Assembly: GCA_021324365.1 (NCBI GenBank)
Contig: JAJPJE010000106.1
Location: forward strand, 1 to 50,845
Direction: 5' to 3'
Length of the DNA: 50,845 nt
Source: Terriglobia bacterium
GTDB taxonomy: Bacteria > Acidobacteriota > Terriglobia > Terriglobales > Acidobacteriaceae
Part shown: positions 1 to 50,845 of the stretch, piece by piece
Position numbering within the stretch: the first letter of the stretch is position 1
How the letters are laid out: every line of letters begins with the position of its first letter
Notes under the pieces: generated by a model
Seen by the model: only the letters and a program-made list of their open reading frames with translations
What the model was told of the DNA's origin: nothing
Databases searched by the model: none
Translations under genes and position numbers: made by a program

Positions 1-402
1 GAGCCTCTACCCGACAAATACGCGCCCGGACAATGCCCTGATGTAGCTAACGGCGACGCATGCACGTTCGGCCCCAATGATGCGCAGGCAACCTTCAACA
101 TCTCGGGCATGCGATTGCCGTTTATTGTCATCTCGCCCTATGCGAAACCACACTTCGTTTCGCATACGCAGCGCGACACAACGGCGATTTTGGCATTCAT
201 CGAAGAGACCTTCAACGTCCCATCGCTGACAAACCGGGATGCCTACTATCTCGATCCGTCGCGGGATATGACGGAGTTCTTCGACTTCTCGACGCCTGCG
301 TTGTTGAATGCGCCAGACGGTTCGAAGTGGGCGAGTTTTCTGCCGGCGCAACCCACGACATTGCCGTGCAATCCGGCACTTGGGAAGGCTCCGGGATTCT
401 GA
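1..402 (+). CDS. phosphoesterase / phospholipase C family protein, C-terminal part
   Basis: An open frame runs in from the left edge and stops with TGA at 400-402, so only the last ~133 residues are present. The segment reading RLPFIVISPYAK, then VSHT, then an Asp/Thr pair and ILAFIEETF is the typical C-terminal part of the bacterial phosphoesterase family (PF04185: phospholipase C and acid phosphatase AcpA relatives). In that family the His of the VSHT segment lies near the metal/phosphate site. The tail (about 40 residues, Pro/Ala-rich) is variable in the family. These enzymes are usually exported and release phosphate or cleave phosphodiesters, but substrate and signal peptide cannot be judged from this fragment. 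It converges on the copper ATPase gene with only 9 bp between the two stop codons. Confidence 0.8.
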   Translation, partial: EPLPDKYAPGQCPDVANGDACTFGPNDAQATFNISGMRLPFIVISPYAKPHFVSHTQRDTTAILAFIEETFNVPSLTNRDAYYLDPSRDMTEFFDFSTPALLNAPDGSKWASFLPAQPTTLPCNPALGKAPGF

Positions 403-411
403 AGCTATAAG

Positions 412-3078
412 CTATAGTGTCACTTTACGGAGCCTTAGCGAATTCGTAATCACCGAAACTGAGCTAAAGCTCATGGCAGCGGCAGCGATGATCGGACTGA
501 GCAGGATTCCGAAGAACGGGTAGAGGACGCCTGCCGCGATGGGCACTCCGACCGAGTTGTAGACGAACGCAAAAAACAGATTTTGCTTAATGTTGCGCAG
601 CGTCGCTTCGCTGAGGCGGCGTGCTCGTACGATGCCGCGCAGGTCACCTTTTACCAGCACGATGCCGCCGCTCTCGATGGCAACATCAGTGCCGGTTCCC
701 ATCGCTATGCCAACGTTCGCTTGCGCGAGCGCGGGAGCATCGTTGATACCATCTCCGGCCATTGCAACAACTCTACCTTTTTGTTGCAGTTCTTTCACGA
801 CTCCTAACTTGCGTTCGGGGAGAACCTGGGTCATGTATTCGCTGATGCCGAGCTTAGCCGCGGTGGCTTTGGCCGTATCGGGGTGATCTCCGGTGAGCAT
901 CATCACGTTTATGCCATCTTCGCGAAGCGCACGAATCGCCTCGGCCGTTCCGGACTTGATGGGATCAGTAATCCCGAGTAGGCCCGCGAGCTTTCCGTCG
1001 ACACCGAGGAATATCACTGTTTGTCCCTGCGCGTGCAGTTCGGCGACTCGGGTAGCGACAGATGCTGGCACGTCAATATGCAGGTCTCCGACCAGCCGTT
1101 CATTCCCGGCGGCAATATTCCTGCCTTCTACGCGCCCAGTCACTCCGCTTCCGGTAAATGACTTGAAGTCCTCCACCGCCGCCAGTTTCAGCCCGTTCCC
1201 TTCGGCCGCTCTGACAATCGCAGCTGCCAACGGGTGTTCGCTACCCCGTTCCAGCGTGCCCGCCAAGCGGACGAGATCCGATTCAGGCAAGTCGCTAAAC
1301 GATATGACCGAGACAAGTTCGGGCTTACCTTGGGTAAGAGTGCCGGTCTTATCCACAACAACGGTGTCAACTTTGCTGAGGCGCTCCAGTGCCTCTGCTT
1401 TCCGAACCAGGACGCCCGCATGGGCTCCGCGTCCAGTAGCGACCATAACGGCAATGGGAGTAGCTAATCCGAGGGCGCACGGACAGGCGATGATGAGCAC
1501 CGCGACAGCGTTCACGAGTGCATAAGCGAGCCGTGGCTCCGGCCCCCAGATGGCCCAACCAATGAATGCCAGCACTGCGACACCAACGACCGCCGGAACG
1601 AAGTATCCCGCAACGCGGTCGGCGAGCCGCTGTATGGGAGCGCGGCTGCGCTGCGCTTCGCCAACCATACGCACGATCTGCGCGAGCAAGCTTTCACTTC
1701 CAACCCGATCGGCTCGCATCGTGAAGGACCCGGTGCCGTTGACCGTCGCTCCGATAACTTTATCGCCAGCGCGTTTCTCGACCGGAATGGATTCTCCGGT
1801 GATCATCGATTCGTCGACTGAGCTACCACCATCGAGAACGACGCCATCAACAGGAACCTTCTGGCCGGGACGCACGCGCAAACGATCCCCGACCTGGACC
1901 TGATCGAGGGGAACGTCGCGTTCGTTGCCGTCCAATTCCAGACGATGCGCCATTTTGGGTGACAGGTCGAGCAGGGCCCGGATGGCAGTATTGGTCCGAC
2001 CACGAGCTTTCAGTTCCAACACCTGGCCGAGGAGCACAAGAACGGTAATGGCGGCAGCGGGTTCGAAATAGACGTTGGGAGCGCCACCATGCCCGCGGAA
2101 ACTCGCCGGAAAAATCTGAGGAAAGAACGTCGCGACCAGGCTGTAGATGTACGAAACACCGACACCCAGACCGATCAGGGTAAACATGTTTGCGCTGCGA
2201 TTCTTCAGCGACGTCCAGAAGCGCTCGAAAAACGGCCATCCGCCCCAGAGCACTACCGGAGTTGCGAGCACAATGCCACCCCATGTCATCGACCACGCGG
2301 GTGCTGCATGCTTCCAGCCCGGAATCAAATCAATGAGCATTCCGCCAACAACCAGAGGCGCAGTGAGCGCGAGGCTTATCCAGAATCGGCGACTCATGTC
2401 GCGCAGTTCCGGATTGTCGGCCTCATTAGTGATCGTGCGTGGCTCCAGGGCCATCCCGCAGATGGGACAGTTCCCAGGAGCGTCGCGCACGATCTCCGGA
2501 TGCATCGGGCAGGTCCATTGGGTTTTCGTCGGCAGAATCGGTGTTTCCGGTTCAAGAGCCATGCCGCATTTCGGACAGGCCCCAGAGTGATCTTGGCGAA
2601 CTTCAGGATCCATGGGGCAGATGTAAACCGCGCGTATCGGGGCAGCGACGGTAGCCGGTTTCTCAGATGGCCGGAGATATTTCTCCGGATCAGCTTTAAA
2701 GCGATCTTCGCATTTGGGATTGCAGAAGTAGTAAGTCTGGCCGTGGTAGTCGTACTTCCCTGCCGCTTTTGCAGGATTGACTGCCATGCCGCAAACCGGA
2801 TCCTTTGCCAGAACTGCGGGAGCAGGAGTTCCGGCGGGCTTCGGTCCATCAAGGACGACCAGGTTGGCAGCCGTTCCGCTCACCGTCGGAGATGGACTCT
2901 CCTTCAGATACTTTTCGGGATCTGATTGAAACTTGGCTGCGCAGCCTTGGCAGCAGAAGTAGTACTTCTTACCTCGGTGCTCAAGGTATGCAGCCGAGTT
3001 TTCTGGATTCACGGTCATGCCGCAAACCGGATCTTTTTGCGCCATTCCCTGCAGTATCGGAAGCGACTTTTTATCCAT
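412..3078 (-). CDS. copA: Cu(I)-translocating P1B-type ATPase with tandem YHS and CPM metal-binding domains
   Basis: Inner-membrane copper exporter of 888 residues. N-terminal half, in order: YHS domain (about 16-58), second YHS domain (about 93-135), then two short heavy-metal-binding modules with CPMDP...CPKCGM (about 152-176) and CPMHP...CPICGM (about 189-212). No classical CxxC ferredoxin-like HMA domain is seen. The transport core follows: TGES 427-430 (actuator), CPC 532-534 in the ion path, phosphorylated Asp576 in DKTGT, the SEHP nucleotide-domain motif (HP at 615-616) and GDGIND hinge. The YN pair in the next-to-last helix and MSFSS in the last helix are the Cu(I) (P1B-1) signature. 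The start at 3078 has an AGGA just upstream; Met12 lacks spacing for a ribosome site. Divergent from the HMA-like gene at 3176. Substrate is inferred from motifs; silver is possible too. Confidence 0.93.
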
Positions 3079-3107
3079 GAACTATCCTGTGTTGTCCTCT
3101 AGCTATC

Positions 3108-3137
3108 AGAGTCCTCGTGCCTTATATTAGACTCTAA
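3108..3137. promoter_or_regulatory. candidate operator: inverted repeats between the copper ATPase and HMA-like gene
   Basis: The 97-bp divergent intergenic region holds AGAGTC (3108-3113) and its reverse complement GACTCT (3130-3135), and an overlapping 11-bp palindrome TTAGA-C-TCTAA (3127-3137). Symmetric sequence midway between two divergently read metal-related genes is where a shared metal-responsive regulator would bind. No regulator gene is adjacent, and I cannot match the site to CueR, CsoR or CopY consensus, so the regulator is unknown. Confidence 0.3.
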
Positions 3138-3175
3138 GTTGCTGAAGACATTACATTGTGCTTGGAGAATTCAGA

Positions 3176-3403
3176 ATGACCGCAGTCGAGATCAGTTTCC
3201 GCTACGGCCGGGTACCCGGCACACATGAAATGACGGCGATCGATAGCTTCCGCGAGGTTTACGGCATTCGTCGCGTGCAGTTCAATGAGGCGGAGCATAC
3301 CATTCGGGTGGAATACGATGCCACGCGTCTTAATGAGAATACCGTCGCTGCTCTCTTAAAGCGCGCGGGATTGGATGTCCTGGAGCGATTGGCACTCGCC
3401 TGA
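3176..3403 (+). CDS. small HMA-like (heavy-metal-associated fold) protein lacking the CxxC motif
   Basis: A 75-residue cytosolic protein. The pattern of alternating strands and two helices, with ending LLKRAGLDVLE, resembles the beta-alpha-beta-beta-alpha-beta HMA/ferredoxin-like fold of copper chaperones and ATPase N-termini. The metal-binding loop that would carry GMxCxxC instead reads GRVPGTHE, and the protein has no cysteine. ATG 3176 is chosen because GGAG (3164-3167) sits 8 nt upstream; an in-frame earlier start at 3158 has no such site. It is transcribed divergently from the copper ATPase, which itself lacks a CxxC HMA domain. It could have lost metal binding and act as a protein-interaction module, or the fold assignment could be wrong. 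Confidence 0.6.
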   Translation: MTAVEISFRYGRVPGTHEMTAIDSFREVYGIRRVQFNEAEHTIRVEYDATRLNENTVAALLKRAGLDVLERLALA

Positions 3404-3500
3404 GGGGGCGCTTCATCATGAAAATATTGCCAGATTCAGGAACTTTCTTCCCTTTTTAGCTCCATTCGTAGTATGCTGTGGAAAATCTTGGGTGAGAAAC

Positions 3501-3520
3501 CAAGAAAACCTCTGGCAGAA
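3501..3520 (+). repeat. 20-bp direct repeat, copy 1
   Basis: Reads CAAGAAAACCTCTGGCAGAA. It differs from copy 3 only at one position (A for C near the 3' end). Its first bases form the 3' arm of the 3486-3505 hairpin. Confidence 0.75.
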
Positions 3521-3561
3521 GCAGAATAGCGGCAGGAACTCGCGGCTGTTCGAACCTGAAT

Positions 3562-3581
3562 CAAGAAATCCTCTGGCCGAA
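3562..3581 (+). repeat. 20-bp direct repeat, copy 2
   Basis: Reads CAAGAAATCCTCTGGCCGAA, one mismatch to copy 3 (T for A at position 8). It begins 61 bp after copy 1. Confidence 0.75.
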
Positions 3582-3598
3582 TATGCAATAGGGGCGCC

Positions 3599-3618
3599 CA
3601 AGAAAACCTCTGGCCGAA
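3599..3618 (+). repeat. 20-bp direct repeat, copy 3
   Basis: Reads CAAGAAAACCTCTGGCCGAA and equals the consensus of the three copies. It begins 37 bp after copy 2 and lies in the loop of the 8-bp inverted repeat 3590-3597/3632-3639. Confidence 0.75.
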
Positions 3619-3856
3619 GTCTCTCTCGAGTGCGCCCCTTTTGCGCGCCACTTCGTCTGTCCTGTCTTATTGCAGCCTCCTTGCCATACCGCGGATCACT
3701 GATAATCAACCAGTTAGCTCTGTCGAGCTGGTTGTATGCAGGTAGGAAGTTCCAGCCTAGGGAAAGAATTACTTCTGGAACTCTGGAACAGGTCGATTCG
3801 GGCTTAAATGATTGCCTATATCTGTGGAAAACGACGCGGAAATTGCGGATCGAGAG

Positions 3857-4405
3857 TCATTCCTTCGTCATGCGAACAATCACGAAGTTCTCTCCATTGG
3901 CTAACGGCAGGTTGATCGATTCTCGCGCAATGTAGCCGCGCTTTTTGTAAAGCGGCACGCCGCTGAGAGTCGCCCCAAGCTCAAAGCTGAGAAAGCCCGC
4001 CTCGCGAGCTGCGCGTTCGCAAGCATTAAGGATCAAGGTACCAATCCCCTGGCGAGTCCACTCTGGATGAACAAAAAATGCACGAATTCTGGCCGCTTCG
4101 TTTGCAGCGTCCAGGAGCGTATCTTCGCGGCCGGGGCGGTTGTCGCTGCCGTAGGGAGTCTTACGCTTGCTCCAGCCACCACAGCCGACCATTAACACTC
4201 GACCAGCGTGTTCGGTTTCTACGATGAAATATGTTCCGTCCTGCACGAGTTGTGAATCGACGCCCAGCCAGGTTCCTAGTGCCGCTTCCAATTGTGAGGA
4301 AGCATAGGATTGCGGCATGAGACCGCGCACCGAAGACGCGATCAGCTGTTCCAGTGCCGAAATATCTGCGGGTTGCGCCTGGCGTAAATGAAAGATCGCG
4401 GGCAT
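3857..4405 (-). CDS. GNAT family N-acetyltransferase
   Basis: A 182-residue cytosolic acyl-CoA-dependent acyltransferase. The segment IRAFFVHPEWTRQGIGTLIL (about 108-127) is GNAT motif A, with RQGIGT forming the pyrophosphate-binding loop of acetyl-CoA. PLYKKRGY (about 152-159) is the usual motif B end with the Tyr. Size is normal for a single GNAT domain. Its start lies 4 nt after the stop of the glycosyltransferase gene, so the two are probably cotranscribed, the GT first. The acceptor substrate cannot be told; the pairing does not by itself prove a role in glycan modification. Confidence 0.85.
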   Translation of the reverse strand: MPAIFHLRQAQPADISALEQLIASSVRGLMPQSYASSQLEAALGTWLGVDSQLVQDGTYFIVETEHAGRVLMVGCGGWSKRKTPYGSDNRPGREDTLLDAANEAARIRAFFVHPEWTRQGIGTLILNACERAAREAGFLSFELGATLSGVPLYKKRGYIARESINLPLANGENFVIVRMTKE

Positions 4406-4409
4406 TTGT

Positions 4410-5957
4410 TCAGCGCCAGTGCTTCACTTGGATCCAATGCGTCTGCAGATTCATCTTCAGGCCCCTGCACAACAGAATCGGCTGATTCTCGTACCAGAGC
4501 GCATACAGCGTACTTTGCTTGGCCGCCACTTCGACGCTGTCGAAGTATTTACGAACATCGTCCTGGCCTTGACCAACTACGATGATGATTTCACCGGTGT
4601 AATCACGTGGTCCCCACAAGAAGTAATTCTGATGCCCGCTGATTGCCTTCGGTAGACCGTATTTCGCCCCAAAGAAATCGATTGCCGCAGCCTGCCCGTA
4701 GTTGTCCGTGAAAATTGCAGTTTTCTTCTGCTCCTCCGGCGAAAGCGAATGATAAACGCGCGACACTGCTGCAACCTGGGTTTCCCAAGGGAGTTCGTCA
4801 GCCCAATACTGTGGCAGCACGGCACCTTCGAAGCTGCGCTCTGTCTTGGCTCCCTTGATCGGGACGTGCGACTGGTAGCGCACAAACGCGTCCAGTGTAA
4901 GCACCGGCAGAACCATAGGCAAAACGAGCGCGATACCGAGAACCAGCCATGCAAAGCTCACAGGCCTGAGCACGGACTGAATGCGAGATGCACGCTCCAG
5001 CAGGCGCCCGGTTGCCACTCCACCGCTAGCGAGCAGTAAGCCATAAGCAGGAGCGGAGTAGTAATCCTTCCCATGCGTCGCCATGAAAAATGCAAAGATG
5101 AGGATAAAAGCGAAGCCGAATGCACGGTACGGTCTAGCATCGCGCGGAAACAGATAGAACAGCAGGCCCCCTAACCAGAAAGGAAGGCTTAGGGGGTTCA
5201 TCATCAGCAATTGCTGCTTGACGTAAGCGCCGGGTGGCAAGATGACGTCTTTGCCGGTAACGCGAATGTTGTGCATGAGTTCGAGAAACGGCCAGTGGTG
5301 CTGAACATTCCAGATAAGGTTCGGAAGGAAGATGACGAATGTAAGAGTGGCACCGGCGGCAATCCAGCCCGAGAACAGCAGTCTCCGCTCCGACGAAAGC
5401 GCCAGCCCTATCAGCAGCGCGATCGCGAAGATCGCAACTGAATATTTGTTCTCTAGCGCGACGCCAACCAAGGCTCCGAAGGCCAGCCAGAGCCGGGTAT
5501 TCCGAGTGTGGATCATTCGCAGCACGAGATAAGCGCAGCCCATCCAGAACAGTGGCTCGAGCGCATTCATGGCGAACTGATGATCGATGACCCACCACAC
5601 CGCAGGCGTAGCGGCAAGCAACCCAGCCAGTGCGGTTCCGAAGTGCTTTGCGCCAAGTTCGCGAGCAAAGGCCGCGATCAATATGATCCGCACAGCGCCC
5701 GCCATCGCGGGCCAGAAGATCATTGCCGGCAGAGATGTGCCCAGAGTATGTCTGGCAATCCAGGCAAGTACTGCAATGAGCGGCGGTTGATCGACATATC
5801 CGAACGCGAGATGGTGCGAACAGGCCAGATAGTACAGCGCGTCGCGAAAGTATCCGTATCGAGTCGACGTCGCCATGTGCATTGCGAAATACACGGCTGC
5901 GATGAAGTACACCCAGGGCGACAGGGATTGCCGGTCAGACGAAATCGTGTGGGACAC
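4410..5957 (-). CDS. GT39-family (PMT/ArnT-like) membrane glycosyltransferase
   Basis: A 515-residue polytopic inner-membrane protein of the dolichyl-phosphate-mannose/ArnT superfamily. These enzymes move a sugar from a polyprenyl-phosphate donor to a lipid or protein on the periplasmic side. Near the N-terminus, after the first helix, the loop has YFRDALYYLA followed by GYVDQPPLIAVLAW, the acidic first periplasmic loop typical of PMT_2 proteins. Roughly ten further hydrophobic stretches follow, then a soluble C-terminal domain (about 375-515). The acceptor (lipid A, protein or polysaccharide) cannot be read off. It is followed after 4 nt by a GNAT gene, likely the same transcript. Confidence 0.85.
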   Translation of the reverse strand: MSHTISSDRQSLSPWVYFIAAVYFAMHMATSTRYGYFRDALYYLACSHHLAFGYVDQPPLIAVLAWIARHTLGTSLPAMIFWPAMAGAVRIILIAAFARELGAKHFGTALAGLLAATPAVWWVIDHQFAMNALEPLFWMGCAYLVLRMIHTRNTRLWLAFGALVGVALENKYSVAIFAIALLIGLALSSERRLLFSGWIAAGATLTFVIFLPNLIWNVQHHWPFLELMHNIRVTGKDVILPPGAYVKQQLLMMNPLSLPFWLGGLLFYLFPRDARPYRAFGFAFILIFAFFMATHGKDYYSAPAYGLLLASGGVATGRLLERASRIQSVLRPVSFAWLVLGIALVLPMVLPVLTLDAFVRYQSHVPIKGAKTERSFEGAVLPQYWADELPWETQVAAVSRVYHSLSPEEQKKTAIFTDNYGQAAAIDFFGAKYGLPKAISGHQNYFLWGPRDYTGEIIIVVGQGQDDVRKYFDSVEVAAKQSTLYALWYENQPILLCRGLKMNLQTHWIQVKHWR

Positions 5958-5986
5958 GAAGAGATTCTAAAGGCACTAGCCAGTAG

Positions 5987-6377
5987 TCAGCAGTCAGATG
6001 GTGCCGCTAATCGTTCAATTCTTATCAGCGCGGCCAATCGTTTCGGCCCGACCAGCAGGTAACTGCCATAAAGGAGTTCCGGACCTTTTCCTAATCGACT
6101 GTTGGCAAATCGAGGCACAAGGCTAACTACCCTCTCGAGGCAATATATAGACCGGAAAGTAGCACCTTCGAGGCTGCACTTCCAATAATGCCTTGTTTTC
6201 GCCCGGAGGCGCCTTGCAGACGACGGAATCAACGCCATCGCCATGATGATCGTTCAAAAATACGCGAACGTCTTCTTTTGGACAAAAAACTGAGCGTGCG
6301 ATCCATAGGTTTCCGGACAGCTTCGGGAAGGACAAGGCGATGTGAGTTAGTCGCTTAAGTCGGCGTAAGAGCGCCGA
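5987..6377 (-). pseudogene. decayed MmcQ/YjbR-family gene (frameshifts and nonsense codons)
   Basis: Reading the minus strand in three frames in turn reconstructs an MmcQ/YjbR-like (DNA-binding, CyaY-like fold) protein. One frame gives IALSFPE near 6341-6320. After a shift comes NDHHGDGVDSVVCKAPPGE and then FPVYI (about 6260-6140). A further shift gives ASRG-stop-LALCLDLPTVD-stop-EKV, where both TAG codons (6129-6127 and 6093-6091) fall where the family has Trp (RGW and DW). A last shift gives YGSYLLVGPKRLAAL (about 6060-6010), the usual C-terminus. All family landmarks are in the right order over the expected ~120 codons, so this was once an intact gene. Boundaries are approximate. No part longer than about 70 codons remains open. 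Confidence 0.75.
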
Positions 6378-6508
6378 TTATATGAGCTCCGAGACGGCGA
6401 TCACGTAATCAAATCGAGAGGTGCTACGTCTGTAATAGCGTTAGCATCACGATTGTCCATTCGCGAGAGTCTGCCCTCAGGCGAGGGTTTTAACAGGAGA
6501 GTTCCAGA

Positions 6509-7213
6509 ATGCATTCAAAGCCTGGGTTTCTGAATCGTAAGTATTTCCTGGCAGTCTTTCTAACAGCCACCCTCATCTGTGCCTACATTTCCGTGGTGAC
6601 GGCGCAAGATGCTCCTCCACAGGGGGGCCGGGGCCGGTTTGGCGACGCCGGTTTCATCCGCATTTCTGGCACGATCGAGTCCATCGACGCCAGCTCGATG
6701 ATCGTGAAAGGGGACGACGGGAAGACCGTGACCGTTCAACTCAACAGCGAAACCCGTTACCGCAAGGATCGGCAGCCAGCTAAGCCATCTGATTTCGCAA
6801 AGGGCGATCACGTGTTCGTAGGTGCGCAACCGGGCAGTGATGAAAGCAACGTGACCGCTCGATTCGTGGCGACCGGGATGGGGCCGGGTGGCATGGGACA
6901 GGGCGGACCTCCTTCACCCGAGCAAATGAGGCAGATGGGTTTGGGCACGAAGTTCATTGCCGGTCAGGTGAAAGCGATCGACGACACCAAGCTCACCATT
7001 CTTCGCCCTGACGGCGAGACACAGATAATCCAGGCTGATGAAACCACTTCCTTCCAGAACCAAACTCGCGAGAGCATCACCTTGGCCGACATCAAAGTGG
7101 GCGATCATGTCATGGGGCGAGGCGAGATGAAGGGCGGGATTTTTGTTCCATCCACTCTTCGGGTGGGGATGCCCCGCTTTATGTCCAATCCCCCGGAGCC
7201 GCCAACCAAATAG
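6509..7213 (+). CDS. exported DUF5666 protein with two related domains
   Basis: A 234-residue protein with an N-terminal hydrophobic signal (about 11-32, ending VVTAQDA) and therefore probably periplasmic or surface-exposed. After a Gly/Arg linker (GGRGRFG) there are two similar beta-rich modules: about 48-118 (SGTIESIDASSMIVKG...KGDHVFVGA) and about 152-225 (AGQVKAIDDTKLTILR...VGDHVMGRG). The repeated pattern G-x-V/I-x-x-I-D...T-x-x-x-L/V and V/KGDHV is DUF5666-like and suggests internal duplication. A second Gly/Met/Pro-rich linker separates them. AGGAGA (6495-6500) sets the start. The stop is 2 nt before the receptor gene, so it is the first gene of a three-gene operon. Molecular function is unknown. 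Confidence 0.75.
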   Translation: MHSKPGFLNRKYFLAVFLTATLICAYISVVTAQDAPPQGGRGRFGDAGFIRISGTIESIDASSMIVKGDDGKTVTVQLNSETRYRKDRQPAKPSDFAKGDHVFVGAQPGSDESNVTARFVATGMGPGGMGQGGPPSPEQMRQMGLGTKFIAGQVKAIDDTKLTILRPDGETQIIQADETTSFQNQTRESITLADIKVGDHVMGRGEMKGGIFVPSTLRVGMPRFMSNPPEPPTK

Positions 7214-7215
7214 AC

Positions 7216-10200
7216 GTGAAAAACTGCACTGCACTGTTTTTGTGTCTAACTTGCGCCCTGAGTGTATGCGGGACGGCACAGACGGCCACATCTGCTGCCA
7301 TGGAAGTTTCGAGTCAAGCACCGCCGCAGGTGCTTCGTGAAATTCATGGCACAGTCAAATCAGGAAGCACGCGTCTGCCGGGCGTGACCATTTCGGCCGC
7401 CAATACTCTAACTGGCAAGAAGGTGCTTAGCTCGACGGATGCGCAGGGTACTTATTTGCTGATCGTGCCCTCGAATGGACGTTACGTTGTGCGCGCCGAA
7501 TTTGCAGCGTTCGCGCCTATCACCAAGGAAGTGCTGATCAATGCAGCGAATCCGGTTGGCCAGGCCGACCTTGAGATGATCCTACTATCTCGTGTGCCGA
7601 AAGAGCAGAACCAACAGAATGAGGCGGCAATGGGCCAGTTCGGCTCAGTAATGACGAATGGACGCGGCTCACAGCGAGTTGCGTTGCAGGAAGACCAGTT
7701 GTCGCTGAACATAGCGGGAAATGGAGGAGATGCACCCTTACAGGGAATGTCGGCACTGGCGAACTCTCCGGACGCGACCAATGAGTCTGTATCGGTTAAT
7801 GGCGGCATGGGGCAGACGGCTGCGTTCGGAAGAAACGTTGAAGACATCCGCGATCGCATCGATCAGATGCGTGCGCAAGGAGAGCTGCCCGGGCCACAGA
7901 ACATGCCCAGCGGCCAGGATGGCGCGAATTACCAGGGGGGACCGGGCGGCCGTGGAGGTCCGGGGGGACCCATCATCATGATGGCCGGACGGGGCGGCCT
8001 GTTTCGCGGCGGTCATGCGCCAAACTTTAACCAGCCTCACGGATCGGTGTTCTACGACGTCGGCAATGCGGCGCTTGATGCGCGCCCCTATTCCCTCAGC
8101 GGTGCTCCAGGCGAGCAACCAAGCTACTCCTCGAATCGCTTCGGCGCGACCGTTGGTGGACCTTTAAAGATTCCCAAGGTACTGGATCTCAGCTCCAATA
8201 CTTTCTTCTTCTTCAATCTATTCGGCACGCGGGCAACGACGCCGTATACCGCATACTCGCATGTGCCAACTGAAGCCGAGCGAAACGGCGACTTCTCGCA
8301 GACATTCTATACATCAGGTCCGAATGCTGGAAAACCAGTGGTTATCTATAATCCGCTGACTGGCGCTCCATTCGCGAACAATCAGGTTACTGGTATTAAT
8401 CCGATCTCAGCGGGACTCCTGCAATACATTCCGGCTCCCAATCAACCGGGAGCACAAAACTTTGCTTACAGCACGTCGGCGTTGAATGACTCGACGACAC
8501 TTGCATTACGCGTGATGCATACATTTGGGGCGGCCCCCGGAGGAATGAGGCGCGGACCTTGGGGACGGACGAACGTTAATTTTGGATTAAATTACACGAA
8601 TTCTAACGCCGATCAGCTAACGCCGTTTCCGGGAATTGGCGGCAATTCTAAAACAAAGGGTCTGAACGCAAACGCGGGTTACACCTACGCCCACGGCAAG
8701 ATCACAAACAATTTTCGCATCAACTTTAATCGCTCGCACATTGATGTGGCCAACTTTTTCGCCGGAGTTAACAACGTCTCGGGGAACTTGGGGATTGGCG
8801 GAATCTCACAAAATCCGCTCGACTGGGGCCTGCCGAATCTTTCGTTCAGTAACTACAACAGTCTGAATGATGTGGCTCCGAAGGCACAGCACGACAATAC
8901 CCTGCAGTTTATGGATACGGTGATGAGGCGTCACGGTGGTCACAATCTGCGTTTCGGCGGAGACTTCCGGCGCATGTGGGATACGCTGGTCAGCAATTCG
9001 AATCCGCGAGGCAGTTTTGTTTTCACGGGTGCGTACACAGCAGAAAAAGCGAACGGCGTTCCGGTCCAGGGGACCGGCTACGATTTCGCCGATTTCCTGC
9101 TCGGATACGCCCAGCAGAGTTCCATCCAATACAGCGCGCATCAGAATTATCGGTTTGCAGCGAATGGGTGGGACCTGTTCGCCATGGACGACTGGCATGT
9201 TCGCGGTAATCTGACGATCAATGCCGGGCTGCGTTACGAATTTGTTGCGCCGTTCAGTGAATTCAACAATCAACTGGTGAATCTTGATGCCGCGCCGGGA
9301 TTTACGGCGGTTGCACCAGTATTGCCCGGACAACTGGGCCCGTATACTGGCATCCTTTATCCCTCCGGCCTGATCGAGCCCGATCGGAATAACTGGGCGC
9401 CGCGCGTTGGCGTTGCGTGGAAACCATTCAGCAAAACAGTGGTACGCGCGGGATACGGTATCAATTACAACCTGAGCCAATACCGCTCGATCGTGCAGAA
9501 CCTGGCATTCCAGCCGCCGTTCTCGGTGACGCAGACCAACGTGGCTTCCGCGTCTCAGATCCTAACCTTGGAGAATGGCTTCCCTACCCCAACCAGCACC
9601 ACCATCACGAATAACTATGGTATTGATCCCAATTACCGTCTGGGTTATGTGCAGATGTGGAATCTGAACATTCAGCGGGAAATCGGCTGGAATACGGTGG
9701 CGAACATCGGCTACACCGGAACCAAAGGCACCGGACTGGATATGTGGCGAGCACCGAATCGCGGAGCCAACGGTCTGCTGATCCCCGGCGTGCAAGCCTT
9801 CTTGTGGGAAACCTCGCAGGGAATGTCGAACATGAATGCCGGCCAGTTGCGCGTTCGCAAACGGCTATCGAGTGGGTTCTCAGTCGGCGGCACCTACACG
9901 TTCTCCAAGTCGATTGACAATGCTTCTTCCATCGGCGGCACGGCGGTGGTGGTCGCGCAAAACGATCTGGACCTCGCAGCCGAGCGCGGACTATCGAGTT
10001 TTGACCAGCGCCAGCGCTTTACCGGAGACTACACCGTGGATCTTCCGTTTGGCGAAGGGCGGAAGTGGCTGGCCTCTCCCGGTCCGCTGAATCGAATATT
10101 TGGCGATTGGGAATGGAGCGGCACATTTACTATCGCATCCGGATTTCCCTACAGCGCACGCGTGCTCGGCAATTTTTCGGATGTTGCGCGCGGGACGAAT

Positions 10201-10551
10201 GGAACGTTGCGAGCCGATCTGGTGCCCGGTCAGGCAATCTCAATTCCGAATCCTACGATCAATGAATGGTTCAATACTGGAGCCTTCGTCGTTCCTCCTG
10301 CAGGCCAGTTCGGAAATAGTGGACGCAACATCATCATCGGTCCGGGAACTCATCAGTTCAATATGTCTCTTTCCAAGGACTTCCCTATTCGCGAGATGAT
10401 GGGATTTGAAGTACGCAGTGACATGACCAACATCTTTAACACACCGCAGTTCACGGCGATTGACACAACCGTCAACTCGCCGACCTTCGGACACGTAATC
10501 TCGGTCGGGAACATGCGGACTATCACCTTCTCAACGAGGTTCCGATTCTAA
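7216..10551 (+). CDS. Oar-like TonB-dependent outer-membrane receptor with carboxypeptidase-regulatory domain
   Basis: 1111 residues; GTG start 2 nt after the DUF5666 stop. Signal peptide (about 1-21), then a carboxypeptidase D regulatory-like beta-sandwich (about 41-125: HGTVKSGSTRLPGVTISA...GTYLLIVP). A long low-complexity insertion follows, including a Gly-rich run with GGPGGRGGPGG near 240-270. The remainder is a large beta-barrel: many alternating aromatic strands, 'FFFFNLFGTR', 'ERNGDFSQTF', 'NYGIDPNYRLGYVQMWNLNIQREI', and a C-terminal strand ending in Phe (TFSTRFRF), the outer-membrane insertion signal. This is the Oar/acidobacterial SusC-like class that imports or exports large substrates. 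The plug region is poorly conserved and partly replaced by the Gly-rich insertion. Its stop overlaps the next start (TAATG). Confidence 0.88.
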   Translation: MKNCTALFLCLTCALSVCGTAQTATSAAMEVSSQAPPQVLREIHGTVKSGSTRLPGVTISAANTLTGKKVLSSTDAQGTYLLIVPSNGRYVVRAEFAAFAPITKEVLINAANPVGQADLEMILLSRVPKEQNQQNEAAMGQFGSVMTNGRGSQRVALQEDQLSLNIAGNGGDAPLQGMSALANSPDATNESVSVNGGMGQTAAFGRNVEDIRDRIDQMRAQGELPGPQNMPSGQDGANYQGGPGGRGGPGGPIIMMAGRGGLFRGGHAPNFNQPHGSVFYDVGNAALDARPYSLSGAPGEQPSYSSNRFGATVGGPLKIPKVLDLSSNTFFFFNLFGTRATTPYTAYSHVPTEAERNGDFSQTFYTSGPNAGKPVVIYNPLTGAPFANNQVTGINPISAGLLQYIPAPNQPGAQNFAYSTSALNDSTTLALRVMHTFGAAPGGMRRGPWGRTNVNFGLNYTNSNADQLTPFPGIGGNSKTKGLNANAGYTYAHGKITNNFRINFNRSHIDVANFFAGVNNVSGNLGIGGISQNPLDWGLPNLSFSNYNSLNDVAPKAQHDNTLQFMDTVMRRHGGHNLRFGGDFRRMWDTLVSNSNPRGSFVFTGAYTAEKANGVPVQGTGYDFADFLLGYAQQSSIQYSAHQNYRFAANGWDLFAMDDWHVRGNLTINAGLRYEFVAPFSEFNNQLVNLDAAPGFTAVAPVLPGQLGPYTGILYPSGLIEPDRNNWAPRVGVAWKPFSKTVVRAGYGINYNLSQYRSIVQNLAFQPPFSVTQTNVASASQILTLENGFPTPTSTTITNNYGIDPNYRLGYVQMWNLNIQREIGWNTVANIGYTGTKGTGLDMWRAPNRGANGLLIPGVQAFLWETSQGMSNMNAGQLRVRKRLSSGFSVGGTYTFSKSIDNASSIGGTAVVVAQNDLDLAAERGLSSFDQRQRFTGDYTVDLPFGEGRKWLASPGPLNRIFGDWEWSGTFTIASGFPYSARVLGNFSDVARGTNGTLRADLVPGQAISIPNPTINEWFNTGAFVVPPAGQFGNSGRNIIIGPGTHQFNMSLSKDFPIREMMGFEVRSDMTNIFNTPQFTAIDTTVNSPTFGHVISVGNMRTITFSTRFRF

Positions 10552-12704
10552 TGCCGAACGCGACGCGAGTGTCGGCACTCTACAAGAAGCTGCTCTCGTT
10601 GCTGCTGACGATTTCCCTTGCTCCTGTTGGGACCTTCGCACAGGATGCTCCGCCTCCGGGAGATGGGCCGCAATCGAGTTACACGTTCCGCACGACAAGC
10701 GATCTTGTGCTGGTTGATGTGGTCGCGCACGACAAGAGCGGCAATCTGGTACGCGATCTGAAGCAATCGGACTTCACCATTCTGGAGGATGGCAAGCCGC
10801 AACACCTACTGTCGTTCGACATTGAGCGGCCTGAGGCCACACAGCAGTTGAATACCGCACAGACTGAAGCGCACGGACCCTCGCAAGTGACGGTACAGCA
10901 GGCGGTGACGAACGCGCCCATTTTGTCAGGAGCGAAAGTAGCTCCGGACGAGGTGCGGGACAAGCGGCTCATCCTGCTCTTCTTTGACCTGAGTGCGATG
11001 GAACCGGAAGAAGTGGATCGTGCGGTGAAGTCAGCGATGAATTATGTCGACAAGCAGATGTCTCCGGCAGACCTCGTTTCGATAGTCACTCTTGGAAATT
11101 CGATGAGCGTTGTCCAAGACTTCACAACTGATCACGAGGCGCTCAAAAGAGTGTTGAACGGCATCAACAACGAGGAGGGACAGGGCTTCGAGCAGGGCCA
11201 GACAGGGAGTTCGGAGGGCACGCCGGATACTGGCTCCCAGTTCACGCCAGACGATACGGAATATAACTTGTTCAACACGGATCGCCGACTAATGGCAATC
11301 AGCACGCTGGCGAAGGCTCTCGCACAGTTGCCGCAAAAGAAGTCAGTACTTTACTTCGCCGGAGGCATGCAGCGAACAGGCGTGGAGAACCAGTCGGAGC
11401 TGCGGGCTGCGGTGAATGCGGCGGTTCGTTCAAACCTGTCGCTCTATACCGTCGACTCGCGTGGCCTGGAAGCATTGCCGCCGGGCGGACAGGCACAGAA
11501 TGCAAGCTTGCGCGGAACGTCGGCCTATTCTGGCGCAGCGGTCACGAGCGATCTCGACAGCAACTTCTCATCACAGGAAACGCTGGTTACGCTCGCTTCG
11601 GATACAGGAGGAAAGGCGTTCCTCGACACCAACGACTTCAGCAGCGCCTTCAAAAAAGTGCAGCAGGATACGTCACTTTACTACCTGCTGGGATATCGCA
11701 GCACAAACAAAGCGATGGATGGCCATTACCGGCACATCAAAGTCGTGGTGAATAGGCGCGACCTTAAGCTAGAGTACCGCTCCGGTTATTTCGGTCCCCG
11801 AGACTTTCTGCACTTCACGAAAGAAGATCGCGAAAAGCAGTTAGAAGACGAGCTCATGTCGGAGTTCCCTGTGACCGATTTGCCAGTATATGTGGACACG
11901 TCTTACTTCCGCTTGCGCGGAAACGACTACTTTGTCCCCGCATCGATCGTAGTCCCGGGCTCCTATATTCCCTTCAAGCAGTCGAGCGACAAAGATAAAG
12001 CCACACTGGACATCATCGGCCTGGTGCGCGAATCGTCATCAAAGTTTCCGATCGCGAATGTACGAGAGACAGTGAAGCTGGCTGTTGGGGCGAATCAAAC
12101 CGTGAAGAGGAAGAACGTGCAGTACAACACCGCTTTCATGCTTTCGCCTGGCACATATCACGTGAAATTCGTAGTCCGGGAGAACGAGAGCGGAAAGATC
12201 GGATCGTTTGAGAGCGACTTCACGGTCCCCGACTTAAAGAAGGAGTCGCTGAAAATGAGTTCCGTGGTGCTGGCGACACAGTTTGCGCAGCCCGGTAAAC
12301 TGAAGCAGAATCCGTTGATCCGAGACGGCAAGGAACTGGTTCCGAACCTCTCGCATGTGTTCACGGCCGATCAGCAGCTTACGATTTATTACGAAGTCTA
12401 CGATCCTGCGAAAGAAAAATCGAAAGCAGCGAGAGCGAAAGGCGAACGCATACGCGTTCTGACCAACGTTAAATTCTTCAGTGGACGCTTGAAAACTTAT
12501 GAAACGCCATTAGTCGAAGCCGATCAGATTAATACGCCGGAGCGAGAGGCAACGTCATTCCAACTCGAAGTTCCGCTATCGCAGTTGCGCCCGGGCAACT
12601 ACATGTGCCAGGTAAGTGTCGTGGATGATGTGGGCGGCACGTTTGCCTTTCCGCGAATCCCGCTGATCGTCCGACCTTCAAAAGCCGAGGTGGCTAAGAA
12701 CTAG
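10551..12704 (+). CDS. exported VWFA-related acidobacterial protein
   Basis: 717 residues with a cleavable signal (about 10-31, ending TFAQ). The segment FRTTSDLVLVDVVAHDKSGNLVRDL...FTILEDGKPQ (about 46-85) is the beta-sandwich lead-in typical of TIGR03436 proteins. A von Willebrand A-like domain follows (about 138-390). The metal-site motif, normally DxSxS, reads DLSAM (146-150), lacking the last Ser, so divalent-metal adhesion may be altered. The C-terminal ~300 residues are beta-rich (immunoglobulin-like by pattern) with 'PGTYHVKFVVRENESGKIGSF' and 'LRPGNYMCQVSVVDD'. The start ATG overlaps the receptor stop by one base, implying translational coupling. Likely a periplasmic or surface partner of the receptor; the exact function is unknown for the family. 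Confidence 0.85.
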   Translation: MPNATRVSALYKKLLSLLLTISLAPVGTFAQDAPPPGDGPQSSYTFRTTSDLVLVDVVAHDKSGNLVRDLKQSDFTILEDGKPQHLLSFDIERPEATQQLNTAQTEAHGPSQVTVQQAVTNAPILSGAKVAPDEVRDKRLILLFFDLSAMEPEEVDRAVKSAMNYVDKQMSPADLVSIVTLGNSMSVVQDFTTDHEALKRVLNGINNEEGQGFEQGQTGSSEGTPDTGSQFTPDDTEYNLFNTDRRLMAISTLAKALAQLPQKKSVLYFAGGMQRTGVENQSELRAAVNAAVRSNLSLYTVDSRGLEALPPGGQAQNASLRGTSAYSGAAVTSDLDSNFSSQETLVTLASDTGGKAFLDTNDFSSAFKKVQQDTSLYYLLGYRSTNKAMDGHYRHIKVVVNRRDLKLEYRSGYFGPRDFLHFTKEDREKQLEDELMSEFPVTDLPVYVDTSYFRLRGNDYFVPASIVVPGSYIPFKQSSDKDKATLDIIGLVRESSSKFPIANVRETVKLAVGANQTVKRKNVQYNTAFMLSPGTYHVKFVVRENESGKIGSFESDFTVPDLKKESLKMSSVVLATQFAQPGKLKQNPLIRDGKELVPNLSHVFTADQQLTIYYEVYDPAKEKSKAARAKGERIRVLTNVKFFSGRLKTYETPLVEADQINTPEREATSFQLEVPLSQLRPGNYMCQVSVVDDVGGTFAFPRIPLIVRPSKAEVAKN

Positions 12705-12745
12705 CTGCTCTACCCTCGAGAGTGGCGGCCGGTGCTTCAGCAACC

Positions 12746-13267
12746 CTATTTCGTTTGCTGAAAGACCGTCCAGGCGCGTGCTTTTTGAAGATCCATCCGC
12801 ATATTGCATTCTTTTGGCGCGGTGTGGGCGAAATACACGCTGAAGTTCGGCTCCGCTTGCGGCAGTTGGCCGAATTCCAGTGGCACCCTCATCAGGTCTT
12901 TGCTCTCGTCGTAGTTACCGCTCATATCAGTACTTTTGGAAATGATCAGCGTCCAGTTTTTTTCCCGCGGTATAACGAATAGCGTGTATGCGCCGGCCGG
13001 AACTTCCTTACCGTCGATTGTGAGGGGAGTATTAGTGAACAAGGTCATTGGTTTGCCGCCCGGACTCCATACCTTGTCGTAGTGAATCTCGCTGCCAAGC
13101 ACTTTCTTCTTTACCCCTACAGTTATGGGGTCGTAGTTGACGGCAAGTTGGTTATCGTCGTCGAAGTTGCAGGCCGCCGTCGCGGTCGGATCTGCGCTTT
13201 GAGCGCATGCTGCGCAAGCAGCAAAGCACAGCGCAAAGAACGCCAGACAGATAGGCCATCGTCGCAT
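12746..13267 (-). CDS. exported DUF2911 protein
   Basis: 173 residues. Start ATG at 13267 is chosen because a GAGGAGG (complement of 13277-13283) lies 9 nt upstream; a longer frame to 13375 lacks one. Signal peptide RRWPICLAFFALCFAACAACAQS, with a Cys-Ala cluster that could be processed by signal peptidase I. The mature part has the DUF2911 hallmarks: ITVGVKKKVLGSEIHYDKVWSPGGKPMT..., then APGAYTLF-like 'PAGAYTLFVIP', 'NWTLIISK' and a C-terminal 'FSVYFAHTAPKECNMRM'. The family is a secreted single beta domain of unknown role, common in Bacteroidetes and Acidobacteria. It converges with the VWFA gene, 41 bp between stops. Confidence 0.85.
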   Translation of the reverse strand: MRRWPICLAFFALCFAACAACAQSADPTATAACNFDDDNQLAVNYDPITVGVKKKVLGSEIHYDKVWSPGGKPMTLFTNTPLTIDGKEVPAGAYTLFVIPREKNWTLIISKSTDMSGNYDESKDLMRVPLEFGQLPQAEPNFSVYFAHTAPKECNMRMDLQKARAWTVFQQTK

Positions 13268-13517
13268 TTCCGAAATCCTCCTCGATTTTCCTATTTCGCG
13301 TCGAGCGACTCCACAATCGCTCCGCATAGCGAGAACAACACGGAGATTATGCACAGTAACTGCTGCAGCTTGCAAGGGATGTTGCCTGTCGTTGTTTCCT
13401 CTCAGTCGTTATGCGTGCAGGCCTGTTTGGGACAACGGCGGCATGCCAAACCGCAATCTAGTTAAATAAGAGCGCGAAAAAGCTGGCTGGAACGATTCGG
13501 ACGCGGCTTTCCGCTTC

Positions 13518-14345
13518 ATGATTACAGCCCTTATGAACGTACGAAGAGCTTGTGTACTCGTGTTTGCTTTCACTTCGTTGATCTGCGTGTTTGCGCAGGA
13601 TGTACACGAAATCATCCAACGATCGGTAGCAGCACAGAAGCGCGACTGGGATGCAAATCCGGATTATGACTATTCGACGACGGTGAAGAAAGGCGGCCAC
13701 TCAAAGACTTTCGATGTGCCGATGATCGATGGCTCTCCTTGTCAGATTCTGCTGGACGTGGACGGAAAGCCGGTGAGTTCGCAGTTGCGCACCTATGAGG
13801 AAGAAAAAATTAAACAAGCGACTGAACAGCGCAAGAGAGAGACCCGTGACCAGCGGGCAAACAGGATTGCAGCATGGAAGCGCCAGCAGCAGAGAGACCA
13901 TTTTCTTATGCAGCAGATGGTGAAAGCGTTCAATTTTAAACTGCAGGGCACCGACGAGTTGGAGGGACACAAGGTTTACGTTCTTGCTGCTACTCCAAAA
14001 CCGGATTATCGACCACCCAACCATGAAGCAAAGGTCCTAACCGGAATGAAAGGAACCATGTGGGTGGATCAGCAGACATCTCAATGGGTGAAAGTCGAGG
14101 CCGAGGTCACACGTCCTGTGTCGATTGAAGGCGTCCTTGCCCGGGTTGAACCTGGCACGCGCTTCGAGTTGCGGGAGGCTCCAATTACAACGGACATCTG
14201 GCTTCCGACGTACTTTGCCGTCAAAGCACATGCTGAGGTCTTTTTCGTTTTTGGCAAGAACTCCGCCGAGGAAGATACATATTTCGATTATCGAAAAGCT
14301 CCTGCTTCAGAGACTGGCACCCCTGCCTCCGGCCAAGGCTACTGA
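13518..14345 (+). CDS. exported hypothetical protein
   Basis: 275 residues with an N-terminal signal (RRACVLVFAFTSLICVFAQ). The initiation codon could be 13518 or the in-frame ATG at 13533; neither has a clear ribosome site. After the signal: DVHEIIQRSVAAQKRDWDANPDYDYSTTV, then a charged helical region rich in Arg/Gln/Lys (about 90-140, predicted alpha, with EEEKIKQATEQRKRETRDQR), then a beta-rich half with 'GHKVYVLAATPKPDY', 'GTMWVDQQTSQWVKVEAEV' and 'WLPTYFAVKA'. The latter pattern recalls the LolA/outer-membrane lipoprotein-sorting fold seen in many acidobacterial exported proteins, but I cannot assign the family. Divergent from the DUF2911 gene. Confidence 0.7.
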   Translation: MITALMNVRRACVLVFAFTSLICVFAQDVHEIIQRSVAAQKRDWDANPDYDYSTTVKKGGHSKTFDVPMIDGSPCQILLDVDGKPVSSQLRTYEEEKIKQATEQRKRETRDQRANRIAAWKRQQQRDHFLMQQMVKAFNFKLQGTDELEGHKVYVLAATPKPDYRPPNHEAKVLTGMKGTMWVDQQTSQWVKVEAEVTRPVSIEGVLARVEPGTRFELREAPITTDIWLPTYFAVKAHAEVFFVFGKNSAEEDTYFDYRKAPASETGTPASGQGY

Positions 14346-14421
14346 TTAAAAGCGCACATCCCTTGAACAACGCCTAGAGAGCAATGGGCGCAGCGCTCCG
14401 ACTATAATCGCAACATAACCC

Positions 14422-15579
14422 ATGCCCATGGCGACCCAGCACGAGACTGAATCGCAAGCCAACGGACGGCCGCGCGAACCACGGTTCTTCACCCGGGTGG
14501 AGAACTTCATGGAGCGCGTGACCGACGGCATGGAACTCGAGCAGCTCTGGACATCGCTCAAGCAGGATGCGAAGTCCGGGTTCCAGCTTTACTCGCGCGA
14601 AATCGACTTCAAGCCTGCTGCCAAGCGTCGCCCGCGAGACTGGTTTGCCCTGTGCCGAAGCTTCTTCTGGGCTGTGGTGATGAAGTTGACGCCAGCCAAG
14701 CGAATCGTGCTGATCATTGGCATGGTGTTGTTGTTCTTTCCCTGGGGCGACGTCAACAATACCGGCCCGTCGTATCACATTTTCGGCGGCATATTGATTC
14801 TTGGCCTGCTGGTACTGGAGGTCGCGGATCGCGTTACGATGAAACGCGATCTGCAGATTGCCCGCGAGATTCAAAGCTGGCTGGTTCCCGCGCAACCTCC
14901 AGCGATTCCGGGCTTCGATTCAGCGTTCTTCACAAAACCGGCAAATACCGTCGCGGGCGACTACTACGACATCTTTTACCGGGATGTTCCAGAGATCAAG
15001 AACAACGTCGTTATAGCCATTGCTGACGTAGCTGGCAAAAGCATACCGGCCGCCCTCTTGATGGCTACATTCCAAGCTAGTCTGAAGACGCTTTCGGCGA
15101 CGCGCTCTACCATCGTGGGCCTGACCCAGAGCATGAATCGTTACGCGTGCAAGCACAGCGTTGCCGGTGCGCGATTCACTACGGCATTTCTGGGCGAATT
15201 CGATCCGGACACACGCGATCTCACCTACGTGAATGCCGGCCACAACGCACCGATCTTGCGGCGCGCGTCGGGTGCTATCGAGAGACTGACGGTGGGCGGA
15301 GTACCGCTCGGCATCCTCGACGGAGGGTACGAGTCGGCTACGCTAAAGCTCTACGCGGGCGACGCCCTTCTCATCTTTACCGACGGCGTGGTGGAAGCGG
15401 AAAACGATCGCGCTGAAGAATACGGCGAGCAGCGGTTGCTCAACATTATCAATATGAGCGCCGGAATGTCGGCCTCGGAAATACTGCAGCGCGTGATGGC
15501 GGACGTCCAGATGTTTACCGGAAGTACGCCGCAGCACGACGACATCACCTGCATGGTAATCAAAATCCGCGAGCGCTAA
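14422..15579 (+). CDS. SpoIIE/RsbU-type PP2C protein phosphatase with membrane segments
   Basis: 385 residues. A soluble N-terminal segment (about 1-90), two hydrophobic helices (about 93-110 and 117-135), then a PPM/SpoIIE phosphatase domain (about 145-385). Metal-site motifs are intact: VAGDYYD, IADVAGKSIPAALLMA, NAGHNAPILRR, FTDGVVEAEN and HDDITCMVIK. These enzymes dephosphorylate serine/threonine on anti-sigma-factor antagonists in partner-switching stress control. No anti-sigma, antagonist or response-regulator gene lies nearby, so the target is unknown. A small membrane-protein gene begins 2 nt after the stop. It is separated from the Ser/Thr kinase gene by that small gene only; opposing phosphorylation by the two is an inference. 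Confidence 0.88.
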   Translation: MPMATQHETESQANGRPREPRFFTRVENFMERVTDGMELEQLWTSLKQDAKSGFQLYSREIDFKPAAKRRPRDWFALCRSFFWAVVMKLTPAKRIVLIIGMVLLFFPWGDVNNTGPSYHIFGGILILGLLVLEVADRVTMKRDLQIAREIQSWLVPAQPPAIPGFDSAFFTKPANTVAGDYYDIFYRDVPEIKNNVVIAIADVAGKSIPAALLMATFQASLKTLSATRSTIVGLTQSMNRYACKHSVAGARFTTAFLGEFDPDTRDLTYVNAGHNAPILRRASGAIERLTVGGVPLGILDGGYESATLKLYAGDALLIFTDGVVEAENDRAEEYGEQRLLNIINMSAGMSASEILQRVMADVQMFTGSTPQHDDITCMVIKIRER

Positions 15580-15581
15580 AA

Positions 15582-15833
15582 ATGAGCCGACCATTATCAT
15601 TTGAGTTTCTAAATCGAGGCTGGGACATTCGCGTACTCGAAGGCCAGTCGCTGCGTTCGGTGTTCGTGGTGCTATTGGTGGATTTGCTCATGCTCGGGAT
15701 GGTTACCTTCATGATGATTCATGAAGGTTTTCGCCTGCACCGCTTCGACGGGACAGCCGCGATTCTTTTCGTACTCTTCATTCTCCCTGCCTTTCGCTAT
15801 TCGCGGCTCATTTACCGCCGGCTCGGTAGCTGA
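15582..15833 (+). CDS. small membrane protein
   Basis: 83 residues starting 2 nt after the phosphatase stop, so it is almost certainly cotranscribed. Two hydrophobic segments (about 26-46, VFVVLLVDLLMLGMVTFMMI, and about 58-72, AAILFVLFILPAF) with a short loop containing HEGFRLHRF, and a basic C-terminal tail (YSRLIYRRLGS). No catalytic motif. I do not recognise the family; position suggests a membrane partner of the phosphatase. Confidence 0.65.
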   Translation: MSRPLSFEFLNRGWDIRVLEGQSLRSVFVVLLVDLLMLGMVTFMMIHEGFRLHRFDGTAAILFVLFILPAFRYSRLIYRRLGS

Positions 15834-15877
15834 TCGTCGCCGATAAAAGCCTCGTTTCTGGCAGGCCTAATTGTCGC

Positions 15878-18589
15878 TTATTGTTTTTCGTTGCTGATGA
15901 GGATCACGTCGCTGGAATCCGTTCCGCGCGAAAGCGCCAGCTTCCCATCACGGGACCAGGCGTAGTTGTAGATGAATTGCGAATTGAAGTTCGTAAGCGC
16001 GCGCCGGTGGCCGCCATCTAGCGGGAATAGCCAGATGTTGGAATAGCCATGGTGCGTCTCAATGAAGCTGAGGCCTTTGCCGTCGGGCATCCACTGAACC
16101 CCCATATGATCAAGGTTGATAACTTTCATCGGAGCGCTCTCATCGAGCGGAATGATTCCGATGCGCCACTCACCGGCTTTCTGATCAACAAAAGAAAACG
16201 CGACCGCCTTGCCATCGGGGGAAACGCTAGCCGGTTTCTCAGCATCGTCGGCGAGTTTGATCGGCGTGCCGCCGTCGCTCGAAATCTTAAAAAGGGTAAG
16301 GACACCGTTTTCTGCCGAGCGGTAGATCACCCACTTGCCGTCGGGGGTGACCGCGTCGATGATATCTAGGGCGCCTGAGGTGATCCGCTTGGGGTTACTG
16401 CCATCGAGATCGACTCGCCAGATATTAGGATCCCCCCCACGCGAGGAAGTGAAATAGATCTTGCCATCCGACGAGGCAACTGGCCAGCTGCTGAAGAAGT
16501 TCCCGGCAACCAATTGCTTCGCGCCGGAACCGTCCGCATTTGCAATCCAGATTTCAGGCAAACCACTGGGGGACGCTGTGTAGACAATACGGCCATCTGG
16601 GGTCCAGGACACACCGAGGTATCCATCGAGTTTGCTCGCCGAAGACGTAAACTGCTGTGCGGGCTTGTTTCTTGCTGTCCAGATGTTAGTTGATGTCTCG
16701 TGAAGCACGGTGCACAGTTGCTGGTCGTCGTGGGAAAGTGTTACGCCGTGATAGGAATTAAGATCGTTGGTGATGCGACGAAGGCTCCCAGATTTCGAAT
16801 CGAGCAGCCATAGCTGTGCGGAAAACAGCGAGTCGGGATCCGTCGCGTTCACGACAATTCCGCTTCCGTCATGGAGGAATGCCAGCCCGAAGAGATTGAA
16901 CCAATGATGCGATGTGAGTTGGCGCGGAGTGCCCTTCAACGGGTAGAGCCAGATCTCGCCATGATAACCTCCCGCTACCGAATACTTCCCTACCGCGATC
17001 GCGGTGCCATCTGGAGACCACGCGATTCTGATCAACTCTTCGGGCAGCTTGCTCTCCGCAAGGACGTGTTCGCCTGTTCCGTCGATGTTGGCAAGCACGA
17101 TGTAGCTGGTATCCTGATCCTCACGAAGGAACGCCATCTGCTTGCCGTCGGGAGAAAACGTCACGCGACCTTCAATGTCGGTCAGGATTTTCTTCGTCGT
17201 TCCTCCGAGAACAGGTACCTGATATAGATCGCTGATGGGGGAATGGACGAGACCGGCGGAGTAATAGACAAAATTCTCGTCCGGCGAAATCGCGATGCCA
17301 TCAAAACGGAGCTCCGCTTTGGGGACGATTTCGACGTTACTGTTGGTTGCGATCTGGCGCACCCAAAGGCTGCTCAGGCCGTTGTCCTCAGAGACGTGCA
17401 CGACGTAACGTCCGTCGGGCGAAATTGCCGCCTCCGATGCCGTTCCGCTGCTGGTAAGCCGCATGATGCGACGGTTTTGAAATCCCAGAGAAGCATCTGG
17501 GACGGCAGGCACGCTGTGCAGGTGAGATCCGAAGTAAACTGCACCGACAATCGCGAGTACCACCAGCAACCCGATGATCGCAGGAACCAGGTTCCGAGAC
17601 TTCGAACCGACTGCGGGTTGCTCGGCCACCAAGCCGGCCTGAGAGGAAGAAGCGCGGCGCAGTCCTGTTGCGGACCCCGCAGCGCGAACGGCAACCTTGC
17701 TGGAACCCGAGTCGGTGTCGCGTTTCAGACGCTTCAAATCTGCGCGCAACTCGGCAGCACTCTGATAACGCAGATCGCGATCTTTCTCCAGCGACTTCAA
17801 GATGATGCGTTCGAGCTCGGGAGAGACGTTGGGGTTCAGCTCCGACGGAGCTACCGCGGGCACGTGCAGAATGGCTCCATATATAGCCGCAGCCGTATTG
17901 CCCTTGAAGGGCACGTCCAGCGTGGCCATTTCGTAGAGGACAACCCCAAAGGAAAACAGATCGCTGCGTTGATCCAGTTGCTCGCCCGCAGCCTGCTCGG
18001 GAGACATGTAGGCGACAGTACCAACCGTTGTCCCCTGAGTGGTGAGGTGCGGGTCGGTTGTAACGACGGTGGTTAGCGCGGTTGAGTGGGTCGCACGTAC
18101 GCCGGCACCTTGCGGTTTCAGAACGGTCTTGGCGAGGCCGAAATCTAGAATTTTTGCTATACCCTGGTCGGTGACAAACAGGTTGGCGGGCTTGATATCA
18201 CGATGAAGAATGCCCTTGGAGTGAGCAGCGTCGAGACCGCTGGCCAGTTGTACGGCCCAATCCAACTGCTGGTCGAGACGAATGGGGCCATCTACGATGC
18301 GGTCGCGCAGGTTATTCCCCTCGAGGAGCTCCATTGCGATATAGCGAATGCCGTTTTCATCACCAATCTGATAAATGGAGCAAATATTCGGATGGTTCAG
18401 ACATGCGGCGGAGCGTGCCTCACGAAGAAAGCGTTCGAGCGCCTGCGGGTCCTGGGAAACCTCAGGTGGCAAGACCTTAATGGCGGCAAAGCGGCCAAGT
18501 TGAGTGTCCTCAGCCTTATATACGACCCCCATTCCGCCTGCGCCGAGTTGTTCAAGAATCCGGTAACACCCGAGAGTCGAGCCGATCAA
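15878..18589 (-). CDS. eukaryotic-like Ser/Thr protein kinase with periplasmic PD40/TolB propeller
   Basis: 903 residues. Kinase domain about 9-290: Gly loop LGAGGMGVV (15-23), Lys38 (AAIKVL), Glu57, catalytic HRD 129-131, DFG 149-151, activation-segment GTVAYMSPEQ (about 190-199). All key residues are present, so it should be active. A basic/Ser-rich linker is followed by one membrane helix (about 334-355). The rest (about 365-903) is a series of beta-propeller repeats with the PD40/WD40-like signature SPDGK / WSPDG / SHDD at least eight times, predicted outside the cytoplasm. This layout (cytosolic kinase, outer propeller sensor) is common in Acidobacteria. The signal sensed and the targets are unknown. 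Convergent with the phosphatase operon (44 bp). Confidence 0.93.
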   Translation of the reverse strand: MIGSTLGCYRILEQLGAGGMGVVYKAEDTQLGRFAAIKVLPPEVSQDPQALERFLREARSAACLNHPNICSIYQIGDENGIRYIAMELLEGNNLRDRIVDGPIRLDQQLDWAVQLASGLDAAHSKGILHRDIKPANLFVTDQGIAKILDFGLAKTVLKPQGAGVRATHSTALTTVVTTDPHLTTQGTTVGTVAYMSPEQAAGEQLDQRSDLFSFGVVLYEMATLDVPFKGNTAAAIYGAILHVPAVAPSELNPNVSPELERIILKSLEKDRDLRYQSAAELRADLKRLKRDTDSGSSKVAVRAAGSATGLRRASSSQAGLVAEQPAVGSKSRNLVPAIIGLLVVLAIVGAVYFGSHLHSVPAVPDASLGFQNRRIMRLTSSGTASEAAISPDGRYVVHVSEDNGLSSLWVRQIATNSNVEIVPKAELRFDGIAISPDENFVYYSAGLVHSPISDLYQVPVLGGTTKKILTDIEGRVTFSPDGKQMAFLREDQDTSYIVLANIDGTGEHVLAESKLPEELIRIAWSPDGTAIAVGKYSVAGGYHGEIWLYPLKGTPRQLTSHHWFNLFGLAFLHDGSGIVVNATDPDSLFSAQLWLLDSKSGSLRRITNDLNSYHGVTLSHDDQQLCTVLHETSTNIWTARNKPAQQFTSSASKLDGYLGVSWTPDGRIVYTASPSGLPEIWIANADGSGAKQLVAGNFFSSWPVASSDGKIYFTSSRGGDPNIWRVDLDGSNPKRITSGALDIIDAVTPDGKWVIYRSAENGVLTLFKISSDGGTPIKLADDAEKPASVSPDGKAVAFSFVDQKAGEWRIGIIPLDESAPMKVINLDHMGVQWMPDGKGLSFIETHHGYSNIWLFPLDGGHRRALTNFNSQFIYNYAWSRDGKLALSRGTDSSDVILISNEKQ

Positions 18590-18746
18590 AGTAGTCCCCG
18601 CACCTTGTTTGGAATCTTAGGTACGGTAACGAACGGCGTCAAATGGCAAATTGGATTTCGAGAGCGAAGGCAAAGATTTCCTTACCAAACGAAGGGCAGT
18701 GCAAGGAATAAACGGAGGGAGCGTCGAAGCAAGCATGTTTCACGGG

Positions 18747-18774
18747 TTGCGCTGGCAACTACTGTGCGTATATA
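18747..18774 (+). promoter_or_regulatory. possible sigma70-type promoter for the PfkB gene
   Basis: TTGCGC (18747-18752), 16-bp spacer, TATATA (18769-18774). Four of six matches to each consensus hexamer. It would start a transcript near 18781, about 35 nt before the PfkB start. Confidence 0.4.
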
Positions 18775-18815
18775 GATGACACGAGTCGTCTTGGCAGTGC
18801 GATGGGGCGCGCGGA

Positions 18816-19739
18816 TTGGAAAAAGAACGGACTATCGTCGGGCTGGGCGAGTTGCTCTGGGACATGCTGCCCGCAGGAAAACAGCTTGGCGGCGCACCGG
18901 CGAATTTCGCATACGTCAGTTCGCTGTTCGGGAATCGCGCAACCGTAGCCAGCCGCGTCGGCGAAGATGAGTTAGGCGAGATTGCCATAAGTCGCCTAAG
19001 GATGCTTGGCCTCGATGATGGTTTTGTTCAACGCGATTCGGAGCACTCGACCGGCACCGCCGGGGTCTCGCTCGATGGGCGGGGTCAGCCGACTTTCACG
19101 ATTTTCGAAAATGTTGCGTGGGATCACCTGGAGTGGACTCCCGAGTGGCAACAATTGGCAGCGGAAGCGGATGTGGTCTGTTTTGGATCGCTCGCGCAGC
19201 GCTCGCAGGATTCGCGAAAGACGATCCGACGTTTTGTGGAGATCACTCGCCCAGATGCCTTCAGGCTCTTTGATGTGAATTTGCGCCAGGATTACTTCTC
19301 GCGCGAGGTGCTGAGTGAATCGCTGGCACTGGCGAATCTCGCGAAGCTCAATGATGCAGAAGTGCCAGTCGTGCTCAGGACATGTGGCTTGCCGGTGAGC
19401 GGTGAAGTGGAAAATGCGCGCGTTCTATGCCGTGAATTTGGGCTCGATCTCGTTTGCGTGACCCGCGGCGATCGCGGTAGCCTGCTGGTGACGAAGGATG
19501 AGAGCGATTCACATCCCGGATGCCGAGTGGAGGTGAGCGATACGATCGGCGCTGGCGACGCATTTACCGCTGCCTTGGCCCACTATTTTGCACAAGGCGC
19601 ACCTCTGGTGACAATCAATCGAATTGCGAATCGTGTTGCGTCGTGGGTCGCGTCTATGTCCGGAGGGATGCCGCGCATCTCGCGCGAAGATTTTAAACGC
19701 CAGTTCACGATGGTTGAAGGAACTCAAAGAGTGTCGTAG
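18816..19739 (+). CDS. PfkB-family carbohydrate kinase (fructokinase-like)
   Basis: 307 residues. N-terminal GLGELLWDMLPAGKQLGGAPANFAY matches the fructokinase-like branch of the ribokinase/PfkB family (GGAPAN sugar-binding loop). The C-terminal signature DTIGAGDAFTAAL (about 238-250) carries the anion-hole Gly pair and catalytic Asp. An 'VCVTRGDRGSLL' strand for ATP binding precedes it. Starts with TTG 18816; the nearest ATG (18802) is out of frame, an in-frame stop lies at 18777, and GGGG (18804-18807) is 8 nt upstream. It phosphorylates a sugar, most likely fructose, using ATP. Divergent from the kinase gene. Confidence 0.88.
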   Translation: MEKERTIVGLGELLWDMLPAGKQLGGAPANFAYVSSLFGNRATVASRVGEDELGEIAISRLRMLGLDDGFVQRDSEHSTGTAGVSLDGRGQPTFTIFENVAWDHLEWTPEWQQLAAEADVVCFGSLAQRSQDSRKTIRRFVEITRPDAFRLFDVNLRQDYFSREVLSESLALANLAKLNDAEVPVVLRTCGLPVSGEVENARVLCREFGLDLVCVTRGDRGSLLVTKDESDSHPGCRVEVSDTIGAGDAFTAALAHYFAQGAPLVTINRIANRVASWVASMSGGMPRISREDFKRQFTMVEGTQRVS

Positions 19740-19797
19740 CGCGACAACCTTGCAGCATCCTACATGGGGCGGGAAGAAATGTTGCCCCACGCCCATT

Positions 19798-20415
19798 ATG
19801 TCGACTGTCTATATCGCCACTTCTAACCAAGGCAAGCTCCGTGACTTCCAAACCGCCGCGGCCGCCTACAACGTGCAAATCGCGCCCGTACCGAATATCG
19901 AAAGTCTTCCGCCAGTCGTCGAAGACCAGGATACTTTCGAAGGGAATGCCCGGAAAAAAGCCGAGTGCTATAGCCGCGCAGTAGTCGGTGAGCTCGTCTT
20001 GGGTGATGATTCCGGACTCTGTGTTGAGGCGCTAGATGGCGCACCCGGTGTTATTTCCGCTCGCTATGCAGCCGTCCCGGGGACGTCAAATTCGTCCGAT
20101 ACCGCGAACAATGCCAAGCTGCTTGCGGAATTAGCTGATGTTCCGGACGAGAGGCGCACGGCACATTTCATTTGCGTGATTGCGGTCGCGAAAGATGGCC
20201 GTACCATTGAGCTGTTTCGCGGTCACGCCCACGGCAGGATTCTGCACGCGGCACGAGGATCTGGCGGATTTGGTTACGATCCCCTGTTTCTGTTTCCCGA
20301 CCTCGGGCTGACTTTCGCCGAACTGCGCCCAGAACAGCGCATTGAATTCGGCCACCGCGGAAGAGCCTTCCGGCGATTCCTGGAGTGGTACCAGAAGCAG
20401 CACAAGATACTGTGA
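19798..20415 (+). CDS. rdgB: XTP/dITP diphosphatase (RdgB/HAM1 family)
   Basis: 205 residues, a normal length. It hydrolyses non-canonical purine nucleoside triphosphates (dITP, XTP) to monophosphates, keeping them out of DNA. Motifs: TSNQGK (8-13) for phosphate binding, LGDDSGLCVEAL (catalytic Asp), GGFGYDPLFLFP, and C-terminal GHRGRAF, where most relatives have SHRG; the Ser-to-Gly change is a minor oddity. ATG 19798 is chosen because it gives the canonical beta-strand start STVYIATSN; the same frame is open upstream but without a plausible start. It follows the PfkB gene by 58 bp, possibly on the same transcript. Confidence 0.93.
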   Translation: MSTVYIATSNQGKLRDFQTAAAAYNVQIAPVPNIESLPPVVEDQDTFEGNARKKAECYSRAVVGELVLGDDSGLCVEALDGAPGVISARYAAVPGTSNSSDTANNAKLLAELADVPDERRTAHFICVIAVAKDGRTIELFRGHAHGRILHAARGSGGFGYDPLFLFPDLGLTFAELRPEQRIEFGHRGRAFRRFLEWYQKQHKIL

Positions 20416-20466
20416 CAGGTGAACATCCTCGCCGGTTTTCCGAACAGGCTAAAGTACTGTGATTTC

Positions 20467-20495
20467 TTGACTTCCGTTTGCAACCCAGAAATAAT
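20467..20495 (+). promoter_or_regulatory. sigma70-type promoter for sdhCAB
   Basis: TTGACT (20467-20472), 17-bp spacer, AATAAT (20490-20495): five of six matches to each consensus hexamer with ideal spacing. A start near 20502 gives a ~58-nt leader before the sdhC GTG. Confidence 0.6.
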
Positions 20496-20560
20496 TCGTG
20501 GTTCACTGTCGCACGTGGGACCATCTTTATAGGGGTAGGTCTTCCTAAAGGAGTCTAAAA

Positions 20561-21295
20561 GTGGCTTCAGCGGCCAAAGTTGAGCCTGCATCGTCAACCC
20601 ATGCGGGTGTACCACCGTTAAGGGCCGGTCAGGGAATTCATTTCTGGCTTCGTAAGTTGCAGTCATTAACAGGTATTGTCCCGATCGGAGCTTTTTTACT
20701 CGAACACTTCATTTCGAATGCATACGCGACGAACGGGCCACATGCGTACAACGAGCAGGTTCGTTTCCTGACAAGCCTTCCCTTCGTACCGTGGCTCGAG
20801 ACAATCGGCATTTTTCTTCCGATACTGTTCCATTCGCTTTATGGGTTCTACGTGTGGTGGCGCGGCGATAGCAATGTCGGCCCGTCTTATCCGTGGCTCG
20901 GAAACTGGATGTACACGGCACAGCGCTGGACGGGCATCGTCGCCTTCCTCTACATGGGATATCACGTGTACACAATGCGTTTCAGCGGCGTCCATCTGAT
21001 GACGAACTCCGCCGCAGCATTCACGAAGGTTTACGAGCACTTCCAGAATCCGCTGGTGGTGGCTTTCTACTTTGTTGGAATCATCGCGGCATCGTGGCAC
21101 TTCTCATACGGCGTGTGGCTGTTTGCGGCGAAGTGGGGCATTATCACCGGCTCCAACGGTCAGAGAAAGTTCGGATATGTGTGCGCGGCACTTGGAGTGG
21201 TGTTGGTCGCAATCGGCGTAGTAACAATGGTGGCTTTTCTGACCACGCCGGCCGCACAGGTACCTGCTGTGACCGAATCCTTACTGATGCATTGA
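20561..21295 (+). CDS. sdhC: succinate dehydrogenase cytochrome b subunit (Bacillus-type)
   Basis: 244 residues, five hydrophobic segments, as in the single-polypeptide, di-heme cytochrome b558 anchor of Bacillus/Wolinella-type succinate:quinone oxidoreductases. Conserved histidines fall in membrane segments: FLLEHF, LFHSLYGF, YHVYTM and SWHFSYGVW, the candidate heme ligands. It anchors SdhAB to the inner membrane and passes electrons to quinone. GTG start 20561 has AAGGAG (20548-20553) 7 nt before it. First gene of sdhCAB, 53 bp ahead of sdhA. Confidence 0.93.
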   Translation: MASAAKVEPASSTHAGVPPLRAGQGIHFWLRKLQSLTGIVPIGAFLLEHFISNAYATNGPHAYNEQVRFLTSLPFVPWLETIGIFLPILFHSLYGFYVWWRGDSNVGPSYPWLGNWMYTAQRWTGIVAFLYMGYHVYTMRFSGVHLMTNSAAAFTKVYEHFQNPLVVAFYFVGIIAASWHFSYGVWLFAAKWGIITGSNGQRKFGYVCAALGVVLVAIGVVTMVAFLTTPAAQVPAVTESLLMH

Positions 21296-21348
21296 GGTTT
21301 TTCTTAGTAAGTACCCGCCGAATGGCGGACACGAAATGAGTTTGATAC

Positions 21349-23139
21349 ATGGCAATCAATCCTAAGATCATTGTGGTAGGCGGCGGGCTGGCAGGACTGG
21401 CCGCCGTGATCAAAGTGGCCGAAATGGGTGGCCAGGTTGATCTATTTTCGATCGTCCCCGTAAAGCGCTCGCACTCCGTTTGTGCACAGGGCGGGATCAA
21501 CGCGGCAAAGAACTTGAAGGGCGAAGGCGACTCCACCTGGCAGCACTTCGATGACACGGTTTACGGTGGCGATTTCCTGGCAAACCAGCCGCCTGTGAAA
21601 GGCATGTGCGATGCGGCGCCTGGCATCATCGATCTGCTCGACCGCATGGGCGTACCCTTCAACCGCACCGCGGAAGGACTGCTTGATTTCCGCCGTTTCG
21701 GCGGCACGCTATTCAATCGCACCGCGTTCGCGGGTGCAACTACCGGTCAGCAGCTACTTTACGCTCTCGACGAGCAGGTGCGCCGTTACGAATCTGAAGG
21801 CAAAGTAAAGAAGTACGAGCACTGGGAGTTCCTGTCGGCCGTGGTCGATGGGAATCAGGTTTGCCGCGGTATCTGCGCCATGGACTTGCGCACGATGGAG
21901 GTTCGGACATTCCCTGCTGATGCGGTGATCATTGCGACCGGCGGGATTGGCATGATCTTCGGCAAGTCAACGAACTCGGTGGTGTGCACGGGATCAGCGC
22001 AGAGCGCGTTGTACCAACAGGGTGCGTATTACGCCAACGGCGAATTCATCCAGGTACACCCGACGGCTATCCCCGGCGAAGACAAGCTGCGGCTGATGTC
22101 CGAGTCGGCGCGAGGCGAGGGCGGGCGTATATGGGTTCCGAAACAAGCGGGTGACAAGCGGGATCCCCGCAGCATTCCTGCCAATGAGCGTTGGTACTTC
22201 CTGGAAGAGTGGTATCCGAAATACGGCAATCTCGTTCCGCGCGACGTTGCCACAAGAGCGATTTTCAAGGTGGTTTACGAGTACAACCTCGGCGTTGATG
22301 GCCAGCCGATGGTCTACCTCGACCTGACGCACATCGACCGCAAGGTGCTGGACCGCAAGCTCGAAGGCATTCTGGAAATTTACGAGAAGTTCGTTGGTGA
22401 CGACCCGCGTGACGTACCAATGAAAATTTTCCCTGGCATGCACTACACCATGGGCGGCCTGTGGGTCGACTTCAACCAGCAAACAAATATCAAGGGCCTG
22501 TTTGCAGCGGGCGAGTGCGAATACCAGTACCACGGTGCCAACCGGCTCGGTGCCAATTCCCTCGTCTCATGTATATATGGCGGATTCCAGGCTGGCCCGA
22601 ATGCGGTCAAGTACGCTCGTTCGCAGCAGACTTCAACTGACGGCGTGAGCAGCACGGTTTTCGATGCTGAGCGAAAGCGGCAGGAAGAAGCCAACGACAT
22701 GCTGATCAGCAACCAGGGCAATGAGAATCCATTCCAACTCTGGCGCGAGCTGGGCGCGGTCATGACGAAGAACTGCACCGTGATCCGCTACAACAAGGGC
22801 CTCGAAGAAGCGGATGCAAAGCTGGTGGAACTGTTACAGCGCTTCCGCAGCGTCAATTTGAGCGACAAGTCAATGTGGGCGAACACGAGCTTCGTGTTCA
22901 CGCGACAGCTCTACAACATGTTGCAACTTTCGCGTGTGGTAGCGCAGGGGGCGGCACTCAGGAACGAGTCGCGCGGTGCGCATTACAAGCCGGACTTCCC
23001 CGAACGTGACGATCAGAATTTCCTTAAGACTACGAAGGCGTACTTCGCGCCCGATGCGGATGAACCACGGTTTGAGTTCGAGCCGGTGGATGTTTCCTTG
23101 ATTCCACCCCGTCCGCGTCGGTATGACGTCGCGAAGTAG
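21349..23139 (+). CDS. sdhA: succinate dehydrogenase flavoprotein subunit
   Basis: 596 residues. N-terminal FAD-binding VVGGGLAGLAA; SHSVCAQGGINAA carrying the His expected to bind FAD covalently; HPTAIPGEDKLRLMSESARGEGG with the active-site Arg/Glu set; GMHYTMGGLWVD; and ANRLGANSLVSCIYGG near the C-terminal side of the FAD domain. It oxidises succinate to fumarate (or the reverse) on the cytoplasmic face. The length is typical of the non-classical Bacillus-like/epsilonproteobacterial type, which fits the single-subunit cytochrome b. It lies between sdhC and sdhB; the gap to sdhB is 103 bp. Confidence 0.96.
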   Translation: MAINPKIIVVGGGLAGLAAVIKVAEMGGQVDLFSIVPVKRSHSVCAQGGINAAKNLKGEGDSTWQHFDDTVYGGDFLANQPPVKGMCDAAPGIIDLLDRMGVPFNRTAEGLLDFRRFGGTLFNRTAFAGATTGQQLLYALDEQVRRYESEGKVKKYEHWEFLSAVVDGNQVCRGICAMDLRTMEVRTFPADAVIIATGGIGMIFGKSTNSVVCTGSAQSALYQQGAYYANGEFIQVHPTAIPGEDKLRLMSESARGEGGRIWVPKQAGDKRDPRSIPANERWYFLEEWYPKYGNLVPRDVATRAIFKVVYEYNLGVDGQPMVYLDLTHIDRKVLDRKLEGILEIYEKFVGDDPRDVPMKIFPGMHYTMGGLWVDFNQQTNIKGLFAAGECEYQYHGANRLGANSLVSCIYGGFQAGPNAVKYARSQQTSTDGVSSTVFDAERKRQEEANDMLISNQGNENPFQLWRELGAVMTKNCTVIRYNKGLEEADAKLVELLQRFRSVNLSDKSMWANTSFVFTRQLYNMLQLSRVVAQGAALRNESRGAHYKPDFPERDDQNFLKTTKAYFAPDADEPRFEFEPVDVSLIPPRPRRYDVAK

Positions 23140-23242
23140 ATTTGGTTCGTGCTTGATGGTCAGCGCTTGGTGATCGGCCTACCGACACCGAACGCGCGCG
23201 CAGCATTAAGTTTTCTTACTTTATTGGTTATGGCGATTTTAG

Positions 23243-23995
23243 ATGGCAAATAACAACACGGTATTGATCAAGGTAAAGCGACAGAAGGATCCGAAGTCCG
23301 CTCCCTATTGGGAAGAGTTCGACATCCCCTATCGCTCAGGCATGAACGTCATTTCGGCCCTGATGGACGTCGCGCTGAATCCGGTGACGCGCACTGGACA
23401 ACCTACGACGGCAATCGCATACGATTCGAATTGTCTGGAAGAAGTGTGCGGGTCGTGCGCGATGCTGATCAACGGTCGGACGCGAATGGCTTGTTCCGCG
23501 CTGGTGGACGACCTGGAGAAGCCGATCTCCATTGAGCCTTTCACCAAATTTCCCGTTATACGTGACCTGCAGGTGGATCGCAGCGTGTTATTTGAGAACC
23601 TGAAGCGGGTGAAGGCATGGGTTCCGGTCGATGGAACCTATGACCTCGGGTCCGGCCCGCGGCTCTCTCCAGTAGAGCAGGAACAAGCGTATCCGCTCTC
23701 GCGATGTATCTCGTGCTGCTGCTGCATGGAAGCCTGCCCGCAGTTCAACGAGCAAACCGGATTTGTTGGCGCTGCAACGATTTCTCAGGTAAGGCTCTTC
23801 AACACTCATCCCACTGGCAAGGCGCTGAAGACGGAACGCCTGAGGGCGTTAATGGGCGATGGCGGAATTCATGAATGCGGATACGCGCAGAATTGCGTGG
23901 AAGTCTGCCCCAAAGAGATTCCGCTTACGCAATCGATAGCCGAGGTGGGAGGCCAAGTGATGCTACAGGCTTTCAGAGATCTACTCCGAAAATAG
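23243..23995 (+). CDS. sdhB: succinate dehydrogenase iron-sulfur subunit
   Basis: 250 residues. The [2Fe-2S] ligands are Cys64, Cys69, Cys72 and Cys84. The C-terminal ferredoxin-like domain has C155xxC158xxC161xxxC165P (in a run of four consecutive Cys, 158-161), then Cys residues in ECGYAQNC and CVEVCPKEIPL for the [3Fe-4S]/[4Fe-4S] centres. Carries electrons from FAD in SdhA to the heme/quinone in SdhC. The 103-bp gap after sdhA is longer than usual for an operon, but orientation and content argue for one unit. Confidence 0.95.
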   Translation: MANNNTVLIKVKRQKDPKSAPYWEEFDIPYRSGMNVISALMDVALNPVTRTGQPTTAIAYDSNCLEEVCGSCAMLINGRTRMACSALVDDLEKPISIEPFTKFPVIRDLQVDRSVLFENLKRVKAWVPVDGTYDLGSGPRLSPVEQEQAYPLSRCISCCCCMEACPQFNEQTGFVGAATISQVRLFNTHPTGKALKTERLRALMGDGGIHECGYAQNCVEVCPKEIPLTQSIAEVGGQVMLQAFRDLLRK

Positions 23996-24078
23996 CGTCG
24001 CCGCTGCGAACAGAGGGGAACGCAGGGCTGGTGCGGGAATGCCGGGTCCACACTACAATATAGATGTGGGAGGGCCCT

Positions 24079-24429
24079 GTGGATAAGCTCAAGTTGTTGC
24101 TCGCGCACCTGCGAAATATTAAAGATCCCAAACTGCGCACGGCCTGGGCAGTTGCTATTACAGCGGATATCGCGCAATGGGTTCTCTTCCCTTTCTTCGC
24201 CGCCGGCGCACCCTCTCCGCTCGATGATCTTCTTGACGTGGCAGTCGCAATCATCCTGACGCGCTTGCTGGGATGGCACTGGGCCTTTTTGCCAACCTTC
24301 GCCGCGGAACTGCTGCCTGGTCTGGACTTGTTGCCGACGTGGACTGCGGCGGTGTTTTTCATCTCGCGTAGCCTCGCAACTGACGTTGAACCCGAAATCA
24401 TTCCTCCAGGCACAGCCGCGTCGCGGTAA
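24079..24429 (+). CDS. small inner-membrane protein of unknown function
   Basis: 116 residues if it starts at GTG 24079 (MDKLKLLLAHLRNIKDPKLR); an ATG at 24064 would add five residues. GGGAGGG (24068-24074) precedes the GTG by 4 nt and overlaps the longer version, which favours the GTG. Three or so hydrophobic stretches (AWAVAITADIAQWVLFPFFAA, DDLLDVAVAIILTRLLGW, WAFLPTFAAELLPGLDLLPTW) with a conserved-looking Asp-Asp pair and ELLPGLDLLPTW. I recall similar acidobacterial hypotheticals but cannot name the family. Confidence 0.6.
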   Translation: MDKLKLLLAHLRNIKDPKLRTAWAVAITADIAQWVLFPFFAAGAPSPLDDLLDVAVAIILTRLLGWHWAFLPTFAAELLPGLDLLPTWTAAVFFISRSLATDVEPEIIPPGTAASR

Positions 24430-24467
24430 CTAACGGTAGTTACTCAAAGGTAACTTACGACAGTAAG
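24426..24467 (+). other. two tandem hairpins built on GTAAC/GTTAC
   Basis: GTAACTA (24426-24432) pairs with TAGTTAC (24437-24443) around ACGG, and CTTAC (24454-24458) pairs with GTAAG (24463-24467) around GACA. The first hairpin includes the stop codon of the membrane-protein gene. No U-run follows, so a simple terminator is doubtful; a tandem operator ahead of the DUF5715 gene is another reading. The rest of 24468-24661 shows nothing I recognise. Confidence 0.4.
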
Positions 24468-24661
24468 ACCCCTACGCGTTTCCGCCTCTTGAAATGTCTT
24501 GCGAATCAATGCGCCGTAAGTGTGCACCGAAGGCAGTTACGTAACGCTGCGCCGTGATCTTTAGGTCCATAGACCAATGTAACGGATACGGTTTTTGCAT
24601 ACCCTGGTTTACAATCGCGCACGTACTTGCATCTGATTCAAACGGCTGAGGGCTCTTAAAC

Positions 24662-25420
24662 TTGCGTCGCATCCACTTCGTGATCACGGCCTTGCTGCTT
24701 GGTGCAACCACGGTTCCGGCTTTTGCGCTGCACGCTACTACGGCAAAACACCGTCATACACGTCATTTCCGACGGACCAGACACGTCTACTGGAACCCGG
24801 TGTTCCGCGGCACGCACGACGCGCTGATCCGCGAGAATGCGGTACTGGATGAGCTGCAACTGCCTCGAATCGAGAACGAGGAGCAACTGGTGCAGTTGGA
24901 GCAGTCGGAAGAACTCGTGCCGTTAAGGTCCAGCAACTATCTCACTGTTGCGACGAATCTGACAGAAACCCGCCGGTATTGCCGTCCTTGGACGCGCGAC
25001 TTCGTCGAGGATTTCAGCCAGGACTTCTATAACGAATTTCACCGGCCCATCACTGTAACGTCCGCGGTCCGTACCGTTCAACAGCAGCACAAGCTGCGCC
25101 GCCACAATCGCAACGCTGCGCCCGAGTTGGGCGATACCGCTTCCACCCACCTGACTGGGGTGACGATCGATATCCTGAGGCGCGGCCTGACGCGCAAGCA
25201 GATGCAGTGGGTGAATGCGTATTTCATGCCGCTGAACGACCAGGGTCTGATTGCGCCAGTGGAAGAGCGGCGCCAGCCAGTGTTCCATATCATGGTTTTT
25301 AACCAGTACAGCGATTGGCGCGAGCAGAAAAAGCTCGGCAACGAGAAGATGGCTGCGTCACCGCAGGTGCTCGATGTTTCGGGCACATCAGCTCCCGCTC
25401 AACTACCTGGCGAACACTGA
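24662..25420 (+). CDS. exported DUF5715 protein with LAS-peptidase-like motif
   Basis: 252 residues from TTG 24662. Signal peptide LRRIHFVITALLLGATTVPAFALHA, then a basic stretch with HRHTRHFRRTRH. The conserved core runs from 'SSNYLTVATNLTETRRYCRPW' to the C-terminus and is DUF5715-like. Within it, STHLTGVTID (about 161-170) fits the SxHxxGxxxD metal-site motif of LAS peptidases (VanX/VanY/DD-carboxypeptidase, M15-like), and PVFHIMVF (about 204-211) could supply the second His; 'TSAVRT' upstream resembles the Arg-containing segment of the same enzymes. A periplasmic peptidoglycan peptidase is therefore plausible but unproven. No sign of an operon partner. Confidence 0.75.
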   Translation: MRRIHFVITALLLGATTVPAFALHATTAKHRHTRHFRRTRHVYWNPVFRGTHDALIRENAVLDELQLPRIENEEQLVQLEQSEELVPLRSSNYLTVATNLTETRRYCRPWTRDFVEDFSQDFYNEFHRPITVTSAVRTVQQQHKLRRHNRNAAPELGDTASTHLTGVTIDILRRGLTRKQMQWVNAYFMPLNDQGLIAPVEERRQPVFHIMVFNQYSDWREQKKLGNEKMAASPQVLDVSGTSAPAQLPGEH

Positions 25421-25504
25421 AACGACTCCGATAATTGTCTATAGGCTTTCAAGATGACTTTTTGAGGCGCAAGCTGCGAAAATGTCGCGCGGAGGTCTAA
25501 CTGG

Positions 25505-26137
25505 ATGAAAAAGAGTTTCGGATTCTTACTGCCCCTCGCCCTGATCGTCTCTGCTGCGGCGCAAACAGCACCCAAGCCCCACCCGACCGCGATCATAGAA
25601 ACTACCATGGGAAACATCACGTGTGAGCTGTTTCCCGACAAGGCTCCCATGACCGTGGCCAACTTCATCGGTTTGGCTACCGGTACCAAGGACTGGATCA
25701 ACCCGGCTTCGCATGTAAAAAAGCACGGTGTTCCCCTTTATGACGGGACGATATTCCATCGCGTGATTCCCGACTTCATGATCCAAGGCGGTGATCCCCT
25801 TGGCAATGGGGTAGGTGACGCCGGTTACACATTTAAAGATGAATTCAGCGATCTGCGCTTCGATATTCCCGGACGTCTGGCGATGGCCAACAGCGGTCCA
25901 AACACAAACAGTTCGCAGTTCTTCATTACGCAAGTCCCCACGCCCCATCTCAATAACCGCCACACGATCTTCGGACAGTGCAGCCCGGTGTCGCTGATCG
26001 GGGAGATTGCGCGCCAGCCCCGGAACCAGACGACCGATCGTCCATTCCGGCCTGTAAAGATCAACCACATCAAGATCATTCAGGCGGGGCAGACTGCGTC
26101 GGCGCCGAAAACGATCGCTACGTCCACCAAGAAATAG
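25505..26137 (+). CDS. exported cyclophilin-type peptidyl-prolyl isomerase
   Basis: 210 residues with a signal peptide ([19 protein letters not shown]). Single cyclophilin domain: [26 protein letters not shown], the catalytic [15 protein letters not shown] (Arg, Phe, Gln conserved), [15 protein letters not shown] and LNNRHTIFG, where human cyclophilin A has Trp; Trp is replaced by Asn-Asn-Arg/His context as in most bacterial homologues. A low-complexity tail (about 190-210, Ala/Thr/Ser/Lys) follows. Catalyses proline isomerisation for proteins folding in the periplasm. A hairpin terminator (26163-26189) separates it from the cytosolic paralogue. Confidence 0.92.
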
Positions 26138-26162
26138 TTGATCCGCTACAATGTTGTGAAAC

Positions 26163-26189
26163 GGCGGCCCACCCGGCCGCCAGTTTTTT
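26163..26189 (+). terminator. Rho-independent terminator after the exported cyclophilin gene
   Basis: GGCGGCC (26163-26169), loop CACCC, GGCCGCC (26175-26181), AG, then six T (26184-26189). Perfect 7-bp GC stem 25 nt after the stop codon. Confidence 0.85.
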
Positions 26190-26207
26190 GCGGTGAGAAA
26201 GGAATCT

Positions 26208-26735
26208 ATGGCACGTCAGCCGGGAACGTACGCAATCTTCGAAACTTCTGAAGGAAATATCGTGGTTCGCCTGTTTGAAAAAGACGCTCCTAAAACGGTA
26301 GCAAACTTTGTGGAACTCGCCGAAGGTAACCGCGAGTGGACGCATCCGGTGAGCCGGAAGAAGTCAAAGGATCCGCTGTATAACGGAACCATCTTCCATC
26401 GTGTGATTCCGAATTTCATGATCCAGGGCGGAGATCCAGCTGGCACGGGTTTCGGAGGACCGGGATATCAGTTCGAGGATGAAACTAAGGGCTCACCACA
26501 TAAGTTCGATAAGCCGGGCAAGGTGGCGATGGCTAATGCCGGTCCGAATACGAATGGGTCGCAGATCTTCATTACGGTCGCGGCTACCCCGTGGTTGACG
26601 GGAAATCACACCATCTTCGGAGAAGTGGTGGAAGGACAGGATGTGGCCGATAAAATCTCGAAGGTGGCCAAGAATCGGCAGGATAAACCGCTGCAAGACG
26701 TCACGGTAAAGGCGGTGAAGATCGAGAGAGTCTAA
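26208..26735 (+). CDS. ppiB: cytosolic cyclophilin-type peptidyl-prolyl isomerase
   Basis: 175 residues from ATG 26208, with AAAGGA just upstream; an in-frame GTG at 26193 is less likely. No signal peptide, so cytosolic. Cyclophilin domain with [35 protein letters not shown] and LTGNHTIFGEVVEG. It shares most of its length with the exported protein just upstream, including the rare insert after GLATG / ELAEG (WINP/WTHPVSRKKSKDPLY), so the pair looks like a local duplication that gained a signal peptide, or the reverse. Confidence 0.93.
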   Translation: MARQPGTYAIFETSEGNIVVRLFEKDAPKTVANFVELAEGNREWTHPVSRKKSKDPLYNGTIFHRVIPNFMIQGGDPAGTGFGGPGYQFEDETKGSPHKFDKPGKVAMANAGPNTNGSQIFITVAATPWLTGNHTIFGEVVEGQDVADKISKVAKNRQDKPLQDVTVKAVKIERV

Positions 26736-26826
26736 GGGGAAATTGGTAATTGAGTAATTTGTAATTTGACAATTGAAAACCGAAGCGGTGCCCGGTCTTA
26801 TGCGCTCGTGATAAGCATTAAAGCGA

Positions 26827-26865
26827 TCCCAGGTTAGCGCCGAGCAGAACGGTGCGAACCTGGGA
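26827..26865. terminator. bidirectional hairpin between ppiB and mdh
   Basis: TCCCAGGTT (26827-26835) and AACCTGGGA (26857-26865) form a perfect 9-bp stem that extends inward with one mismatch and one G-U pair (AGCGCC/GGTGCG). It sits between two convergent genes. There is no long T-run on either side. Confidence 0.55.
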
Positions 26866-26890
26866 CATCAGAAAGAAGCAGCCAGACCTT

Positions 26891-27817
26891 TTACACGCCA
26901 ATTACGGCGACGAGTTCTTTCACTGCGCCGGCGCTCTTCTGCAGGGCGGCCTGCTCGTCCGAAGTCAGCTTGATCTCAAGAATTTGCTCAATTCCCTTCG
27001 CACCCAATTTGCAAGGCACGCCGACAAATAATCCTTTAATCCCATATTCCCCGTTTAGATAAGCAGCGCAAGGAAGGATCTTCTTCTTGTCTTTCAGGAT
27101 TGCTTCGACCATTTCTGTGAAGGCAGCCGATGGCGCGTAATAAGCACTGCCGGTCTTGAGATATTTCACGATTTCTGCGCCGCCATCGCGCGTACGTTGC
27201 ACCAGGCGCTCGATCGTCGCTGCATCCATCAGTTCGGTTATAGGAATGCCAGCTACAGTCGAATAGCGTGCAAGGGGAACCATTGTGTCGCCATGACCGC
27301 CGAGCACGAACGCTGTAACGTTCTCGACGCTGACTTTCAGTTCGTCGGCGATAAAAGTGCGAAAACGCGAAGAATCGAGCACGCCAGCCATACCGATAAC
27401 GCGCTCGCGCGGGAAGCCGCTAAGTTTGTAGGCGGCTTGGGCCATCGCATCCAAAGGATTGGAAACGATGATCAGGATGCAATGCGGAGAATGCTTCACC
27501 ACCTTGGAGACCACGTCAGACATGATTTTGTGGTTTGTATTGAGCAGGTCGTCACGACTCATGCCGGGCTTACGCGGAACACCTGCTGTGATCACGACGA
27601 TATCGGAATTGGCGGTGTCGGCATAATCGTTGGTGCCAAGCACGTGCGAGTCTTTCTTTTCGATCGGCATGGCTTCCAGCAGATCAAGCGATTTGCCTTG
27701 CGGTACGCCATCGAGAATATCGATCAGGACCACGTCCGCCAGTTCCTTGGCCGCGATCCAGTGCGCACCGGTAGCCCCCACGTTACCTGAGCCCACAACC
27801 GTTACCTTGTTACGCAT
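26891..27817 (-). CDS. mdh: malate dehydrogenase (LDH-like type)
   Basis: 308 residues. NAD-binding VVGSGNVGA at the N-terminus, [38 protein letters not shown] (mobile loop with the Arg that selects malate over lactate), VSNPLDAMA and [18 protein letters not shown] with the catalytic His. Interconverts malate and oxaloacetate in the TCA cycle. ATG 27817 is chosen: AAAGGA lies 7 nt upstream, while a longer frame (from 27847) adds ten residues before the Rossmann strand. It lies 56 bp downstream of icd on the same strand, probably one transcript. Confidence 0.95.
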
Positions 27818-27873
27818 GAGGAAGTCCTTTCTATCAATCGGGTCCACTTCATCTAGAAATGCTTGTTGCCAAA

Positions 27874-29295
27874 CTAGCTTGCAGCAGATAACGAAACGTC
27901 CATATTTTTTATGACGTAGTCGGCGAACTCGCTGGTCTTAACCTTCGTCGCTCCTTCCATCATGCGATGGAAGTCGTAGGTAACCTTCTTCTGCTCAATG
28001 GTACGCCGCATGCCTTCTTCAACCAGACGCGCCGCCTCTGACCAGCCGAGGAAGTCGAGCATCATCACACCGGACAGGATGACTGAGCCAGGGTTAATGA
28101 CGTCCTGATCGGCGTACTTCGGAGCCGTGCCGTGGGTGGCTTCAAAAATGGCGTATCCATCGCCGATGTTGGCACCCGGTGCGATACCGAGTCCGCCGAC
28201 CTGAGCTGCGCAGGCATCGGAGATATAGTCCCCGTTGAGGTTGGGCGTAGCAAGGACTGAGTATTCATCAGGCCGGGTTACCACCTGCTGGAAGATCGAA
28301 TCGGCTATGCGATCGTTGATCATCAGCTTCGATTTCCACTTACCGTTTCCATGCGAGGGGTAGATGGAATCGAGCACTCCTTTCACTTCCTTGTAGAGTG
28401 CGTCGCGGAAGTCCTGGGTGGCATATTCGAGTCCGGGTTCAATCATCGCGGCGTTCTGCTCAACGGAGAGGGTTGGATTCTTGTCTTTGTTATCTAGAAT
28501 CCAACTTTCGCGCTCGGTTACAACGCGATCGCGAAATTCCTGCGTCGCCAATTCATAACCCCACTCGCGAAAAGCCCCTTCCGTAAACTTCTGAATATTG
28601 CCCTTGTGTACAAGGGTGACCGATTTCCGCTTGTTGCTTAGAGCGAACTCAATCGCTCGGCGCACGAGGCGCTTGGTTCCGGAAACCGAAATCGGCTTAA
28701 TGCCGACGCCAGAATCGGGGCGAACCTTCTTCTTGCCGTCCTTTAACATGTCGTTATTGAGGAAGTCTATAAGGCGCTTCGCTTCGGGTGTTCCCTGCTT
28801 CCACTCGATCCCCGCGTACACGTCTTCCGTGTTCTCGCGGAAGATCACGATATCCATCAAATCAGGACGCTTCACCGGCGATGGTGCGCCGTAATACTTC
28901 ACCGGACGGACGCAGGCATAGAGGTCGAGGATCTGACGAAGCGCGACGTTAAGAGAGCGAATGCCGCCACCGACAGGCGTTGTAAGAGGTCCCTTGATGC
29001 CGACGCGGAGCTCCTTCATGGCAGCTACAGTATCGTCGGGCAGCCACGTTTTGAACTTCATCATTGATTTCTCGCCCGCGAACACCTCATACCACACGAT
29101 GCGGCGCTTGCCGTGGTAAGCCTTCTTTACTGCGGCGTCGAACACCCGCACGGAAGCTTTCCATATGTCTCTCCCGGTTCCGTCACCTTCGATAAAAGGA
29201 ATGATCGGATTATCAGGGACGGTATAGCTGCCATTGGTGTACGAGATCCGGGTTCCATCATTGGGAACCGGAAGGCCGTTGAAAGAAGACGTCAT
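27874..29295 (-). CDS. icd: isocitrate dehydrogenase (NADP+), monofunctional type I
   Basis: 473 residues. [27 protein letters not shown] (substrate Ser/Asn/Arg region), [17 protein letters not shown] (Lys and Asn of the active site), [26 protein letters not shown] and [26 protein letters not shown] are all conserved, as in the E. coli-type dimeric enzyme. Oxidatively decarboxylates isocitrate to 2-oxoglutarate. Start ATG 29295 has GGAGG 5 nt upstream; earlier in-frame Met at 29379 would add 28 residues that match nothing. A palindrome lies 80 bp upstream. First gene of icd-mdh. Confidence 0.95.
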
Positions 29296-29374
29296 CAGAA
29301 CCTCCAGAGAAAATTTGCCGCTATTGTTCCGGCGAAATGATACATGGCCGGACACACACCATTTCACGACACAG

Positions 29375-29392
29375 ATCACACCCAGGTGTGAT
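29375..29392. promoter_or_regulatory. perfect palindrome upstream of icd (candidate operator)
   Basis: ATCACACC-CA-GGTGTGAT, an 18-bp site with perfect 8-bp arms. It is about 80 bp upstream of the icd start and about 35 bp upstream of a possible -10 hexamer TATCAT (complement of 29337-29342), for which no good -35 is seen. A weak -35 with an upstream palindrome fits an activator site, by inference. It lies in the icd/helicase divergent region and could serve either side. Confidence 0.5.
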
Positions 29393-29600
29393 GAGCGCGT
29401 CCTGACTCCGGCACACAGCTCTCTGTGTAAGACCGAAACCGGACGGAAAGGCCGGGAGTTGGTGCAGGAACTAAGTCATCCGGAATGACGGAGATGCAGC
29501 CTCCGGACGTGTGATCATCATATCCTACTGGCGACAGCGCGCGCGAGAAGAAAGGTCCGCCGCCAAAGTGCGCTGCGTCACACCAAAATGGCAAAGCAAT

Positions 29601-29629
29601 TAGGCAGAGAAGCGGGATGCATGTATACT
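29601..29629 (+). promoter_or_regulatory. sigma70-type promoter for the DEAD-box helicase gene
   Basis: TAGGCA (29601-29606), 17-bp spacer, TATACT (29624-29629); four and five of six consensus matches. A start near 29636 implies a leader of 110-190 nt depending on the start codon used, long enough for RNA-level control, as in cold-shock helicases. Confidence 0.5.
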
Positions 29630-29823
29630 GCTTATGACGCTAGTGGCCACGGTTCGCTTGTGGTGCGGCAGTCCGACCTAAACACCCGGCCTGGTTTTAT
29701 CTCCGCTATTCCTGCTCTCCGTTTGTTTCAAGCGCCAAATTAAAAGAAGTGAGCGACTTCTATTTGTCGCGATGGCACCTGAGTGTGCGGCGCAAGAGGT
29801 CTCTCCAGGAAAGTACGATTCGA

Positions 29824-31023
29824 ATGACAAGTTTCACTGAAATGCCTCTCTCAGCTGGCCTCCAGCACAGATTGAAGGCAAACAATTTTTACAATCCAAC
29901 CCCAGTACAAGAGGCGGTGATCCCGCACGCTTTAGAGGGTAAGGACATTCTGGCAACGGCGCAGACCGGCACGGGTAAGACCCTCGCGTTCTTGCTGCCA
30001 GTCATCGAGCGGCTGCAAAAAAGCACTGCAGCACGCACCGTTGAAGTTCTGGTGCTGCTGCCGACGCGCGAACTGGCGCTGCAGGTTGAAGAACAATATG
30101 ACGCACTGCGCGGCAAGAAGCTGGCGAAAGCGGCTGTCGTGATTGGGGGCGTACCAGAGAAACGCCAGATCCAGGCGATTCGCTCTGGTGCACAGGTGGT
30201 AATCGCCACCCCCGGACGTCTGGAAGATCTATTAAGTCGCAAATTGGTCGATCTACGCCGCGTTTGCATGCTGGTTCTGGACGAAGCCGACCGCATGCTG
30301 GATATGGGCTTCCTCCCTGCTCTACGAAGGATCGCAGCGGTACTGCCGAAAGATCGTCAGACCCTGTGTTTCTCCGCAACGCTCGAAGCTTCGGTTGCCG
30401 GACTGGTAAGCGACTACACACGGAATCCGGTGCGCATCGCTCTAGGCTCGACTCTTAAGCCTGCCGAAAGCGTCGAACTGCACGCCTTCGAAGTTTCCCC
30501 GACTGAGAAGTTCGGGCTGTTAACGCAATTATTGCGTGATGAACAGGGTCGAACTCTGATCTTCGCGCGCACCAAACGCGGCACGGAGCGCCTTGCAAAA
30601 AACCTGATCCGGGATGGATTCCTCGCGGCTATGATTCATGGCGATCGTTCCCAGTCACAGAGAATCTCCGCGCTCAACGGATTCGAGGAAGGCCGCTTTA
30701 AGGTGCTGGTTGCTACGGACGTTGCATCTCGGGGCATTCACGTACAGGATATAGCGCACGTGATTAACTATGACTTGCCGGCTATCCCGGAGGATTTCAT
30801 TCACCGTGTGGGACGAACGGGCCGCGCCGGTGCACGGGGACGAGCGTCGACACTGGTTTCCTCGGCAGAGATGCTGGAACTGAAGAACATCGAGAAAGCG
30901 CTGAAACTGCGGCTGGAACGCAAACGGATGGATCGCGAGCGACTGGCTGTGAAGGGCGCTGCCCGGGTAAATACCCTCGCCAGCAGGACGTTGGCAGCGA
31001 TGCCGGGTGAGGTCTTCGCCTAA
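29824..31023 (+). CDS. DEAD-box ATP-dependent RNA helicase (RhlE-like)
   Basis: 399 residues if started at ATG 29824; a GTG at 29749 would give 424, but the extra 25 residues are unlike the family, whose members begin about where MTSFTEMPLSAGL does. Q motif (FYNPTPVQEAVIP), Walker A AQTGTGKT (46-53), PTRELALQ, ATPGRLEDLL, LDEADRMLDMGF, SATLEA (motif III), then domain 2 with IFARTKRGTERLA, TDVASRGIHVQD and HRVGRTGRAGARG. It unwinds short RNA duplexes using ATP, e.g. in ribosome assembly or mRNA decay. Followed by an RRM protein gene 236 bp downstream. Confidence 0.92.
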   Translation: MTSFTEMPLSAGLQHRLKANNFYNPTPVQEAVIPHALEGKDILATAQTGTGKTLAFLLPVIERLQKSTAARTVEVLVLLPTRELALQVEEQYDALRGKKLAKAAVVIGGVPEKRQIQAIRSGAQVVIATPGRLEDLLSRKLVDLRRVCMLVLDEADRMLDMGFLPALRRIAAVLPKDRQTLCFSATLEASVAGLVSDYTRNPVRIALGSTLKPAESVELHAFEVSPTEKFGLLTQLLRDEQGRTLIFARTKRGTERLAKNLIRDGFLAAMIHGDRSQSQRISALNGFEEGRFKVLVATDVASRGIHVQDIAHVINYDLPAIPEDFIHRVGRTGRAGARGRASTLVSSAEMLELKNIEKALKLRLERKRMDRERLAVKGAARVNTLASRTLAAMPGEVFA

Positions 31024-31259
31024 GGCGCCGCGTGTCTTCAATTCGGGAAACTCAGGTATGCTTCGGTTTTCACTTGCCGCGGAGTTTCCCGCTGTATACA
31101 GTTAAGTTCTGTTTTCGCTCTGCTTCGCTGCTGCTTCGCGTTCACTGCGTAATCAGGTAGACGGGCCCCAACTCGCACCCGCCCCGATGGTTTTCAATCT
31201 CGGATCTCGACCACTACTCAGAGCCCATTCCAGCTTATGGAATTCGGAAGGAACATCCT

Positions 31260-31610
31260 GTGAAGAAACTCTACGTCGGCAATTTCTCATTCGCGACAAC
31301 TGAAGCTGATCTCCGCGATCTGTTCTCACCATTTGGTGCAGTAGAAAGCGTTTCCGTGGTAACTGACCGCGATACAGGCCGTTCGCGCGGGTTTGGATTC
31401 GTAGAAATGGCAAATGACAATGAAGCGGAGGCCGCCATCACAGGTCTGAGTGGTAGAGAAGTCGGCGGCCGGGCATTGACCGTGAACGAAGCGCGTCCTA
31501 AAACAGAGCGCGGCGGCGGTGGCGGTGGACGAGGCGGTTTTGGCGGGGGGCGTCGCGACGATCGCGGCGGCCATGGTGGCCGGGGACAACGGCGAGAACC
31601 GCGCTGGTAG
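31260..31610 (+). CDS. RRM-type RNA-binding protein with RGG tail
   Basis: 116 residues from GTG 31260 with AAGGA about 7 nt upstream. A single RRM domain (about 3-80): RNP2 LYVGNF (4-9), RNP1 RGFGFVEM (43-50). The C-terminal tail (about 84-116) is Gly/Arg-rich, ending in RRDDRGGHGGRGQRREPRW, as in cyanobacterial and acidobacterial cold-inducible RNA-binding proteins. It likely binds single-stranded RNA. Its ~236-nt upstream region has no gene and may be a regulatory 5' leader. Placed after a DEAD-box helicase, it suggests a shared role in RNA remodelling, which is inference. Confidence 0.9.
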   Translation: MKKLYVGNFSFATTEADLRDLFSPFGAVESVSVVTDRDTGRSRGFGFVEMANDNEAEAAITGLSGREVGGRALTVNEARPKTERGGGGGGRGGFGGGRRDDRGGHGGRGQRREPRW

Positions 31611-31626
31611 ATTAAACTCCAGGTTT

Positions 31627-31654
31627 GATCGGGGCTTCCCCGGAAGCCTCGATC
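31627..31654. terminator. hairpin after the RRM gene
   Basis: GATCG-G-GGCTTCC / GGAAGCC-T-CGATC: a stem of 13 pairs (one G-U) with a 2-nt apex, 16 nt after the RRM stop. No U-run follows (CGAAAATCCC), so termination could be Rho-assisted, or the hairpin could stabilise the 3' end. Confidence 0.5.
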
Positions 31655-31835
31655 CGAAAATCCCTACGCAAGCTGGGCGATCACCGATAGCACGCATCGC
31701 TTTTATCTCTGCAATATCCTTCCTTACGGTCCAGTACGGAAGAGTAAGATAAAGGTTCACCGCAAACGTAAGTCAGGATCGCTTGGTATGCGGGACTGAG
31801 ATCAGAAAGGAATACCGGGAGCCGAATTCCTCTTT

Positions 31836-32747
31836 ATGGATTTCGACCAGCTGGAAACATTCCTGGAGGTAGCCCGCCTCAGCAGTTTTTCACGCGCGGC
31901 AGAGAAACGTTTCAGAACTCAGCCCGCCATTTCTGCACAGATTCGGGCGCTGGAAGAAGAGGTCGGGGCGAAGCTGCTGGATCGCTCCGGTGGGAAAGTT
32001 GCGCTCACCAGTCCCGGAAAGATATTCCAGAAATACGCAGAGGACACGATCCAGGCTCGCCGGTCGATGCTGACAGCGATTGCCGAAATGGAGCGCGTCC
32101 CGCGAGGCGAAATAATCGTTGGCGCAAACGAAGGGACGTGTCTCTACATACTACCGGAAGTTTTCGCCAGCTTTAAAAAGCAATACCCCAATGTCGCGGT
32201 AAACATCCGCCGCTTCGAATCGTCAAAAGTACTGGAGTCGGTCATCGAGCACGTGATCGATTTTGGGGTGGTGTCATTGCCCGTTCCCGACAATCGACTG
32301 ACTGTGGTACCGATCCACCGCGATGAACTCGTGGTGGCCTGCTCCCCCCAGCACCCGTTGGCGAAATCGAAGACGGTAGATGTGGCCACTTTAGCCGAAT
32401 ATCCCTTATTGCTCCCTAAATATGGACGAACGCGGGAAGCAATCGATGACCTTTTCCACGAACGGCGCCTGAAGCCGAATGTTTCAATGGATCTCGATTC
32501 CAGCGAATTGCTAAAGCGATTCGCCGCCGCGGACGTAGGTATTGGGCTGATCCCTCGTTCCAACGTTCAGGAAGATGTGAAGGCGAAAATCCTGGTGGCT
32601 CTGACGCTTTCGGACGTGCAGTTGCGCCGCGATCTTGCACTTGTTTTCCGTAAAGATAAAGCCCTGAGCCGCGCCGCAATGGCGTTTATGGATATCGCCG
32701 TCCGGCAAAAGAAGGTAGAGCACGCGCTGGCGCAGGTAACGAAGTAG
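31836..32747 (+). CDS. LysR-family transcriptional regulator
   Basis: 303 residues. N-terminal winged helix-turn-helix (1-60: MDFDQLETFLEVARLSSFSRAAEKRF...QPAISAQIRALEEEVGAKLLDR...), a linker helix, then the two-lobed periplasmic-binding-like effector domain (about 90-295: GEIIVGANEGTCLYILPEVFASFKKQYPNV...). LTTRs usually control a neighbouring divergent or nearby gene. The nearest same-strand candidate is the arginine decarboxylase gene starting 137 bp downstream; no divergent gene is adjacent. The effector is unknown. Confidence 0.92.
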   Translation: MDFDQLETFLEVARLSSFSRAAEKRFRTQPAISAQIRALEEEVGAKLLDRSGGKVALTSPGKIFQKYAEDTIQARRSMLTAIAEMERVPRGEIIVGANEGTCLYILPEVFASFKKQYPNVAVNIRRFESSKVLESVIEHVIDFGVVSLPVPDNRLTVVPIHRDELVVACSPQHPLAKSKTVDVATLAEYPLLLPKYGRTREAIDDLFHERRLKPNVSMDLDSSELLKRFAAADVGIGLIPRSNVQEDVKAKILVALTLSDVQLRRDLALVFRKDKALSRAAMAFMDIAVRQKKVEHALAQVTK

Positions 32748-32883
32748 CACGCCCCCCTCACCCCCATTTACGCTCTGTTAACAAATGTGAAATTTTCCAG
32801 CTGGTGTTTTTTTCTATGCCTTCGCAGCGCTCGCACGTGTTAACTTTTGGAGTTTCCCATTTATATCGGCGGAGGAACAGGAA

Positions 32884-33441
32884 TTGGCAAAAGACATGGT
32901 CCCCAAGCGCATCTTTCTCACCAAGGGAGTGGGAAAGCATAGAGAGCGGCTGACGTCATTTGAGCTGGCTCTGCGCGATGCAGGGATCGCCGCACAGAAT
33001 CTAGTTCGAGTTTCCTCGATCTTCCCTCCTAATTGCAAAATGATCAGCCGCAAAGAAGGTTTGCAATATCTTGATCCTGGTCAGGTCACGTTTGCCGTGG
33101 TGGCGGAAAATTCCACGCGGGAACCCCACCGCCTGCTGGCTTCGAGTATTGGCGTGGCGATTCCAGCGGACAGAAATGTCTACGGCTATCTCAGCGAGCA
33201 CCACTCTTTCGGAGAAACCGAAGATGCCGCAGGAGACTATGCCGAAGAACTCGCAGCGGAAATGCTGGCGACGACGTTGGACGTGGAATTCGATCCCGAC
33301 AAGTCCTGGGACGAGAAGAAGCAGATTTACCGCCTGTCGAATAAGATTGTGCGCACGATGAATATGACGCAGTCGGCGGTAGGAGACAAAAAAGGCCGCT
33401 GGACAACGGTAATCGCTGCGGCAATCCTGATTTTCGAGTAG
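32884..33441 (+). CDS. pdaD: pyruvoyl-dependent arginine decarboxylase
   Basis: 185 residues from TTG 32884, with GGAGG (32871-32875) 8 nt upstream. Converts L-arginine to agmatine and CO2 using a self-generated pyruvoyl group instead of PLP. The sequence [11 protein letters not shown] matches the family's self-cleavage site; by homology with the Methanocaldococcus enzyme the chain splits between Ser44 and Ser45, and Ser45 becomes the pyruvoyl group. [22 protein letters not shown] and the C-terminal A-A-A-x-L-x-F/Y end are also typical. Same neighbourhood as agmatine deiminase, N-carbamoylputrescine amidase and a DHS-like enzyme, which consume its product in order. Confidence 0.92.
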
Positions 33442-33455
33442 CCTGCGCAAAGCTC

Positions 33456-33540
33456 AGCCGCTGATCGACGCAGACTGATAACGATTGATTTCCTGAATCG
33501 CCATTCAGAAAGCCGGCATTATCCGCGTAAATCAGCGGCT
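33456..33540. repeat. 85-bp inverted-repeat element with inner hairpin between pdaD and speY
   Basis: AGCCGCTGAT (33456-33465) and ATCAGCGGCT (33531-33540) are perfect 10-bp inverted arms; beyond them the inner flank continues imperfectly (CGACGCAGA versus TCCGCGTAA, about 15 of 18 matches over the extended arm). Between them lies a separate hairpin CTGAAT-CGCC-ATTCAG (33493-33508). It fills most of the convergent intergenic space. It may be a bidirectional terminator or a small REP/MITE-like element. Confidence 0.6.
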
Positions 33541-33546
33541 CTGTTG

Positions 33547-34632
33547 TCACGATTTCTTATGCAAGCGCTCCAGCACAGCTCCCACAATCAGCGGTAGACC
33601 TACCGTGGCATCCAACAGCACCTCGCCGAACTTTCCCCCTTCCTCAGGCGGCACGAATTTTCCCCACGAGACCGCTTCCGTGTAAGGGCTTCCCGAGAGG
33701 CCTCCCCACTGCACCGGTTCCGGACAAATCCGCAGGCCGTAGTGGTAGCGTTTCAGCGGAATATCTTCCCCGCCCCGGCGAACACGCAATTCGCAATATG
33801 GCCCGAATTGTTGGGACCAGTTACGAGGTACGCCACCGCCGATTGTGAAAATGCCCAGGCGCTTTTGCCGAAGCAACGTGTCTGCAAAGAAGTTCAAATC
33901 TTCAAAAGGATCATAGCGTAGCAGTGGACGGCTCTCTTTTTTACGCTTGCGATTGTGCAGGGCGAAATCAAGCCCCATCTCCGAATCGGTAAATGCCGGA
34001 ACAAACACGGGAACGTTCTTTTCATAGGCGGAGCGCAAAATGCCTCGCCCGTCTGCGTGCTTGTGCAGATATTCCCCGATGTTGCGGTTCAGCTTGTAGG
34101 AACAGACTGTCTCGTTGTGATCCCATTTATCGAGGAGGGGAGCGACGATCCCCTCCACGAAATCCAGGTTCGTCTCCGGCTCCAGGGTGTCGTAAACGCG
34201 GTTGTATCCAGCCTCATAGAGCTCCACATCGTTGAGCTTGGCATCGTAGACGAAATGCGAACGACCGGCCGCCTCGACAAGTCCATGCGCCATAAGCGCA
34301 CCAGTTGAGACAACGGCCTTAATGATTCCGTTGTCGATCAGATCGCAGATGACCACGCCCTGCTTCGCTACTGTCATGGCCCCGGCAAGCGTCATGACGA
34401 CGAAGCAGTCCCGGTCGCGTGCCATGGCTTCCAGCACGTCGGCCCCGATACCTATCTCACGCGCGGTGAAGGCCGTCTTGCCCATAGCCCGCACCAGATC
34501 GTCGACGCCGTGAATTTTGGAGAGATCGAGTGGTTCCAGCGGAACCAGTTTGTCTTTGAATGGATCGTGTAACTCGCGGTCGATACCAGTTCCTTCTTGA
34601 TGCTGATGATGGCTATGTTTATCGTGCGACAC
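33547..34632 (-). CDS. speY: deoxyhypusine-synthase homologue (SpeY-like homospermidine synthase candidate)
   Basis: 361 residues. Deoxyhypusine synthase fold: VVMTLAGAMTVAKQGVVICDLID (NAD region), STGALMAHGLVEA, FTDSEMGLDFAL, FTIGGGVPRNW and PYTEAVSWGKF, where Lys325 is the conserved catalytic lysine. N-terminus is His-rich (HSHHQHQ). Bacteria lack eIF5A, so bacterial homologues act instead in polyamine synthesis; SpeY of Anabaena makes homospermidine. The neighbouring genes make agmatine, N-carbamoylputrescine and putrescine, which supports a role in joining a putrescine-derived aminobutyl group. Divergent from the amidase gene (190 bp). The exact substrates are inferred; this is not an eIF5A modifier. 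Confidence 0.85.
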   Translation of the reverse strand: MSHDKHSHHQHQEGTGIDRELHDPFKDKLVPLEPLDLSKIHGVDDLVRAMGKTAFTAREIGIGADVLEAMARDRDCFVVMTLAGAMTVAKQGVVICDLIDNGIIKAVVSTGALMAHGLVEAAGRSHFVYDAKLNDVELYEAGYNRVYDTLEPETNLDFVEGIVAPLLDKWDHNETVCSYKLNRNIGEYLHKHADGRGILRSAYEKNVPVFVPAFTDSEMGLDFALHNRKRKKESRPLLRYDPFEDLNFFADTLLRQKRLGIFTIGGGVPRNWSQQFGPYCELRVRRGGEDIPLKRYHYGLRICPEPVQWGGLSGSPYTEAVSWGKFVPPEEGGKFGEVLLDATVGLPLIVGAVLERLHKKS

Positions 34633-34822
34633 TATGACTCCTCATGGTTGCGACATCTGCGCCGCTTCGCTCCAGCAAACTTTCCAAGCTACAGAAACGT
34701 GAACACCGCAGTCAATGACATAACACCGCATGTGCTGATGTTCACATTCGTTCAATATTGCGCCGGCCTTTTGTTCTTGCTCGAATGCTATTCTATGAAT
34801 CGAATTTACGGAGATCGAATAC

Positions 34823-35725
34823 TTGGCAGCCGAGTCCTACAAGGTCGGCCTGGTGCAGATGCGATGTGGTCCAGAGCCTGAAGAGAATCTGGAACACGCA
34901 ATGGAGATGGTGCGCGAAGCCGCAGGCAAGGGTGCGAACGTGGTGTGCTTGCCCGAACTGTTCATGACTCAGTATTTCTGCCAGCGTGAAGAACACGGCT
35001 TCTTCGATTTGGCTGAGCCAGTTCCCGGCCCTACAACTACAAGGCTTTCGCAGCTCGCGCGTCAACAGGGCGTAGTGCTGATTGCTTCTCTCTTCGAAAA
35101 ACGCGCACCCGGTATTTATCACAACACGGCTGCCGTGTTTGACGAAGACGGATCGTTAAAGGGCATCTACCGCAAGATGCACATACCTGACGATCCGCTT
35201 TACTACGAGAAGTTCTATTTCACCCCCGGCGACCTGGGTTTCAAGGCGATCGACACAAATGTAGGTAAAGTTGGCACATTGGTTTGCTGGGATCAGTGGT
35301 ATCCGGAAGGCGCACGGTTGACAGCGCTGCAGGGTGCGAACGTACTGTTCTATCCGACAGCCATTGGATGGCATCCCTCCGAGAGACAAGAGTGGGGCGA
35401 AGCACAACACGATGCATGGCGGACAATCCAACGGGCTCATGCGATTGCGAATGGAGTTTACGTGGCGGTGGTGAATCGTGTGGGACATGAAACGGGAAAT
35501 ATCCGAGGTAATGAAGCAAAGGGAGCAGGCCTCGATTTCTGGGGAGGATCGTTCATCGCCGATGCTTTTGGGCGCGTCATTGCGGAAGCCTCGCACGATA
35601 AAGAAGAAATCCTGATCGGCAAAGTCGATTTGAAAAAGATGGAAGAAATACGCCGGAATTGGCCGTTCCTTCGCGATCGTCGTATCGACAGCTACACACC
35701 CATCACGCAACGTTTTATCGACTGA
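34823..35725 (+). CDS. aguB: N-carbamoylputrescine amidase (nitrilase superfamily)
   Basis: 300 residues from TTG 34823, GGAG (34810-34813) upstream. Hydrolyses N-carbamoylputrescine to putrescine, CO2 and ammonia. Catalytic triad of the nitrilase superfamily is intact: Glu45 (CLPELF), Lys118 (YRKMHIP) and Cys155 (LVCWDQWYPEGAR). Other family motifs: FFDLAEPVPGPTT, FYFTPGD, IGWHP. The pattern and length fit the AguB branch rather than other amidases. Its stop is 2 nt ahead of the agmatine deiminase TTG, so the two are cotranscribed and probably translationally coupled. Confidence 0.93.
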   Translation: MAAESYKVGLVQMRCGPEPEENLEHAMEMVREAAGKGANVVCLPELFMTQYFCQREEHGFFDLAEPVPGPTTTRLSQLARQQGVVLIASLFEKRAPGIYHNTAAVFDEDGSLKGIYRKMHIPDDPLYYEKFYFTPGDLGFKAIDTNVGKVGTLVCWDQWYPEGARLTALQGANVLFYPTAIGWHPSERQEWGEAQHDAWRTIQRAHAIANGVYVAVVNRVGHETGNIRGNEAKGAGLDFWGGSFIADAFGRVIAEASHDKEEILIGKVDLKKMEEIRRNWPFLRDRRIDSYTPITQRFID

Positions 35726-35727
35726 AA

Positions 35728-36867
35728 TTGGCCAGCACGCGCACAACTCAAATTGCAGCTTCCCGCACCCCGGCGGAACTTGGTTACCGAATGCCTGCCG
35801 AATGGGAGCCTCACTCCGCCACGTGGCTGGCTTGGCCACATCATAAGGCTGACTGGCCGGGCAAATTTCAGCCGATCCCGTGGGTGTTTGCGGAAATCGT
35901 GCGATATCTCTCGCGCTGTGAGCGGGTAGAGTTGCTGGTCCGGGATGAAGAGGAAGAAGCCTTCGCACGCAAAGTACTCCGTTTTACTGGTATTGCCCTG
36001 GACGAGGAGCGCCATAGCCCGAGGATGAACGGCGTCTGTTTTCATCGATGGGCCACCGATCGAATCTGGACACGTGACTATGGAGCAATCTTCGTTCGCC
36101 GAGCAAATGGGTCCATGCGGCACGCCCAGTCGCAGTTTTCATTGGGAACGACGAACTGGAAATTCAACGCATGGGCAAAGTATCCCAACTCTAAGAACGA
36201 CGACAAGATCGCGGGCCGCATTGCGCGCTTGCTCAAACTGCCTGAATGGCAGCCTTTGTCGGATGGAAAGAGAGTAGTGCTCGAGGGCGGCAGCATCGAC
36301 GTTAATGGCCTTGGAACATTAATCACAACGGAGGAATGCCTGCTGAGCGACGTACAGCAACGCAACCCCGGCTTGTCGCGTGAAGACGTCGAAAAGGTTT
36401 TCGCGGATTATCTGGGTATCAAGAACGTTATTTGGCTCGGGCGAGGCATTGTCGGTGACGACACGCATGGCCACGTGGATGACATTGCGCGCTTTGTTGC
36501 GCCCGATACCGTTGTGGCTGTGGTGGAACCGAATCCGAAAGACCCCAACCACAAACCGCTGAAGCAGAACCTGCAGACGCTGCGGCGAGCAGTGGATCAG
36601 GATGGCAAGCCGCTAAAGATAGTCGAGATGCCTATGCCGGCGCCGGTCTACTTCCGCGGCCAGCGCTTGCCTGCCAGTTACGCAAATTTTTATATCGCGA
36701 ATGGCGTGGTGCTGGTGCCGGTGTTTAACGATCCGAATGATCGGATTGCTTTAAACATCTTGGCGGACCAGTTTCGCGATCGTGAAGTGGTAGGTATTGG
36801 CTGTCGCGACTTTATTTGGGGCTTGGGCGCAATTCACTGCATGACGCAGCAGCAACCTGCGGGATGA
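35728..36867 (+). CDS. aguA: agmatine deiminase
   Basis: 379 residues from TTG 35728; a start at ATG 35791 would give 358 and keep the core (MPAEWEPHSATWLAWPH), so the exact start is uncertain. Converts agmatine to N-carbamoylputrescine and ammonia. Guanidine-modifying fold: RIWTRDYGAIFV, WKFNAWAKYP, VLEGGSIDVNGLGT, GDDTHGHVDDIARFV (substrate Asp/His) and the C-terminal GLGAIHCMTQQQP with catalytic Cys371 (numbered from 35728). Second gene of the aguB-aguA pair; converges with a methyltransferase gene. Confidence 0.94.
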   Translation: MASTRTTQIAASRTPAELGYRMPAEWEPHSATWLAWPHHKADWPGKFQPIPWVFAEIVRYLSRCERVELLVRDEEEEAFARKVLRFTGIALDEERHSPRMNGVCFHRWATDRIWTRDYGAIFVRRANGSMRHAQSQFSLGTTNWKFNAWAKYPNSKNDDKIAGRIARLLKLPEWQPLSDGKRVVLEGGSIDVNGLGTLITTEECLLSDVQQRNPGLSREDVEKVFADYLGIKNVIWLGRGIVGDDTHGHVDDIARFVAPDTVVAVVEPNPKDPNHKPLKQNLQTLRRAVDQDGKPLKIVEMPMPAPVYFRGQRLPASYANFYIANGVVLVPVFNDPNDRIALNILADQFRDREVVGIGCRDFIWGLGAIHCMTQQQPAG

Positions 36868-36904
36868 GAGATCACCCGCTCGAGGGCTGCGGGCTCCACA
36901 AAAT

Positions 36905-37522
36905 CTACTTCGCTTTCATTGCAACCAGCTCGGCGACGGCGCGATCTTTGATTGTTTCACGGTAATAAAGCGTTCGCAGATTCGGAAATGCATGCAGGAG
37001 CTCATTCTGCCGCAGTAAATGAGCCGGGTTCTTTGGTCCAGTCTCATACTGAAGCTGTTCGCCGGTGTAGGTTTTGTAGATCAGGATGCCGCCCGGCTTG
37101 AGGGCAGATTCCAGAGCGCTAAACAGATCGCGCTGCAGATAGTAGAAAACCAGCACGAGATCATACTTTTTGCGGTCGGGGCTCCAGGAATTGAGATCAC
37201 GAACCAGAAAGTCGATATTCACGCCGCGCTGTTCGGCTTTCTTCTCCGCTTTTTCGAATGCGACCTCGGAAATATCGACGACCGATACCTTCCAGCGCAA
37301 TTCCGCGAGCCAAATGGCGTGGCGGCCCAATCCGCCGGCAATGTCGAGGGCCGCTCCAGCCTTAGGGAATAACGGCGCAACGAAATGCTCGTAGGCTTCC
37401 AGGAGAAATGGGTCTGGTTCAAAAGAAAGATTTTCTTGCTCCGAATAACGTCGATTCCATGCGCCCCGTTCATCTGCGTCAAATTCCCAAAGCCGGTTCT
37501 CGCTGCTGGTCTCGCTCGGCAT
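36905..37522 (-). CDS. class I SAM-dependent methyltransferase
   Basis: 205 residues. Motif I ALDIAGGLGRHAIWLA (about 58-73) for SAM binding, SVVDISEVAFEKAEKKA (acidic end of strand 2, Asp), and FDLVLVFYYLQRDL-type motif II/III region. The shape (short, soluble, TehB-like) is of small-molecule methyltransferases, often annotated tellurite resistance or generic. The substrate is unknown. Its placement after the polyamine locus (convergent, 37 bp) may be chance. Confidence 0.82.
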   Translation of the reverse strand: MPSETSSENRLWEFDADERGAWNRRYSEQENLSFEPDPFLLEAYEHFVAPLFPKAGAALDIAGGLGRHAIWLAELRWKVSVVDISEVAFEKAEKKAEQRGVNIDFLVRDLNSWSPDRKKYDLVLVFYYLQRDLFSALESALKPGGILIYKTYTGEQLQYETGPKNPAHLLRQNELLHAFPNLRTLYYRETIKDRAVAELVAMKAK

Positions 37523-37666
37523 TTTCTGAGCTCCTTTCGGCCCTGTTCACCATCGTAATTGCCTCATGAGCCATCTGCAATCAGGCTCGATGTCGTTCCA
37601 ACAACGTTCGCTAATTGAGCTAAAATTGCTTCAACGCATGTGGGGGAGAGTCATCTAAGCAATCTC

Positions 37667-38428
37667 ATGGCGACCTTAAATCCGACTTTCGCACCGAAGG
37701 TTCCCAAGTTGCGTCCAGCCGATGGTGGGGGTGGACCCGTCAATCGAAATCGTGGAGGCGGCGGCGGTGGCGGCGGCGGCCGGGGTGATAACCAGCCCGA
37801 CTTCGGCGAGCAGCTGCGTAAAGGCCGATTCGCTATGGCAATCGGGCTTACGGCCGTGTTTATGCTGTTTATTTCGTTCTCGAGCGCCTTCATTGTGCGG
37901 CAGTCGCTGGGTCGTTGGGATGTCCGCACACAAAGTTATATTTCTGACTGGACTCATGTTTCCCTTCCCTTGGCGCTCTTCGGATTCAACACCCTGCTCC
38001 TGATTTTGAGCAGCGTCACCTTAGAACTCGCCCGGAGGCGCACATTCCGCGAAGCTGCCTTGGCTCCTGCTACAGCAATTCCCGGTGTAGCAGTGCATAA
38101 AGAACACGGATTTCCATGGCTCGAGATCACGCTGCTTCTGGGAATCGGATTTCTTGTGGGACAGGTATCTGCCTGGCGAAATCTAGCTGAGCATGGTTTC
38201 TATTTGTCCGGGAGTCCCGGAAGTTCTTTCGCTTACATCATTACCGGAATGCACGCCCTTCACCTTGCCGGCGGGATCCTGGCGCTGCTCTATGCGGCAA
38301 CGGTGATCCGATGGCGCAGCCAAGCCTTGGAACGCAGGCGCGTGGCAGTCGACGTGACCGCGTGGTACTGGCACTTCATGACCGTGCTTTGGGTTTTCAT
38401 CTTCGGCCTGTTGACGCTTGCGACGTAG
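37667..38428 (+). CDS. coxC: heme-copper oxidase subunit III (cytochrome c oxidase subunit III-like)
   Basis: 253 residues if started at ATG 37667; a GTG at 37640 would add nine. Near the N-terminus is a Gly-rich soluble stretch ([17 protein letters not shown]), then about five membrane segments. The segments [51 protein letters not shown] (conserved H) and C-terminal [21 protein letters not shown] are subunit III landmarks, including the YWHFM helix. It forms part of a proton-pumping terminal oxidase in the inner membrane. No subunit I, II or assembly gene is adjacent in this window, so it is a stand-alone copy here. Confidence 0.88.
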
Positions 38429-38464
38429 TTCACAATTCGAGCGCACCCGTCGCCCCTACGGCGA

Positions 38465-38494
38465 TTGAGCGCTTCCCTGTCCTGCTCGTATAAT
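38465..38494 (+). promoter_or_regulatory. sigma70-type promoter for uvrA
   Basis: TTGAGC (38465-38470), 18-bp spacer, TATAAT (38489-38494). The -10 is followed by GAGAGATT, the same 14-bp string that carries the ileS -10. Initiation near 38501 gives a ~95-nt leader. Confidence 0.6.
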
Positions 38495-38596
38495 GAGAGA
38501 TTCTGCATGCCAACTTGGGCCTGCTGTGGGCAGCCCTTATGAATTACCGGCCACAATGGGGTGAGCCGGCTAGCCACGGCTGCAGTTCTGGTCCTG

Positions 38597-41527
38597 ATGT
38601 CGACGGAAAACATTGTCGTTCGTGGCGCACGCGTCCACAATCTGAAAAACATTGATTTCGAAATACCCCACAACACCCTAACGGTGGTAACCGGCGTGTC
38701 GGGTTCGGGCAAATCTTCCCTCGCCTTCGACACGATCTATGCGGAAGGTCAGCGCCGCTACGTGGAGTCACTTTCGGCCTATGCTCGGCAGTTCCTGGAG
38801 CGAATCGAAAAACCAGATGTCGACCATATCGACGGAATCGCTCCGGCAGTTGCGATCCGCCAGAAGAATACAACGCGAAATCCCCGATCTACGGTAGCCA
38901 CGGCGACGGAAATCTACGACTACCTGCGTTTGCTGTTTGCGCGTGTAGGGCGAACCCACTGCAAGCAATGTGGACGCCTGGTACAGCGAGACACTATCGA
39001 TCAGACTGCTGAAGCCGTACTTGCGCTTGGGGAAGGAATGCGGGTCCAAGTGTTGTTTCCCTTGCAGGTCGCGCAGCAAGCTCCGGAAATAGAGAAGAAA
39101 CCGAAGGGGCGTAAGAAGAAAGCCGCGGTGACTTCGCCGAACTCGGAACTGCTGAAATCAAAGCTCTTTGAGCTTCGGAAAAAAGGCTTTACGCGCCTTT
39201 ACCAAGGCGGTCAGGTTTTCGAATTCTCAACCCCTGAATCGCTGTTGGACGTGAACTTCAATGAGCCGGTATGGATTCTTGTTGACCGCCTCGTGATCTC
39301 CTCCGACATACGCTCACGCATCGTGGATTCTATCGAGATTTGCTATCGAGAGGCAGGCGCGGTCATCTTTGAGACAGCGCCCAGCGAGGGCGACCCGCAG
39401 CGCCTTCGCTTTTCACAGAGATTCGAATGCAAGCACTGCCATCTCAAGTACGAAGAGCCTGAGCCGCGACTGTTTTCGTTCAACAACCCGTACGGCGCCT
39501 GCCCGCGCTGCCAGGGATTCGGTAACACAATCGATTTCGATTTGGATCTCGTGATTCCGGATAAGTCGCTTACCCTTCAGCAAGGGGCGATTGAACCGTG
39601 GACGAAGCCGAAGTACCGGTCGCTCGGTAATGAGATGAAACGCTATGCGAAGCAGGCCGGCATTCCTCTTGATGTGCCGTGGGCTGACCTCGATGCAGAG
39701 CAGCGGAGCGTGATCATCAATGGCGATGCTCGCTTTTGGGGTATTCGCGGATTCTTCGAGCACCTGGAGCGCAAGAAGTACAAGCTGCACGTGCGCGTGT
39801 TCCTGAGTCGGTATCGCGGCTATTCCACATGCAGCACCTGCGCCGGAGCGCGACTGCGCCCGGAGGCGCGGCTGGTGAAACTTGGCGGAAGAGACATCTG
39901 CCAAATTTGTGCAATGACCGTAGAAGAAGCTGGCGAATTCTTCCAAAAGGTGGACCTGACGCGAGAAGAAGCGGATATTGCCGAAAAGATTCTGGACGAA
40001 GTTCGTGATCGTCTGAAATTCTTGCAGGAAGTCGGGTTGGAGTACCTGACGCTGGATCGCTTGTCCTCAACCCTCAGCGGAGGCGAGGCGCAGCGCATTC
40101 AACTTGCGACTTCCTTGGGCTCGCGACTAGTAGGAACACTTTACGTGCTCGATGAACCGTCAATCGGGCTTCATAGCCGCGACACCGAGAGGCTCATCAA
40201 GATCCTGCAAGAGCTGCGCAATTTGGGAAACACAATTCTGGTCGTCGAGCACGATCCTGAAATCATGAAGTCGAGCGATCGGATTCTTGACCTGGGTCCT
40301 GGCGCTGGAGAAAACGGCGGCAAAGTCATCGCTACGGGAACCTACGACGCAATCAAGCACGCGTCCGGATCACTAACCGGACGCTATCTGGCGAATGAAC
40401 TTCATATTCAAATCCCCGGACAGCGTCGCAAGCCTGGGAAACAGGTCCTTAAGCTGACTGGAGCAAAAGAGCACAATCTGAAGAATATCAGCCTGACTAT
40501 TCCGTTACGTATGCTGGTGGCGGTGACTGGCGTTTCCGGATCGGGGAAATCGACGCTGGTGCACGACGTTCTTTACCACGCACTGGCGGCTGCTACAAAG
40601 CAAACCAATGGGTCAGTGCCGACTTCACACGTTCTAGCCAATCTGGACGGCACGCAGTGGGTGGATGAAGTGGTGCTGGTGGATCAGTCGCCCATCGGGC
40701 GGACACCACGATCCAACCCCGTCACGTATATCAAAGCGTTTGACTCCATCCGCGACCTGTTTGCTTCGTTGCCGGAGGCGCAGAAGCGCGGTTTCAACGC
40801 CGGGCACTTCTCTTTCAACATACCAGGTGGACGCTGTGAAACCTGCCAGGGCGACGGCACGGTTACGGTTGAAATGCAATTTCTGGCTGACGTGGAGTTG
40901 GTCTGCGAAGACTGCAAGGGGACCCGCTACAAGCCACAAGTGCTCGGCGTCCGTTATAAGGGCAAGAACATTCATGAAGTGCTGAATTTAACGGTGCGCG
41001 AAGCGCTGCAGTTCTTTTCCGGAATTCCGAAAATCACGGATAAGTTGAGAGTCCTGGAGGAAGTGGGCTTAGGTTATCTGCGCCTGGGCCAGTCAGCAAC
41101 GACTTTGAGCGGCGGTGAAGCGCAGCGCATGAAGCTCGCAGCCCATCTGCAAGGCAAGAAACGCATCATGGCGAACTCTGAGGAAGAGAAGGCCGAGCAG
41201 GAGCGCAAGCAGCCGCGAATTCTATATATTTTCGACGAGCCCACCACGGGGCTCCACTTTGACGATGTGAGCAAGCTACTGGCCGCTTTTCGGCGATTAA
41301 TTGATGCAGGCGGCTCGATTATCGTGATCGAACACAACTTGGACGTGATCAAAACTGCGGATTGGGTGATTGATTTGGGCCCCGAAGGCGGAGAGCGCGG
41401 TGGCAACGTAGTGGCGGCTGGAACGCCCGAGGATGTAGCTAACGTCGAAAAGTCGTATACCGGCCAGTGGCTCTCGCGCATCCTAGGTAACGGAGCTGAA
41501 TTGCGGAGCGACAACAGTTCCCACTGA
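38597..41527 (+). CDS. uvrA: excinuclease ABC subunit UvrA
   Basis: 976 residues from ATG 38597; the canonical start [20 protein letters not shown] argues against the earlier GTG 38561. Damage-recognition ATPase of nucleotide excision repair, a dimer that loads UvrB. Two ABC-ATPase halves: Walker A GVSGSGKS at 33-40 and GVSGSGKST near 645, ABC signatures LSGGEAQR near 495 and 838, and the Zn motifs CxxC...CPRC (about 276-315) and CETCQGDG...CEDC (about 750-780). An insertion with a Lys-rich run (KPKGRKKK, about 170-180) lengthens the first half slightly. Promoter at 38465-38494. Cytosolic. Confidence 0.96.
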
Positions 41528-41575
41528 TTTTTCGTGCACCGTGCGGTATCTTTGTAGGTCGCGCCTTACCAGTTC

Positions 41576-42898
41576 ATGAGGAAAGTGGCCCCATCCAAGG
41601 CAATTGTCGCGGTTCTCCTTTTCGTATCCTTCCCTGCCCTCAGTCAGCAAACCGGCCGTACCGTTCGCCATCACCAGGAAGCCGTTGCAGATCCCCTCGC
41701 GGTGCAACTCGATGAAGCGGAACGCGCCCTGGAAAAGAACGATTTTGTCGGGGCCGAAAAGCTCCTTCAGAGCGCTGTCAGCAAAGATCCGAAGAACTAT
41801 CGCGCCTGGTACGATCTGGGTTACGTCTACACGGCAACCAATCGCCGACTCGAAGCCGTGGAAGCATATCGAAAATCCATAGCTGCGAACCCCCAGGTAT
41901 TCGAATCCAACCTCAATCTTGGACTGCTACTGGAACAGATGAACGATGTGGAAGCTGCGAGGTACTTGACTGCCGCTATTGCGCTAAAGCCTGCTTCGCA
42001 TCCTGAACAAAGTCTGGCGCAGGCGTATCTGTCGTTGGGGCATGTGATCCAGAAGGACAAACCCGAGGAGGCCTTGAAGGCGTATCGGCTTGCAGCTGAG
42101 TTGCAGCCGCAAGATCCGGCGCCGCATCTGCAGGCCGCGATCCTGTTGCAACAGCAACAGAATTTCTCCGAAGCGGCCGCGGAGTTTCAACGTGCGATGG
42201 AGCTCGATTCCGGGAGCGACGATGCTGTTGCGGGTTTCGTCAGCGCGTCTTCGCGGTCGGGACAACTGCCCCAGGCGGAATCGCTGTTACGAACCCTGAT
42301 TGCAAAACAACCGACCAGTGGGACGTTGCATGTCCAACTCGGCCGCGTTCTCGCCGCACAAAACAAGAATGATGAAGCGATCAGCGAGCTGTCGCGAGGT
42401 TTAGAACTGGCACCGGCAGACGCCAAGGCGAATGAAGAATTGATCCAGCTATTACTTGCACAGAAGAAATACTCAGAAGCTCTGCCATACTTGAAGGTGG
42501 CTGTACAGACGAATGATGGCGATCCAAATCTGCACTACCTTTTGGGGACGACATATATTCGCAACAAGAATTTTCCTGAAGCGCAGGACGAACTAATCAA
42601 AGCAGTGAAATTGAAATCTGATTTCGGACAGGCATATAACGATCTGGCATTCGCTGCCTCCGAAAACAAGAACTTTAAGCTTTGCGTGATGGCCCTGGAT
42701 GCGCGTGCGAAATTTCTCCCAGAAACGTCGTTCACATATTTTCTCCGCGCCACGGCGCTCGACCATCTCCACGACTGGCCGGATGCCATCATCAATTACG
42801 AAAAGTTTCTTGCTGTCGACGATGGTAAGCTGCCAGACCAGGAGTGGCAGGCCAGACACCGCTTGATTGCTATTGACCCAAAGAGAAGAAAGAAGTGA
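41576..42898 (+). CDS. exported TPR-repeat protein
   Basis: 440 residues with an N-terminal signal (KAIVAVLLFVSFPALSQQ). The rest is a solenoid of TPR repeats: the A-helix/B-helix pattern with W/Y, LG, A...P spacing appears at least eight times (e.g. NYRAWYDLGYVYTATNRRLEAVEAYRKSIAANP and PNLHYLLGTTYIRNKNFPEAQDELIKAVKLKS). Likely a periplasmic scaffold. Its stop TGA overlaps the next start (ATG 42898 or GTG 42895), and that gene in turn overlaps a third, so the three are one coupled operon. The partner proteins are unknown. Confidence 0.85.
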   Translation: MRKVAPSKAIVAVLLFVSFPALSQQTGRTVRHHQEAVADPLAVQLDEAERALEKNDFVGAEKLLQSAVSKDPKNYRAWYDLGYVYTATNRRLEAVEAYRKSIAANPQVFESNLNLGLLLEQMNDVEAARYLTAAIALKPASHPEQSLAQAYLSLGHVIQKDKPEEALKAYRLAAELQPQDPAPHLQAAILLQQQQNFSEAAAEFQRAMELDSGSDDAVAGFVSASSRSGQLPQAESLLRTLIAKQPTSGTLHVQLGRVLAAQNKNDEAISELSRGLELAPADAKANEELIQLLLAQKKYSEALPYLKVAVQTNDGDPNLHYLLGTTYIRNKNFPEAQDELIKAVKLKSDFGQAYNDLAFAASENKNFKLCVMALDARAKFLPETSFTYFLRATALDHLHDWPDAIINYEKFLAVDDGKLPDQEWQARHRLIAIDPKRRKK

Positions 42899-43323
42899 TG
42901 CGCTATTCGATTTCTGTGCTGGTACTGGCTCTCACGTCGGCATTGTTCGCTAGCCAGAAGACGCCACTTGAAGAGTTACAGCACAAAATCGAGACGTCCC
43001 ATGGCGGTAAGCAGGCGAATTTCCTTATGCAACTGGCACATCTGCAGGCACAAACAGCTGACCAACTCTATCAAAATGGAGACAGCGAGAACGGGCTGGC
43101 AAATCTCCAGAGTTCCACTGCGAGCGCCAACGAAGCGACTTCGGTGGCCCTCGATAGCGGCAAGCGTCTGAAAGACACTGAAATCGAATTGCGGAAGCTC
43201 TCCGATCGGATGCAAACGATAAGACAAAATGCCAACTTTGAAGACCGCAGGCCGATTGATCAGTTGATTCAAAATATCGAGCAGGACCGCAATAAGCTGC
43301 TTGATCGGATGTTCAAGAAATGA
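42898..43323 (+). CDS. exported helical protein of the TPR operon
   Basis: 141 residues from ATG 42898 (GTG 42895 adds one Met). Signal peptide RYSISVLVLALTSALFASQK. The mature part is almost all alpha-helical and charged: LEELQHKIETSHGGKQANFLMQLAHLQAQTADQLYQNG, then DTEIELRKLSDRMQTIRQNANFEDRRP and a terminal IQNIEQDRNKLLDRMFKK, a coiled-coil or helical-bundle pattern. No family recognised. It starts within the TPR stop and ends by overlapping (ATGA, 43320-43323) the third gene. Confidence 0.7.
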   Translation: MRYSISVLVLALTSALFASQKTPLEELQHKIETSHGGKQANFLMQLAHLQAQTADQLYQNGDSENGLANLQSSTASANEATSVALDSGKRLKDTEIELRKLSDRMQTIRQNANFEDRRPIDQLIQNIEQDRNKLLDRMFKK

Positions 43324-43895
43324 GAAGCAGGAGAGTTGTTCTCATCATGGTTACCCTCACCCTTTCCGTTGCTGGATGCCTCCGCACATTCAGCCAGGAA
43401 CGTGAACCGCTGAACAATGATGAAATCAACGAACTCCGCGAAGCAGCGCTTGAGCCGGTAAAACGCTTGCGATTTTATCTCAATTTCACCGGATCGAGAT
43501 TGCTCGAAATCGACGATCTGCAGGGAAAAAGCAAGGTGGAGAATCGCGGGCAGAAAATTCATGACTTGCTGCAGGACTTTACGACACTAATTGACGAGAT
43601 GGACGACAACATCGACGAATATGCGCGGCGTGGCGAGGATATGCGCAAAGTGCTGCCGGAAGTGGTCAAGGCGGAGACAGACTATACGACGAAGTTGAGA
43701 ACGCTACAGCAGACGGCTATCAATGATCCGAAAGCGGCAGCGGAGGCGAGGCTCTATAGCTTTGCCCTGCAAGACGCCTTGGACGCAGTGCGGGACAGCC
43801 TCGACAACTCACAAAAAACGCAGGCGCAGCAAACCGAGCAATTCGAAGAGTTAAAAGAGCAAAAGAAGCTCGAAAAGAAGAAAAAGAAATACTGA
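43320..43895 (+). CDS. exported helical (lipo)protein, third gene of the TPR operon
   Basis: 191 residues. N-terminal segment RRVVLIMVTLTLSVAGC has a lipobox (VAGC), so it may be anchored to the membrane by a lipid on that Cys (about residue 20). The rest is helical: EINELREAALEPVKRLRFYLNFTGSRLLEIDDL, LLQDFTTLIDEMDDNIDEYARRGEDMRK, and a Lys-rich end (KKLEKKKKKY). It overlaps the previous gene by 4 bp (ATGA). Probably acts with the other two gene products at the inner or outer membrane; function unknown. Confidence 0.75.
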   Translation: MRSRRVVLIMVTLTLSVAGCLRTFSQEREPLNNDEINELREAALEPVKRLRFYLNFTGSRLLEIDDLQGKSKVENRGQKIHDLLQDFTTLIDEMDDNIDEYARRGEDMRKVLPEVVKAETDYTTKLRTLQQTAINDPKAAAEARLYSFALQDALDAVRDSLDNSQKTQAQQTEQFEELKEQKKLEKKKKKY

Positions 43896-43989
43896 CACTG
43901 AGGACAACCTACAACTGCTTGCATCAATGGCCTGCCCGGAAGCAGCAGCGAGCTTGAGGGCTCAGGCCTTGGAAGTGTGCGGCTCTCGA

Positions 43990-44015
43990 AAAGGGCGCGG
44001 CTGAAGCCGGCCTTT
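43990..44015. terminator. weak hairpin after the TPR operon
   Basis: AAAGG (43990-43994) with CCTTT (44011-44015) and inner CGGCT (43998-44002) with AGCCG (44005-44009), separated by a GCG/G bulge. Sits about 95 nt after the last stop, before the SprT-like gene. Termination is possible but the stem is interrupted. Confidence 0.35.
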
Positions 44016-44128
44016 CATGTCGGATTCGTCTCAATCTCACTGAATCCTATTTTCCAAAGTGTTCAGGTGGTGTCAGGTATCCGATCTGGCGCTAGGAACG
44101 CGGAATTTTTCTCTGGTAATCTGAAAGC

Positions 44129-44815
44129 GTGAGTGCGGTATTTGTGGACATTTTTCAGCGGGCGTACCGGGAGCTTCGACCACGGGCTCCCATGCCAGTG
44201 TTTCAGGTAAAGTTCTATCCCTTCGCAAACATCAACAACACCATTCGCCTTCGAGAGGATACGGTGTACGTTCGTCTGTCCGACATGCTGGAAGGCGCAC
44301 CTCCCGATGTGCTGCACAGCATCGCACATATCCTGATTGCTAAGCTCTATCGCAAGCCTATCGGCTCGCGTTTTGCGGCAAGGTACCGAAAGCATATTGG
44401 CAGCAAAGCGGTAGCTGAAAAGGCGCACCTGTTGCGCCAAATGCGAGGACGTAAGAAAATTCACGGTCCGGTGGGGAACGTGTATGACCTCAATGAACTT
44501 TTCGATGATCTAAATACCCGCTACTTCCACGGACTTCTAGCTCGACCGGAAATGACCTGGAGCGGCACGCATTCTCGCCAAAGCCTGGGCCACTACGATC
44601 CGGCACATAATGCCATCGTCGTCAGCCGAATCTTCGACCATCCGCGGGTACCGCGCTTCGCGGTTGAATACCTCGTCTACCATGAGATGCTGCACTTGAA
44701 ACACCCCGTGCGTCTACGTGGGAGCCGGCGGTGCGTGCATTCCGAGCAATTCCAAGCGGAAGAAAAGCTGTTTCCCCATTTTGAAGACGCGAAGAAATTC
44801 TTGAAGAATTTGTAA
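44129..44815 (+). CDS. SprT-like zinc metalloprotein
   Basis: 228 residues from GTG 44129. A Zn-peptidase-like motif YHEMLHLKHP (HExxH) near 187-196 followed by HSEQFQAEEKLFP, whose His could be the third ligand, as in the SprT family. The N-terminal ~100 residues are basic and less conserved. No signal peptide, so cytosolic. SprT/Spartan-like proteins include proteases for DNA-protein crosslinks, but bacterial SprT members lack a proven function, so the role here is open. Convergent with the acyltransferase gene (18 bp). Confidence 0.78.
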   Translation: MSAVFVDIFQRAYRELRPRAPMPVFQVKFYPFANINNTIRLREDTVYVRLSDMLEGAPPDVLHSIAHILIAKLYRKPIGSRFAARYRKHIGSKAVAEKAHLLRQMRGRKKIHGPVGNVYDLNELFDDLNTRYFHGLLARPEMTWSGTHSRQSLGHYDPAHNAIVVSRIFDHPRVPRFAVEYLVYHEMLHLKHPVRLRGSRRCVHSEQFQAEEKLFPHFEDAKKFLKNL

Positions 44816-44833
44816 GCCGGCAGAACGAAAGCT

Positions 44834-45799
44834 TCACGCTGCCAGTTCCATTCTGTTCCGACCTGCCGCTTTCATTTGCTCGACAGAAGCATCCACCCAA
44901 TAGAGTTGCTCAACTGAGGTTGCGAACCGCATTTTGTAGCTCTGTTCGCCAGTCATGTAGTCGCAGTCCAGGCCCTCTGCTAAAGAACGCCGTGTTACTT
45001 CGTAAATGAGGCTGATTCCAGGTGAATGACGAGACCAATTCTGATCAAACCAGATGGTATAGAATCGGCGGCAGTCGGACTCCCGGAGCGTGACCAGTGC
45101 AGCAATGCAACGCTGTTGGATTTCCAGCGTAAAAACTTCCTCTTGCAATGGGCCGGTTGACGTAATCTCCGCCATGAATTCGATCCGGCACGGATCGGAA
45201 AAGACGTTCTCTCCTGCCTCCGGCGGTTGGCTGGCTTTCTGCTCATAAATCCATCGCAGCAGCGCAGCCGTTGGTGGTGCATACTTTCGCAGCTCAACGC
45301 CCATTCGCTGAAGTTTTCGAAGCCGGGAGGCGCTGCGGGTATGTTTGCAGGCAAATAGATCCGCAGAACCGTCAGAGACTCGAACGTGAGGCGAGCGATA
45401 GAACTGATTGAGTTGAAAAGCAGACCATTGGGGAGAAGCGCTCGCCAACAGACCTCCCGACGAGAACGGAAGGCCAAGTCGCGCGGCCTCACTCCAGGCT
45501 GCCATCGTGGCATCGTCTTCTCCGATTGCAAGTACATCGCGATAATCAAACAGCACGTCGCCGAGGCACGCCAGCGAGTTTCTTCGCCGATTGATGCAGA
45601 GCGGCAAGAGAGCCTGCCCATGGTCCGCTTCCGAGTAGATAACGTATGGGAACTCACGCTCTGCAAATACTCTCGAGGCTATCCAATTCCATTTGAATGA
45701 CTGAAATATCGTGGCCCGACACTGCGAGTACAACCAGTCCCAGCGATCCCGGAGAGCCAGAATTTCGTTGGCGCTGCGTGCGATTACCGTTTGGGGCAA
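44834..45799 (-). CDS. FemAB/BioF2-type (GNAT fold) acyltransferase
   Basis: 321 residues. Pattern of the Acetyltransf_6/BioF2-like family that includes CelD-type proteins linked to cell-surface polysaccharide: N-terminal WDWLYSQCRATIFQSFKWNWIASRV, a central LRKLQRMGVELRKY (basic acyl-binding helix), and C-terminal GLDCDYMTGEQSYKMRFAT, where family members have DFxxGxxxYKxxW/F. Likely moves an acyl group to a sugar or amino group of a surface polymer. The substrate is unknown. No neighbours of a polysaccharide cluster are seen in the window. Confidence 0.8.
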   Translation of the reverse strand: MPQTVIARSANEILALRDRWDWLYSQCRATIFQSFKWNWIASRVFAEREFPYVIYSEADHGQALLPLCINRRRNSLACLGDVLFDYRDVLAIGEDDATMAAWSEAARLGLPFSSGGLLASASPQWSAFQLNQFYRSPHVRVSDGSADLFACKHTRSASRLRKLQRMGVELRKYAPPTAALLRWIYEQKASQPPEAGENVFSDPCRIEFMAEITSTGPLQEEVFTLEIQQRCIAALVTLRESDCRRFYTIWFDQNWSRHSPGISLIYEVTRRSLAEGLDCDYMTGEQSYKMRFATSVEQLYWVDASVEQMKAAGRNRMELAA

Positions 45800-45877
45800 G
45801 CGTGATCTCCAGCGAGTAAGTTAGACGCGGGCCTGAGCTGGACTAGATGTTCACTGGTCAAATTCTGCGCGCAAAAT

Positions 45878-45907
45878 AAAAAGGCAAGCAGCGCTGCTTG
45901 CCTTTTT
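45878..45907. terminator. bidirectional Rho-independent terminator
   Basis: GGCAAGCAGC-GCTGCTTGCC (45883-45902), a perfect 20-bp palindrome flanked by A5 (45878-45882) and T5 (45903-45907), so it can work on both strands. On the minus strand it ends the tonB transcript 21 nt after its stop. Confidence 0.9.
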
Positions 45908-45927
45908 GCTAGGAACTTCTGGCTCGA

Positions 45928-46956
45928 TTAGTAGAGTCGGAAATTCACTTCAACGTTGATCTGCACTGCGACTGGGCGACCATCTTTCATGGCTGGCTCG
46001 AACTTCCAGTTGCGGACAGCTTCGATGGCTTTCTGATCCAATCCCATACCCAAAGTGCGGGCTACCTTAACGTCACGAGGCCGCCCATTGGCATCCACAA
46101 TCAGCCAAAGCACCACGGTGCCCTGATACTTGGCCTTTCGGGCTTCTTCCGAGTACTCGGGATCAGGCGTGTACAGCGCCTTCGGAGCGGAAACGCCTCC
46201 ACCGACACGGAATACGCCGCCGCCGGTGCCTCCGCCCATGCCCGGCCCAAGACCGGGTCCTGTGCCGGAGCCAATACCCCCGCCCGCGCCGGAGCCAATG
46301 CCGCCACCCGCGCCGGTGCCGTTCGACGGTGGGCCAGCAGGGACCGCGGTCTTGGGATCACCAAAGTTCGGAATGTTTGCCGCCATGTTCATCTTCACTT
46401 GCGGCGGTACGACAACCGTAGGTTCAACCGCAAGTTTCGGATGATCGTTTCGGATCACCATCGCTGGCGGCGTGATCTGTTGCATCGAGAGCTTGGGAAG
46501 TTTTCCCTTGGGTGCGACGATTTTGTCGCGGTCGCCACCGCCACCACCTCCCGAGATCGTGTCGTTCTTTTTGGTTGAAAGCGGCATGTAAGTCGACGGA
46601 TCCGGAGCAATGAGATGGACGGTCTCCTGCTGTTTTACCTGCTGCACAACATGGCGTCCGGCAATGGTCAACCCGATGATCCCACCAATGACAGCCAGGT
46701 GAAGAAAAGCGGAACTCACAGCTCCGCGTTTCTTGTAGTCGTAGTCACCCCAGATATTGCGAACTCTGACCGGCTTGGATGTAAGTTGAAGCGGCGGGAG
46801 CTTCTCAGGATGCCGCCACTCGTGAATTTGACGACGAAGCGAATGCCACAGCGATTCGTCTAGAACCTGTGCGGGAAGAAGTAAATTCAGCTGAGGTTCT
46901 TTGCGTTCGATTTCCGTCCTCTGCCTGGGTGGAGGTGCCAAAACTTGGTTCGCCAT
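45928..46956 (-). CDS. TonB family energy transducer
   Basis: 342 residues. Cytosolic N-terminus (about 1-80, with IWGDYDYKK), one transmembrane helix (about 81-100), a long Gly/Pro-rich linker (GAGGGIGSGAGGG type, about 210-255), and the C-terminal TonB domain (about 265-342) with YPxxA-like 'YTPDPEYSEEARKAKYQGTVVLWLIVDANGRPRDVKV' and final FEPAMKDGRPVAVQINVEVNFRLY. It energises outer-membrane transport from the proton gradient together with ExbBD (not in the window). The receptor at 7.2 kb is a possible but unproven client. A bidirectional terminator follows its stop. Confidence 0.93.
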   Translation of the reverse strand: MANQVLAPPPRQRTEIERKEPQLNLLLPAQVLDESLWHSLRRQIHEWRHPEKLPPLQLTSKPVRVRNIWGDYDYKKRGAVSSAFLHLAVIGGIIGLTIAGRHVVQQVKQQETVHLIAPDPSTYMPLSTKKNDTISGGGGGGDRDKIVAPKGKLPKLSMQQITPPAMVIRNDHPKLAVEPTVVVPPQVKMNMAANIPNFGDPKTAVPAGPPSNGTGAGGGIGSGAGGGIGSGTGPGLGPGMGGGTGGGVFRVGGGVSAPKALYTPDPEYSEEARKAKYQGTVVLWLIVDANGRPRDVKVARTLGMGLDQKAIEAVRNWKFEPAMKDGRPVAVQINVEVNFRLY

Positions 46957-47394
46957 ACTATGTCCCGACTTCAGCTCCTACGGCTTCTTCCAACTCTCTC
47001 TGGGAGTTGCATAAGCAGATGAGCACCTATCGTGCCAAGTTGCTTTTCCCCTTAAATTCCGGGCTCCTGCTCAGTTTGCGGCTGTCGTGACAGGATTCTT
47101 GTGTGAATCGATACTGAACGTGAGTCCCGGCATACCCACATTTAGATGCTGGTTTACACATACCCATGCGAGACAAAATTCTCGCGCAGCAGGAGAGATC
47201 TTTTAGTCACCGCTTGGTTGCAGGAAGGTAAAAATTCAGGTGATCGCGCGAAATTTACTCAAAGCCATGCGAACTTCTGGACACAACCCCCTGCGAACCG
47301 CAACGTGAATAGACAGTGCGATTTGCGGCTCCCTATAATGAGAGATTGAGCTTTTTCCCTCCGTGGCGCAGGGAGAACGGGAGAAAAGAACTTA
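46957..47394. other. tonB / ileS divergent intergenic region
   Basis: About 440 bp without a convincing gene. It holds the ileS promoter (47310-47339) and a small CAACTC...GAGTTG hairpin near 46989-47007 in the tonB leader. No T-box features were found, and no further element is recognised. Confidence 0.6.
47310..47339 (+). promoter_or_regulatory. sigma70-type promoter for ileS-lspA
   Basis: TAGACA (47310-47315), 18-bp spacer, TATAAT (47334-47339): five and six matches of six. The TATAAT is followed by GAGAGATT as at uvrA. Initiation near 47346 gives a leader of about 49 nt. Confidence 0.7.
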
Positions 47395-50241
47395 GTGCCA
47401 GTTGACCTGAAAGCGACGATCAATCTGCCGAAAACCGCCTTTCCTATGAAGGCCAATCTTCCACAGAACGAGCCGAAACTGCTGGCTCGATGGGAAGAAC
47501 AGCGGATCTACGATCAGATCCGCCGTGAACGCAAGGGTTCTCCTGTTTACCTGCTCCATGACGGCCCGCCGTATGCGAATGGGCCCATTCACCTGGGCCA
47601 CGCGCTGAATAAGTGCCTTAAAGACTTCATCGTCAAGTCCAAGAGCATGGCGGGATTCGACGCGCCCTATGTACCGGGCTGGGATTGTCACGGCCTGCCA
47701 ATTGAGATCAAGGTGGATGAATCCCTGGGCGGGAAGAAGCTGCAAATGGATCCTATGCAGGTGCGACAGGTCTGCCGCGAGTACGCGGCAAAGTACCTGG
47801 ACCTGCAGCGTTCCCAGTTCAAGCGCCTTGGAATCTTCGGCGAGTTCGAGAGACCCTACTCCACGATGACTCCCGAGTACGAATCCGTCGTGGTCGAAAC
47901 GCTTTTCAAGTTTTTTGAAAAGGACGCTGTCTACAAGGGCCTCCGCCCGGTTTACTGGTGCATTCACGATCGCACAGCGCTGGCGGAGGCGGAAGTTGAG
48001 TACGAGAATCACACCAGTCCTAGTGTGTGGGTTCGCTATGCAATGCAGTCAGACCCGCGCGATATTGACACCAGGCTGGGCGAAGCGCGCATTCACAGCG
48101 ATAAAAAGATATACGCAATCATCTGGACGACTACGCCCTGGACCTTACCGGCTTCGATGGCGATTGCTTTTCATCCAGATGAAGAGTACGTCGCCCTGGA
48201 AACCGCAGACAGCATCTACATAGTTGCAGCCAAGCTCGCTGCTGTCACGGCCGAGAAGTGCGGGTTCGGAGAAGCCAACGCCATTGCTCGCTTTCCTGGA
48301 AGAAAACTGGAGCACACGTGGTTCTATCACCCCTTTCTTCCCTGGCCGGAGCGAAAGATCCTAGGCGTCCTGGCGGATTACGTGACCATGGATCAAGGAA
48401 CAGGAGCGGTGCACACCGCACCTGCCCATGGCGCCGATGACTTCTACACAGGCGTGAAGTACAAGATCGATCAGACCTGCAACGTCGATGCCGCGGGGCG
48501 TCTCCTAAATGGTTTGCCTGAGTACAACGGACTGGCAGTCTTCGATGCGAATTCGAAGATCGTCGACCTGCTGAAGTCCCGCGGCGTGTTGCTGCACTTC
48601 GAAAAGATCGAACACTCGTATCCGCACTGCTGGCGATGCCACAATCCCGTCATCTTCCGTGCCACCGAGCAATGGTTTATCTCCATGGAAGCGAAGATTG
48701 ATGCTGGTGAGTCGTTGCGCAAGCGTGCACTCGAGGAAATCAGCAAGGTAAACTGGGATCCCGCTTGGGGTGAAGAGCGCATTGCGAATATGATCGCAAC
48801 GCGGCCGGATTGGTGTATCTCGCGCCAGCGCGTGTGGGGTGTCCCCATCGCAGTATTCACCTGTGCGAAGTGCAAGACCATTCTGAATCGTCGGGAAGTG
48901 CATAAAGCTGTCGTAGACCTGTTCGCCAGCAAAGGAGCGGACGCTTGGTATACGACCGCTTCGGAACAAATCGTCCCTGCAGGAACAAAGTGCCAATGTG
49001 GCGGCGACAGGTTCCACAAGGAAATGGATATTATCGACGTCTGGTTCGAGTCCGGCTCGAGCTACCTCGCCACGCAGCGGCACCAGCCTGGATGGCCTTA
49101 TCCGTCTGACCTGTATCTCGAGGGCGGCGATCAGTATCGCGGATGGTTTCACTCTTCCCTGCTCTGCTCGGTTGGTGCGACGAATCAGTCGCCGTATCGT
49201 GGCGTTGCGACCAACGGCTGGACACTCGATCCGCAGGGGCGCGCGATGTCGAAGTCACTGGGCAACGGCGTAGACCCCGTCGAAATCACCGATAAGCTCG
49301 GCGCTGAAATTGTCCGGCTCTGGTCGGCATCCGTGGATTTCCGCGAGGACGTGCGCTGCTCGAATGAGTTGATGGAGCGAGTTGCTGAAAACTATCGCAA
49401 GGTGCGCAACACGTTCCGCTACATTCTCGGAAACCTAAACGGATTCGATCCTACCAAGCACGTTGTTCCTTTCGAGCAAATGCATGCGATCGACCAGTAC
49501 ATCCTGCTGCGGACCGCGGAAGTCTCGAAAGAACTGCGCGGCTGGTACGAGGAGTTCCAATTCCACAAGGTTTATCAACAATTGATTGCGTTCTCGGTCG
49601 TCGATCTCAGCGCGGTCTATTTCGACGTCCTCAAGGACCGTCTCTATACCTCGGCTCCGAATTCCCCCGGCCGGCGCTCAGCTCAGACGGCGATTTGGCG
49701 CATTGGCGAGGCCCTGGTGCGCCTGGTCGCCCCGTTAATGAGTTTCACCGCCGACGAGGTCTGGCAGTATTTGCCGCCGGTTCCGGGGCGAAGCGCCAGC
49801 GTGCACGTTGAGAAGTTCTGGTCTGAAAGCGAACTGGCGCCCGAGTCCGGTCATCAACATAAGTTGAAGCAGGAATGGGAAGCACTGCTCAAGGTGCGGG
49901 TGGAAGTGTTGAAGGCGCTCGAGGCCGCAAGAGAACGGAAGGAGATCGGCTCTGGGTTAGAGGCGCAGATAACCCTGCATGCACCGGAGAGCCTCTATCC
50001 CGTTTTGGAGAAATACAAGAGCGAACTTCGTTACATTTTCATCGTATCTAATGTAGAGCTCCTCAGGAGCGCCGGCACGAATGGCAGCGACGGGCTGAAG
50101 ATCACCGTCAGCCGAGCGTCAGGTCAGAAGTGCGAGCGCTGCTGGAATTATTCGACGCACGTTGGCGAGAACCTCGCTTACCCTATGGTGTGCGAGCGTT
50201 GCAGTGCGGTTCTGGAGCAAATAGAAAGCGGAACTGTCTAA
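47395..50241 (+). CDS. ileS: isoleucyl-tRNA synthetase
   Basis: 948 residues, GTG start with GGGAG (47379-47383) upstream. Charges tRNA-Ile. HIGH motif HLGHA (66-70), KMSKS variant AMSKS (617-621), the editing (CP1) domain with TTPWTLPAS (about 243-251), and a Zn-binding C-terminus with CERCWNYS...CERC (about 911-934). Lys in the KMSKS lead is Ala, as in many relatives. Length and order are normal. First gene of a pair with lspA (4 nt apart). Confidence 0.97.
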   Translation: MPVDLKATINLPKTAFPMKANLPQNEPKLLARWEEQRIYDQIRRERKGSPVYLLHDGPPYANGPIHLGHALNKCLKDFIVKSKSMAGFDAPYVPGWDCHGLPIEIKVDESLGGKKLQMDPMQVRQVCREYAAKYLDLQRSQFKRLGIFGEFERPYSTMTPEYESVVVETLFKFFEKDAVYKGLRPVYWCIHDRTALAEAEVEYENHTSPSVWVRYAMQSDPRDIDTRLGEARIHSDKKIYAIIWTTTPWTLPASMAIAFHPDEEYVALETADSIYIVAAKLAAVTAEKCGFGEANAIARFPGRKLEHTWFYHPFLPWPERKILGVLADYVTMDQGTGAVHTAPAHGADDFYTGVKYKIDQTCNVDAAGRLLNGLPEYNGLAVFDANSKIVDLLKSRGVLLHFEKIEHSYPHCWRCHNPVIFRATEQWFISMEAKIDAGESLRKRALEEISKVNWDPAWGEERIANMIATRPDWCISRQRVWGVPIAVFTCAKCKTILNRREVHKAVVDLFASKGADAWYTTASEQIVPAGTKCQCGGDRFHKEMDIIDVWFESGSSYLATQRHQPGWPYPSDLYLEGGDQYRGWFHSSLLCSVGATNQSPYRGVATNGWTLDPQGRAMSKSLGNGVDPVEITDKLGAEIVRLWSASVDFREDVRCSNELMERVAENYRKVRNTFRYILGNLNGFDPTKHVVPFEQMHAIDQYILLRTAEVSKELRGWYEEFQFHKVYQQLIAFSVVDLSAVYFDVLKDRLYTSAPNSPGRRSAQTAIWRIGEALVRLVAPLMSFTADEVWQYLPPVPGRSASVHVEKFWSESELAPESGHQHKLKQEWEALLKVRVEVLKALEAARERKEIGSGLEAQITLHAPESLYPVLEKYKSELRYIFIVSNVELLRSAGTNGSDGLKITVSRASGQKCERCWNYSTHVGENLAYPMVCERCSAVLEQIESGTV

Positions 50242-50245
50242 GAGA

Positions 50246-50815
50246 ATGGAATTGCGCTCTCAGGAAGCAACAGTGGAACAGCCAGAGGTTGTTTCGGGAA
50301 CCATGACTCGAAACCCGGCAATGCGGACCTTTTACCTGGTGGTCGCAATCGGCGTGGTTTTATTCGATCGACTGGCGAAGTGGCTGGTGGCAACGCACAT
50401 CAGTCTGCACGATACGATCGACATCATCCCTGGGTTCTTCCGCCTGACACACCTCGAAAACAGCGGCGCCGCATTCGGGCTGTTTGCCGACTCGCCGTCG
50501 CAGTGGAAACTGACCATCCTTGTCGTGTTCTCGCTGGTTGCGTTAGCTGTTGTCACCGTGTTGCTCTGGAAGAATAGCTATGTTCTCACCAGCACGGGAG
50601 TAGGGCTGGCACTCATCCTCGGCGGCGCGATCGGAAATCTGTGGGATCGTGTAATCGACGGCCATGTCGTCGACTTCCTGCTCTTCTATGTGAAGCAATA
50701 TCAGTGGCCGGCGTTCAATGTCGCCGACAGTGCTATCGTGGTGGGCGCGCTGCTGCTCGTCGCTGAAATCCTATTCTCCAAGCCAGCTCCGTCCGAACAA
50801 GTCGTGACGCGCTGA
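50246..50815 (+). CDS. lspA: prolipoprotein signal peptidase
   Basis: 189 residues. Signal peptidase II, the aspartyl protease that cleaves lipid-modified prolipoproteins in the inner membrane. Four hydrophobic segments; ENSGAAFGLF, GGAIGNLWDRVIDGHVVDF with Asp143, and AFNVADSAIVVG with Asp161, the two catalytic Asp residues. The N-terminal extension of about 25 residues before the first membrane helix (MELRSQEATVEQPEV) is longer than usual, so a later start (Met20 or Met26) is possible. Four nt after ileS, a common bacterial arrangement. Confidence 0.93.
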   Translation: MELRSQEATVEQPEVVSGTMTRNPAMRTFYLVVAIGVVLFDRLAKWLVATHISLHDTIDIIPGFFRLTHLENSGAAFGLFADSPSQWKLTILVVFSLVALAVVTVLLWKNSYVLTSTGVGLALILGGAIGNLWDRVIDGHVVDFLLFYVKQYQWPAFNVADSAIVVGALLLVAEILFSKPAPSEQVVTR

Positions 50816-50845
50816 TCGAAAGACAGTTCACGTCAAAGATCCTGC

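Follow-up and report, generated by a model that had tools for sequence, protein, structure and literature searches.

Four genes at 32884-36867 of the window (the whole 50,845-nucleotide stretch of DNA analysed) encode a pyruvoyl-dependent arginine decarboxylase (PvlArgDC), a deoxyhypusine synthase (DHS) homologue, an N-carbamoylputrescine amidase (CPA) and an agmatine deiminase (AIH). We propose, with a probability of roughly two in three, that the product of this locus is a C4-C4 triamine, most likely sym-homospermidine, and that its synthesis needs neither S-adenosylmethionine (SAM) nor PLP. PvlArgDC would decarboxylate arginine to agmatine, AIH would deiminate agmatine to N-carbamoylputrescine, and CPA would hydrolyze the latter, yielding putrescine. 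Homospermidine would then form on the DHS homologue, where NAD and an imine on Lys325 would serve to transfer a 4-aminobutyl group of one putrescine to another. We infer these reactions, and most of all which donor, acceptor and product the DHS homologue has, from the genes, their catalytic residues, the predicted DHS fold, conservation among relatives and a genome in which searches revealed no rival route. Pathways of this type are already known (Zymomonas, Fonsibacter, Diapherotrites); the last enzyme here falls in a separate DHS branch.

Genes and catalytic residues of the locus

The open reading frames and Pfam matches establish the four-gene set, and the scores rule out chance (Table 1). 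The four enzymes on both strands, as listed in the preliminary description, were thus upheld by Pfam. That description placed them in pathway order; the physical order is PvlArgDC, DHS homologue, CPA and AIH, with the last-step gene, on the minus strand, in second position. The AIH frame is open from 35659, and its likely TTG start lies directly after the CPA stop. The catalytic residues named earlier proved correct: Ser44-Ser45 (PvlArgDC), Lys325 (DHS homologue), Glu45/Lys118/Cys155 (CPA) and, if AIH starts at 35728, Cys371.

Table 1. Genes of the locus and the upstream regulator, with window coordinates and Pfam matches
Feature	Length, start	Position	Strand	Match
LysR-type regulator		31836..32747	+	PF00126/PF03466
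Pyruvoyl-dependent arginine decarboxylase	185 aa, TTG	32884..33441	+	PF01862, 205.4 bits, E=6.3e-61
Deoxyhypusine-synthase homologue	361 aa, GTG	33547..34632	-	PF01916 (DS), 252.5 bits, E=6.5e-75
N-carbamoylputrescine amidase, nitrilase superfamily	300 aa, TTG	34823..35725	+	PF00795 (CN_hydrolase), 233.5 bits, E=3.4e-69
Agmatine deiminase	379 aa, TTG at 35728	35728..36867	+	PF04371 (PAD_porph), 392.3 bits, E=2.3e-117

PvlArgDC belongs to the pyruvoyl-dependent arginine decarboxylases: it exceeds the cut-offs of PF01862 (22.7) and TIGR00286 (119.4 bits, cut-off 106.95), carries the Ser-Ser processing site and matches PDB 1n2m (E=2.7e-7). It falls narrowly below NF009064 (201.4 of 207). PvlArgDC occurs in 9 and an AAT-fold decarboxylase in 8 of 17 source-family genomes, with an overlap of 0. 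Because the two are strictly alternative, PvlArgDC is likely the arginine decarboxylase. A methyltransferase gene at 36905-37522 was kept out of the cluster, since it had no tblastn match among 28 loci. A promoter scan found no sigma-70-type site, and terminator-like sites occurred at chance level.

The DHS homologue forms a separate branch

Membership of the DHS superfamily is supported by the PF01916 score (cut-off 27), by Lys325, which aligns with human Lys329, and by the predicted model (pLDDT 87.1; Z ~31 to human DHS over 305-325 residues). The protein is below all seven listed NCBIfam DHS-family cut-offs and sits in its own branch (support 100/100) of a tree of 86 rows, built without five duplicate rows, the partial row L039 and loci L001-L031. 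Most of these loci re-entered at greater length; nine CdmS-scoring source-family members stand outside the tree, and the loci fetched are part of all DS matches.

Cyanobacterial SpeY, as Burnat reportedly described in 2018, is a DHS homologue of a homospermidine pathway. The window enzyme differs from it, with 145 of 450 bits on NF001980 ('homospermidine biosynthesis protein'), which we take to be the SpeY model; L135, an Acidobacteriota protein from a different branch, scores 574. On NF002699, the model of the agmatine-coupling caldomycin synthase, it reaches 193.8 of 500 bits, and L079, L066 and L067 pass (606.6, 586.7 and 564.1 bits). With these scores and a separate branch, the name SpeY given earlier finds no support. 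The route from arginine through putrescine to a DHS-family enzyme, proposed in the same description, is supported; its enzyme name and gene order are not. For a 310-bit DHS type of the source family, a reading as SpeY was ruled out, as NCBIfam assigns it to NF002699.

Membership in no characterized subfamily counts against the homospermidine reading. As the NCBIfam cut-offs are missed and the branch is separate, we infer substrate and product from context, and the enzyme is proposed as a predicted triamine (homospermidine) synthase in a branch without characterized members. The literature searched held no test of this branch's reaction. Positions equivalent to human Asp243 and Asp316 are Leu and Leu in the window enzyme, and Phe and Leu in caldomycin synthase. 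Most bacterial rows are hydrophobic at the first and many have Leu at the second; the pair does not discriminate among bacterial rows and was dropped as a marker of agmatine vs. putrescine use.

Polyamine routes in the source genome

In the source genome (95% complete), family searches turned up neither SAM decarboxylase nor spermidine synthase nor an AAT-fold (OKR-type) decarboxylase. By Pfam families, the SAM-dependent, carboxyspermidine and bacterial HSS routes were not found. PF03435 (saccharopine-dehydrogenase fold) gave four weak matches. The best (25.3 bits, cut-off 25.1; 23.7 as whole protein) is an epimerase-family protein, and the other three are below the cut-off. The sole ureohydrolase scores as an arginase (302, cut-off 228) and not as an agmatinase (94, cut-off 174), and the sole alanine-racemase-fold decarboxylase (PF02784) scores as LysA (480.9, cut-off 297.9). 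With the rival families not found, the searches leave a single route in this genome, the SAM-free one from arginine through agmatine and putrescine to a triamine.

Distribution of the pathway parts among relatives

Acidobacteriota are common soil bacteria. The literature searched gave no polyamine profile of this lineage. We used an 80-genome set, hand-picked from the 198 genomes of the DS search (first list 101, 21 dropped), and searched later families in smaller sets (37, 22, 17, 17, 20 and 18 genomes); of the 37 genomes without a DS match, the listing covers 20.

Parts of the cluster are conserved, as the preliminary description had asked of relatives: the DHS gene is divergent from CPA (plus AIH where sequence reached) in 8/10 loci of the window's sub-branch. 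Against the homospermidine reading, ADC, CPA, AIH and ureohydrolase were absent near DHS, in the stretches fetched, in all six branch members outside the sub-branch (L126, L143, L145, L152, L037 and L038). Within the source family, with one DHS homologue per listed genome, the window type alternates with the agmatine-coupling type. AIH and CPA are present in 17/17 source-family members tested, and SAM decarboxylase in 0/17.

A ureohydrolase lies near the DHS homologue instead in 9/79 genome loci examined. Hydrolase pair and ureohydrolase seem to stand in for each other as deguanidination modules, since AIH is absent in 7/8 such genomes tested. Genera differ in the parts of the route they carry: there are two unrelated arginine decarboxylases and three DHS homologue types, and the phylum as a whole has either the hydrolase pair or a ureohydrolase. 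Present family models do not settle the substrate of the window's DHS branch, and this natural variation lends itself to sorting putrescine-using from agmatine-using branches.

Spermidine-synthase-domain matches were found in 4/12 source-family members (G067, G076, G111 and G167; frames of 732-938 aa), and these relatives may have a second polyamine route. The two frames scanned (G067 and G111) pass only the 'fused MFS/spermidine synthase' subfamily model, and both genomes carry a 406-aa saccharopine-dehydrogenase-family protein.

AIH, CPA and the order of steps

AIH is assigned by PF04371 (cut-off 25), Cys371, the HGHxD motif (DDTHGHVDD) and a match to PDB 1xkn (E=4e-108). It reaches 262.7 of 381.8 on TIGR03380, and 4/4 other Acidobacteriota AIHs scanned are also below (244-257 bits). 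CPA reaches 308.8 of 410.25 on TIGR03381, still its best NCBIfam model, with 3/3 other Acidobacteriota CPAs scanned also below (292-302 bits). Its triad aligns with Glu48/Lys121/Cys158 of MtCPA, and it matches PDB 6mg6 and 5h8i.

Two residue changes bear on the substrate. Two residues before the conserved Trp of reference AIHs, the window AIH has Arg at an Asp site; Arg occupies it in 14/14 Acidobacteriota AIHs vs. Asp in 10/10 references (MtAIH Asp89), a set without the solved agmatine deiminases 2jer and 2ewo, which also matched. Glu187, which in plant CPA binds the free amine and restricts how long the substrate can be, is His in the window CPA. At this position 14 Acidobacteriota CPAs have 12 His, 1 Val and 1 Pro, with an acid in 0/14. 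Because equivalog cut-offs are missed and acidic amine-contact residues lost, the substrate of AIH and CPA may not be the textbook one, which weighs against putrescine coupling as set out above. Given these losses, coupling may follow putrescine formation or precede it, with agmatine as the coupled amine.

Under agmatine coupling, the DHS homologue would join two agmatines into caldomycin (1,9-bis(guanidino)-5-azanonane), and AIH and CPA would strip both ends to homospermidine, standing in for the ureohydrolase of the Thermus pathway. Thermus CdmS couples agmatine and a ureohydrolase performs the second step (PMC10981699). CdmS-type source-family genomes, 5 placed by tree and 5 by 304-311-bit score alone, have AIH and CPA in 10/10 and lack ureohydrolase in 9/10. 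The Arg and the lost acid described above also fit. However, the window enzyme is not CdmS-type, and some NF002699 members may use a substrate other than agmatine. The Asp89 contact is water-mediated and reported for plant enzymes, whereas bacterial AIHs are reported there to recognize the amine differently. The acid is kept in 5/6 reference CPAs, but 6mg6 has Leu, and in the 12 His-type CPAs a Glu three residues downstream could stand in for Glu187. We consider this order of steps improbable. Slightly more doubtful is the fuller proposal that the DHS homologue couples agmatine before a remodelled AIH-CPA pair trims the ends, with the window branch a new enzyme type alternating with the CdmS type. 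Such triamine-first trimming by AIH and CPA, a third way to homospermidine, was not found in the literature searched. The joint AIH and CPA residue change offers a concrete, cheap test.

Other readings of the locus

It is unlikely that the DHS homologue forms mainly another product from putrescine (with cadaverine, 1,3-diaminopropane or spermidine as partner) and homospermidine only as a minor one. The branch has no assigned function, and its pocket residues Glu218 and Asp222 (human Ser240 and Met244) are invariant in 16 aligned members, but lysine/ornithine decarboxylase and spermidine synthase were not found by the families searched. We give little credence to AIH and CPA serving agmatine breakdown as a nitrogen source beside an incidental DHS gene: in Pseudomonas aeruginosa, AguA/AguB were originally identified as agmatine growth genes (PMC12283126), but PvlArgDC is present and linked in several loci, and DHS lies near CPA in most sub-branch loci. 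Least probable is modification of a protein (bacterial hypusine-like, e.g., EF-P) with the 4-aminobutyl group, for although the enzyme resembles true DHS and a branch member occurs in a Woesearchaeota contig (L037), it misses the true-DHS cut-offs (TIGR00321, 180.5 of 304.25; NF002630, 200.6 of 364; NF002006, 213.4 of 434), lies near polyamine genes and occurs in alternation with a polyamine-type homologue in the source family.

Comparison with known systems

Homospermidine is the chief polyamine of Zymomonas mobilis, and ZMO1020, ZMO1369, ZMO1370 and ZMO1019 are proposed (PMC8594446) for the same four steps: arginine decarboxylase, AIH, CPA and a DHS-like protein. There, in contrast, the decarboxylase is of Group IV (ORN/DAP/ARG) and the genes lie in two predicted operons. 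Arginine-to-homospermidine genes are clustered in Ca. Diapherotrites (SpeDA, SpeY and fused AguA-AguB; PMC10407285) and Ca. Fonsibacter (ODC-ADC with NCPAH and AIH, SpeY being named in a figure legend; PMC9992855). The Diapherotrites decarboxylase is also pyruvoyl-dependent, but derives from SAM decarboxylase, and that of Fonsibacter from ornithine decarboxylase, whereas the window has PvlArgDC. Thermus thermophilus CdmS (PMC10981699) shares the DHS family and hydrophobic residues at the human Asp243 and Asp316 positions. The window enzyme differs in its NF002699 score (194 of 500) and branch, and no agmatinase-type ureohydrolase was found in its genome.

A LysR gene upstream of PvlArgDC

The LysR-type regulator likely controls the ADC gene. 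A LysR gene was not found upstream of PvlArgDC in L033, L070, L071, L072, L076 and L077, of which L033, L070 and L072 are covered for <2 kb upstream. A LysR protein 60-75% identical is encoded ≤2.5 kb upstream of PvlArgDC, on the same strand, in L032, L035, L036, L039, L086, L087 and L088, and in L086-L088 the pairing occurs without DHS nearby.

A probable arginine-to-homospermidine locus

The four genes named in a preliminary description are present at the coordinates it reported (see table), and the residues that it listed (Ser44-Ser45, Cys371, Glu45/Lys118/Cys155 and Lys325) were all confirmed. The "pathway order" it gave describes the succession of reactions and not the arrangement on the DNA, where the genes run arginine decarboxylase (ADC), deoxyhypusine synthase (DHS) homologue, N-carbamoylputrescine amidase (CPA) and agmatine deiminase (AIH). 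As read, none of the four starts with ATG, and a GGAG-like site precedes the ADC and CPA starts.

Pathway genes and the neighbouring regulator
Feature	Position	Strand	Apparent start	Basis
PvlArgDC (pyruvoyl-dependent ADC)	32884-33441	+	TTG (32884)	ORF and profile matches
DHS homologue	33547-34632	-	GTG (34632)	ORF and profile matches
CPA	34823-35725	+	TTG (34823)	ORF and profile matches
AIH	35728-36867	+	TTG (35728)	ORF and profile matches
LysR gene	31836-32747	same direction as PvlArgDC		relatives' copies 60-75% identical

The best reading, to which we give a probability of about 65%, is that the locus makes homospermidine via putrescine and independently of S-adenosylmethionine (SAM). PvlArgDC, AIH and CPA would convert arginine to agmatine, N-carbamoylputrescine and putrescine in turn, and the NAD-dependent DHS homologue would then join two putrescines into homospermidine with release of ammonia. 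The only cofactors that these families are known to require are NAD and a self-made pyruvoyl group.

The locus is real and largely conserved, it is apparently SAM-free, and it is a variant of a known pathway type. This type is described for Zymomonas (PMC8594446), for Fonsibacter (PMC9992855) and, with SpeD-derived decarboxylases, for Diapherotrites and others (PMC10407285); the caldomycin route is likewise published (PMC10981699). No report of a PvlArgDC-containing set in Acidobacteriota, or of the DHS branch described below, was found in the literature searched, which most subscription papers lay outside, so that this absence is weak evidence of novelty.

Polyamine routes in the genome

The window spans all of contig 100 in a genome of 4.44 Mb (95% complete), and family searches returned one PvlArgDC, one DHS-domain (PF01916) and one AIH match, and one CPA match at E<=1e-40. 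The genome was also searched for the SAM decarboxylase (PF02675) and spermidine synthase (PF01564) that the preliminary description had proposed looking for, and for an AAT-fold decarboxylase (PF01276), and none of the three was found. The sole PF02784 protein exceeds the LysA cut-off (480.9 against 297.9 bits), and the sole PF00491 protein exceeds the arginase cut-off (302.2 against 227.6) and falls under that for agmatinase (93.9 against 174.3). PvlArgDC-AIH-CPA is therefore the only putrescine route found. PF03435, the fold of homospermidine synthase and carboxyspermidine dehydrogenase, gave four weak matches, the top one an epimerase-family protein. Because these searches yielded no other, the DHS homologue is the only candidate triamine synthase found. 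Some gene could hide in the missing 5% of the assembly, but SAM decarboxylase was absent from all 17 members of the same bacterial family tested.

A distinct branch of DHS homologues

The predicted structure (pLDDT 87.1) adopts the DHS fold, superposing on human DHS over 305-325 residues with a Z of about 31 and an rmsd of 2.4-2.9 Å, and by alignment the catalytic Lys and the adjacent Trp and Glu are kept. The name SpeY, proposed earlier, is withheld here: the protein scores below all seven NCBIfam DHS-family cut-offs listed. It belongs to a 16-row branch (support 100/100) in whose alignment DSExGLD, GGGVPRNW, Glu218 and Asp222 (human Ser240 and Met244) are invariant. The N-terminus is His-rich (MSHDKHSHHQHQ), is modelled with low confidence and is not conserved.

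Among named genomes, the closest homologues (71-75% identity) come from records titled Terriglobia, Acidobacteriales, Acidobacteriaceae, Acidobacteria and Ca. Angelobacter, which makes the host an acidobacterium. The branch also occurs on contigs titled Woesearchaeota (locus L037, 2511-3530; 58% identity) and Hydrogenedentota (52%), which suggests that it moved between phyla. An ORF beside the L037 gene appears to encode an archaeal-type ribosomal protein, and exchange between bacteria and DPANN archaea is possible.

Gene order and guanidino-removal modules

Within the window's sub-branch (10 loci), the DHS gene lies close to and divergent from CPA in eight loci, with AIH there too in seven (the L034 contig stops past CPA; one ORF intervenes in L072), and PvlArgDC lies within 5 kb of it in five. 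L033 and L036 have PvlArgDC, with CPA not nearby. The cluster conservation that the preliminary description had thought worth checking is thus partial: all four genes were seen inside 5 kb in the window, L032 and L035, and the other sub-branch loci carry part of the set. Near the six branch members outside the sub-branch, ADC, CPA, AIH and ureohydrolase were all absent.

A co-directional LysR gene (60-75% identical) lies within 2.5 kb of PvlArgDC in L032, L035, L036, L039, L086, L087 and L088; in the last three PvlArgDC is far from DHS, and the LysR gene is still alongside. LysR genes more commonly face their target.

A ureohydrolase gene was found near the DHS homologue in 9 of 79 genome loci (tree rows minus PDB chains and plasmid records), with PvlArgDC, DHS and ureohydrolase consecutive in that order in L081 and L082; the ureohydrolases of L081 and L114 exceed the agmatinase cut-off. 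AIH was missing from seven of eight of these genomes searched, and G091 has a remote one (176 bits). Around DHS homologues, then, each of the two guanidino-removal modes seems to substitute for the other. In L114, L115 and L118, DHS adjoins the ureohydrolase; together with L081 and L082, all from other Acidobacteriota families, these are candidate caldomycin-type gene sets.

Enzyme inventory of the family

All 17 family genomes tested have AIH and CPA, and each has either PvlArgDC (nine) or an AAT-fold decarboxylase (eight), never both. Every one of the 21 members listed has a single PF01916 match, and three kinds occur. The first is the window's branch, represented by the window, G022, G067, G076 and G111. 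The second is the NCBIfam agmatine-coupling type NF002699, that of Thermus thermophilus caldomycin synthase (CdmS); the tree places G034, G119, G127, G135 and G167 here, and the remaining members are assigned to it solely from scores of 304-316 bits. The third, a remote type, is that of G007 and G159. The remote type (L168, L184, L185, L167) is 26% identical to the window's protein across the aligned stretch; it is the only PF01916 match in genus g2 of this family and occurs in other families too.

In the main alternative, coupling would come first, agmatine being converted to caldomycin before AIH and CPA complete the job. We regard this order as unlikely for the window; it weighs more for the sister genera with the CdmS type, where AIH and CPA are present and ureohydrolase is absent in 9 of 10 genomes.

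The relatives' picture is made less simple by spermidine-synthase-domain frames of 732-938 aa in 4 of 12 members tested (the two scanned pass only the "fused MFS/spermidine synthase" subfamily model) and by a 406-aa saccharopine-dehydrogenase-family protein in G111 (L098, 1459-2676) and G067 (L099, 685-1902). No NCBIfam model claims the latter, the Pfam scan having covered the L098 copy; it may or may not be a second polyamine enzyme.

Substituted amine-end positions in AIH and CPA

The window's AIH and CPA score under their equivalog cut-offs, as do all other Acidobacteriota AIHs (4/4) and CPAs (3/3) scanned. In plant AIH, Asp89 contacts agmatine's free amine via water, and bacterial AIHs are said to differ from plant AIHs in amine recognition (PMC6447857). 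The equivalent position, two residues before a conserved Trp, is Asp in 10/10 reference AIHs (1vkp, 6nib, 1xkn, 1zbr, 2cmu/3hvm, 6b10, L193-L196) and Arg in 14/14 from Acidobacteriota, duplicate records of a locus being counted once here and for CPA. Glu187 of plant CPA binds the free amine and also restricts substrate length (PMC4812014). This position is acidic in five of six reference CPAs (5h8i, L193-L196; 6mg6 lacks the acid) and in none of 14 from Acidobacteriota (12 His, one Val, one Pro); in the 12 with His, a Glu three residues further on could substitute for it. Found irrespective of a genome's DHS type, the substitutions may reflect a different substrate or merely another way to hold the same one. 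AIH is fragmented in G007, G067 and G159; the G067 frame (L074, 6598-7696) is broken into two, which reflects either a genuine frameshift or a fault in the assembly.
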